Program-made: the position numbers and the translations under genes
In this document: in pieces, positions 1-41,211 of the stretch
How positions within the stretch are numbered: position 1 is the stretch's first letter
Layout: every line of letters starts with the position of its first letter
NCBI RefSeq assembly: GCF_900104355.1
Contig: NZ_FNIY01000017.1
Coordinates: 1 to 41,211, forward strand
Direction: 5' to 3'
Length of the DNA stretch: 41,211 bases
Source: Phyllobacterium sp. OV277
GTDB lineage: Bacteria; Pseudomonadota; Alphaproteobacteria; Rhizobiales; Rhizobiaceae
The notes under the pieces: model-generated
Told to the model about the DNA's origin: nothing
What the model saw: only the letters and a program-made list of their open reading frames with translations
The model's database searches: none

Positions 1-191
1 GCGGCGCGACAGTTGGATTGAGAAACGAAGAGAAGGCAGACTACAGGAGCAAGCTGCCACGGCTCTATTCACTGTCACCGGTCCGGGCTGCGATGGTGAA
101 GTCTCCGCCCTGCCCGGCGACGCACCTCGGCATCTCTCGGGATGACATTTCTACTTTGCATACAACGCGACATTTCTAAATTGCTGCCACA
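1..191. mobile_element. Probable worn terminal part of an IS21-like element
   Basis: Two 16-bp direct repeats that differ at two positions begin at 144 (GACATTTCTACTTTGC) and 169 (GACATTTCTAAATTGC), 25 bp apart, and the second is followed by GCTGCCACA ending at 191. Multiple internally repeated AAATGTC-type motifs with a terminus of the TG...CA type are typical of IS21-family ends; read on the minus strand this end would start TGTGG. No transposase gene can be read in 1-143 (short open stretches run in from the window edge but show no istB motif), so the element is either cut by the window edge or decayed. Family assignment is inference from the repeat pattern alone. Nothing else is recognised between here and 296. 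Confidence 0.35.
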
Positions 192-296
192 TTGTGTGTA
201 GCCGGGGTGGGTTCTATTCTGAAGTGCGACTTTGGCAGCATTGAATATCGCCCTGCTCGACCGGGAGCACAAGAGACTGCAAAGTTGACCTTCGCG

Positions 297-698
297 TCAG
301 ATCAGACTTGCGTGGAAGCGCTTGACCTCTTCCGCAAGACTTACCCAATGATGTTTGGATTGCTCGAAGATTGATAGGGTTGGCGCCGGGAAATTTGGAT
401 CGGCCAATGCACCGACAGCCACGCCAATCATTGCGGGTGCAGCATCAGGCTTCCAATAGACTGTCGAACCGCAGATCGGGCAAAAATACATGCGTACATT
501 GCGGCCACTTTCGGCAACGCGATTGAACTCTCTAGCCGCTCCCGAAATCTCGACGGTATCAGCCGCATAGAACGCGTTGACACTGAATGATGTGCCGGTT
601 CGCCGTTGGCAGGCTAAGCAATGACACACGGCAACCAGTTTTTCTGGCTCTCGCATTACAAGTCTGAGTGCGCCGCATACGCATTGGGCATTGGTCAT
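297..698 (-). CDS. GFA-family (glutathione-dependent formaldehyde-activating enzyme-like) zinc protein
   Basis: A 133-aa protein of the GFA/CENP-V fold. The zinc-binding cysteine sets are visible: CVCG near residues 7-10, CHCLACQRRTGTSF around 26-39 and CPICGS about 73-78, followed by the usual VYW and GALADP segments. Family members range from glutathione-dependent formaldehyde activation to proteins with no known activity; the sequence does not decide between them. The ATG is preceded by a strong GGAGG (minus strand, just above 698). It stands alone: the next gene downstream on the same strand is past the window edge, and the gene upstream is more than 300 bp away. Confidence 0.85.
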   Translation of the reverse strand: MTNAQCVCGALRLVMREPEKLVAVCHCLACQRRTGTSFSVNAFYAADTVEISGAAREFNRVAESGRNVRMYFCPICGSTVYWKPDAAPAMIGVAVGALADPNFPAPTLSIFEQSKHHWVSLAEEVKRFHASLI

Positions 699-1011
699 GG
701 AAAATCCTCCGTCTTTCTCGGTGAGATCATTTTTGGGATGTGAGATGAGGCGCAGTGCAAACCGCCGTTATAGCTGGCGGCGCGTGGAAAGTGACCCGTC
801 GCGGATCAGGATGCGCAGCGCCAAGAATTATCCAGCTTCACGGAACTGTCAATAAGAAGGCTCCGCAAAGGGTCGAAAGTTCCGGTACGTGATGGTGTCT
901 TAATCAAAGTGAGAAAGCGAGAGCCGGGGAATTGACCGGATCGCCACGGATCGGCATGCCTCACCTCGATCCGTTATTGGCAGTCTTTGCGAGTGCAGCC
1001 AACCGCCCCCG
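699..1011. other. Intergenic stretch without a recognisable gene
   Basis: A 313-bp gap between the GFA gene and the ridA-like gene, both on the minus strand. It carries the GFA gene's ribosome binding site at its left end and several GGATCG/CGATCC repeats around 940-973 that could pair after the ridA-like gene, but there is no T tract, so a terminator is not claimed. No convincing small ORF or RNA was seen. Confidence 0.5.
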
Positions 1012-1500
1012 CTAATCGAGCACGACCACCGCTTCCACTTCGAACAGCATGGGGTCAATTGCGAGTTTGGGAACGGGAATCAGAGTCTGCGCCGGTAGCG
1101 CCTTGCCAAACACTTCCTTGACGTTCCTGGTCAACACTTCAAGCTTGGACATATCGTGATCGACCACGAAGACTGTGAGCTTGGCGACCTGGTCCGGTCT
1201 GGCACCGAGCGCATCGAGGGCGGCGTGCAGATTTGCGTAGGCCTGCTTAACCTGAACAGCGAAGTCGGGCGATAAGGCTCCCGTACTGTCTTGACCGCCC
1301 TGCCCGGAGATGTAGGCCACACGGCCTCCGCGCGGCGTGATCACCGCCGTGCTATAGCCGTTCGGCGACGGGTCATAGAGGGTGTGTGGATTGACGATGG
1401 TCAGCTTGAGATCATTCTCATTTGCTGTCGCCGCCGTGGGAATTCCTATGGTCATGATGATTAGCCCTCCGATAAGCAGCTTCTTGATTGCGCGTGACAT
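1012..1500 (-). CDS. Exported RidA/YjgF-family protein lacking the catalytic Arg
   Basis: A 162-aa Rid-family protein with an N-terminal signal peptide (KK at 6-7, hydrophobic stretch about 8-20, likely cut after ATA near residue 26), so it should be periplasmic, unlike cytosolic RidA. The C-terminal Rid signature is present (LPAQT at 135-139, FEVEAVVV at 153-160), with the conserved Glu at 156. In RidA proper the motif is PAR[ST], and the Arg binds the carboxylate of the imine substrate during 2-aminoacrylate/2-iminobutyrate hydrolysis. Here that residue is Gln138, so classic deaminase activity is unlikely; Rid subfamilies without this Arg exist and are mostly uncharacterised. It is transcribed divergently from a TetR regulator with operators between them, so control by that regulator is likely. 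Confidence 0.8.
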   Translation of the reverse strand: MSRAIKKLLIGGLIIMTIGIPTAATANENDLKLTIVNPHTLYDPSPNGYSTAVITPRGGRVAYISGQGGQDSTGALSPDFAVQVKQAYANLHAALDALGARPDQVAKLTVFVVDHDMSKLEVLTRNVKEVFGKALPAQTLIPVPKLAIDPMLFEVEAVVVLD

Positions 1501-1554
1501 GATTTTCTCTTGGCTCTGCCCATTGCGAGCAATGTTTCCCCGCGGCTGGCATGA

Positions 1555-1626
1555 TTGAACTTTGACCCATATGACCCATATAATGGCTAGTACACTGTAC
1601 GATACATTATATAGTACGTTGTACGA
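1555..1626. promoter_or_regulatory. Divergent promoter with duplicated TetR-type operator
   Basis: Two near-identical 14-bp elements, AGTACACTGTACGA (1589-1602) and AGTACGTTGTACGA (1613-1626), each contain GTAC-N3-GTAC and lie 24 bp apart. A plus-strand promoter TTGAAC (1555-1560), N18, TATAAT (1579-1584) would start the tetR transcript at the first element. A minus-strand TATAAT (1611-1606) for the ridA-like gene lies between the two elements. One dimer pair could therefore block both promoters. Binding by the adjacent TetR protein is inference from position and symmetry. Confidence 0.6.
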
Positions 1627-1697
1627 GTCAACCGTTCAAGATCGACATTCATCGTGTTGCCAGTCAAAATCGACGTTCTGAACAGTGAGGAAAACAG

Positions 1698-2369
1698 ATG
1701 GCTGCCAAACGTAGCGATACTCCGGGCAAGCGGGCTCAGCCCATGCAGGATCGCAGTGAACCACCCCTCTCCATGGAACGTATCGCGGCGACTGCGGTGG
1801 AACTGCTGGACGCGCAGGGAGTCAGTGGATTGACGATGCGCAAGCTGGCTGATCGCCTCGGCTCGGGCGTGATGAGCCTCTATTGGCACGTTGACAACAA
1901 GGAGGATGTCTTTGATCTGGCGCTCAATCTGGTGCTTGAATATCACGGACCGCCGCAAGTGGATAAGTCGCAAGACTGGCGCGCAGAAGTCGTTCATATG
2001 CTCGAAGACTGGCGCGCCAGCATGCTGCGCCATCCCTGGTCGGCATCCCTGTTGCCGCGCCGGGCGCTCGGCCAAAACATCCTCAATCGTCTGGAACTGC
2101 TGAGCAAGATCCTGTCCGGAGCCGGTGTAGCGGACGCAGATCTGAACATTGCGATATGGTCGCTCTGGAACTATGTAATGGGCGCTACCATCACCCGGGC
2201 GAGTTTCGACCTTACGGACGATGACATGGCTGCTGGGCAGCAACGCCTGACACGTCTCAGTGAACACTACCCGACAATCGAACGCTCTCGTCTGCTTTTG
2301 GATAATGATTGGGATGGTGCATTCAGAAAGGGCCTCGACTTCCTGCTCGATGGCCTTTCTCCCAGATAA
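1698..2369 (+). CDS. TetR/AcrR-family transcriptional regulator
   Basis: A 223-aa regulator with an N-terminal TetR helix-turn-helix at about residues 27-72 (MERIAATAVELL, then LTMRKLADRLG and MSLYWHVDNKEDV). The C-terminal half has the tetracycline-repressor-type ligand domain layout (TetR_C class), with several Trp residues near 82-110 and 160-166. The start is supported by GAGGAAAACAG directly before the ATG. It is divergent from the exported RidA-like gene and the intergenic operators suit autoregulation plus repression of that gene. The ligand is unknown. Confidence 0.85.
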   Translation: MAAKRSDTPGKRAQPMQDRSEPPLSMERIAATAVELLDAQGVSGLTMRKLADRLGSGVMSLYWHVDNKEDVFDLALNLVLEYHGPPQVDKSQDWRAEVVHMLEDWRASMLRHPWSASLLPRRALGQNILNRLELLSKILSGAGVADADLNIAIWSLWNYVMGATITRASFDLTDDDMAAGQQRLTRLSEHYPTIERSRLLLDNDWDGAFRKGLDFLLDGLSPR

Positions 2370-2416
2370 ACACAATAGACCGCCCTCGGTCACAGGACGA
2401 AACAGTAACGGCTGGG

Positions 2417-2499
2417 GTTATAATGTTTCCGCGAAAACATTATAACGACTTGCGAAGGCCTGCCAATCGGTTATAATGTTTTCGCGCAAACATTATAAC
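2417..2499. promoter_or_regulatory. Two 30-bp palindromes overlapping a promoter -10 box
   Basis: Copies at 2417-2446 and 2470-2499, 53 bp apart (about five helical turns). Both have outer arms GTTATAATGTTT and AAACATTATAAC around a CG-rich centre, and each departs from perfect two-fold symmetry by one base pair, at different positions (2429 and 2487). The left arm of the second copy contains TATAAT (2472-2477), preceded at 16 bp by TTGCGA (2450-2455), giving a plausible promoter with the operator over its -10 box, 12 bp upstream of the nucleotidyltransferase ATG. In RNA the second copy would form a hairpin just before the start codon. No regulator gene for these sites is adjacent. Confidence 0.7.
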
Positions 2500-2510
2500 T
2501 GGACAACATC

Positions 2511-3608
2511 ATGCTCAAAGAGATCGATCTGGTCTATCGGACGATGTTTGCAGAACTTGGTCAGCGAACACTCGATGCGAACTTCAAGGCAGACTTTGCG
2601 ATCACGGGACGGTTTGTAACCGTAACCGTCAAGGGCAATGAGTACTGGTATTTTGACACGCCAACGGACAGTGGCGACAAGCGGACTTATGTTGGCCCCA
2701 AGAGCGACGCGGAAATCTCAAAGCGCGTTGCTGCCTTTCAGGAAATCAAAGATGATTTGCGGGCCCGGCGGAAACTGGTTTCGACGCTGACACGCGACGC
2801 CGGAATGACCTCACCGGAACGGTTCACCGGAGACATTGTGGAAATCTTGGCCAATGCCGGACTTTTCAGGCTGAGGTCAGTCCTTGTAGGAACCGTCGCT
2901 TTCCAGACCTACTCTGGCGTACTTGGCATCAAACTGCCTTCAGCAGTCATGCAGACGGGCGATGCGGATTTTGCCCAGTTTCATTCGATTTCCACGGCTG
3001 TCGGTGACACTATTCCGCCAGTTCTCGACGTCTTGCGTCAGATCGATCCGTCATTTCGCAAAGTCCCGCATCAAAGCGGCAATCTCACGACGCAATTTGA
3101 GAACGCAAAAAAGTACAAGGTGGAGTTTCTCACGCCAAACACCGGAAGCGATGACTTTGCCAGCAAACCCGCCAGTATGCCGGCACTCGGCGGAGCGGCA
3201 GCAGAACCACTACGCTTTCTCGACTATCTGATCCATGAACCCGTGCGCACCGTATTGCTGCACAAGAGCGGCGTATCGGTGAATGTACCTGCACCGGAAC
3301 GCTATGCGGTTCACAAACTTATCGTCGCGTCGCGCCGCCGGAGTGATGACAACGGCATCAGCAAACGCGATAAGGATGCTCAGCAGGCCGCCCTGTTGTG
3401 TGAAGCATTGATAACCGCCCGTCGCCAGTCTGATCTGGCCATTGCCTATGCCGAAGCTTGGGAAAGAGGCCAAGCCTGGCAGGAAGGCATCACGCGCGGC
3501 TGGAGCTTTATCGCAGAACGGCAAAGGACAAGCTTGATCACCGGACTGGCGAAGGGCATGGGCGATATAGGGCTGGACCCTGCCAGTTATGGGCTCAATA
3601 TTAATTAG
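2511..3608 (+). CDS. GSU2403-type nucleotidyltransferase-fold protein, AbiEii/MNT-like
   Basis: A 365-aa protein with a nucleotidyltransferase core in its middle: GT at 127-128 followed by TGDADFA at 149-155 (metal-binding D151 and D153), a possible third acidic residue at E205, and a C-terminal E263...K269...RRR (275-277)...KRDKDA (285-290) stretch resembling the KxxxR...RD part of AbiEii-type toxins. The N-terminal 110 residues are family-specific and of unknown function. No good ribosome binding site precedes the ATG. It is not flanked by an AbiEi-like antitoxin or other partner. Its promoter is covered by two long palindromes. Possible roles are a toxin/defence nucleotidyltransferase or a tRNA/protein-modifying enzyme; the sequence alone does not decide. 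Confidence 0.7.
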   Translation: MLKEIDLVYRTMFAELGQRTLDANFKADFAITGRFVTVTVKGNEYWYFDTPTDSGDKRTYVGPKSDAEISKRVAAFQEIKDDLRARRKLVSTLTRDAGMTSPERFTGDIVEILANAGLFRLRSVLVGTVAFQTYSGVLGIKLPSAVMQTGDADFAQFHSISTAVGDTIPPVLDVLRQIDPSFRKVPHQSGNLTTQFENAKKYKVEFLTPNTGSDDFASKPASMPALGGAAAEPLRFLDYLIHEPVRTVLLHKSGVSVNVPAPERYAVHKLIVASRRRSDDNGISKRDKDAQQAALLCEALITARRQSDLAIAYAEAWERGQAWQEGITRGWSFIAERQRTSLITGLAKGMGDIGLDPASYGLNIN

Positions 3609-3663
3609 ATCACCCCATGCTACGATAAAGAATGATCAATATTCAACGCCCGGAGTACCGGTC

Positions 3664-4074
3664 ATGCTGTTGTCGAACTATCTTTTCTTTACAACGTCTT
3701 GCGAACAGGCTCTCGCCTTCTACACTCACTGTGGACTAGGCCGGATCACCGAAGAACTACGGTATGGGGCAAACGGCATGCCTGTGCGCACCGAAGCCAT
3801 GCGCGGCAAAATCATGCATTCACGCTTCGAGGGTCCGGGTGTTCTCTTCTACGCCTCGGACAATGACGATGCCGAAACCATGCGCGGCTCCGCCCATATG
3901 CTTGTCATAGAAGACCGCGATGAAGCGGAAAGACTGTTCACACGTCTCGCCGCTGGCGGAACGATCACCACGCCATTCGGGCTTCAGGTATGGGGCGACT
4001 TCTTTGGCAAGCTGACAGACCAGTTTGACGTGCAATGGATGATCAATGTCCCGACACAGGCCAAAGCGGACTAA
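3664..4074 (+). CDS. VOC-family (glyoxalase/PhnB-like) protein
   Basis: A 136-aa protein of the PhnB-like branch of the vicinal oxygen chelate fold: NYLFFTTSCEQALAFY at the N-terminus, HSRFEGPGVLFYASD in the middle and a C-terminal GDFFGKLTDQFDVQW segment typical of the family. The start at 3664 was chosen because GGAG lies about nine bases upstream; a longer frame would begin inside the preceding gene. PhnB-like proteins are often annotated as glyoxalase or bleomycin-resistance-like without known substrate. It follows the nucleotidyltransferase by 55 bp on the same strand and converges on the cystine transporter. Confidence 0.8.
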   Translation: MLLSNYLFFTTSCEQALAFYTHCGLGRITEELRYGANGMPVRTEAMRGKIMHSRFEGPGVLFYASDNDDAETMRGSAHMLVIEDRDEAERLFTRLAAGGTITTPFGLQVWGDFFGKLTDQFDVQWMINVPTQAKAD

Positions 4075-4080
4075 CCAGCC

Positions 4081-4857
4081 TCAAATGCCCTCGCCGTGCG
4101 TATGCTGCCCCTCATGGGTCAATGTCGCAATAAAACGCTTTGTGCGCTCCTGCTTCGGCTGGGTGAAGATGTCGTGCGACGTGCCGGTTTCAACGATAAC
4201 GCCGCCATCGAGCACGATCGCCTGATTGGCAATGCGCGAAGCCAGACGCAGATCATGCGTTGCCATAACCATGGTCGTGCCCTCCCGTGCCAGTTGCGCC
4301 AACACGTCAACAACCTCGCCTGACAGTTCCGGATCAAGCGCCGATGTCGGCTCATCACAAAGCAGGATTTTCGGCGATGGTGCCAATGCGCGGGCAATCG
4401 CCACACGCTGTTGTTGACCACCCGATAGCGTTGATGGCCAGACGTCAGCCTTATGCGCCAGACCGACTTTCTCAAGCAGCATCAGAGCCCGCTCGCGCGC
4501 TTTCTCCTTTGGCCATTTCAAAACGGTCGTCAGGCCTTCCGTGACATTCTCGATAACAGTGCGATGCGGAAAAAGCTGGAAGTTCTGGAACACCATGCCC
4601 GAATGCCGACGCACCGACTGAACAGCCTTGGTCGTGACTTTGACACCCGGCTGAAATTCCAGCCTGTCACCGTCGATTTCCACGGAACCGGATGTTGGAA
4701 TTTCCAGAAGGTTCATGCAGCGCAGCAGTGTGCTTTTGCCGCCGCCCGATGGCCCGACAAGCGCCATGACAGAACCTTCGGCGATACTCAGGGAGACGTT
4801 CTTGAGGACCGTGAGATCACCAAAGCGTTTCTCGATATTCCTCAGTTCAATCATCAT
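4081..4857 (-). CDS. tcyN: Amino-acid ABC transporter ATP-binding protein, likely L-cystine
   Basis: A 258-aa PAAT-type ATPase. Visible motifs are Walker A GPSGGGKST, signature LSGGQQQRVAIARAL, Walker B ILLCDEPTSALD and the switch His in MATHDLR. It energises import through the membrane protein encoded just upstream, with which it overlaps by 4 bp (ATGA). Substrate assignment rests on the binding protein of the same operon, which resembles FliY/TcyJ; the ATPase itself would fit any polar amino acid system. Confidence 0.85.
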   Translation of the reverse strand: MMIELRNIEKRFGDLTVLKNVSLSIAEGSVMALVGPSGGGKSTLLRCMNLLEIPTSGSVEIDGDRLEFQPGVKVTTKAVQSVRRHSGMVFQNFQLFPHRTVIENVTEGLTTVLKWPKEKARERALMLLEKVGLAHKADVWPSTLSGGQQQRVAIARALAPSPKILLCDEPTSALDPELSGEVVDVLAQLAREGTTMVMATHDLRLASRIANQAIVLDGGVIVETGTSHDIFTQPKQERTKRFIATLTHEGQHTHGEGI

Positions 4858-5534
4858 GACCGTGCCTCCAGAAATCCGCCATAACGATTGAGACGGGTTT
4901 CAAGCCGTGCCTGCAACGACGACAGGACCGAACTCAGGATGAGATAGATAATCGCCGCCTCCACATAGAGGATGAGCGGCTCATAGGTGGTGGCAACAAT
5001 GCGTTGTGCCGCCTGAAACATCTCTGGAACCGTGATGGCCGCCGCCAGCGACGTATCCTTGACGAGCGAAATAAACGTGTTCGACAATGGCGGCACAGCA
5101 ACGCGCGCCGCCTGTGGCAAGATCGTGCGGCGCATGGCCTGAGACCATGTCATGCCGATGGAATAAGCGGCTTCCCACTGTCCACGCGGTACGGACGAAA
5201 TCACAGCACGCAGGATTTCCGACGTATAGGCACCGATGTTGAGGGTGAAACCGATCAATGCAGCGGTAAAGGCGTCAAGCACGATGCCGACACTGGGAAG
5301 CCCGTAGAAAATAAGAAAGAGCTGCACCAGCAGCGGCGTGCCACGGATGATCCAAACGTAAAACTTGACAATGGCGGCAAAGGGCCAGGCAGCAAACAGC
5401 CGGACAAGCGCTGCAATCAAACCCACAGCCAATCCCAGTACAAACGACAGAAGTGTCAGCGGAATGGTGAAAATCAACCCGGCCCATAGCAACGGTCCAA
5501 GCGATTCAAGCATCAGTGTCAGCCAATGGGACAA
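4854..5534 (-). CDS. tcyL: Amino-acid ABC transporter permease, likely L-cystine
   Basis: A HisM/YecS-type inner-membrane permease with about five membrane helices, the RGTPLLVQLF segment and the EAA loop EAAYSIGMTWSQAMRRTILPQA that contacts the ATPase. The frame has no ATG at its start. A TTG at 5534 with AAGGGAG eight to nine bases upstream is the best supported start; another in-frame TTG lies at 5558 and the first ATG at 5513. It follows the binding-protein gene after a stem-loop and overlaps the ATPase gene, forming a three-gene operon. Confidence 0.82.
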   Translation of the reverse strand: MSHWLTLMLESLGPLLWAGLIFTIPLTLLSFVLGLAVGLIAALVRLFAAWPFAAIVKFYVWIIRGTPLLVQLFLIFYGLPSVGIVLDAFTAALIGFTLNIGAYTSEILRAVISSVPRGQWEAAYSIGMTWSQAMRRTILPQAARVAVPPLSNTFISLVKDTSLAAAITVPEMFQAAQRIVATTYEPLILYVEAAIIYLILSSVLSSLQARLETRLNRYGGFLEARS

Positions 5535-5559
5535 GGCCGCGTCTCCCTTAAAAGGCAAA

Positions 5560-5583
5560 GGCAGGGAGTATCATCCCCCTGCC
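5560..5583 (-). terminator. Intercistronic stem-loop after the binding-protein gene
   Basis: On the minus strand GGCAGGG and CCCTGCC pair in a perfect 7-bp stem around a 10-nt loop, followed by TTTGCCTTTT. It sits between the binding-protein stop and the permease start. Such structures commonly lower permease/ATPase expression relative to the binding protein, by partial termination or by protecting the upstream mRNA; which applies here is not known. Confidence 0.5.
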
Positions 5584-5619
5584 CTCTTAGAGCGTACTTT
5601 TTTCGAAGCGTAAACAGTC

Positions 5620-6405
5620 TTACTTCGAAACGTCCGCGCCGAAATACTTGTCGGCAATCTGCTTGTACGTGCCGTCAGCCTTGATGGTTTCGAGTGCCTT
5701 GTTGATGGCTGCAAGCAGGTCCGGCTCGCCCTTGCGGATGATGATGCCGGAGAAATCAGCATTCTCCTGCGTTGCCGCGATTTTCACGTTGGCGTCGGGC
5801 TTGTGCTTCTTGAAATCGAGGAAGGACAGGCTGTCATTGATCGTGGCATCGGCGCGGCCACTGAGCAGCAGCTGGATCGACTGGTCAAAACCATCAGTGC
5901 CAACAAGGTCTGCGCCATTGGCCTGCGCGATCTTGCCGAAATTGCTCGACAGAGACTGGGCAGATTTTTTGCCCTTGAGGTCGGCAAAGGTCTTGATATC
6001 GGTATTGTCGCCCTTGGTAATCAACACGGCCTTGGAGGCAATATAGGGCTCGGAGAAATCATACTTCGCCTTGCGTGCGTCCGTGATACCAACCTGATTG
6101 ATCACGGTGTCATAACGCTTGGCATCGAGGCCAGCGATCAGACCATCCCACTTGCCTTCGAGGAACTCTGCTTTCACGCCAAGGTTCTTGGCAACAGCCT
6201 CGCCGATTTCCACATCGAAGCCGACAAGCTTGCCCGCAGCATCGTGATAGGTGAACGGCGCATAGGTGCCTTCCGTGCCGATCTTCAGCACGCCGGCTGT
6301 CTTGATCTGCTCAAGGTTCGATTGCGCCTGCGCCTGAGTCTGCATCGGCACGATGGCCAGAGCCTGCATTGCACCAACAACGAGTAGGGATTTGAGCCAA
6401 TTCAT
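5620..6405 (-). CDS. tcyJ: Periplasmic binding protein, FliY/TcyJ-like, likely L-cystine
   Basis: A 261-aa type 2 periplasmic binding protein with a signal peptide (MNWLKSLLVVGAMQALAIV..., cut near AQA at 26-28). It shares characteristic stretches with E. coli FliY as known to me: GTEGTYAPF, GKLVGFDVE, KWDGLIAGLDAKRYD, VINQVGITDARK and the C-terminal KYFGADVSK. The amino-acid-binding pair is intact: Arg111 (ITDARK) for the carboxylate and Asp191 (GRADATIND) for the amine. Start 6405 was chosen for the signal peptide and the GGAAA upstream; the frame stays open to 6588 without a plausible start. Its own promoter is expected in the 185-bp gap before it. Confidence 0.82.
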   Translation of the reverse strand: MNWLKSLLVVGAMQALAIVPMQTQAQAQSNLEQIKTAGVLKIGTEGTYAPFTYHDAAGKLVGFDVEIGEAVAKNLGVKAEFLEGKWDGLIAGLDAKRYDTVINQVGITDARKAKYDFSEPYIASKAVLITKGDNTDIKTFADLKGKKSAQSLSSNFGKIAQANGADLVGTDGFDQSIQLLLSGRADATINDSLSFLDFKKHKPDANVKIAATQENADFSGIIIRKGEPDLLAAINKALETIKADGTYKQIADKYFGADVSK

Positions 6406-6508
6406 TTTTTTGTTTCCATCCAGAGTTTTCGAGCCTTTCGGCGATGATTGGAAAATGTCACTTTGCCTTGAGGATGCATAGGCACTATTCGCTGTCACAA
6501 GACGCGAA

Positions 6509-6530
6509 TTTGTGAATTTAATACCACAAA
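6509..6530. promoter_or_regulatory. Inverted repeat upstream of the cystine transporter
   Basis: TTTGTG and CACAAA flank ten bases (22 bp in all), about 105 bp before the binding-protein start, in an AT-rich promoter-like stretch. It has the size of a dimeric regulator site (a LysR-type protein would fit the long spacer) but no regulator gene is adjacent to name it. Confidence 0.35.
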
Positions 6531-6590
6531 CAGCCGATACAAGGAAAAATAATTCCTCGCATAGAATGAGGTGAGAACAGTGATTCAACC

Positions 6591-7670
6591 TCAGGCGGCA
6601 GGATCAATCCTCTGCCCGGTAGCGGGATTGAAAACATGCACATCCCCGGCCTTGATCCCGATGTTCATTGTGTCACCCGGCTTCCGGTCGGTTCGTCCCA
6701 TCGCATAGATACAAACCTGCAAATCAGCCAGAGTTGTGTAGAACTGGGTTGAGAGGCCCAGAGGCTCGATAACCTGGATTTTGGCCTTCAAAGTATCCGC
6801 GCTTCCGACTTCAATATTCTCCGGGCGGATGCCGATTGTTACCCGTTCGCCGTCTTCAACAAGCAATCGCGGATCAATGGCAATTGTCTGGCCATCGCTA
6901 AGCTGCGCTTCGACTTCAGTATTGTTGCGACTGACGACGGCGGGCAGAAAATTCATGCCCGGAGACCCGATAAAGCCCGCCACAAAAAGATTGGCGGGAT
7001 GATCGTAAAGATCAAGCGGCGTCCCCACCTGTTGGATCACACCATCATGCATTACCACAATGCGGTCGGCCATGGTCATGGCTTCCACCTGATCATGGGT
7101 GACATAAACGGAGGTGGTTTTCAGCTGCTGGTGTAGCGCCTTGATCTCGGTGCGCATGTGAACACGCAGTTTCGCGTCGAGATTGGACAGCGGTTCATCA
7201 AAGAGAAACACTTGCGGATCACGCACTATGGCCCGGCCCATGGCAACGCGCTGACGCTGGCCGCCTGAAAGCTGACGCGGCAGACGCTGCAGGAAGACAT
7301 CCAGCCCCAGCCGTTTGGCTGCGGCGCCAACCCGGTCGAACACCAGCTCCTTGGCGGTTTTGCGCAACATCAGGCTGAAGCCCATATTGGATGCCACATC
7401 CATATGCGGATAAAGCGCATAGGACTGGAACACCATGGCGATATCGCGATCCTTTGGCGCGACATCATTGACGACGCGCTCGCCGATACGGATTTCACCG
7501 GCCGAAATCTCTTCAAGCCCCGCAATCATGCGCAGCAGAGTAGACTTGCCGCATCCGGACGGGCCGACAAGCACCACAAACTCGCCATCGGCAATGGAAA
7601 GGTCCACTGCCGACAGCACGTTCATCGCGCCATAATTTTTCTGAACATTGGTAATGGTGACGGAAGCCAT
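6591..7670 (-). CDS. CUT1-type ABC transporter ATP-binding protein (UgpC/MalK-like)
   Basis: A 359-aa ATPase with Walker A GPSGCGKST, signature LSGGQRQRVAMGRAI, Walker B FLFDEPLSNLDA and H-loop THDQVEAMTMADR, followed by the C-terminal TOBE/regulatory domain (FIGSPGMNFLPA onward) that marks the MalK/UgpC group used by sugar and glycerol-phosphate importers. It is the last gene of the run regulator, PLP enzyme, binding protein, two permeases, ATPase. The genetic link to a PLP lyase makes the true substrate uncertain. Confidence 0.88.
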   Translation of the reverse strand: MASVTITNVQKNYGAMNVLSAVDLSIADGEFVVLVGPSGCGKSTLLRMIAGLEEISAGEIRIGERVVNDVAPKDRDIAMVFQSYALYPHMDVASNMGFSLMLRKTAKELVFDRVGAAAKRLGLDVFLQRLPRQLSGGQRQRVAMGRAIVRDPQVFLFDEPLSNLDAKLRVHMRTEIKALHQQLKTTSVYVTHDQVEAMTMADRIVVMHDGVIQQVGTPLDLYDHPANLFVAGFIGSPGMNFLPAVVSRNNTEVEAQLSDGQTIAIDPRLLVEDGERVTIGIRPENIEVGSADTLKAKIQVIEPLGLSTQFYTTLADLQVCIYAMGRTDRKPGDTMNIGIKAGDVHVFNPATGQRIDPAA

Positions 7671-7687
7671 GAGCTTATCTCTTTCGA

Positions 7688-8536
7688 TTATCCCTTGACG
7701 GCACCGGCGGTGAGGCCAGTCACGAGGTAGCGTTGCAAGAAGCCGAAGAACAGGCAGGCCGGGATCAACGCAAGCACTGAAGCCGCCATCATCTGTCCCC
7801 AGTCGACAGCGAATTTTCCAATGAAGGTCAGAAGGCCGACGGCAAATGTTTTCTGGCTGTCACTGCTGATCAGCATCAGCGCGAACAGCAGCTCGCTCCA
7901 AGCGGCGGTGAAGACGAACCCAAGCGTTGCGCCCATACCCGGTAGGGTGAGCGGAATGATGACGCGGCGCAGCGCCTGACTGCGGCTGCATCCATCAATC
8001 ATCGCCGCCTCTTCCAGATCTTTCGGAATGCCGTCAAAGAACGACTGCATCAGGAAGGTGGCAAAAGCGATATTGAACGCCGTATAGATGATGATCAGCC
8101 CGGTCAGGCTGTTGGTAAGGCCAAGCTCGCCCATGATGCGGTAGATCGGTGGAATGACCATCACAAGCGGGAACGTCTGGGTCAGCAGCAAAATCACCGC
8201 TACGGTGGTTTTCCCGCGAAACGAAAACCGCGACAGGGCATATCCGGCAGCTGAAGCGATGATCGTAACAAGCACTGCGGTTACGACAGAAACAATCACG
8301 CTGTTGAGAAAATAGCGCGGAAAGTCTGTTGCCCTCAGAACGGTCTTGTAATTCTCCCATGTGGCGGATGAAGGCCACATCGTAATGCCCTCCGAATAGA
8401 GCAGCGATTGCGGTGTCACCGAAATCTTCAGGGTCCAGAACAGTGGGAACAGCGCGAAGATCACATAGGCGGCAACGGCGGTGTAAAGGCCGATACTTCC
8501 AAGAATACGGGCTTTGCGGGAACGGCCAGCAATCAT
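7688..8536 (-). CDS. CUT1-type ABC transporter permease (MalG-like)
   Basis: An inner-membrane permease of about 282 aa with six predicted helices and the EAA loop EEAAMIDGCSRSQALRRVIIPLTLPG near residues 185-210. The start at 8536 overlaps the stop of the preceding permease by one base (TGATG), which supports translational coupling and argues against the longer open frame reaching 8824. It partners the permease encoded at 8536-9468. Confidence 0.87.
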   Translation of the reverse strand: MIAGRSRKARILGSIGLYTAVAAYVIFALFPLFWTLKISVTPQSLLYSEGITMWPSSATWENYKTVLRATDFPRYFLNSVIVSVVTAVLVTIIASAAGYALSRFSFRGKTTVAVILLLTQTFPLVMVIPPIYRIMGELGLTNSLTGLIIIYTAFNIAFATFLMQSFFDGIPKDLEEAAMIDGCSRSQALRRVIIPLTLPGMGATLGFVFTAAWSELLFALMLISSDSQKTFAVGLLTFIGKFAVDWGQMMAASVLALIPACLFFGFLQRYLVTGLTAGAVKG

Positions 8537-9468
8537 CACGAATACCTCACAAGCGAGCGGCGGATACGGATCAGCACGACCGCATAAAGGATGAGAAGCG
8601 CCAGAAGCAGGACGGCAACTGCCGAAGCATAGCCCTTGTCCAGGGTCTTGAAGGCGCTGACATAGATGTAGGTCGCAACCGTATTGGTTGAACCAGCCGG
8701 ACCACCCTCGGTCATCACGTAGATGAGGTCGGCAAAGGTGGCGATCCAGATTGTGCGCAGCATCACTGTGATCGCGATGGTTGGCGCAAGGAAAGGCAGT
8801 GTCACCTTGATGAAACGCTGCCATGGATTGGCACCATCAATGGCGGCGGCTTCATGCAGCTCGGAAGGAATAGATTTCAGCGCAGCCAGCAATGTGATCG
8901 CGAAGAATGGTACGCCGAACCAGACATTGGCAATAATTGGACCCCACATCGCCGTGGCCGGATCAGAAAGGATATTGGTGGGCTCAGATTTGAGACCAAG
9001 CGCGAAAAGCCAATGCGGCAACGGCCCAACAATTGGGTTGAACAACCATGCCCATGTAAGACCCGAAAGAAACGACGGCACAGCCCATGGCAAAAACACA
9101 ATCGCCTGTACCACTTTCTTGCCGAAGAAGGGACGGTCCAGCAGCAAAGCAAGGCCCAAACCCAGAAAGAACTGGAGAAACAGGCTCGCGACGGTCCACC
9201 ACAAGGTGTTCATCAGCGCCTGACCAAGAACCGGGTCAGACAGCAAAGCCTTATATTGGGCGAGCCCAACATATTCGGACTTGAACGCCGAGAACTTGCG
9301 GAAGGAATAGCTGACGCCGAAAATCAGCGGCACCACCAGAACCACAAGCAGCAGAACAAGCGCAGGGCTGAGATAAAGCCACGGCTCGAAAGCGGCGCTG
9401 AAGCGACGCTTGCTGCTGGCTTTTCTCTCCTGTTGCGGCGTCATTGCCGCTGTTGATTGCATTGCCAT
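8536..9468 (-). CDS. CUT1-type ABC transporter permease (MalF/UgpA-like)
   Basis: A permease of 310 aa. A cytoplasmic N-terminus (QQERKASSKRR) is followed by a first helix (LYLSPALVLLLVVLVVPLIF) and the EAA loop HEAAAIDGANPWQRFIKVTLPFL. The start at 9468 was chosen because GAGGGG lies about nine bases upstream; the frame extends to 9558 without a better signal. It heads the coupled permease pair of the operon. Confidence 0.87.
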   Translation of the reverse strand: MAMQSTAAMTPQQERKASSKRRFSAAFEPWLYLSPALVLLLVVLVVPLIFGVSYSFRKFSAFKSEYVGLAQYKALLSDPVLGQALMNTLWWTVASLFLQFFLGLGLALLLDRPFFGKKVVQAIVFLPWAVPSFLSGLTWAWLFNPIVGPLPHWLFALGLKSEPTNILSDPATAMWGPIIANVWFGVPFFAITLLAALKSIPSELHEAAAIDGANPWQRFIKVTLPFLAPTIAITVMLRTIWIATFADLIYVMTEGGPAGSTNTVATYIYVSAFKTLDKGYASAVAVLLLALLILYAVVLIRIRRSLVRYS

Positions 9469-9580
9469 GTGTACGGCCCCTCTTTTGCCAATGGTCCCCC
9501 ACCCCTCGCCTCCGATTTCACGGATTGGCGAAAGTCGTGGGAAAATGCCCCGGCACAACGGCGCCGGGGCATCGCATCAA

Positions 9581-10864
9581 TTACTTTTTGTTCTTGGCCA
9601 TCCAGGCCTGCTGCTGTTCGGTGAGGAACGCAGACCAGTCGTCAGCAACCTGCTTGGCGGTTTTCTGGCCGAGCAATACTTCCTGGAAATTCTTCACTGA
9701 TACGGAGTCATAAAAGTTGCCGAGATTTTCCAGATGGGTCGGCGGCGTCACGAACTCGAACGTCTTTGGATCGCTCAATTCCTGGAACCAGCCCTTGAAG
9801 CTTTCCGAACCGAAATACGGGTCCTTGTCCGCACCGTTGTGAATGGGCAGAACGCCAACATTCTTGGCAAATTCGAGGTTGTCAGCTGGAGCCAGCAAAG
9901 TGCCCATCAGCTTCCACGCATCATCCTTGACCTTGGAATTGGCAAACATAGCCCAGCCGGCATAACCTAGCGTCGGATAGGACTTGCCATTAGGTCCCGT
10001 TGGCATCGGCGCAACGCCAAAATCTTCAGGCTTCATCTTCTCGGCAATACCAATCAGCGCATCGGGGTCCTGATCGAGCATCGCGCAGGTTCCGGAATAG
10101 AAACCGGTGACGATTTCGTTGAAGCCCCAGCTGACACTGTCCTTCGGCGCATAGCCTTTTTTGTAGATATCGGCGAGCATTTCGAGGCCCTTGACCGAAC
10201 CCGGTTCGTTCAGGGTGGCCGTACCGTCGGCGTTGAAATAAGCACCCTTGCCATTGGCGATGTTCATGAACATCTGGACGCCATTGAAGCCGCCGGGACC
10301 GCCGCGCAGGCAATAGCCATACTTGCCCTTGATCGCGGAAATCTTCTTGTTGGCTTCCATGAACTCGTCAAGCGTCTTTGGTGCTTCCTTGAGCCCTGCC
10401 TCGGCAAACAGTTTCTTGTTCCAGAACATGGCCCGGACATAGTAGCCATAGGGGATCATGTACTGCTTATTGTCGACGACGGAGCCGAACTGCTTGGCGC
10501 GTTCACCCAGCGTGCCGCCATCTTTCCATTTGGCAACATAAGGCCCGAGATCTTCAAGCTGGCCATTATTCGCATAAAGGCCCATCCAACGCTCAGGCAT
10601 TTCGACCACATCAGGCGTATCACCGGCCTGAACCATAGTCAGGAATTTCTCAAACGCCTGTCCCCAAGGCAGCGAAACCAGCTCGACCTTGATACCGGGA
10701 TTGGCCTGCTCAAAACCCGCAATCTGCTTCTTGAGCAGTTCCGTACGCGGCGGGCTTGTAATCACTTCAACCATCTTGATGGTCGTATCAGCAAAGGCTG
10801 ACGATACGGTCATCGCCAGTGCGGCCATCGCACCGGCAAGAAATGTTCCCATTCTTTTTTGCAT
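9581..10864 (-). CDS. Extracellular solute-binding protein, family 1 (sugar-type)
   Basis: A 427-aa periplasmic protein with a signal peptide (MQKRMGTFLAGAMAALAMTVSSAFA, cut after residue 25). It has the cluster 1 binding-protein layout: GFEQANPGIKVELV early, GDTPDVVEMPERW, a DEFMEANKKIS segment and a Trp/Tyr-rich C-terminal lobe. GGGAG precedes the start. It lies 26 bp after the PLP-enzyme gene and carries the substrate specificity of this importer; the ligand cannot be read from the sequence. Confidence 0.88.
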   Translation of the reverse strand: MQKRMGTFLAGAMAALAMTVSSAFADTTIKMVEVITSPPRTELLKKQIAGFEQANPGIKVELVSLPWGQAFEKFLTMVQAGDTPDVVEMPERWMGLYANNGQLEDLGPYVAKWKDGGTLGERAKQFGSVVDNKQYMIPYGYYVRAMFWNKKLFAEAGLKEAPKTLDEFMEANKKISAIKGKYGYCLRGGPGGFNGVQMFMNIANGKGAYFNADGTATLNEPGSVKGLEMLADIYKKGYAPKDSVSWGFNEIVTGFYSGTCAMLDQDPDALIGIAEKMKPEDFGVAPMPTGPNGKSYPTLGYAGWAMFANSKVKDDAWKLMGTLLAPADNLEFAKNVGVLPIHNGADKDPYFGSESFKGWFQELSDPKTFEFVTPPTHLENLGNFYDSVSVKNFQEVLLGQKTAKQVADDWSAFLTEQQQAWMAKNKK

Positions 10865-10890
10865 TTTATGCTCCCACTTCAGTTTTCTGT

Positions 10891-12078
10891 TTAGCGTTTG
10901 GCTTTATCCAGGGCATTCACAAGGTCGGCCCAGAGCTCCTCTACATTTTCAAGTCCCACATGCAGACGGATGGTTCGCGGGCTCACACCAAAGCGCCCGA
11001 TTGAGTTGGCATCGGGCGTCTGCTGCAATGAAGCCATCGCCGGAACGACGAGGCTTTCATGCCCGCCCCAGCTCACACCGATGCGGAACAGCTTGAGTGC
11101 ATCGACGAATGTCGGCACGTCGATCTCATCAGTGACTTCGAAGGAGAAAAGCCCGGTATAACCGGTAAGTGTCGCCTTACCCGGATGATTGGAATAGGCA
11201 GGGTGAATGACACGCTCCACATCGCCGCGCCCTTTCAGACGTTCAGCTATCGTCAGACCACTCTTCATATGGTGCGGCAGGCGCAGGGTCAGCGTGCGCA
11301 GGCCGCGCAGCAAAAGCCATGCCTCAAAGGGTGAAAGCTTTGCGCCGAGATAGGAATAGGTGCGGCCATTGATCCGGTCGATCATTTCGCGCGATCCCGC
11401 GACCACACCCGCTACGGTATCACTGTGCCCGCCAAGATATTTCGAGGCGGAATGCAGAACCAGATCAATGCCATGGCTGATCGGCTTCTGGAACAACGGT
11501 GTCGCATAGGAATTATCAATGGTTGTGATAACGCCATGCTGCTTGGCCAGTTGTGCGTAATGCGCAATGTCCTGCAGCTCGAACATCATCGAGCTTGGAC
11601 TTTCCAGATAAAGCAGCTTGGCACCGGGAAGCGCCGCAGCAACCGCATCGGGATCGGACCCATCGACATAATCGACCTTGATACCGAGATGCGGCAGAAG
11701 CCGTTCGAACAGACGATACGCATCGCCATAGCAATTGCGCACGGCGACGATCCGGTCCCCTGCTCCGACAAAGGCAAGCACCGTGGCACTGATCGCGCCC
11801 ATACCGCTGGAGAACGCCCGGGCAGCTTCGGCCCCCTCAAGTGCTGCGATTTTGCCTTCAAATTCCATCACCGTCGGATTGTCACCGCGCGAATAGATCG
11901 GCTGGCGTTTGCGACCGGCAAAAGTGTCGGCCATGTCAGCATAATTTTCGAAGGTGAACAGCGATGTCTGATAGATCGGCGGAACGACCGATCCGCCGGG
12001 AAACGGGTCATCATGAGCGAGCAAAGTTGCGGCCTGCGCCATCATATCCTGATCATAGAAAAAGGGATTGTCGTTCAT
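10891..12078 (-). CDS. Cys/Met-metabolism PLP enzyme (cystathionine gamma-lyase / methionine gamma-lyase-like)
   Basis: A 395-aa fold-type I PLP enzyme. The Schiff-base lysine is K213 in HSASKYLGGHSD. Other family residues are YSR at 62-64, the SSGMGAIS phosphate loop at 90-97, Tyr117, Asp188 in TIDNSYATP and the late GGHESLV segment. Members catalyse gamma or beta elimination or replacement on cystathionine, homocysteine derivatives, methionine or cystine, releasing 2-oxo acid, ammonia and a thiol. The start overlaps the stop of the GntR gene (ATGA). Being sandwiched between a GntR regulator and an importer suggests a catabolic lyase acting on the imported compound rather than a biosynthetic enzyme. 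Confidence 0.87.
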   Translation of the reverse strand: MNDNPFFYDQDMMAQAATLLAHDDPFPGGSVVPPIYQTSLFTFENYADMADTFAGRKRQPIYSRGDNPTVMEFEGKIAALEGAEAARAFSSGMGAISATVLAFVGAGDRIVAVRNCYGDAYRLFERLLPHLGIKVDYVDGSDPDAVAAALPGAKLLYLESPSSMMFELQDIAHYAQLAKQHGVITTIDNSYATPLFQKPISHGIDLVLHSASKYLGGHSDTVAGVVAGSREMIDRINGRTYSYLGAKLSPFEAWLLLRGLRTLTLRLPHHMKSGLTIAERLKGRGDVERVIHPAYSNHPGKATLTGYTGLFSFEVTDEIDVPTFVDALKLFRIGVSWGGHESLVVPAMASLQQTPDANSIGRFGVSPRTIRLHVGLENVEELWADLVNALDKAKR

Positions 12079-12809
12079 GTCTTGCTCTGCTTTTTGAGAT
12101 TTGCGGCGCCGCGCCGAAGGTCATTTTCAACGGTGGCAATAAGTTTCAATGCCTCGGCGCGTGCTCCAACAGGATCACGCGCTGCAATGCAATTGAACAG
12201 GGTACGGTGATAGGGAAAGCTGGCGTGGCCAAAGTCACGCACACCAAGCGGATGCTCCCAGAACCGGTGAAACATTTCATACATGGCGGCGATGATCTGC
12301 TCGAAGAGTGGATTTCCAGACGTGCGGAAGACGGCAAGGTGGAAATCCCAGTCCTCCTCGGCTGACATGCCTTCGCGGGCGTGAAACGCCTCTTCCATAA
12401 CAATCAGCTTCTGCTCGATAAAGGCGATGTCTTCATCACTCGCCCGTTCCGCACACAGAACCGCTGCTTCCGCCTCAAGCCCGCGTCGAATTTCCAATGT
12501 GTGCATCAAGCTCTTGAAATCATTGCCCGATGGCAATGTCAGCGGCATATGCAACATGTTCCGCGTCACCGCTGAACGCAGATAGGTACCACTACCCTGC
12601 CGCCGCTCGACAAGTCCGAGTTCCTGCCAGCGTGTGAGCGCTTCCCGTACTGTGGTCCGGCTGACTTTCAAATATTCCGCAAGTACCCGTTCGGTCGGCA
12701 AACGGTCGCCGGGTTTCAGCCCTTCGCTGGCAACGAAATCCACCAATGCATTCAGCACCGCGTCATCGCGCGATGATGTGTGAACCGGTGAAAGGATCGG
12801 ATTGATCAC
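12075..12809 (-). CDS. GntR-family regulator, FadR (FCD) subgroup
   Basis: A winged helix-turn-helix at the N-terminus (LKPGDRLPTERVLAEYLKVSRTTVREALTRWQELGLVERRQGSGTYL) is followed by an FCD ligand domain with a conserved metal-binding pattern (DWDFHLAVFRTSGN, later FPYHRTLFNCI). The GTG at 12809, with AAGG ahead of it, was preferred: an upstream in-frame ATG at 12854 would place the operator-like TGGTTGGACCA (12827-12837) inside the coding region. It is the first gene of the PLP-enzyme/transporter operon and probably represses it. Confidence 0.82.
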   Translation of the reverse strand: MINPILSPVHTSSRDDAVLNALVDFVASEGLKPGDRLPTERVLAEYLKVSRTTVREALTRWQELGLVERRQGSGTYLRSAVTRNMLHMPLTLPSGNDFKSLMHTLEIRRGLEAEAAVLCAERASDEDIAFIEQKLIVMEEAFHAREGMSAEEDWDFHLAVFRTSGNPLFEQIIAAMYEMFHRFWEHPLGVRDFGHASFPYHRTLFNCIAARDPVGARAEALKLIATVENDLRRGAANLKKQSKT

Positions 12810-12826
12810 GAAACGCCTTGCATAAT

Positions 12827-12837
12827 TGGTTGGACCA
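12827..12837. promoter_or_regulatory. FadR-type operator candidate TGGTTGGACCA
   Basis: An 11-bp palindrome matching the TNGTNNNACNA pattern known for FCD-type GntR regulators, 18 bp upstream of the proposed start of the GntR gene that heads this operon. Autoregulation is inferred. Confidence 0.55.
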
Positions 12838-12926
12838 TTGTGCCAATTCAGCATGGAAGTTCTGCCGTGTCAAATGCCCAGCTGCAATTTTTTGCACAGG
12901 AAGATCGAGACACCGCTCGATGAAAG

Positions 12927-12961
12927 ATGATCGCAGCCCCGATATTTAGGGCTGCGATCAT
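12927..12961 (-). terminator. Terminator-like hairpin after the acetolactate synthase gene
   Basis: A perfect 13-bp inverted repeat (ATGATCGCAGCCC and GGGCTGCGATCAT) with a 9-nt loop, starting about 12 bases after the acetolactate synthase stop. The following bases are only weakly T-rich (CTTTC), so it may act as terminator or as mRNA stabiliser. It separates the ilv gene from the GntR operon. Confidence 0.6.
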
Positions 12962-12972
12962 TCCTTCGACTA

Positions 12973-14769
12973 TTAAAGCAGGCCGCGACTGTCGATATCT
13001 ATTGGTCCCCGGAATGAAACGTCTGTGATTTCATCAGGCAAAAACATCTCATTATGTCCCCGACCGGGCCGGATCATCGGGAAACAATTGGCGAGCTTGG
13101 CCACCCGGCAATCGAACAGCACCGGCCGCTTGACCTCGATCATCTCCCCAATAGCATCGTCAAGCTCATCAGGTCTGTCACACCGGATACCCACCGCTCC
13201 AAAAGCCTCGGCGATTTTGACAAAGTCTGGCAGGGCTTTCGAGTAGGAGTGCGCCAGCCGGTTTTCGTGCACCATCTCCTGCGATTGCCGAACCAATCCC
13301 ATGTATTCATTGTTCAATATGAACACCTTGATGGGTGCATCATATTGGATAGCCGTCGACAATTCTTTCATGGTCATCTGTACGGAAGCATCACCGGCAA
13401 TATCGATCACGAGGCTCGTCGGATGGGCGATCTGCACCCCGATTGCAGCCGGCAAGCCATATCCCATGGTGCCAAGCCCGCCCGATGTCATCCAGCGATT
13501 AGGGCTTTCAATGCCATAATACTGGGCAGCCCACATCTGGTGTTGCCCCACCTCCGTGGTCACATAGGTATCGCGATCCTTGGTCAGTTCATAAAGGCGC
13601 TCAAGCGCGTATTGCGGCATGATGACCGTGCTGCTCATCTCATAGGAAAACGAGTTACGTGCCCGCCACTGATTGATCTTTTCCCACCACTTCTGCAACC
13701 GCCCGCGATCTGGCTTTATGGGCAGAGCCCGCCAAAGACTGACCATCTTCCCCAAAACCTGTGCCACATCGCCTTGAATGGAAATGTCGGCGGTAATAAT
13801 CTTGTTCAGGGACGAAGGATCAATATCGATATGGATTTTCTTGGAATTCGGCGAGAACCCATCAACGCGTGACGTCACCCGATCATCGAACCGCGCGCCG
13901 ATACACACCATGACATCGCATTCGTGCATCGCCATATTCGCTTCATATGAGCCATGCAGACCGAGCATTTTCAACCAGTTTGCCCCAGACGCCGGATATG
14001 CGCCGAGTCCCATAAGAGTCGAGGTGATGGGAAACCCTGTCAGTTCGACAAACTCACGCAATAATCTTGATGCACCGGGTCCAGAGCCGATCACGCCGCC
14101 ACCCGTATAAATGATGGGGCTGCGTGCACGCGCCAGAAGTTCCAGCGCTGCTTCTATTTGCTTGTCATTGCCAATGACATTCGGCTGATAACTCTTTCTT
14201 TCGTCAATATTGGAAGGAGCAGCATAATAGCCGTGCGCGAGCAAAATATCCTTTGGCATGTCAACCAGAACGGGCCCGGGACGTCCTGACCGTGCAATGC
14301 GAAAAGCTTCATGTATCGTTGCGGCAAGATCGTTCACATCAGCGACGAGCCAGTTGTGCTTTGTGCATGGCCGCGTGATGCCAACCGTATCGCACTCCTG
14401 AAAAGCATCCGTGCCTATAAGCGATGTGGCCACCTGACCCGACAGGCACACGATGGGTATTGAATCCATCAAGGCATCCTGCAGCGGTGTCACAGAATTG
14501 GTAACGCCCGGCCCTGATGTCACCAGCATAACGCCAACCTTGCCGGTGGACCGGGCATAGCCTTCAGCAGCGTGGCCTGCGCCCTGTTCATGACGAACCA
14601 GAATGTGCCTGATATCGCTCTGCTGGAAAATCTCGTCGTAGATCGGGAGCACCGCCGCCCCCGGATAGCCAAAGATGTGCTCAACGCCGTTGTCGCGCAG
14701 CGCCTGCAGAACAATCTCTGCCCCGGTCATGGGAATGCGTATTGATGTAGTGATGTCATTGCCTGTCAT
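12973..14769 (-). CDS. ilvB: Acetolactate synthase, large (catalytic) subunit
   Basis: A 598-aa TPP-dependent enzyme that condenses two pyruvates (or pyruvate and 2-oxobutyrate), the first step of Val/Leu/Ile synthesis. The catalytic Glu61 is in [16 protein letters not shown]. The TPP pyrimidine/FAD domains and a C-terminal [12 protein letters not shown]...NN TPP-Mg motif are present, with Ala where GDGS is commoner. Full length for the family. AAGGAA precedes the ATG. Expression is preceded by a transcription attenuator with a branched-chain leader peptide, which ties the gene to biosynthesis rather than catabolism. The small regulatory subunit (ilvN/ilvH) is not adjacent and would have to be supplied from elsewhere. 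Confidence 0.92.
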
Positions 14770-14834
14770 GGCAGTTCCTTATTGCAATGGTTGAAGACAG
14801 AGGGTTTTGACGGGGCAGCACCAAAATCTGGGCG

Positions 14835-14859
14835 AAAAAAAAGGCCCCGTCAGGAGCCT
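14835..14859 (-). terminator. Attenuator terminator of the ilv leader
   Basis: On the minus strand AGGCTCC, loop TGAC, GGGGCCT (one T-G wobble) is followed by a run of eight T. It lies 32 bases after the leader-peptide stop and 65 bases before the acetolactate synthase ATG, the standard place for an amino-acid attenuator. Confidence 0.85.
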
Positions 14860-14948
14860 GTTTGCCGCGCATGGGTGCTAACGCCGGATGGTTAAACCAT
14901 CCTGCCCATGCGCGTTCCCACTACGATCAAAACCATTGCAATTTTCAT
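14860..14948 (-). promoter_or_regulatory. ilv attenuator RNA: pause hairpins and alternative pairing
   Basis: Between the leader start and the terminator the transcript contains nested pairings: GCGCAUGGG with CCCAUGCGC, enclosing GGAUGG with CCAUCC around the leader stop codon. A competing helix is possible between CGUUAG and CUGACG (with CC/GG extension), which would tie up the 3' half of the terminator. A ribosome stalled on the Val/Leu/Ile codons would cover the first arm and favour the competing helix, allowing read-through when branched-chain aminoacyl-tRNA is scarce. The helices are read from the sequence; the switching is inference. Confidence 0.7.
14892..14948 (-). CDS. ilvL: ilv leader peptide (attenuation), 18 codons
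   Basis: The reading is MKIAMVLIVVGTRMGRMV followed by TAA. Codons 6-10 are Val-Leu-Ile-Val-Val, with another Ile at 3 and Val at 18: control codons for branched-chain aminoacyl-tRNA supply. There is no Shine-Dalgarno sequence; instead a promoter -10 box ends seven bases before the ATG, so the transcript should begin at or within a base or two of the AUG. Leaderless leader peptides are known for the trp attenuator of Sinorhizobium. Confidence 0.8.
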   Translation of the reverse strand: MKIAMVLIVVGTRMGRMV

Positions 14949-14955
14949 GGCTATT

Positions 14956-14984
14956 TTTGTAACCGCGAACGCGCGGGGCGTCAA
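14956..14984 (-). promoter_or_regulatory. Promoter of the attenuated ilv transcript
   Basis: Minus strand: TTGACG (14984-14979), exactly 17 bases, TACAAA (14961-14956). The predicted transcription start is 14949-14948, at the leader ATG. Between here and the GntR promoter at 15208 nothing else is recognised. Confidence 0.7.
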
Positions 14985-15207
14985 TGCCGCCTAACGCGAG
15001 GTCGGCGCTACGCCAATCAAATGAAACCCTTGACCGCCGAGAGACCTGTTTGCAACCGAACATGCGAACAGACCTTCTGCCCGGCCTTCCTTGCTGAGCC
15101 TGCGCTAAATACAGGCTTCGGCGCGCGTCTATGCTGAATATCCCTTCTCTCCTGCCAATGTTTTCCGGGTGCCGCGCCTCTCCTGTGCAAAACCAAATCG
15201 AAGTCGC

Positions 15208-15242
15208 TTGTCAAAACTGAAATATTAGAATATTTATATTTC
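15208..15242 (+). promoter_or_regulatory. Promoter and operator of the kdu operon
   Basis: TTGTCA (15208-15213), 17 bases, TATTTA (15231-15236). A 24-bp inverted repeat with arms GAAATAT (15219-15225) and ATATTTC (15236-15242) covers the -10 region and start point, a typical position for repression by the GntR protein encoded about 108 bp downstream. Confidence 0.55.
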
Positions 15243-15349
15243 ACTCGCCATCGTGACTTGCGAAAAGCTGTGAGAAACCGCTCAATACGAGTGGAACAGA
15301 ATTGCCAGAAGGCGGTGCTCACCCACTGCAGAACCAAAGGACAACCGGC

Positions 15350-16114
15350 ATGCTCACAGATGACGAGAAAACCAATGATACCGACAGGAAGCGCGACCGG
15401 ACGCATCCCCTTTCCTCATCTCAAACAGCCTATGTGCAGCAACGCGCCGCGACACCGCGCGCAGCGACGCATATTTATAAAGAACTGCTCGAAGAGATTA
15501 TCTCCCTGCGGCGCAAGCCGATGGAGCCCATATCGGAGAAAGAGATTGCGGCACATTTTGGTGTCAGTCGCACGCCCGTTCATCAGGCAGTGCTGCGTCT
15601 TGCCGATGATGGACTGATCGACATTTTTCCACAGTCAGGCACTTTCGTCTCCCGCATCCCGCGGCGCGCGCTTTACGAAGCCATCCTCATCCGCAAATCG
15701 CTTGAAGAAACAACTGTGAAGCTGGCGGCCGAACAGGCAAATGCTGCTGATATCAAGCGCCTTGAAGCCAGCATCACCGATCTGGCTCTGGCCGAGGCTG
15801 TAACTGATAATGAATTGTTTCATCAGGCCGATACAAGTTTTCATCTTCAAATCAATGCGATAGCGGGATTTCCTGGCATCTGGAATGTCATTCAGCAGGT
15901 AAAGATGCAGATCGACCGCTATCGGCGATTGACTCTGCCGCAACGTGGACGCTTGACCCGCGTGATTGACGAACATGAAGCCATTCTCGATGGCATCCGC
16001 CGGCACGACACCGCCCACGCTATTGAGGCGATGGGCTTCCATCTCGGCCAAATGCTCAACGAAGTGAAGGAAATGCGGAACATCAATCCGAGCTACTTCA
16101 TCGACGATGTATAG
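15350..16114 (+). CDS. GntR-family regulator, FCD subgroup, of the kdu operon
   Basis: A 254-aa regulator with an N-terminal winged helix (PISEKEIAAHFGVSRTPVHQAVLRLADDGLIDIFPQSGTFV, residues about 64-104) and a C-terminal FCD effector domain. The ATG at 15350 was chosen for the AAGGAC about nine bases upstream; the N-terminal 40 residues are polar and probably disordered. It is 43 bp upstream of kduI on the same strand and likely senses a uronate-pathway intermediate such as 2-keto-3-deoxygluconate (inference). Confidence 0.82.
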   Translation: MLTDDEKTNDTDRKRDRTHPLSSSQTAYVQQRAATPRAATHIYKELLEEIISLRRKPMEPISEKEIAAHFGVSRTPVHQAVLRLADDGLIDIFPQSGTFVSRIPRRALYEAILIRKSLEETTVKLAAEQANAADIKRLEASITDLALAEAVTDNELFHQADTSFHLQINAIAGFPGIWNVIQQVKMQIDRYRRLTLPQRGRLTRVIDEHEAILDGIRRHDTAHAIEAMGFHLGQMLNEVKEMRNINPSYFIDDV

Positions 16115-16157
16115 CCCGTTCACGGGCGCAATCTACAGAACAGAACAAGGGTAAGAC

Positions 16158-16994
16158 ATGAAAATCGAAGTCAGACAGGTTTCCCACCCCGACGCGGTCC
16201 GCGCCTATGGCACAGACGATTTGCGCCGCCACTTTCTGATTGAAAGCATTTTCGAAGCGGATGAAATCGTCCTTACCTATAGCCATATCGATCGCCTTGT
16301 CATCGGCGGCGCGCTGCCCGCAACCAAGCCTTTGACTTTGAGCGCGCCAACGGCAATCGGACAGGAGTTCTTTCTTGCGCAGCGCGAACTAGGCGTTATT
16401 AATATCGGTGGCGCAGGTCGCATTTCCTTGGACGGCGCTGTGCATGAACTCGCATCGAGAGATTGTCTCTATATTGGCAAGGGCGTGGTCGACGTCATAT
16501 TCGAGAGCATCGATACAGCAAACCCGGCAAAGTTCTATCTTCTGTCGACACCTGCCCACGCTGCCCATCCAAGCACGCTCATCAAGCCTGATCGGGCCAA
16601 GCAGGTGAAGCTGGGCGACCAGCTAACGTCCAACAAGCGCACCATATTCCAGTATATTCACCCTGACGTATGCGACAGCTGCCAGCTTGTCATGGGCCTG
16701 ACCCAGCTTGACCCTGGCAACATGTGGAACACCATGCCTTCCCACACGCATGACCGGCGTTCCGAAGCCTATCTTTATTTCGACGTGCCAAGCGATCAGC
16801 GCATTTTCCACATGATGGGCGATCCTTCCGAGACGCGCCATCTGGTCGTTGCCAATGAACAGGCGATCATTTCCCCCGGCTGGTCCATTCATTCGGGCGT
16901 CGGCACCGCGAACTATGCCTTCATCTGGGCGATGGGCGGTGACAACAAAAGCTTTACGGATATGGACCATATCCCGATCAGCTCACTGCGGTGA
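16158..16994 (+). CDS. kduI: 5-dehydro-4-deoxy-D-glucuronate isomerase KduI
   Basis: A 278-aa cupin enzyme, the same length as E. coli KduI. It converts 5-keto-4-deoxyuronate, produced from unsaturated uronates of pectin or glycosaminoglycans, to 2,5-diketo-3-deoxygluconate. The zinc ligands are in place: His196, His198 and Glu203 in PSHTHDRRSEAY, and His245 in GWSIHSGVG. Its stop overlaps the GTG start of kduD by four bases, so the two enzymes are coupled. Confidence 0.95.
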   Translation: MKIEVRQVSHPDAVRAYGTDDLRRHFLIESIFEADEIVLTYSHIDRLVIGGALPATKPLTLSAPTAIGQEFFLAQRELGVINIGGAGRISLDGAVHELASRDCLYIGKGVVDVIFESIDTANPAKFYLLSTPAHAAHPSTLIKPDRAKQVKLGDQLTSNKRTIFQYIHPDVCDSCQLVMGLTQLDPGNMWNTMPSHTHDRRSEAYLYFDVPSDQRIFHMMGDPSETRHLVVANEQAIISPGWSIHSGVGTANYAFIWAMGGDNKSFTDMDHIPISSLR

Positions 16995-17755
16995 ACAACG
17001 TGCCACAACTCTTTGATTTGACAGATAAAATCTCCATCGTAACTGGTGCGAATACGGGCATCGGACAGGGCATTGCGCTGGCGCTTGCGCAAGCCGGGGC
17101 GTCCATTGCCGCCGTTGGCCGGTCTTCAATGGATGAGACCCGCGCTCTAGTGGAAGCGACAGGTGCGCAATTCCACGAAATAAGAGCTGATCTCGCGACC
17201 ATTGCCCCCACCGCATCCATCGTTGAGGAAACGCTGAAAACCTTTGGCGGCCTCGACATCCTTGTCAATAATGCCGGTATTATCAGGCGCAATGATGCGG
17301 TTGATTTCACCGAGGAAGATTGGGACGCGGTTATCGACACCAATCTCAAATCGGCGTTCTTTCTGTCTCAGGCAGCCGGAAAACATATGATTGCATCGGG
17401 ACAGGGCAAAATCATCAACATTGCTTCGCTGCTGTCATTTCAGGGCGGCATCCGCATTCCGTCCTACACGGCTTCAAAGAGCGGGCTTGCCGGAATTACC
17501 AGACTTCTGGCGTGCGAATGGGCTGCAAAAGGCGTCAACGTCAATGCCATAGCCCCCGGTTATTTCGTCACCAACAATACAACAGCCTTGAGGGAAGATC
17601 AGGACCGAAGCGCCCAGATTCTGGCTCGCATTCCAGCTGGTCGCTGGGGTGATCCCTCGGATATTGGTGGCGCCGCGGTTTTTCTGGCATCCCGAGCCTC
17701 CGACTATGTGCATGGAACAGTTCTGCCCGTCGATGGCGGCTGGCTGGCACGATAA
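16991..17755 (+). CDS. kduD: 2-dehydro-3-deoxy-D-gluconate 5-dehydrogenase KduD
   Basis: A 254-aa classical short-chain dehydrogenase that reduces 2,5-diketo-3-deoxygluconate to KDG. Visible: cofactor loop TGANTGIGQG (18-27), NNAG at 93-96, catalytic Ser146, Tyr159 and Lys163 (YTASK), and the C-terminal LPVDGGWLAR usual for KduD. GTG start overlapping the kduI stop. KDG kinase and KDPG aldolase are not in this window and must be encoded elsewhere. Confidence 0.93.
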   Translation: MNNVPQLFDLTDKISIVTGANTGIGQGIALALAQAGASIAAVGRSSMDETRALVEATGAQFHEIRADLATIAPTASIVEETLKTFGGLDILVNNAGIIRRNDAVDFTEEDWDAVIDTNLKSAFFLSQAAGKHMIASGQGKIINIASLLSFQGGIRIPSYTASKSGLAGITRLLACEWAAKGVNVNAIAPGYFVTNNTTALREDQDRSAQILARIPAGRWGDPSDIGGAAVFLASRASDYVHGTVLPVDGGWLAR

Positions 17756-17770
17756 GGTGGGAAAAGCGCC

Positions 17771-18454
17771 ATGAATTATCAGTTCGATTTTGAAGCGCTC
17801 CTACCCTATTGGCAAAGCTTTCTTCAGGGCGCGATTACAACAATCCAGATGACCATCGTCGCGGTGGCCATCGGGCTCGTCATCGGCGTTCTTTGTGCAA
17901 TTGCCCGGCGCAGCGCCTATCCATGGCTGCGCTTCCTTGTCGGCATTTACATCGAAACCGTGCGTAATACGCCGTTTATCGTGCAGATATTCTTCATATT
18001 CTTCGGATTGTCGTCGATGGGCCTGACCATGCCGGTGTTTTTCGCCTCGGTCTTCGCCATGGTCATCAATGTGGGGGCCTATACGGCAGAAATCGTCCGC
18101 GCGGGCATGGAAGCAGTCCATCCAAGCCAGATTGAAGCGGCGGAAGCACTCGGTCTCTCCCGTTTCCAGATCTACCGCGACATCATCCTCATGCCATCAA
18201 TCGAGCGGGTCTATCCGGCTTTGACCAGCCAATTCATCCTGATGATGCTGTCAACATCGATCACATCGCAGATTTCTGCGGAGGAGCTGACCGGCGTCGC
18301 CAATAATATCCAGTCCTACACCTTCCGCTCGTTCGAAACCTATATCGTCATCGCCGTGATCTATCTGATGATCACCTATCTCCTCCGCTTCGGGTTTTAC
18401 GCGATAGCGCTCGCCATTTTCCCGCGCCGCCGCAAGCTCGGTACACCATTGTGA
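17771..18454 (+). CDS. PAAT-type ABC transporter permease, kdu operon
   Basis: A 227-aa inner-membrane permease of the HisM/HisQ group with five or so helices. It shows the RNTPFIVQIFFIFFG segment and the EAA loop EAAEALGLSRFQIYRDIILMP. AGGTGGGA precedes the ATG, 15 bp after kduD. It is paired with the following permease; a heterodimer is expected. Confidence 0.88.
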   Translation: MNYQFDFEALLPYWQSFLQGAITTIQMTIVAVAIGLVIGVLCAIARRSAYPWLRFLVGIYIETVRNTPFIVQIFFIFFGLSSMGLTMPVFFASVFAMVINVGAYTAEIVRAGMEAVHPSQIEAAEALGLSRFQIYRDIILMPSIERVYPALTSQFILMMLSTSITSQISAEELTGVANNIQSYTFRSFETYIVIAVIYLMITYLLRFGFYAIALAIFPRRRKLGTPL

Positions 18455-18464
18455 GGAGCCAGCC

Positions 18465-19118
18465 ATGACCGACGGTTTCACCACAAATCACCTCATTTAT
18501 CTGCTGAACGGGCTTGTCTGGACGGTCGTTCTCTCCGCCCTCGCCTTTGCGTTGGGTGGCATTGCGGGATTCTTCGTCATGCTCGCCCGCACCTCGACTA
18601 TGCGCTGGCTGCGGCGCTTATCGCTTGTTTATGTTCAGATCATTCAGGGAACGCCCCTCTTGATCCTGATGTTTGTCATCTATTTCGGCCTCGGCGTCAT
18701 CGGCATCGAATTGCCGCCATTGATGGCCGCCGGTGTTGGCATGATGATCTATTCCAGCGCTTATCTTGGTGAAATTTGGCGGGGTTGCGTTGAATCCGTG
18801 CCGCGAACCCAGTTTGAAGCTGCTGAATGCCTGGCTCTGACGCGCTGGCAGGTACTGACAGACGTGATTTTGCCGCAAGCCCTGCGCATCGCCACCCCGC
18901 CAACGGTCGGGTTCATGGTGCAGCTGGTTAAAAACACTTCACTTGCGTCAGTTGTCGGCTTTGTTGAGCTTACCCGCGCCGCGCAGGTCATCAATAATTC
19001 GCTGTTCCAGCCATTTCTGATCTTTGGCATCGCTGCCGCTTTCTATTTTTGCGTCTGCTATCCGCTTTCGGTCTGGAGCCGTTCTCTCGAGAGGAAACTG
19101 AATGTCGGCCGCCGTTAA
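18465..19118 (+). CDS. PAAT-type ABC transporter permease, kdu operon
   Basis: A 217-aa permease, second of the pair, with QGTPLLILMFVIYFG and the EAA loop EAAECLALTRWQVLTDVILPQA. Start after GAGGAG, 10 bp from the previous stop; its 3' end overlaps the ATPase gene by 17 bp. The tight spacing argues that transporter and KduID are made together. Confidence 0.88.
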   Translation: MTDGFTTNHLIYLLNGLVWTVVLSALAFALGGIAGFFVMLARTSTMRWLRRLSLVYVQIIQGTPLLILMFVIYFGLGVIGIELPPLMAAGVGMMIYSSAYLGEIWRGCVESVPRTQFEAAECLALTRWQVLTDVILPQALRIATPPTVGFMVQLVKNTSLASVVGFVELTRAAQVINNSLFQPFLIFGIAAAFYFCVCYPLSVWSRSLERKLNVGRR

Positions 19119-19830
19119 ACTCCACGAAGTCATCAAGCGTTTCGGCACCGTCGAGGTCCTCAAAGGTGTGTCCTTCGATGTCGCGCCGGGGGAAGTGGTG
19201 GCGCTGATCGGCCAATCCGGTTCTGGCAAAAGCACCGCGCTGCGCTGCATCAACCGGCTTGAGACAATTCAGGGCGGGTCGATTGAAGTATGCGGTCATC
19301 GCGTGGAGTCGCCTGATCTGAGCATTCGTGCCCTGCGCCAGGATGTTGGGATGGTGTTTCAGAGCTACAATCTGTTTCCGCATATGAATGTGGCCGAGAA
19401 CATCATGCTGGCGCTGCGCCGCGTCAAGAATATCGGCCGCGCCGACGCCATGGAGACGGCAAAGTCGGTTCTCGCAAAAGTCGGCCTGCTCCAGAAAATC
19501 GACGCCTACCCCGAACAGCTGTCCGGCGGCCAGCAGCAGCGCGTGGCCATTGCCCGTTCGCTCGCGATGCAACCCAAAGTGATGTTGTTTGACGAGGTGA
19601 CTTCGGCGCTCGACCCGCAACTAACCGGCGAAGTTCTGCGCGTGATGGAAGATCTCGCCAAGGGCGGAATGACCATGATCGTCGTGACGCACGAAATGGC
19701 TTTCGCGCGCAAGGTCGCAAACCGCGTCATCTACATGAACACCGGCCGGGTCTGGGAGACCGGTACCGGTGACATGCTTGTGCGGCCCGAAACCCAGGAA
19801 CTGAAGGAGTTTCTGGCGAACGGCCTCTGA
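19102..19830 (+). CDS. PAAT-type ABC transporter ATP-binding protein, kdu operon
   Basis: A 242-aa ATPase: Walker A GQSGSGKST, signature LSGGQQQRVAIARSL, Walker B VMLFDEVTSALD (Val in place of the usual Pro after DE), H-loop VTHEMAFARKVA. GlnQ/HisP-type in length and motifs. Its start lies within the end of the permease gene behind GAGGAAA. Confidence 0.9.
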   Translation: MSAAVKLHEVIKRFGTVEVLKGVSFDVAPGEVVALIGQSGSGKSTALRCINRLETIQGGSIEVCGHRVESPDLSIRALRQDVGMVFQSYNLFPHMNVAENIMLALRRVKNIGRADAMETAKSVLAKVGLLQKIDAYPEQLSGGQQQRVAIARSLAMQPKVMLFDEVTSALDPQLTGEVLRVMEDLAKGGMTMIVVTHEMAFARKVANRVIYMNTGRVWETGTGDMLVRPETQELKEFLANGL

Positions 19831-19879
19831 CATCAATCCGGCCTCGCCGGTGAGACTGAAATCAACTGGGAGAGAGAAC

Positions 19880-20668
19880 ATGAAAACCATAATGAAAGTT
19901 GCCGTCGCTGCTACAGCGGCACTGATGATAGTCGCAACCGCAGCGCAGGCGGATATCCTTGAAAACATTAAGAAATCCGGCAAAGTTCGCATTGCTGTCG
20001 CCATGGGCAGCCCTGAATATTCCTATGTCGATGGCGATCTGAAGGCTACGGGCTCCGATGTCGAGACCGCGCGCCTCATTGCCAAAGACCTTGGCGTCAA
20101 ACTGGAGCTGATCGAGATCACCAATGCCGCCCGTGTTCCAACTGTTCAGACCGGAAAAGCAGATCTGCTCGTCTCCGCCCTCGGTATTACGGACGAGCGC
20201 AAGAAAGCCATCGATTACTCCGTGCCCTATGCAACACTCAGCCTCATTGTTGCCGCGCCCAAAACCGTCGAGATCAAAAATTATGCCGATCTTGCCGGTA
20301 AGCGCATTGGCGTTACCCGCGCAACCACCAACGACATGGACATCACCCAGAACGCACCCGGCGCGCAAATCGTGCGCTTCGAAGACGACGCAACGCTCAT
20401 CACGGCCGCCGTATCCGGCCAGGTCGACATTATCTCCAGCCAGTCGGCTGTTCTTGGCGGCCTCAACAAAAAACGCACCAGCAACCCGCTTGAACTGAAG
20501 TTCACCCAGAAGGAAACCAATCTCGGCATCGCCCTTCCGAAGGGCGAAAAGCCGCTACAGGATTGGCTGAACAATTGGGTAAAGACCAACTTTGCCAATG
20601 GCACACTGCGGGCTGTGTTCAAAGAGTTCCACAATCGCGACCTGCCGGATGATCTGACTTCGCGCTGA
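19880..20668 (+). CDS. PAAT-type periplasmic binding protein with altered ligand site, kdu operon
   Basis: A 262-aa type 2 binding protein with a signal peptide (cut after AQA, residues 21-23). The family carboxylate-binding Arg is kept (Arg107 in LGITDERKK). At the position where amino-acid binders have Asp for the ligand amine (compare GRADATIND of the cystine protein at 5620-6405), this protein reads GQVDIISSQ with Gln188; the usual GFDV is GSDV. Together with the operon context this points to a carboxylate without an alpha-amino group, such as a uronic acid, but an amino-acid ligand is not excluded. The ATG at 19880 was chosen for the signal peptide and the GGGAGAGAG ahead of it. Confidence 0.85.
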   Translation: MKTIMKVAVAATAALMIVATAAQADILENIKKSGKVRIAVAMGSPEYSYVDGDLKATGSDVETARLIAKDLGVKLELIEITNAARVPTVQTGKADLLVSALGITDERKKAIDYSVPYATLSLIVAAPKTVEIKNYADLAGKRIGVTRATTNDMDITQNAPGAQIVRFEDDATLITAAVSGQVDIISSQSAVLGGLNKKRTSNPLELKFTQKETNLGIALPKGEKPLQDWLNNWVKTNFANGTLRAVFKEFHNRDLPDDLTSR

Positions 20669-20694
20669 CGTGAAAGCAGCAAAAACAATGGATT

Positions 20695-20718
20695 AGGGGT
20701 GCTCACGCGCCCCTTTTT
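20695..20718 (+). terminator. Rho-independent terminator of the kdu operon
   Basis: AGGGGTGC, loop TCAC, GCGCCCCT (one T-G wobble), with a run of five T that begins in the last stem base. It lies 27 bp after the binding-protein stop and between the convergent ends of the kdu operon and repC. Confidence 0.85.
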
Positions 20719-20730
20719 CACATTCCGCGC

Positions 20731-22074
20731 CTACATTCTTCCCTCGCCATTCAATGCCTTGATAACCGGAACAACTGAATACTGGCCAATTTCAGCCCTG
20801 TCGGTCAGCGCCCGCAAATACCCGCCCGGCGAGCGGATTTCCCCTGCGCGCTCCAGTATGGCGGCAATGGTGATCGAGGCGTTTATGTCGCCCATGGTGT
20901 CACGCGCCCTTTCCCATGCATCTGGCGAAATACCCAGCATCGAGCGGACCAAAGCCGCCGTTTGCATCAGATCGCGCCAATCTGCGATATCATTGCGGGC
21001 ATAATCGCGAATTTGCGGGCAGGCTTCCAGCACCGCGCCCAAAGGCAATGCGGACGTTTTTATCTGTCCCGCCGACAACTCACCCGGCATTGCATCCCGG
21101 TGCTGTCCGCGTTTCAGTTTGGCATCCAGCAATCTCTGGCGCATTTTCAACATTGCCTGGCTGCGCCCGGCTTCCGTCTTGTTCCTTCCGGATTCAGCAT
21201 TCCCCTTATCTTCAGTTTCAGGCGCTGCCGTTCGTTTCTGGCTTTTTTCGGAAGCCCTTTCAAAATGGGAGTCTATATTTGAATTCTGTATATGGTGCTC
21301 AAAAGAAGAGTCAGTGCCGCTCATTTCTTCGTTTGAAAGAGTGTCGAGATAGGCTTTTTCAACCTTGCTGCGCAGGATGGCAAGCGCGTCACGCCTTACC
21401 TTCATCGTCTCAAGTGGCAGGTGCCTGCTCACACGCCCCGAAAGGTGCGCCAGTTCATCAGCATAGGCTTCCCAATCACCGGAGCGTTCTTCGCTGAGAC
21501 CTGCATCAATGGTCTTGGAAACGTCGCGCAAATGAATGGTGATTTCGCTGCGAACGCGATGAATAGCCCGCTCCATATCGCGCGCCGCGGCTGCATGCTC
21601 ACTGATTTCATCAACGCGCAGCGCCAACGGTGACAGATCAAAACCGAATGCATGTTCGATTTCTCCACCCTCGCCGCGCCTGGCATAGCGTTTGCCATTC
21701 GGGCTATCGCGCCGGATGATTAATCCCGCTTCCACAAGCGCCGCAAGATGCCTGCGAATAGTCGCAGACGACATGCCGCGCGTGCGCATGGACAGTTCCG
21801 CATTGGATGGGAACACCACCACAGGCGTACTTCCGTCCAACAGGGTCTCGGGATAGAAGCTCAGAAGGGCTTCCAGCACGGCAATCGTGCGATCCGAAAG
21901 GAAGAAAGCCGCGCGCGCCTGCGTTAATTCACGCAAAAGCGCCCATTTTTCCGGGTGATTGGCGTCAGTACCCGCCAGTTTTTCACGGGCACGCGCTGTC
22001 TTTTCCTGCACTGCGAACATGGCATGCGACAGCGATCGCCCGCCAAATGGCGTCGTTGCAAAACGATCAGTCAT
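20731..22074 (-). CDS. repC: Replication initiator RepC of a repABC replicon
   Basis: A protein of about 447 aa, the initiator that is needed and usually sufficient for replication of repABC replicons. The N-terminal FGGRSLSHAMFAVQEK and the winged-helix segment (FPSNAELSMRTRGMSSATIRRHLAALVEAGLIIRRDSPNGKRYARR) are diagnostic. The ATG at 22074 was preferred because GAGG lies about nine bases upstream; the frame extends to a TTG at 22098. It follows repB after a 206-bp gap holding the antisense RNA locus. Confidence 0.93.
   Translation of the reverse strand: MTDRFATTPFGGRSLSHAMFAVQEKTARAREKLAGTDANHPEKWALLRELTQARAAFFLSDRTIAVLEALLSFYPETLLDGSTPVVVFPSNAELSMRTRGMSSATIRRHLAALVEAGLIIRRDSPNGKRYARRGEGGEIEHAFGFDLSPLALRVDEISEHAAAARDMERAIHRVRSEITIHLRDVSKTIDAGLSEERSGDWEAYADELAHLSGRVSRHLPLETMKVRRDALAILRSKVEKAYLDTLSNEEMSGTDSSFEHHIQNSNIDSHFERASEKSQKRTAAPETEDKGNAESGRNKTEAGRSQAMLKMRQRLLDAKLKRGQHRDAMPGELSAGQIKTSALPLGAVLEACPQIRDYARNDIADWRDLMQTAALVRSMLGISPDAWERARDTMGDINASITIAAILERAGEIRSPGGYLRALTDRAEIGQYSVVPVIKALNGEGRM
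21241..21360. other. Possible replication origin (AT-richer stretch inside repC)
   Basis: In studied repABC replicons oriV lies inside repC in an AT-rich segment. The stretch around 21241-21360 is visibly richer in A/T than the rest of the gene (for example TCTATATTTGAATTC at 21271-21285) and encodes a low-complexity hydrophilic linker. Placement is inference; no defined RepC site was identified. Confidence 0.35.
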
Positions 22075-22129
22075 TTTCTCTACCTCAAATTGAGGCAAGG
22101 GAAAGGTGTTGCCGGAACGCGTCCGACTC

Positions 22130-22158
22130 TTGACAAGTCAGGTAGGAAGTGATTCTCT
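22130..22158 (+). promoter_or_regulatory. Promoter candidate of the antisense ctRNA
   Basis: TTGACA (22130-22135) on the plus strand, opposite to repABC. The -10 element is not clear: TTCTCT (22153-22158) at 17 bp, or TCTAAA a little further. The expected start is about 22165. Confidence 0.45.
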
Positions 22159-22164
22159 AAAATT

Positions 22165-22214
22165 GCTACATTGAAGAGGGCTTCCGGGGCGGTAACGTTC
22201 TGGGGGCCTTTTTT
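22165..22214 (+). ncRNA. ctRNA (incompatibility antisense RNA) between repB and repC
   Basis: repABC replicons encode a roughly 50-nt antisense RNA in the repB-repC gap that limits RepC synthesis. Here, on the plus strand, GGCTTCC (22179-22185) pairs with GGGGGCC (22202-22208) around a 16-nt loop and is followed by six T (22209-22214), a Rho-independent terminator that ends the RNA. The 5' end is estimated from the upstream TTGACA box. Position, strand, size and terminator all fit. Confidence 0.72.
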
Positions 22215-22280
22215 CTTGCCGTTGTTCCTTCTCTCTGTTCTTTCCGTTCAACGCTTACACAAAACCAGATTACGCGTAGT

Positions 22281-23351
22281 TCAGGCTTTTCGCTCGCTCC
22301 TGTAGCGCTGCAAAAGCCCGTTTAACTCGCCAGCCACGAAGTCCACGAAGCCTTCGGGAACGGTGTCTGCAAAATCGATTGATCGCTCCTTTTTATTGTT
22401 CAGAAGCTGCGCAATGACATCACCATTGCCGTCGCGTATGTCCCTTGCGGCCACAGGATCAGTCTTTCCTGCCTTTATTGCAGCCGGCTTGTTGAGATCC
22501 AGCAACCGCTCGAACACCGCATCGAAGCGACCATCACTGCCATGCAGTTTGAAATGATCCTGCTGAACCACTTTTTGAGCGGCATCGCGCCCTTCGGGTT
22601 TTCTCAGCATATCAGCCAATTTAACCCAGCGCGGCCGGCCAACCTTGGGTGCGGGCCCGATTGCCTGCAGGATCGGCTTCGGAATGGCGTCCACAACCTG
22701 CAGATAACGGGTCATCTCTGCCTTGTGCAGAGCCAGGGCATCCTGCACTACCGAACGGCTAAAGCCCCGGTCAATCAGATTGCGGGCAAAGAACGCACGC
22801 TCAATGAACGAGAGATCGCGGCGCTCGGCGTTCTCCTTGCCCTGCGCAACCACAAGTTGGGCGTCGCTCAGTTCACGGATAATCGCCTGCACGGGCAGCT
22901 TAAGCTCGGCTGCAGCCCGCAAACGGCGATGGCCATAGGCGGTCTGATAGTAGCCGCGCCGCTCGGGATGCGGACGGACAAGGATCGGCACCTGCTGACC
23001 GTTCAGCTTGATGCTTTCGACCAGCTCCCGGAAGGTCTCATCGAGGCCGAAATTGTGGCTCAGCCGATCTTCGACAAAAGAATACTCAATAAGCTGGGGA
23101 TCAATCTCAATGACCCGTTCCGAACCTTCAAGACTTTCTCTAATCTTACGGGCATCCTCAAGCTCACGCGAGATACCCCCGAGCGAAAGGCCCATAGCTT
23201 TGATAGCGCCAGAAGCAGTTCGCTGCTTTGGTTGCTCTGATAAATTGTCTTCTACCGGAGCCGGATTAACCGGTTTGGGCTCCGGCTGGGGAGCCGTGTC
23301 CACCGTTCCAAAAAGTGCCTTGAGTTGATCCCTGCGGTTCTTGTCAGTCAT
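22281..23351 (-). CDS. repB: Partitioning protein RepB (ParB family)
   Basis: A 356-aa ParB-type protein that binds centromere-like sites and helps segregation of the replicon. The ParB N-domain is at about 80-165, with LVESIKLNGQQVPILVRPHP and the arginine box YGHRRLRAAAEL, followed by a helix-turn-helix region (GFSRSVVQDALALHKAEMTRYLQV) and a RepB C-terminal domain. GAGGTGAGCG precedes the ATG, eight bases after the repA stop, so repA and repB are one operon. Confidence 0.94.
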   Translation of the reverse strand: MTDKNRRDQLKALFGTVDTAPQPEPKPVNPAPVEDNLSEQPKQRTASGAIKAMGLSLGGISRELEDARKIRESLEGSERVIEIDPQLIEYSFVEDRLSHNFGLDETFRELVESIKLNGQQVPILVRPHPERRGYYQTAYGHRRLRAAAELKLPVQAIIRELSDAQLVVAQGKENAERRDLSFIERAFFARNLIDRGFSRSVVQDALALHKAEMTRYLQVVDAIPKPILQAIGPAPKVGRPRWVKLADMLRKPEGRDAAQKVVQQDHFKLHGSDGRFDAVFERLLDLNKPAAIKAGKTDPVAARDIRDGNGDVIAQLLNNKKERSIDFADTVPEGFVDFVAGELNGLLQRYRSERKA

Positions 23352-23359
23352 CGCTCACC

Positions 23360-24643
23360 TCACACAGGCCGGTTCCAGGCCTTGAAGATCAGGCTCTGGA
23401 TTTCAGCGTTGACGGAGGACAGCGATTCAATCGCCCGGTCATAGGTGGCCCGGGTGAAACTGTCGCGCGAGACTTCGTAAAGTGTCTGCTTGGTCAGGCC
23501 CGCATCAGAAAAGGCGGTTGATTTGACAACGGCCGATGTGAGAACCCGATCACCGAACAGCGAGCGCAGGAAGCCGGCAATCTGCTGCTGTGGCGCATCA
23601 TTCGGCTCGAAGCGGGTAATCAGATAGCGCATGAAATCGAAATTGAGTTCACCGCCTGCTTCCCGCACAACGGCCAGAAGATCGGCTGTCATGAACAGAA
23701 ACTGGCTCATGGATGCCACATCAAGCATCTGCGGATGCACGGTGACGAGAACCGATGTCGCGGCGCAAAGTGCAGAAAGCGTCAAAAAGCCCAGCTGCGG
23801 CGGGCAATCGATGACGACCACATCATAATCATCCGATATTGTATCGAGCGCTGCCTGAACGCGGGCAAAGAAAAGCTGCTGTTCGATGCTCTGCTGTGCG
23901 CCATGCTGGCGATCAGCAAGCATTTGCGGCGTGGTATGCTCGAATTCCTGCAATTCCAGATTGCCCGGAATAAGATCAAGGCCGTCAAAATAAGTCTTAC
24001 GGATGATATCGCGCATCAACCGCCGTTCACCATCATAGCGAATGGCACCGTAGAGCGTGTCATTGCCGGTCAGATCGAGTTCCGGCTGATAGCCAAATAA
24101 GGCTGACATGGAAGCCTGTGGATCAAGATCAACCGCAAGCACGCGAAAACCTGCCATGGCCAGATGTTGGGCGAGGTGTGCACTCGTGGTGGTCTTGCCG
24201 GAGCCGCCTTTAAAGTTGGTGACGGCAATCACCTGCATATGTTCATTGGCAGAGGGATCGCGATGCGGCAGATAGGTTTTCGCCTTTGGTCCGCCAGCAT
24301 CAGCAAGATGATGGCGCAGCGCATTGATTTCCGCGAGCGAATAGAGCCGGCGGCCATTTGCCCCGGTTTCAGGCTGCGGTCCCTCTCCTGCAATGGAAAG
24401 CTGGCGCAAATAACCGTCTGAAACTCCAATGAGCTTGGCAGCCTCGCCACTTGTGAATTTGCGTAGTGTTTTTTGCGCCGTCGGTGGAAACAACCGGTTA
24501 CGCATTGCCTGCAGCTGTGCCGACAGCATTTCTGCGTCAGCAGCAATAGCCCGATCAGCGGTCAAGGCAGCGGATGGCTGTGGTACAGCCGCAATTTGCG
24601 CACCATCCGTTTTTGTTGTCTGTACCGCGTTCATCATAGTCAC
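23360..24643 (-). CDS. repA: Partitioning ATPase RepA (ParA family)
   Basis: A 427-aa ParA-type ATPase. An N-terminal MerR-like helix-turn-helix (FTSGEAAKLIGVSDGYLRQL, about 63-82; YSLAEINALR) allows autorepression of repABC. The deviant Walker A is KGGSGKTT at 145-152, and VDLDPQASMSALFG and VIDCPPQLGF form the Walker A' and B regions. The start is a GTG at 24643 with AGGA about seven bases ahead; an in-frame ATG follows six bases later. Confidence 0.94.
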   Translation of the reverse strand: MTMMNAVQTTKTDGAQIAAVPQPSAALTADRAIAADAEMLSAQLQAMRNRLFPPTAQKTLRKFTSGEAAKLIGVSDGYLRQLSIAGEGPQPETGANGRRLYSLAEINALRHHLADAGGPKAKTYLPHRDPSANEHMQVIAVTNFKGGSGKTTTSAHLAQHLAMAGFRVLAVDLDPQASMSALFGYQPELDLTGNDTLYGAIRYDGERRLMRDIIRKTYFDGLDLIPGNLELQEFEHTTPQMLADRQHGAQQSIEQQLFFARVQAALDTISDDYDVVVIDCPPQLGFLTLSALCAATSVLVTVHPQMLDVASMSQFLFMTADLLAVVREAGGELNFDFMRYLITRFEPNDAPQQQIAGFLRSLFGDRVLTSAVVKSTAFSDAGLTKQTLYEVSRDSFTRATYDRAIESLSSVNAEIQSLIFKAWNRPV

Positions 24644-24724
24644 GTATTGATCCTGTGCGCCTGTTCAAAAGAATCGCATCAGCGCAAGGTAAGATGCGCC
24701 GATTCGATAGAAAAACCAAAAGGG

Positions 24725-24874
24725 TAACGCTGGTTGGTAGTTTAACGCCGTAAAAGGGCACTAACATTCAGATTTACGTGTAACGCTTATATCGCAGGAT
24801 ACCCCTTAAAACCGTAAGTAACCTGCGCAAAGAACCGAGTCGCGTCAAGCACTTTATAGTTAACGCAAATTAAC
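24725..24874. repeat. TAACGC repeats and inverted repeat upstream of repA
   Basis: TAACGC occurs four times in the same orientation (24725, 24743, 24781, 24861). The last copy belongs to GTTAA-N6-TTAAC (24859-24874), an inverted repeat. The 292-bp region upstream of repA contains no gene. These may be RepA/RepB binding sites controlling repABC transcription or partition. An exact match to the parS pattern I recall for this group (GTT-N4-GC-N4-AAC) was not found; GTTTAACGCCGTAAAA (24740-24755) misses it by one base. Confidence 0.45.
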
Positions 24875-24935
24875 CATTAAGGCAGGTCGTAGCCGTTGCA
24901 GCAGGCGACAGCGTCGTCGCATGAGTAGGGTCGGG

Positions 24936-25805
24936 CTAATGTGAATGCAGGTCATTTTTTGGCGAATTGCCGAACAGCATGCGATATTCCCGGCTGAATT
25001 GGGATTGGTTCTCATATCCCACAGCGTATGCGACCGCCCCGATTTTTACGCCACCAAGTTGGAGTTGGCGCCGCGCCTCATAGAGCCTCAGGCGCGTTCG
25101 AAATTGCAGCGGGCTCATCGCTGTCGCAGACTTGAAGGCACGATAATATGATGTCTGGCTCATGCCTGCCATCTCGGCCAAAGTGGCAATAGAGAGCGCT
25201 TTGTCAAAATTGGATTTGATCCAGACAGTGGTGCGTGCAATGCGCGCAAGGCCAGAGGTGGCAATCGTGCTTTGAATGATCATATGACCAAGACCGCCTC
25301 GAACAAGCCGGTAAATAAGCTCACGGTAGATGAGAGGTGCCATTGTTTTTATATCCTCGGGCCGATCCAGAAGCCGCGTCAACCGCTCGAGCGGCTCGAG
25401 AATATCGCGGGTCACGGCAGAGGTCGCAGCACCTGCCGTTTTCGCGATCGGCGATGATTCACCGCTGTCACCGGCGGCAATCTCCGCAATGATTTGCGGA
25501 TCAAGATCAAGGGTCACCGCATAGTGCAATGATCCCGGACTTGCCTGCGAAACCCGGGCACTCACCGGAAGGTCGAGAACGACTACGAGATATTCCTCCG
25601 GGCTGATCTCAATAAGGTTACGATCAATTATGATTTCTTTTTTGCCCTGCAAAACAACGCAGAGGCGAGGATTGTAAAGGCTGCGGACCGGGGCGGTTGG
25701 GCGTTCGCTGCGAAACAGCATTAGACCGGGGACCCCGGTCGTCTGCTTGTCCGATTTACAATGAAAACTCACCAACTCGATTAATTGCCGTCGCACTGCA
25801 TCCAT
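24936..25805 (-). CDS. AraC-family transcriptional regulator
   Basis: About 289 aa with an AraC_N-type effector domain (LCVVLQGKKEIIIDRNLIEISPEEYLVVVLDLPVSARVSQASP, beta-rich) and two C-terminal helix-turn-helices (SIATLAEMAGMSQTSYYRAFKSATAMSPLQFRTRLRLYEARRQL, then GAVAYAVGYENQSQFSREYRMLFG). The start at 25805 follows GGAAAG closely; an in-frame ATG at 25862 is the alternative. It is divergent from an SDR oxidoreductase, which it probably controls, as in many AraC/SDR pairs. Confidence 0.87.
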   Translation of the reverse strand: MDAVRRQLIELVSFHCKSDKQTTGVPGLMLFRSERPTAPVRSLYNPRLCVVLQGKKEIIIDRNLIEISPEEYLVVVLDLPVSARVSQASPGSLHYAVTLDLDPQIIAEIAAGDSGESSPIAKTAGAATSAVTRDILEPLERLTRLLDRPEDIKTMAPLIYRELIYRLVRGGLGHMIIQSTIATSGLARIARTTVWIKSNFDKALSIATLAEMAGMSQTSYYRAFKSATAMSPLQFRTRLRLYEARRQLQLGGVKIGAVAYAVGYENQSQFSREYRMLFGNSPKNDLHSH

Positions 25806-25958
25806 CTTTCCGGCCCCCTGTTCCCGAACAGGCAAAGTAACAAGAATGGTAGGATTGTGCAAAACTCTGGAATGATAGATCTAAGCGGATCGGTGCTTCT
25901 ACCTTATCTCCCTGTCAGTGGGATCGTCGATATCCCGGCAGACGCAAAGGAGAAAACC

Positions 25959-26801
25959 ATGTCAGCAGAAACGTCAGTTTGGCTTATCACGGGAGCATCA
26001 TCAGGTTTGGGACGCGCACTTGCCGAGGCAGTCCTTGAATCGGGAAACACTGTCGTGGTTACGGCAAGAAATATCAGGGCACTCGACGATCTTGTGGCGA
26101 AATTTCCTAAAAATGCCGTTGCAGCAAGGCTTGATGTGACCGACCCGGAAACGATCAAGCAGGTCGTTGAACAGACCGAAGAGCGCTTTGGTCGAATTGA
26201 TGTACTGGTGAACGCGGCGGGATACGGTTATCTCGCCGCGATCGAGGAAGGTGAGGACGATGGAGTACGAGCCCAGTTCGAGACAAATGTCTTTGGATTG
26301 CTCGCTGTTACCAAGTCGGTGCTTCCTGGCATGCGCGCTCGGCGGAGCGGTTGTATTGTCAACTTCTCGTCGCTCGGTGGATTGGTCGCATTTCCGGCAA
26401 CGGGATATTATCACGCCACCAAATTCGCCGTGGAAGCCCTCTCAGAATCATTGTTCAAGGAAGTTTCGCCGCTTGGCATCAAGGTGCTTATCGTAGAGCC
26501 GGGTGCTTTCCGGACCGATTGGGCAGGCCGATCTATGCTTGAATCAACGACCGTCATTGACGACTACGCGGAAACGGCAGGCAAAAGGCGGGCCGCAACG
26601 CGTGCCGTCTCCGGTTTGCAGCCCGGAGATCCAAGAAAGGCAGCAGAAGCCATTATCAAAGCTGTCAACGCTGAGCAAACGCCGCTTCGGCTGCTCCTTG
26701 GAGCCTCTGCTCTCAAAATTGCCATCGAACGGCTGGACGCGCTCAAGGCACAGTTCGAGGCTTGGGCAGATGTCACGACAAGTGTCGATTTTGAAAGCTG
26801 A
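25959..26801 (+). CDS. Short-chain dehydrogenase/reductase (SDR)
   Basis: A 280-aa classical SDR: cofactor loop TGASSGLGRA near residues 11-20, NAAGYGY at about 85, catalytic YYHATK around 151-156, and VEPGAFRTDW in the substrate region. The start at 25959 has AAAGGAG eight bases upstream. The C-terminal tail (LRLLLGASALKIAIERLDAL) is that of the group often annotated as oxidoreductase or short-chain alcohol dehydrogenase; the substrate is unknown. Divergent from the AraC-type gene. Confidence 0.88.
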   Translation: MSAETSVWLITGASSGLGRALAEAVLESGNTVVVTARNIRALDDLVAKFPKNAVAARLDVTDPETIKQVVEQTEERFGRIDVLVNAAGYGYLAAIEEGEDDGVRAQFETNVFGLLAVTKSVLPGMRARRSGCIVNFSSLGGLVAFPATGYYHATKFAVEALSESLFKEVSPLGIKVLIVEPGAFRTDWAGRSMLESTTVIDDYAETAGKRRAATRAVSGLQPGDPRKAAEAIIKAVNAEQTPLRLLLGASALKIAIERLDALKAQFEAWADVTTSVDFES

Positions 26802-26908
26802 CGGGTTCCATAGGTAGATTTCACCACCGCCATGTGTGTTGGTGCGCGCATTGTGACGCGCGCGCCTCTACACCGAACGAATTGACACATGTCCCTTCGC
26901 TGATCCAA

Positions 26909-27517
26909 TCAGGCATCGAAACGCTCTTTAAGCCCCCATACAACTTCATCAACGATTTCGTGAAGTTCCTCCACAGTCGCACCATCGCGGGCTTGTATGG
27001 AAATCCCCTGCATGACAGACAGGACATGCCGGGCAATGCGCCTCGTCTTCTCGCCGCATGCAAAACGGGCCAGCACATCGGCGAGCTGCTGCAATGATTT
27101 CTCACGTCGCATGGCGAGGTCACGCGCCAGTTCGTCATTATCGGGATGACAGGTAATGAGGCCCGTGGAAACCATGCATCCACGCTCATTTTCACGTCTT
27201 GTTGCGATCGCTACGGCTGCCTCCAACAGTAGTTTCACCGCGTCAGGCAAGCCGCCTGCCGAATTGGTAATCTCGACATCAAGATGGCCTGCCCCTGCCT
27301 CATATCTGTCCAGTACAGACTTGTAGAGACCAGCCTTGCTTCCGAACGCGGCATAAAGGCTTGGCGGCGCAACACCAATCGCCTTTGTCAAATCGGCAAG
27401 AGAAACGCCTTCATAGCCATGACGCCAGAAGAGAGTCATCGCCATATGCAGCGCTTTGTCGCGATCAAAACTCCAGGGCCTGCCGCCGCGCGGCTTATCG
27501 TCAAGTGTATGTTTCAT
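26909..27517 (-). CDS. TetR-family transcriptional regulator
   Basis: A 202-aa regulator with a TetR helix-turn-helix (MTLFWRHGYEGVSLADLTKAIGVAPPSLYAAFGSKAGLYKSVLDRY) and a C-terminal TetR_C domain containing ENERGCMVSTGL and a late EELHEIVDE helix, like regulators of the YxaF/AcrR type. The ATG at 27517 is four bases from the left arm of a long inverted repeat shared with the divergent hydrolase gene. Confidence 0.86.
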   Translation of the reverse strand: MKHTLDDKPRGGRPWSFDRDKALHMAMTLFWRHGYEGVSLADLTKAIGVAPPSLYAAFGSKAGLYKSVLDRYEAGAGHLDVEITNSAGGLPDAVKLLLEAAVAIATRRENERGCMVSTGLITCHPDNDELARDLAMRREKSLQQLADVLARFACGEKTRRIARHVLSVMQGISIQARDGATVEELHEIVDEVVWGLKERFDA

Positions 27518-27520
27518 ATC

Positions 27521-27573
27521 GATCACTAAACAACATATTGACAGCATCGGTCAAGGTATGTTGTTTAGTGATC
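27521..27573. promoter_or_regulatory. Long inverted repeat between tetR and hydrolase genes
   Basis: Arms GATCACTAAACAACATA (27521-27537) and TATGTTGTTTAGTGATC (27557-27573) are perfectly complementary over 17 bp with a 19-bp spacer. They occupy most of the 78-bp divergent intergenic space, so both promoters must lie in or beside them. The most likely ligand is the adjacent TetR protein. Confidence 0.7.
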
Positions 27574-27595
27574 AATAATCAACATAGGAAGTGCT

Positions 27596-28546
27596 ATGAA
27601 AAGTTCTCTCAGATCAGCGCTCGTCGCTGCCGCTATCCTGATCTCACCGATTTTGGCCTCGCCACATGTCGTGGCAGCGGAAGCAGTGAACCCAACCAAT
27701 GTTTCCGCGGGACAGGTCAGCACTGTGGAAAGATTCTCGGTAAGATCTTCCGATGGCACCATGCTTGCGGTGGAAGCGAAAGGGAATCCAGCCGCGCCGG
27801 AAATTCTCTTCATTCATGGCCTGAGACAAAGCGGGCTCAGCTGGGACAAACAATTTGACGATCCGACGTTGTCAGGTTTTCGGCTCGTGCGTTTTGATCT
27901 TCGGGGACACGGGGATTCGGGGAAACCGGAAGATCCCGAAAGCTACTCGGACCCCAAGCTTTGGGCCGATGATATCAAGGCTGTGATTGATGGCGCGAAA
28001 TTACACCGTCCGGTTCTGGTCGGCTGGTCCCTCGGTGGTTACGTCGCCGGCGCATATCTTAATAGATATGGCGGTTCGCATATTGCGGGCATCAACCTTG
28101 TCGATGCGGTGGTGAAGCTGTCCCCGGACCTTCTAACACCTCTGGCGGGTCAGTTCTCCGAAACGGCGACGTCGCGTGACCTTGCTGTTCGCAGCAAAGC
28201 GACCGCCGAATTTCTGGCAAGCTGCTTTAACATACAGCCTACGCCAGAAGAGTTTGATAGGATGCTTGTCATCAATGGCATGACGGCACGAGCCGTCAAT
28301 GAAGGTTTTATTCAAACATCACTCACCGATCTTCTGCCGGTCTTTCAGACTTATAGCGGTCCCATTCTTCTTACTCACGGCGTGCATGACAGGCTCGTTC
28401 GCGTGGCCACCTCGGAACGTGTTCGCGATCTTCACGCTGACAGTAAATTGCAACTCTATGAGAATAGCGGTCATAGCCCCTTTTTCGAAGAGCCGGAGCG
28501 TTACGGACGTGATCTGAAAGCGTTCGTTCTGAGTGCGAACAACTAG
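27596..28546 (+). CDS. Exported alpha/beta-hydrolase
   Basis: A 316-aa serine hydrolase with a signal peptide (MKSSLRSALVAAAILISPIL..., cut near AAEA at 27-30). Fold motifs are FIHGLRQSG (oxyanion HG at 74-75), DLRGHGDSGK and nucleophile elbow GWSLGG (Ser145). Asp265 (HGVHDRL) and His293 (ENSGHSPFFEEP) complete the triad. AGGAAGTGCT precedes the ATG. Homologues include non-haem haloperoxidase-like and ester-cleaving enzymes; the substrate is not predictable. Probably repressed by the divergent TetR protein. Confidence 0.87.
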   Translation: MKSSLRSALVAAAILISPILASPHVVAAEAVNPTNVSAGQVSTVERFSVRSSDGTMLAVEAKGNPAAPEILFIHGLRQSGLSWDKQFDDPTLSGFRLVRFDLRGHGDSGKPEDPESYSDPKLWADDIKAVIDGAKLHRPVLVGWSLGGYVAGAYLNRYGGSHIAGINLVDAVVKLSPDLLTPLAGQFSETATSRDLAVRSKATAEFLASCFNIQPTPEEFDRMLVINGMTARAVNEGFIQTSLTDLLPVFQTYSGPILLTHGVHDRLVRVATSERVRDLHADSKLQLYENSGHSPFFEEPERYGRDLKAFVLSANN

Positions 28547-28586
28547 ATATTTGGCGCAAGCCACAGCTCTGGCATCAGTGGGTTGC

Positions 28587-29009
28587 TTACGATTGGTCCA
28601 CCGTACCGTGCGGGCTGGAGATATTTTTGTCAGGATTTTCAGTTGAAAACAAAATCTCGGCAATCCAGGCAATCGAAGCTCCGACTGCATAGGCCAGAAC
28701 ATCCCACCAATCGGGCGTGGCTCCAAAAACAATCCTCAATAATCGATTGGAAATAGAGATGTTAAAATAAACGGTGAGGTATTGTGCCAGTTCGACGCCC
28801 AACCCAAATCCAAGCGCCAGAAGAACAAGATAGGCTGGCCGCGCTTCGATCACGGATTTGAAGACAAAATACAGCCAGATGGTCGCCAGAACGTCCCCTG
28901 CCCAGCTCCTTATCCATCCTAACTGTGCTCCGAATGTTGCCAGAAGCACCAGCACAAAAAGCAGGAAGACGGCCACAGTAAATGAGGTGCGATCAAAGCG
29001 GATTATCAT
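28587..29009 (-). CDS. DUF2809 family membrane protein
   Basis: A 140-aa integral membrane protein with four predicted helices (FTVAVFLLFVLVLLATFGAQ, VLATIWLYFVFKSVI, AYLVLLALGFGLGVELAQYL, VLAYAVGASIAWIAEILF). The GLGVELAQYL and TPDWWDVLAYAVGA patterns are those of DUF2809 proteins, which resemble VanZ-like proteins. Function unknown. The ribosome binding site is weak. It stands alone between the hydrolase and lysozyme genes. Confidence 0.78.
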   Translation of the reverse strand: MIIRFDRTSFTVAVFLLFVLVLLATFGAQLGWIRSWAGDVLATIWLYFVFKSVIEARPAYLVLLALGFGLGVELAQYLTVYFNISISNRLLRIVFGATPDWWDVLAYAVGASIAWIAEILFSTENPDKNISSPHGTVDQS

Positions 29010-29170
29010 GAGAGGTGTCTAACGGGTGATAGTCCCTCTGTCCATCTGCCAGACAGGGCACGACATCCAAATGTTATCGACTGCGCCAATGACCAACAGT
29101 TTCTTTTGCTTTCTGGTTATTGTCATCGGGCGCCATAGCGGAGTTTCATCGCGATTTATGGTTAAGATTG

Positions 29171-29222
29171 GGATTCAGCTTTTCCTAGTAATTTACTGAT
29201 AGCAATTGAGATTGCTGAATCC
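29171..29222. repeat. Inverted repeat in the promoter region of the GH25 gene
   Basis: GGATTCAGC (29171-29179) and GCTGAATCC (29214-29222) are perfect 9-bp arms 34 bp apart, ending 48 bp before the lysozyme start. It could be a spaced operator or an RNA stem. The remainder of the 261-bp intergenic region is AT-richer and shows no gene. Confidence 0.35.
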
Positions 29223-29270
29223 AACCGGGTTCATTTGGGTCATTGATCATTATTTCGAGTACGGGTGCTT

Positions 29271-30299
29271 ATGCGTGTTCCATGTGTGCTAACAGTCATG
29301 CTTACGTGCCTGGTCCTGGCGAGTTGCGGATCAAGCTCCAGCCTTGATGACCTTGCGATACAACGCCCCTCGCGGGAAACAACCAGTTCGGTTGTCAGGC
29401 CACGCGATCCTGTGCCTCAAGTCGACGTGAGAACCGTCACCTCCCCGCCTGTGCATCGGCAGGAGATGCTGGCATGGGCAGGACCCGTTCCGGAACAAAC
29501 GGCATTCATACCGCCCGCGACGATAATCGCTGTCCCGGCTCCACCGGAAAAAACAGTCGCACAGCTTATCCCGGTAGACCCCACAATGCGCCCGGCCCGG
29601 GAAGGCCGTATGCAGATTTACAGCCGCCGCTTCCGCGACGCAAAACCCATCAATTTCGGCCGGGCATCGCCCAGGAAACTCGCCGTGCATGGTGTTGATG
29701 TTTCGCGCTGGCAGGGCGACGTTGATTGGGTAAATCTGCGCTCGCAGGGCGCGAACTTCGCTTACATCAAGGCCACTGATGGCGGGGATCATATGGATCC
29801 CATGTTCCGGACGAACTGGCGCAATACCAAAGAGGCTGGCCTGAAACGGGGTGCCTATCACTTCTTCTATTGGTGCCGTACAGCTGGCGAACAGGCCGAC
29901 TGGTTTATCCGCAATGTGCCGCGCGAGGCCGGGGCCCTTCCACCGGCAATCGATGTGGAATGGAATGGCGAGTCGAGCTGCAAACGGCGTCCTTCACGCG
30001 AGGTCGTGCTGGAAAAAATGCAGGTATTCATGGACAAGCTGGAAAAGCATTACGGCCAGCGACCAATCATTTATACCGCTCCGGATTTCTATCGGGATAA
30101 TCTGAAAGATGCGTTTCCCAACTATCACTTCTGGCTGCGCGCTGTAGCTGAGCATCCGTCCAAAGTTTATCCCGGACGGCGCTGGCTCTTCTGGCAATAT
30201 TCGGGCTCGGGTCTCTCTCATGGTGTCGACGGCAGGATCGACCTCAATGTATTCCATGGCAGCGAGGACGAATGGCATGATTGGGTGACTGCGCGGTAG
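29271..30299 (+). CDS. GH25-family lysozyme, lipoprotein
   Basis: A 342-aa protein with a lipoprotein signal (LVLASC, lipid-bearing Cys19), a Pro-rich linker to about residue 135, then a GH25 muramidase domain. Active-site features are GVDVSRWQG with Asp143, AIDVEWNG with the catalytic Asp228 and Glu230, WQYSGSG at 308-314 and DLNVF at 324-328. It should cleave the MurNAc-GlcNAc bond of peptidoglycan from the periplasmic side while anchored in a membrane. The ATG at 29271 was preferred over the GTG six bases earlier. Confidence 0.88.
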   Translation: MRVPCVLTVMLTCLVLASCGSSSSLDDLAIQRPSRETTSSVVRPRDPVPQVDVRTVTSPPVHRQEMLAWAGPVPEQTAFIPPATIIAVPAPPEKTVAQLIPVDPTMRPAREGRMQIYSRRFRDAKPINFGRASPRKLAVHGVDVSRWQGDVDWVNLRSQGANFAYIKATDGGDHMDPMFRTNWRNTKEAGLKRGAYHFFYWCRTAGEQADWFIRNVPREAGALPPAIDVEWNGESSCKRRPSREVVLEKMQVFMDKLEKHYGQRPIIYTAPDFYRDNLKDAFPNYHFWLRAVAEHPSKVYPGRRWLFWQYSGSGLSHGVDGRIDLNVFHGSEDEWHDWVTAR

Positions 30300-30315
30300 C
30301 GATTAATTCCGGGAT

Positions 30316-31461
30316 CTATCGAAGCCTCAGGTTTTCACGGCTGAGCTGATCCACCGTAGTGCAGCCCATAAGCTTCATCCCGCGCTCAATCTCCACCTTT
30401 AATTGACCGAGCGCGCGCTCGACACCCGGCTGGCCAGCGGCGGCAAGAGGATAGAGGTAATAGCGCCCTACGCCGACGGCTTTGGCGCCCATGGAGAGTG
30501 CTTTGATCACGTGCGTTCCACGCTGGATGCCGCCATCCATGATCACATCGATTTTATCACCAACAGCGTCAACAATTTCGGCAAGCTGATCAAAACCTGC
30601 GCGCGATCCATCCAGCTGCCGACCGCCGTGGTTTGACAGAATGATACCCGTGCATCCAATCTCAACGGCCTTCCTGGCGTCGGCTACCGACATGATACCT
30701 TTTAGACAGAACTGTCCTGACCAGTACTGGACCATTTCGGCCACATCATCCCAAGTCATCGAAGGGTCGAGCATTTCGGTAAAATACCGGCTGATCGACA
30801 TGGCGCCGCCACCCATATCCACATGCGCGTCAAGCTGAGGCAAACTGAAGCGTTCATGGGTAAGGTAATTCAAAGCCCATTGCGGCTTGATTGCGAATTG
30901 CAACATGCCTGCCAGATTAAGCTTGAAAGGGATCGAAAATCCGGTGCGCAAATCACGTTCGCGATTGCCCCCGGTGATGCTGTCCACAGTCAGCATCATT
31001 ACCTCGACACCCGCATCTTTGGCGCGTTGCATCATCGCCCTGTTCAGGCCGCGATCCTTGTGGAAATAGAACTGATAAACCTGTGGTCCAGAATGAGACT
31101 TACGCAGCTCTTCAAGACTGACCGTGCCGAGCGAGGACACTCCGAACATTGTCCCATGCTTGGCCGCCGCTGCGGCAACCGCACGCTCGCCCTGATAATG
31201 GAACAATCTCTGCAACGCTGTTGGCGAACAATAGAACGGCACCGCAAGCTTCTGCCCCATCACCGTGACGGATGTATCGATATCTTTGACCCCGCGCAAA
31301 ACATTCGGAATCAGATCGCAATGTTCAAAACTCTCCGTATTGCGGCGATAGGTGACCTCATCATCGGCGGCGCCGTCAATATAATTAAAGATCGGTCCCG
31401 GTAGCCGGCGCTTGGCCAAACGTCTGAAATCATGGAAATTGTGGCAATCGCGCAGACGCAT
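30316..31461 (-). CDS. FMN-dependent alpha-hydroxy-acid dehydrogenase (L-lactate dehydrogenase LldD-like)
   Basis: A 381-aa flavoenzyme of the LldD/glycolate oxidase family that oxidises an L-2-hydroxy acid to the 2-oxo acid. N-terminal FRRLAKRRLPGPIFNYIDGAADDE, QFYFHKDRG and LTVDS in the FMN barrel, LKGIMS with the active-site Lys, and the catalytic His278 in LSNHGGRQLDG. The ATG at 31461 was chosen over a TTG at 31473. The GntR gene 97 bp upstream on the same strand is its likely regulator, as in lldPRD-type loci. Lactate is the default substrate but other hydroxy acids are possible. Confidence 0.88.
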   Translation of the reverse strand: MRLRDCHNFHDFRRLAKRRLPGPIFNYIDGAADDEVTYRRNTESFEHCDLIPNVLRGVKDIDTSVTVMGQKLAVPFYCSPTALQRLFHYQGERAVAAAAAKHGTMFGVSSLGTVSLEELRKSHSGPQVYQFYFHKDRGLNRAMMQRAKDAGVEVMMLTVDSITGGNRERDLRTGFSIPFKLNLAGMLQFAIKPQWALNYLTHERFSLPQLDAHVDMGGGAMSISRYFTEMLDPSMTWDDVAEMVQYWSGQFCLKGIMSVADARKAVEIGCTGIILSNHGGRQLDGSRAGFDQLAEIVDAVGDKIDVIMDGGIQRGTHVIKALSMGAKAVGVGRYYLYPLAAAGQPGVERALGQLKVEIERGMKLMGCTTVDQLSRENLRLR

Positions 31462-31557
31462 AATTCGCTTCAATCCTTATTTGATTCAAACCCATAGATA
31501 TGTCTGAATAGTTGCTGACGCATAAATGTACAGAAATGACGAGGCTTGTTCGTAAAT

Positions 31558-32238
31558 TTAAGGTCGGTTCTCGACCGCGTCGGTCAGCGTGAGGCAGCCT
31601 ATCTGCAAATGGCATGTCAGTCGCTCGATCGCGAGTGTCTCATTTCCCTCACGACAGGCAGCAATAATATCACGGTGCTCCGCACCGGAACGGCCGCGAA
31701 AATCTCTGATGGTAGAGAGAAACCTGATATAGCGCTCGGCAGCGTTGTTCTGCGCTTCGATCACTCCAAGCAATCGCTTGTTCTTGCATGGCCGGTAAAG
31801 GATCATGTGGAATTCGAGGTTGAGCATACCCCATTGGCTGAAATCAGTACCCTCCTCGATAAGATCAAGGATATGGTCCGCATCATCCAGAATTTTTGCA
31901 GTGAGATGCGGGAAAGCATCCCGCAGGGCAGCACATTCCAATAGTTGCCGCAGGATGAAAATTTCACGAATCTCACCCGTATCAATCAGCGAGACAAAAG
32001 TTCCGCGCGTCGGATGGATCGAAACAAAGCCTTCTGCCTCCAAAAGGCGCAGCGCATCCCGGATAGGCATTCTGCTAATACCAAATTTAGTTGCCAGATC
32101 GTCCTGCCGCAAAGCGGTGCCGGCTTCGATGAGACCTTTAACGATCGCTTCGCGAAGTCTATCTGCGACATGGTCAGCCGCCGTCCGCGGCTTGACCATC
32201 CGACGGCCAGCAATTTCATCAAGCGAATTCATTCTCAC
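31558..32238 (-). CDS. GntR-family regulator, FCD subgroup, upstream of the hydroxy-acid dehydrogenase
   Basis: A 226-aa regulator: winged helix at about residues 20-80 (LRQDDLATKFGISRMPIRDALRLLEAEGFVSIHPTRGTFVSL) and an FCD domain with the metal-binding pattern (NLEFHMILYRPCKN, then EHRDIIAAC). It is transcribed towards the FMN-dependent dehydrogenase gene, so co-transcription or local control of that gene is likely. No symmetric operator stood out in the flanks (31474-31557, 32239-32427); the latter holds no gene. Confidence 0.84.
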   Translation of the reverse strand: MRMNSLDEIAGRRMVKPRTAADHVADRLREAIVKGLIEAGTALRQDDLATKFGISRMPIRDALRLLEAEGFVSIHPTRGTFVSLIDTGEIREIFILRQLLECAALRDAFPHLTAKILDDADHILDLIEEGTDFSQWGMLNLEFHMILYRPCKNKRLLGVIEAQNNAAERYIRFLSTIRDFRGRSGAEHRDIIAACREGNETLAIERLTCHLQIGCLTLTDAVENRP

Positions 32239-32427
32239 CTACCCACGTCTTTGGTTTCACATGACAAAACTCGATCTTAAATGTCAACTCAAGAACCGGG
32301 GACGTATTTGGGTATTATCGAATTCAGCATTCAATCGCTGTCCACGCAACGCCATTCAATTGACGGTGGAGGGCAGCTAGCTATGCCGTTGTGCGTGAGC
32401 TGATGGCTAAACGCGCCGAGAATTCAT

Positions 32428-33168
32428 CTACTCGTCGAAATAATCGGCGTGCTTTTTGGCAAGGCTGGACAAGGCATTGAGGATCGAGCCCAGATGAATG
32501 CGGGTGGCTTCAATAGCCGCTGGTTTGTCGCGCCTGATAATCGTGTCCAGCATGCGCTTGTGCTCTTCGATCAAAACGAGCTGATGGTCCGCATTCCTCA
32601 ACGAGAGCACACGCAGGCGATCAAGTGGCATCTTCTCCCGTTCCAGAAGTCCGGCGACCCGCTCAAAACCGGTTGCGCGCGCCAGCGTCAAGTGAAACTG
32701 GTCGTCAAGCGCCTGAAATGCCAGATCGCTATCCTCATCGACCGTCGACTGCTGCTTGACGATAAGCTCGGCGAGTTCCCGCTCAAACTCAGGCGATAGG
32801 CCGACATCACACAATTTTGTGACGTTGGCGATTTCGATGGCCTCGCGGATAAAGTGCGCTTCAAGGAAGCGCTTTAGATTGAGCTTGGTAACGAAAGTAC
32901 CGCGGCTGGGCCGCGTCGTTATCAGATCGGCTTCACGAAGTTGGGCAAATGCCTCGCGCACAGGTGTGCGGCTGGCACCAAACCGCGCACCGACTTCCGT
33001 CTCGGAAATCAGGCGTCCCGGCTCCAGATCCATTTTGAGAATGGCATTCTTCAGAACAGGATAAATCTGGGATGCTGTCGGCCGGTCATATTCCAGCTGA
33101 CCAAAGGATATATTGGCCAATCCGCCAACCGGAACATCATTGTCTGAAGATTTGGTGCCGTCTGACAC
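32428..33168 (-). CDS. GntR-family regulator, FCD subgroup, divergent to the oxidoreductase/transporter operon
   Basis: A 246-aa regulator: winged helix at about 34-95 (LISETEVGARFGASRTPVREAFAQLREADLITTRPSRGTFVTKL), FCD domain after residue 105 with DDQFHLTLARATG and a final EATRIHLGSILNALSSL helix. It is divergent from the operon beginning at 33305, with two palindromic ACCGGT elements between them. Repression of that operon until its substrate is present is the simplest reading. Confidence 0.85.
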   Translation of the reverse strand: MSDGTKSSDNDVPVGGLANISFGQLEYDRPTASQIYPVLKNAILKMDLEPGRLISETEVGARFGASRTPVREAFAQLREADLITTRPSRGTFVTKLNLKRFLEAHFIREAIEIANVTKLCDVGLSPEFERELAELIVKQQSTVDEDSDLAFQALDDQFHLTLARATGFERVAGLLEREKMPLDRLRVLSLRNADHQLVLIEEHKRMLDTIIRRDKPAAIEATRIHLGSILNALSSLAKKHADYFDE

Positions 33169-33205
33169 GTTTGATCGATCCTTGGAAAGCCGCGTTATTT
33201 AGCCA

Positions 33206-33245
33206 GTATACCGGTATTCTCAGGATTTACAACCGGTATACCGGT
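33206..33245. promoter_or_regulatory. Paired palindromic operators of the oxidoreductase operon
   Basis: GTATACCGGT occurs at 33206-33215 and 33236-33245, 30 bp apart (about three helical turns). The first lies within the palindrome ATACCGGTAT (33208-33217), the second within ACCGGTATACCGGT (33232-33245). They are midway between the divergent GntR gene and the operon start; a possible plus-strand promoter TTTACA (33226-33231), N18, TATCGA spans the second site. Binding by the adjacent GntR protein is inferred. Confidence 0.65.
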
Positions 33246-33304
33246 GTGCTATCGAAGGCATATCGGTGGGCTTGGCATCACCGGCATTGGCGCAGGGAGG
33301 CCCG

Positions 33305-34348
33305 ATGAAAATTGCCCTGATCGGATTGGGTATGGTCGCAAGCACGCACGTCAGGGCGATTGCCGCGCTAACACCTGACATCGAGCTCAAAGCTGTTTGT
33401 GGCCGCGACAGAGAGCGGAGCACCCAATTTGCCGATGAGGCTGCTATCATCCTCGGCTACCGCCCGGAAACGGTATTTTCCTTTGAAGCAATTGCCAGCG
33501 ATCCGGCCATAGATTTTGTGATTGTCGCAACGCCGCCTAACGCGCGTTTGGAAATGACAAAAGCGCTTGCGGCTGCGGGCAAATCCATTCTCATGGAAAA
33601 GCCTATCGAACGAACGCTGGAAAGCGCGAAGGCGATCGTTGGTCTTTGCGAAGATCATAATGTCAAGCTTGGCATTATCTTTCAGCACCGTGTCCGTCAG
33701 GCTTCAATTCAGCTTCGTGACATGCTCAAAACCGGAGCACTCGGGTCAATCCGTATTGCGGAAATTATAGTGCCGTGGTGGCGGGAACAATCCTATTATG
33801 ACGCGCCGGGACGTGGAACTTACGCCCGGGACGGCGGCGGCGTTCTTATCTCGCAGGCGATCCATTCGCTTGATCTCGCGCTCTCCCTTACTGGTCCAGT
33901 ACGGAAAGTGCAGGCCACGGCAAAAACCAGCCAGTTCCACCAGATGGAGGCTGAGGACTACGTCACTGCAGGGCTGGAATTCGACAGTGGTGCCATCGGC
34001 TCACTCGTTGCGAGCACGGCCAGCTTTCCCGGCACCGGCGAAACCATCACCCTTCATTGTGACAAGGCGTCCGCGCGTCTGGACGCAGGACAATTGATTA
34101 TCACGTGGCGCACCGGCAAGACGGATGTTTTCGGCGAAGAGGCAGGCACTGGCGGTGGCGCCAATCCAATGGCCTTCACCCATGAATGGCATCAGGAGAT
34201 TATCCGCGATTTTGCCAGCGCAGTCGTCAACAACACCGAGCCCCTCATTTCAGGCAGAGAGGGTCTCGCCGTCCACGCCTTGATTGATGCGCTTGTCACA
34301 TCAGCAAACACCGAACGTTCCGTAACCCTTGCCCCGTGGAATATATGA
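33305..34348 (+). CDS. Gfo/Idh/MocA-family oxidoreductase (first of three)
   Basis: A 347-aa NAD(P)-dependent sugar or polyol dehydrogenase. Rossmann motif ALIGLGMVAS at 4-13, EKP at 98-100 with the catalytic Lys99, and ISQAIHSLD with His187 and Asp190. Start chosen for GGGAGG eight bases upstream. It opens the operon and is followed directly by the second family member (stop and next ATG adjacent). Confidence 0.88.
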   Translation: MKIALIGLGMVASTHVRAIAALTPDIELKAVCGRDRERSTQFADEAAIILGYRPETVFSFEAIASDPAIDFVIVATPPNARLEMTKALAAAGKSILMEKPIERTLESAKAIVGLCEDHNVKLGIIFQHRVRQASIQLRDMLKTGALGSIRIAEIIVPWWREQSYYDAPGRGTYARDGGGVLISQAIHSLDLALSLTGPVRKVQATAKTSQFHQMEAEDYVTAGLEFDSGAIGSLVASTASFPGTGETITLHCDKASARLDAGQLIITWRTGKTDVFGEEAGTGGGANPMAFTHEWHQEIIRDFASAVVNNTEPLISGREGLAVHALIDALVTSANTERSVTLAPWNI

Positions 34349-35377
34349 ATGTCAAAACCTCTCAAATTCGCCGCCATCGGCATCGATCACCGGCACATTT
34401 TCGGCCAATCGGAAAACATGATGAATGTTGGAGCCGAATTTGTCGGCTGGTGGACGGAAGGAACGCCCGAGACCCTCGACAGTTTCATCGAGCGGTTTCC
34501 CGATATCCCGCGCGCGGCAACGCGTGAAGAACTGTTGAACAACCCTGAAATTGATCTCGTGCTGATTGCCGATGTGCCGTCGCGGCGCGCCATCAGGGCT
34601 ATTGAAGCCATGGAGCACGGCAAAGATGTCATGGTTGATAAGCCGGGCTGCACCACATTGGAACAGCTCGAAGCGATCAGGAAAACCGTCAACCAAACCG
34701 GACGTATCTGGTCAATCGATTTTTCAGAACGCTTCGAAGTTCCCTGCGTGACAAAAGCCGCCGAACTCGTACAGTCAGGGGCGATTGGTAAGGTCGTGCA
34801 GACAGTTGGTCTCGGGCCGCATCGTCTTAACCGGCATCTGCGGCCGCAATGGTTTTTTGAACGCGACAAATATGGTGGCATTCTCTGCGATATCGCTTCG
34901 CATCAGATCGACCAGTTCCTGTTTTTCACCGGCTCTGACGATGCGGAAATCCTCTTTGCCGAAGTTGCCAACCATGCCAACCCCGATGATCCGGGCCTGC
35001 AGGATTTTGGCTGCCTCGCACTGCGCAGCGACAAGGGCCACTGCTATATCCGCGTTGACTGGTACACGCCTGACGCTCTGCCAACCTGGGGTGACGGACG
35101 TCTGACTATTCTTGGAACAGAAGGCTATATTGAGCTGCGCAAATATGTCGACGTGGCACGCGACAATGGCACCGATCATCTCTACCTCGTCAACGGTACA
35201 CGCTGCGAGAGGATCGATGCATCCGGTGCTGGCCTTCCCTATTTTGCCACGCTCGCGGATGATATCCGCAACCGTACGAGCAATGCGATGCCGCAGGCGC
35301 ATGCGTTCAAAGTCATGGAACTCGCCATCAAAGCACAGTTGCTGGCCGAAGCCACCGCAGGTGCACGCCATGGCTAA
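34349..35377 (+). CDS. Gfo/Idh/MocA-family oxidoreductase with atypical Rossmann motif (second of three)
   Basis: A 342-aa protein with the family's two-domain outline: DKP at 97-99 in place of EKP, and ASHQIDQ with His185 and Asp188. The nucleotide loop reads IGIDHRHIFGQ at 10-20 instead of GxGxxG, so cofactor binding may be altered or lost. Deep C-terminal beta-sheet features are retained (GRLTILGTEGYIELR). It starts right at the end of the first gene and overlaps the third by 8 bp. Confidence 0.83.
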   Translation: MSKPLKFAAIGIDHRHIFGQSENMMNVGAEFVGWWTEGTPETLDSFIERFPDIPRAATREELLNNPEIDLVLIADVPSRRAIRAIEAMEHGKDVMVDKPGCTTLEQLEAIRKTVNQTGRIWSIDFSERFEVPCVTKAAELVQSGAIGKVVQTVGLGPHRLNRHLRPQWFFERDKYGGILCDIASHQIDQFLFFTGSDDAEILFAEVANHANPDDPGLQDFGCLALRSDKGHCYIRVDWYTPDALPTWGDGRLTILGTEGYIELRKYVDVARDNGTDHLYLVNGTRCERIDASGAGLPYFATLADDIRNRTSNAMPQAHAFKVMELAIKAQLLAEATAGARHG

Positions 35378-36437
35378 TCCCATTCGCGTCGCCATCATCG
35401 GCGCCGGTATCGGTGCAAGCCATCTCAAGGGCTATCGTGCCCTCCCCAATCGTTTCACCGTTTCCGTTCTGTGCGATCTTGATCAGGAGCGTGCAGCAAA
35501 GGTTACGGACGGCGACCGCTCGATCAGAATTGAACCGGATCTCGACCGGGTATTGGCTGATCCGGATATCGATATCATCGATATTTGCCTGCCGCCGCAC
35601 CTGCATTTCAAAGTGTCCATGGCAGCACTTGCAGCGGGGAAACATGTCGTTTGCGAGAAGCCCTTTGTTAGCTCGCTGCATGAAGCGGACCTGCTCGCCG
35701 AGGCCGTCCAGAAATCCGGGCGCATCCTTTCGCCTGTTTTCCAATATCGTTTTGGCCGAGGATTTGCCCAACTGCGCGCGCTTATCGACAAGGGTCTCGC
35801 GGGCAAAGCCTATACATCAAGCATTGAAACGCATTGGTGCCGACGTGCCGAGTATTACGATATTCCATGGCGCGGCACATGGAAGGGCGAACAGGGCGGC
35901 GCCGTTCTCAGCCATGCAATCCACAATCACGACCTGCTCTGCTATGTCATGGGGAATGTCAGGCGCCTGACGGCGTTCACCGCAACGCGCGTCAATCCCA
36001 TCGAGACGGAAGATTGCGCGTCAATCGTGTTTGAAATGGAGAGCGGAGCATTGGCTACCAGCTCTATAACACTTGGCGCTGCTGACGATACCAGCCACTT
36101 CCGTTTCTGTTTTGAGGGGTTCACCGCGGAAAGCGGAAAAGCCCCCTATACACCGGCCGAAGATACGTGGCATTTTCTTGCCCGGGACCCCGCACGGCAG
36201 GCGGAAATCGATGCGGTGGTCAATGCTGTTCCAGAGGTGCATTCCGGTTTTGCCGGTTTCTTTGATGCTCTTGCCGATGCCATCGAAGGCCAAGGCGGAA
36301 ATGAAGTAACAGTTGCGGACGGGCGACGTTCGCTTGAAATGGTCACTGCCATTTATCATACGGCGCGTACGGGTGGAACTGCCGAGCTGCCGCTCAACCA
36401 CGAACACCCGCTCTATAAGGGATGGACACCGAAATAG
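35370..36437 (+). CDS. Gfo/Idh/MocA-family oxidoreductase (third of three)
   Basis: A 355-aa dehydrogenase with Rossmann motif IIGAGIGASH at 9-18, EKP at 96-98 with Lys97, and LSHAIHNHD with His185 and Asp188. C-terminal LNHEHPLYKGWTPK is typical of one branch of the family. The ATG at 35370 overlaps the end of the second gene by 8 bp, which supports it over the long upstream extension of the frame. It is only distantly similar to the first two, so this is not a recent triplication. Confidence 0.88.
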   Translation: MANPIRVAIIGAGIGASHLKGYRALPNRFTVSVLCDLDQERAAKVTDGDRSIRIEPDLDRVLADPDIDIIDICLPPHLHFKVSMAALAAGKHVVCEKPFVSSLHEADLLAEAVQKSGRILSPVFQYRFGRGFAQLRALIDKGLAGKAYTSSIETHWCRRAEYYDIPWRGTWKGEQGGAVLSHAIHNHDLLCYVMGNVRRLTAFTATRVNPIETEDCASIVFEMESGALATSSITLGAADDTSHFRFCFEGFTAESGKAPYTPAEDTWHFLARDPARQAEIDAVVNAVPEVHSGFAGFFDALADAIEGQGGNEVTVADGRRSLEMVTAIYHTARTGGTAELPLNHEHPLYKGWTPK

Positions 36438-36483
36438 CCTAAAAAATCAGATCAATGTTCACAACGATATGGGAGGATATCAG

Positions 36484-37761
36484 ATGGACAAGCGCAATCT
36501 CAAATGGACCGGTGCGGCTCTGGCGTCGGTCATTGCTTTGTGGGCTGGCTCAGCGGCGGCGGATGATATCCGTTTCATGTGCGCCGCCGATGGCAATGAA
36601 TGTGCCACGCTGGAAGCCCTGTTTGCACGCTACGAAAAGGACAATCCCGGCACCCATGTTGTCATCGACGTGGTCGGTTATAAGGCCATTCTGGAAAACC
36701 TGCCTGTCCAGCTTGCCGGGGGTACTGGCCCGGATATGGCGCTGGTTACCGATTTTGGCGGACTTGCCAAGTACTTTCTCGACCTGACGCCCTATGTCGA
36801 CGCCAACTACTGGAACACCAATTTTGGCAATACGCTAAGGTGGTCACGCACCGGCCCTGACGACAAGGGCATCTATGGCATGAACATCCAGCTGACCATT
36901 ACCGGCGCCTATATCAACAAGACCCTGTTCGAGCAGGCTGGTGTCGCAGTGCCGGGTGAAAAGGCAACCTGGGATGAATGGGCTGAGGCATCGCGTCAGG
37001 TTGCCAAGGCAACAGGGGTGCCGTTCCCGATGGCGATGGATCGTTCGGGACACCGCATAGCGGGCCCGGCTATATCCAACGGCGCCAAAATCTTTGACGA
37101 TGCGGGAAACCCAATTCTTGTTGATGCACCATTTGCGGACTTCATGGGCAAGTTCGTCAATTGGAACAAAGATGGCACCATGGCAAAGGATGTCTGGGCC
37201 GGTATCGGCGGCACAAGCTATCAGGATGCGGCGCAGGAATTCATCAACGCGCAATTGGTCTTTTACTATTCAGGCAGTTGGCAGGTTCAGCGTCTCGACA
37301 AGGCAATCGGTGACAGTTTCGACTGGGAGGTTGTCGGCTCGCCCTGTGGACCTGCCGCTTGTTCCGGCATGCCCGGTGGTTCGGGTCTCGTGGGCTTCAA
37401 GCAGACCAAGAACCCCGAGGCTGTAGCCAAACTCATCAATTATATCGCCCAGAAAGACAATTACGCCGAGTTCATCGGCAAGACCCGCAATGTCCCTGCT
37501 CATGAAGGCGTGGCAAAGGAGGGCGTGGCCTATACCGATGCTTCGCAAAACGTGGCAAAGGCCCTCAAGGGCTGGAATGCCCAGATCGCCAAGCTGTCAC
37601 CCATCGCCTATTCCTATCAGGGCTATAAGAACAGCCGCACCATGTACAACATAACGGTGCAGCGCGTGACGCAGGCGATTGTCGGGGAAATGTCTATTGA
37701 TGAAGCAATGGAAAAGGCCAAGCAGGATGTGGAGGCGGCGATTCAGTCGGCAGGCAAATAA
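36484..37761 (+). CDS. Extracellular solute-binding protein, family 1 (sugar-type)
   Basis: A 425-aa periplasmic protein with a signal peptide (MDKRNLKWTGAALASVIALWAGSAAA, cut after residue 26). The mature part shows ARYEKDNPGTHVVID, GGTGPDMALV and GSGLVGFKQTKNPEA, as in alpha-glucoside or oligosaccharide binders. GGGAGGA precedes the start. Four Cys in the mature part (at CAADGNEC and CGPAAC) suggest two disulfides. It defines the substrate taken up for the three upstream dehydrogenases. Confidence 0.88.
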   Translation: MDKRNLKWTGAALASVIALWAGSAAADDIRFMCAADGNECATLEALFARYEKDNPGTHVVIDVVGYKAILENLPVQLAGGTGPDMALVTDFGGLAKYFLDLTPYVDANYWNTNFGNTLRWSRTGPDDKGIYGMNIQLTITGAYINKTLFEQAGVAVPGEKATWDEWAEASRQVAKATGVPFPMAMDRSGHRIAGPAISNGAKIFDDAGNPILVDAPFADFMGKFVNWNKDGTMAKDVWAGIGGTSYQDAAQEFINAQLVFYYSGSWQVQRLDKAIGDSFDWEVVGSPCGPAACSGMPGGSGLVGFKQTKNPEAVAKLINYIAQKDNYAEFIGKTRNVPAHEGVAKEGVAYTDASQNVAKALKGWNAQIAKLSPIAYSYQGYKNSRTMYNITVQRVTQAIVGEMSIDEAMEKAKQDVEAAIQSAGK

Positions 37762-37818
37762 TGCCGATAAACTGTTCGCCACCTGACCTGACGCAATAAC
37801 CATGAAGGGATGTGCAAC

Positions 37819-38787
37819 ATGACCGCTGTTCTGAATGCGATCATGAACATTATTGAAATACCCATGCGCTTTGCTCAAAGGCGGCTTGGCCTGCGGCGTA
37901 TCGCGTGGGTATTTCTTCTGCCCAATCTCATTCTCTTCGGGATATTCGCTTTTCTGCCTGTCATTTTGAACGTTATCTATGCTCTGACCGGAACCGATCA
38001 GGTCATGCTGAACGACAGGACATTCGTCGGGTTCGACAATTTCATAACGCTGGCCACCTGCACCAACCATCTTGACCCGAATACCTGCACGCAGGATTTG
38101 TTCTGGCGCGCCATCTACAATTCACTCTGGTTCGTCACTCTGCAGGTCGGGTTTATGGTCGGCTTGTCCCTCGTCACGGCCATTGTTCTGAACGGCAAAA
38201 TACGGGCACGCGGCTTTTTCCGCAGCGTGTTCTTCTTTCCTGTTCTTCTATCGCCGGTAGTGGTTGCGCTGATCTGGAAGTGGATTCTGCAGCGCGAGGG
38301 ACTTCTCAACGCCGGAATGGATGCATTCGGCCTCACCCCGTATAATTGGCTGCTTGACCGCAACTGGGCGTTCATCTGGTCAATTTTTCTATCCGTCTGG
38401 GCCCATATGGGTTTCTACACATTGATCCTGCTTGCCGGATTGCAGGCAATACCACGTGATGTCTATGATGCTGCACTGATGGATGCAGCCACACCATTCA
38501 GGACATTTCGCCGGATCACACTGCCGCTGCTTATGCCAACCATGATTGTTGTCCTGCTGCTTGCCCTGATCAAGGGGGTCCAGACCTTTGACGAGGTCTA
38601 TGCCTTTACGGGCGGTGGACCGGGTTCGGCGACGACTTTCATTATTCAATACATTTACGAAACAGGTTTCGCCGGAACACCGCGTCTGTTCGGTCTGGCC
38701 GCCGCCGCTTCCATCCTGTTGGCCATCGTCCTCATTGGCCTCACCCTCATTCAGCTTTCTGTTACGAGGAACAAAGCCGATGGGTAA
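37819..38787 (+). CDS. CUT1-type ABC transporter permease (MalF-like)
   Basis: An inner-membrane permease of 322 aa: first helix AWVFLLPNLILFGIFAFLPVILNVIYA, a short Cys-containing periplasmic loop (TCTNHLDPNTC), EAA loop YDAALMDAATPFRTFRRITLPLLMP. The ATG at 37819 was preferred because AAGGGA lies nine bases upstream; another ATG at 37810 sits in that site. The stop overlaps the next permease start by 8 bp. Confidence 0.87.
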   Translation: MTAVLNAIMNIIEIPMRFAQRRLGLRRIAWVFLLPNLILFGIFAFLPVILNVIYALTGTDQVMLNDRTFVGFDNFITLATCTNHLDPNTCTQDLFWRAIYNSLWFVTLQVGFMVGLSLVTAIVLNGKIRARGFFRSVFFFPVLLSPVVVALIWKWILQREGLLNAGMDAFGLTPYNWLLDRNWAFIWSIFLSVWAHMGFYTLILLAGLQAIPRDVYDAALMDAATPFRTFRRITLPLLMPTMIVVLLLALIKGVQTFDEVYAFTGGGPGSATTFIIQYIYETGFAGTPRLFGLAAAASILLAIVLIGLTLIQLSVTRNKADG

Positions 38788-39832
38788 AATATTCACTTTC
38801 CTGACCCGAACCCGTGGCATAGGCCGGCTTCATTGGACGGATTGGGCGTCTTACGCCTATCTCCTGTTCGGCATTGTCATCATGTTCGGGCCGGTGCTTT
38901 GGCTGGTGCTGTCATCCTTCAAGAGTGAAGCGGAACTGCAACGCTTTCCACCCACGTTTTTGCCCTATGCTCAGGAAATGATCAGCATTGAAGGGTATGA
39001 CAAACCGCTCCCGCTGTTTGAAATCACCAATGGCGAATTTGCTGGAAAGCAAGCCGGTCAGGTACGCCGCATTGGCCTTGTCTCACAACTGGTAAGACCC
39101 GAAGCGCCCAAGGACCTTATTAAGATGCCGCTGGCCGATCGCAAACCAGTTGAACGCATTGATTTTGCTTTCGAAAACTATGGTGATCTGTTCAAACGTT
39201 TTGATTTTCTGCGCTATCTCTGGAACAGCGTGTTTATCACAACCATGGCAACGCTCATCATGTTGCTGGTCAATTCTATGGCCGCCTTTGCCTTGTCGAA
39301 ATATCATTTCCGCGGACGCAGCACCGTGCTCGCCATGATTGTCGGCACTTTGATGGTTCCGCAAACGGTGGTGCTGGTCCCGCTCTTTTTGATCACCCGC
39401 GAACTTGGCATGCTGAACAGTCTCTGGGGTGTCATCATTCCCGGCGCGGCGACGCCCACGGGCGTGTTCCTGCTGCGCCAGTATATGCTCACCATTCCCG
39501 ATGAAATTCTTGATGCAGCCCGCATGGACAAGGCCAGCGAGTGGAAAATCTTCTGGCGTATTGTCCTGCCACTCAGTGCCCCCGCGATCGCTGTCCTTGC
39601 CATCCTAGCAATCATGTGGCGCTGGAACGACTTTCTCTGGCCGCTGATTGTGCTCTCCCAGAACGACAAGTTCACATTGCAACTGGCGCTCAATTCGTTC
39701 CAGGGACAATTGACAACCCAATGGAGCAATCTGCTCGCCATGACGGTGCTGGTGCTTGTTCCAATCGCCATTGTCTTCGCATTTCTACAAAAATACATCG
39801 CGACCGGCATCGCCTCTACAGGTGGCAAATGA
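38780..39832 (+). CDS. CUT1-type ABC transporter permease (MalG-like) with large periplasmic insertion
   Basis: A permease of 350 aa with EAA loop LDAARMDKASEWKIFWRIVLPLSAP. Between the first helix (residues about 24-46) and the second (from about 148) there are roughly 100 residues predicted to be outside the membrane, far more than the usual MalG-type loop of about 40. Start at 38780 chosen for GAGGA upstream and the overlap with the preceding permease; the frame remains open much further back without a start signal. Confidence 0.86.
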   Translation: MGKIFTFLTRTRGIGRLHWTDWASYAYLLFGIVIMFGPVLWLVLSSFKSEAELQRFPPTFLPYAQEMISIEGYDKPLPLFEITNGEFAGKQAGQVRRIGLVSQLVRPEAPKDLIKMPLADRKPVERIDFAFENYGDLFKRFDFLRYLWNSVFITTMATLIMLLVNSMAAFALSKYHFRGRSTVLAMIVGTLMVPQTVVLVPLFLITRELGMLNSLWGVIIPGAATPTGVFLLRQYMLTIPDEILDAARMDKASEWKIFWRIVLPLSAPAIAVLAILAIMWRWNDFLWPLIVLSQNDKFTLQLALNSFQGQLTTQWSNLLAMTVLVLVPIAIVFAFLQKYIATGIASTGGK

Positions 39833-39870
39833 TGCGTGACGTCAACCTGACCACGGGGAGTTAGCCGCCA

Positions 39871-40959
39871 ATGTCGAGACTTGTGCTTCGCAACGTCAGG
39901 AAAAACTATGGTGGGCTTGAGGTCATCAAGGGTGTTGATCTCGATATTGCCTTTGGCGAGTTTTGTGTCTTTGTCGGCCCGTCGGGTTGCGGCAAGTCCA
40001 CATTGCTCAAGATGATTTCCGGTCTTGAACCAATCAGTGAAGGCGAGATTGCCATTGACGATGAAGTGGTCAACGACGTTCCGCCCGCTGACCGGGGCCT
40101 TGCCATGGTGTTCCAGTCCTACGCACTCTATCCGCATATGTCCGTCCGCCAGAACCTTTCCTTTGGTCTTGAAAATCTCAACACACCAAAGGCAGCGATT
40201 GCCCAGAAGATCGCAGAGGTTGCAAAGATGCTGCAAATCGAGCCTTTGCTGAACAGACGCCCCGGACAGCTATCGGGCGGACAGCGCCAGCGCGTCGCCA
40301 TTGGCCGTGCCGTGGTGCGTGAGCCAAAAATATTCCTGTTTGACGAACCGCTGTCCAATCTCGACGCGGAGCTACGTGTGGAAATGCGCGGCGAGATCGC
40401 CCGCTTGCACAGACGTCTCGGCAATACGATGATTTACGTTACCCATGATCAGGTCGAAGCCATGACCATGGCTGACAAGATTGCAGTGTTGCGCAGCGGA
40501 AAAGTTGAACAGTTCGGCGCACCGCTGGAACTTTACAACAACCCCGCCAATGTCTTCGTCGCGGGCTTCATTGGGTCGCCCAAAATGAACTTCTTCCAAG
40601 GTACAATCCACGCCGCTGATGGCCAAGAGGCCTTTGTTCAGTTCAACTCGGGCGAGCGCATTCCCGTGAGCCGTGAGACCTTCCTTGTGTCCCACGGTCT
40701 GCCCGTGACATTGGGAATTCGCCCAGGTCATGTGACACTCGGCCCAGTTGATGCGACGGACATCAAGGGGGTGGTTCAAAACATTGAACAACTGGGCGGA
40801 GAGTCTCATCTCTATATCAATGCAGCCGATGGCACCCCAACGGCCGTGCATGTCGATGGCCAAACCGAGATTGCTCTTGGCGACACAATTGGTCTCAAAC
40901 TCGATACGGGCAAAATTCAGCTCTTTTCGCGTGATACCGGCGGGACGCTTCGTCGTTGA
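39871..40959 (+). CDS. CUT1-type ABC transporter ATP-binding protein (UgpC/MalK-like)
   Basis: A 362-aa ATPase: Walker A GPSGCGKST, signature LSGGQRQRVAIGRAV, Walker B FLFDEPLSNLDA, H-loop THDQVEAMTMADK, and a C-terminal TOBE domain (FIGSPKMNFFQG onward, GIRPGHV). GGGGAG precedes the ATG. It is the last gene of the oxidoreductase/transporter operon and very similar in layout to the ATPase at 6591-7670. Confidence 0.9.
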   Translation: MSRLVLRNVRKNYGGLEVIKGVDLDIAFGEFCVFVGPSGCGKSTLLKMISGLEPISEGEIAIDDEVVNDVPPADRGLAMVFQSYALYPHMSVRQNLSFGLENLNTPKAAIAQKIAEVAKMLQIEPLLNRRPGQLSGGQRQRVAIGRAVVREPKIFLFDEPLSNLDAELRVEMRGEIARLHRRLGNTMIYVTHDQVEAMTMADKIAVLRSGKVEQFGAPLELYNNPANVFVAGFIGSPKMNFFQGTIHAADGQEAFVQFNSGERIPVSRETFLVSHGLPVTLGIRPGHVTLGPVDATDIKGVVQNIEQLGGESHLYINAADGTPTAVHVDGQTEIALGDTIGLKLDTGKIQLFSRDTGGTLRR

Positions 40960-40974
40960 GTCATGTCGTCGTTG

Positions 40975-40995
40975 TGGCGGCTAGAACAGCCGCCA
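40975..40995. terminator. Hairpin between the transporter operon and the autotransporter gene
   Basis: TGGCGGCT and AGCCGCCA form a perfect 8-bp stem with a 5-nt loop, 16 bp after the ATPase stop, between converging genes. No T tract follows on either strand, so it is a weak or Rho-dependent terminator at most. Confidence 0.5.
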
Positions 40996-41019
40996 TAACT
41001 GGAGAAGCGAACGATCTTC

Positions 41020-41211
41020 CTAGAAGCTAACATTCAGCTTCGCATCGACTGCATTTTGCGTAAGACCCGAGCCATACTGGCCCGTATAGGTGAGACCCAG
41101 TGTTGCCCGGCGGCTAAGCTTGACGTCAACGCCAGCTTCAACCATCGCCGTATCCTCGGCAATCGGCACACCCGCCACCGAGAAGCCATTGCCGGTGGCA
41201 AAGGCAAGCGT
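41020..41211 (-). CDS. Autotransporter beta-barrel domain, C-terminal end (partial)
   Basis: The last 63 residues of a protein that runs in from beyond the right edge. The reading is VEAGVDVKLSRRATLGLTYTGQ, shortened here, followed by a final strand ending DAKLNVSF and the stop. Alternating hydrophobic residues and a terminal Phe are the signature of the outer-membrane barrel of autotransporters, the Phe being the BAM recognition residue. The passenger domain lies outside the window, so its function cannot be stated. Confidence 0.8.
   Translation of the reverse strand, partial: TLAFATGNGFSVAGVPIAEDTAMVEAGVDVKLSRRATLGLTYTGQYGSGLTQNAVDAKLNVSF

Follow-up and report, generated by a model that had tools for sequence, protein, structure and literature searches.

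A predicted leaderless attenuator of the RF02502 (Atu_C8) family before the gene of a divergent acetolactate synthase on a repABC replicon of Phyllobacterium sp. OV277

Introduction

What can a small element consisting of a branched-chain leader, nested hairpins and a terminator do before a second acetolactate synthase (ALS) gene on a bacterial replicon, and how is its leader peptide read? This question is raised by a locus of Phyllobacterium sp. OV277, studied here in a stretch of 41,211 nucleotides (contig NZ_FNIY01000017.1; C14 among the 26 contigs of the draft genome, which comprises 5.33 Mb), hereafter called the window. A preliminary description of this DNA had proposed a leaderless leader peptide with an attenuator controlling ALS on a repABC replicon.

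The element and its replicon

The element is located on the minus strand of the window, as read in the letters, and all its described parts, namely the branched-chain leader, the promoter, the nested hairpins and the terminator with eight T, are present there (Table 1). The leader run in the window is Val-Leu-Ile-Val-Val, and the second half of the 18-codon leader frame doubles as the 5' part of the nested hairpins. The Rfam match (E 1.6e-25, the window being the search space) belongs to a family annotated as "Rhizobiales sRNA Atu_C8", type 'Gene; sRNA'. Folding of the 122-nt element gave a z of -2.74, with 2/200 shuffles equally good. The described element is confirmed to be real, beyond chance. 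The repABC nature of the replicon is borne out by Pfam matches to RP-C (20731-22098), RepB (22281-23351) and a ParA-type ATPase (23360-24643), all on the minus strand.

Table 1. Features of the locus in the window
Feature	Positions	Strand	Remarks
-35 box TTGACG	14984-14979	minus	read in sequence; TTGAC placement shared at 155/156 same-family sites
-10 box TACAAA	14961-14956	minus	17-base spacer to -35; 7 bases to leader ATG
Leader frame MKIAMVLIVVGTRMGRMV*	14948-14892	minus	18 codons and stop, without Shine-Dalgarno; predicted RNA start at or near first base
Rfam RF02502 "Atu_C8" match	14946-14826	minus	117.5 bits, cut-off 50, model positions 1-122 of 122
Outer stem	14914-14905 with 14875-14866	minus	encloses inner hairpin and small GC hairpin
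Inner hairpin	14902-14896 with 14892-14886	minus	leader stop codon in loop and first pair
Intrinsic terminator	14859-14835	minus	7-pair GC-rich hairpin 14859-14842 and eight T 14842-14835
ALS-B (P0001, 598 aa)	12973-14769	minus	divergent ALS large subunit, no ilvH adjoining
Variable slot (promoter, attenuator, ALS-B)	12903-15085	minus	flanks 94% to plasmid pT1293a, content different
repABC genes	20731-24643	minus	Pfam

Start of the leader RNA

Of the 156 same-family sites, 155 have a TTGAC box at a distance of 34-38 bases from the leader ATG (37 bases in 102 of them), against 1/156 for downstream random ATGs taken as a control and 198/15,600 for shuffled upstream regions. At the single miss (L017) the script chose an upstream ATG, and the box is correctly placed before the second ATG. 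SD-like 4-mers precede only 3/156 same-family leaders, compared with 15/156 control ATGs. As judged from the sequences, the proposed leaderless start of the leader RNA is therefore well supported.

The opposite explanation, in which the transcript begins farther upstream and has an ordinary 5' end, poor in SD sequences, from which the leader is translated, would agree with the weakness of the -10 boxes and with the leaders of other families, where SD-like 4-mers occur at 13/22 sites and the TTGAC box at only 6/22. In view of the regular placement of the box in the same family and its rarity in both controls, we regard such an upstream start as very unlikely. The best -10 matches are modest (2-5 of 6 bases) and end 5-11 bases before the ATG (7 in the window), so that an RNA start a few bases off the AUG, instead of exactly there, is possible. 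Since more than half of the leaders of other families have an SD-like 4-mer and most lack the box, leaderlessness seems to be peculiar to this family, where it would have superseded an SD-led leader. If the RNA is truly leaderless, the attenuation of an essential pathway hinges on ribosomes that initiate where the RNA begins, without any leader in front.

Leader codons and RNA structure

Runs of 3-7 Ile/Leu/Val codons are found in the leader at 156/156 same-family sites; a run of three was the condition by which the script selected a leader, and runs of four or more are present in 153/156. In the other frames runs of three or more are rare (6/156 in +1, 0/156 in +2), and shuffling of the codon order within leaders reached the leader's own run length in 2,337/31,200 trials. 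The pattern [ILV][ILV][VI]V fits 148/156 leaders, the remaining eight having shorter or shifted runs. The valine at the fourth place of these 148 is spelled in different ways (GTG 77, GTA 50, GTC 20, GTT 1), which points to selection on the leader peptide. The proposed branched-chain control codons before ALS are thus conserved in relatives.

Structural conservation was studied in 44 same-family sequences of a set of 61 dereplicated ones, the 17 sequences of other families being left out. For 26 pairs, 95.1% of cells were standard pairs, with a shuffled mean of 90.9% (0/500 as high) and 34-51% for structures slid along the alignment; the terminator and the nested stems of the preliminary description are conserved to this extent. 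Two-sided changes were counted in 62 cells of the 44 sequences, with a shuffled mean of 20.7 (0/500 as high). They are located in 5/7 pairs of the inner stem and 2/10 pairs of the outer stem. The terminator stem is paired in 97.7% of cells and has zero two-sided changes; it is the inner stem that shows compensatory changes in relatives. Further pair types were not above the shuffles (406/500 as high), and the two stems lack their outermost pairs in 23 and 12 of the 44 sequences. A tree-based pair scan of 169 distinct sequences (8,385 column pairs), which provides weak evidence in either direction, placed three inner-stem pairs at the top (E 0.07, 0.77 and 1.02) and an outer-stem pair at E 8.4.

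A competing helix had also been suggested between CGUUAG (14883-14878) and CUGACG (14853-14848). This six-base complementarity exists in the window, and it is unconserved: 51.5% of cells are paired compared with 49.8% after shuffling, and 63/500 shuffles were as high. It was rejected as a conserved feature. No alternative antiterminator was found by the folding of 17 sequences or in the pair scan of 169. When the ribosome-covered part was removed from 17 chosen sequences, the terminator persisted in 15 folds, as evaluated by eye, and was replaced in L038 and L183.

Two additional observations concern the region behind the terminator. In several folds, a leader GGGC was seen by eye to be complementary to a GCCC past the T-run. 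A recurring short element, often ATGCCC or ATTGCC, is found right behind the terminator T-run in the window (14834-14830) and in relatives, and in several sequences it could pair with the leader GGGC.

In sum, the attenuator is real and conserved, and it very likely works.

Distribution of RF02502 and its downstream genes

One other RF02502 copy over the cut-off exists in the genome (C15:684057-684176, 102.6 bits), and it precedes the housekeeping ALS gene. In the same-family sample, a match at E <=0.001 was obtained in 240/247 genomes and a match over the cut-off in 234/247; the seven genomes without a match are 1.2-2.0 Mb in size. In an order sample of 297 genomes, at least 13 of them from the same family, the corresponding numbers are 161 and 49, while 0/14 control genomes gave a match at E 0.001 or better.

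The gene directly downstream of RF02502-type sites codes for ALS on the same strand in 169 and for a major facilitator superfamily (MFS) transporter in 9 of 178 sites. These 178 are a non-random, better-scoring share of the matches (about 155 listed) and comprise 127 listed family-sample matches, the window included, 29 further same-family sites and 22 sites from other families; L186 (29.6 bits, below the cut-off), with neither ALS nor MFS downstream, was excluded. In named genomes, RF02502 stands just upstream of ALS at nine of ten loci, including those of Agrobacterium and S. meliloti, the exception being Rhodopseudomonas L256. Nine of these ten were picked from a set of 80 loci, with preference for near relatives, and the tenth is S. 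meliloti L303, where ALS has ilvN behind it. In another family of the order, L191 (G463) and L192 (G500) each have two tandem attenuators about 2.7 kb apart, both directly before an ALS gene.

Because ALS is directly downstream at 169 of the 178 sites and an MFS gene at the other nine, Atu_C8 is in effect an ALS leader. In the reading given here, this RNA family, an sRNA gene according to Rfam, would be an attenuated ALS leader. The idea of an orphan sRNA was rejected, as all nine non-ALS sites precede an MFS gene. A milder version of it, in which Atu_C8 is primarily an independent trans-acting sRNA and its place before ALS is secondary, could refer to the Rfam type and to the attenuator RNA rnTrpL of S. 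meliloti, which acts in trans according to the part of the account consulted here (PMC7298713). It appears improbable in view of the constant downstream genes and the open leader frame with its Ile/Leu/Val codon runs. A trans role of the Atu_C8 RNA besides the cis control may nevertheless exist. With the attenuation reading, a catalogued sRNA family matched in 240/247 sampled family genomes would gain a stated gene, a sensor and a mode of start.

The divergent acetolactate synthase

The product of the downstream gene, P0001 or ALS-B, passes the cut-offs for biosynthetic ALS (1085 vs 974 bits for NF006581; 763.9 vs 538.35 bits for TIGR00118). The genome's other ALS, located on the chromosome, is 72% identical to it and is adjoined by the only ilvH match in the genome. 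It is the chromosomal enzyme that is the ordinary housekeeping ALS, and ALS-B of the window is an unusual paralogue. In a quick tree with some long branches, seven paralogues (the window, G542, G536, G546, G063, G539 and G029) are split from the chromosomal ALS of the genus with an SH-aLRT of 99; G029 comes from another genus, and the other six from the same genus. Two attenuators were found in 8/20 genomes of the genus; six of the eight have ALS-B behind the second one, and the other two have an MFS gene there.

In an alignment of 115 housekeeping ALS, 249 columns are near-invariant (one residue in >=98% of rows). The window ALS-B deviates at 14 of them and the four full-length ALS-B jointly at nine, compared with a median of 0 deviations and a maximum of 17 for housekeeping rows left out singly. 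Three of the nine jointly changed columns correspond to yeast P192, M354 and W586. At these positions, ALS-B of the window has Ala, Leu and Ser, respectively, and the housekeeping rows have Pro in 114/115, Met in 115/115 and Trp in 115/115. At the position of yeast G116, Ala is present in 7/7 ALS-B, and Gly (111/115) or Ser (4/115) in the housekeeping rows. Among ten yeast positions that we take to be sites of resistance to ALS inhibitors, several (116, 192, 354 and 586) are changed in ALS-B. Among the near-invariant columns, changes affect three of the six that hold positions from this list, compared with 6/243 other columns (Fisher p 0.0006), a value that overstates the case because the changes share one history and two of them were known before the test. 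Plant residue numbers of ALS are presumed here to be convertible to the yeast ones. In the available part of a study of the natural ALS inhibitor HB-35018, yeast Pro192 is given as the main resistance site (PMC12947280), and plant Pro-197 and Trp-574 appear in the title of a paper on herbicide resistance (PMC11625580).

The dN/dS values between ALS-B copies are 0.06-0.13 in seven comparisons, with one further comparison saturated and a high dS (0.96-2.36). They speak against ALS-B as a plain pseudogene, a possibility that was rejected with the same reservation about dS and about saturation, which affects one comparison out of ten, and the copies look to be under selection. Shortened ALS-B genes without the middle domain were noticed beside repC in L290 (8926-10083, minus strand) and L291 (8049-9239, minus strand). 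The shortened ALS-B of G063 and G539 are open frames of 366 and 377 aa from MTGAE, with a mutual dN/dS of 0.107.

The slot on the plasmid

The best-matching named plasmid is that of Phyllobacterium sp. T1293, to which 84% of a query of 13.9 kb aligns at 94.4%, followed by those of Phyllobacterium sp. 628 and P. zundukense. The flanks match the plasmid of sp. T1293 at 94% up to position 12902 and from position 15086. In this plasmid, the slot (L300 4103-6793) contains an AraC-type regulator, a hypothetical gene and a LysE-type exporter, and in that of sp. 628 it contains an EAL-domain gene. RF02502 is absent from all three named plasmid stretches compared (sp. T1293, sp. 628 and P. zundukense). 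The neighbourhood of the ALS-B locus is retained in G542 and G536. By comparison with these plasmids, the attenuator and ALS-B of the window occupy a slot between conserved GntR-type genes, and its content changes from plasmid to plasmid.

It might be supposed that the plasmid copy is a worn-out leader with a terminator that is always on, and that there is little expression of ALS-B or the gene is a relic. The changes of ALS-B at near-invariant sites, the copies without the middle domain in G063 and G539, the copy without a loop in G029 and the slot of the three named plasmids, where attenuator and ALS-B are missing, would fit this explanation. On the other hand, the window leader outscores the chromosomal one (117.5 vs 102.6 bits), and the dN/dS values given above, including that of the shortened pair, are low, albeit at a high dS. 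Decay of the plasmid copy is, in our opinion, quite improbable.

Transporter genes behind the leader

The nine sites with the attenuator before an MFS gene are L046, L048, L172, L175, L183, L184, L185, L187 and L189. They are spread over two families, with five genera in the one studied here and two in the other, and their MFS genes are 42-82% identical to each other. The two MFS proteins tested had the best resemblance to TIGR00710 Bcr/CflA, with scores of 163.4 and 173.4 under the cut-off of 200.9. MFS relatives were inspected at 30 loci, and at the nine with the highest similarity (46% or more) the leader is present five times. Two more, L310 and L315, have diverged leaders when inspected by eye, MRAVIFIVGSVRMVA and MNRITPSKGVVVRARRVVR, each with a hairpin and T-run behind it, and the RF02502 scan reported neither; no leader was visible by eye upstream of the MFS gene in L311 and L312.

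The two kinds of cargo allow a speculative proposal, which we consider rather doubtful: a portable lineage of the leaderless attenuator may have come to sense that ALS is blocked and, in response, to induce an inhibitor-insensitive ALS-B or a Bcr/CflA-like efflux pump. Inhibition of ALS from the environment would make Val, Leu and Ile short, the ribosome would stall on the leader, and a cargo restoring growth would be turned on. Two observations speak against a simple resistant enzyme: in G029 the Pro is retained and the VRQW loop is missing, and the copies of G063 and G539 have no middle domain, although this pair, too, has a dN/dS of 0.107. If the proposal is true, a biosynthetic attenuator would serve as an alarm for the inhibition of its own pathway.

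Proposed mechanism

Summarizing the data on the locus, we hold with good confidence that the window contains a second RF02502 copy between a promoter-like sequence and a divergent ALS gene, and that it is a predicted ribosome-dependent attenuator, likely leaderless and sensing Val, Leu and Ile. The position of the promoter, the leader, the stems, the terminator, their conservation and the downstream ALS are read directly in the sequence. We infer leaderless initiation, ribosome stalling and read-through in the following form. Transcription would begin at the leader AUG or a few bases from it, and with such a start the ribosome would have to bind at the extreme 5' end of the transcript. If Val, Leu and Ile are plentiful, the ribosome would reach the stop codon, the nested stems and the terminator would form, and termination would release the RNA known from the catalogue as Atu_C8, with a length of about 114 nt. 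When charged tRNA for Val, Leu or Ile is scarce, the ribosome would stall at Val-Leu-Ile-Val-Val, where it covers the outer stem's 5' arm, and more read-through into ALS-B would result. Several points speak against this model. No conserved antiterminator was found in the folds and the pair scan, the terminator stem lacks two-sided changes, and the -10 boxes are weak, with a varying distance to the ATG. Moreover, RF02502 has as its position 1 the G in the leader ATG of the window, and an RNA starting exactly there would miss a complete AUG. The 5' boundary of RF02502 is inexact, the ATG being up to four positions further inside at other sites.

Comparison with known systems

Attenuation of ilv genes is an already known kind of control. 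New, as far as the literature was searched, are the identity of Atu_C8, the leaderless architecture and the second lineage with a divergent ALS or a Bcr/CflA-like MFS gene as cargo. In this literature RF02502 was found only as a benchmark entry (PMC5913331), and a link between Atu_C8 and ilv was not found in print; it may stand in the A. tumefaciens sRNA survey (Wilms et al. 2012) or in Vitreschak et al. 2004.

According to the accessible parts of the accounts, the Caulobacter ilvBN leader has Ile/Val codons before the ALS genes, and starvation relieves its termination (PMC4117421), and an S. meliloti ilvIH cis-regulatory element is listed before SMc01431 with reference to Vitreschak 2004 (PMC2573895). 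The element of the window resembles both in being a leader control element ahead of ALS genes. In the same parts of these accounts, neither a leaderless start nor Atu_C8 is mentioned, and the window copy differs in being plasmid-borne and located before a paralogue.

As a second, altered ALS, ALS-B is similar to the self-resistant ALS copies of the fungal HB-35018, chlorflavonin and harzianic acid clusters, in so far as excerpts describe them, and the Pro192 position is Ala in ALS-B. Changes at yeast Pro192 are reported in 75% of HB-35018-resistant yeast clones in the part available (PMC12947280). Unlike these fungal enzymes, ALS-B is encoded on a bacterial replicon where no biosynthetic cluster was noticed, and its resistance is only putative.

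With Rfam RF02502 the element shares the RNA family over all 122 model positions, and it is read here as an attenuated ALS leader. A parallel in architecture is trpL of S. meliloti, a leaderless RNA that opens directly on the start codon of its short leader, as stated in the accessible sections of two papers (PMC10117765, PMC7298713). With trpL/rnTrpL/peTrpL the element of the window shares a short leader frame, a terminator and, as predicted, the start at the AUG and the release of a small RNA; unlike in trpL, the leader concerns other amino acids and another gene.
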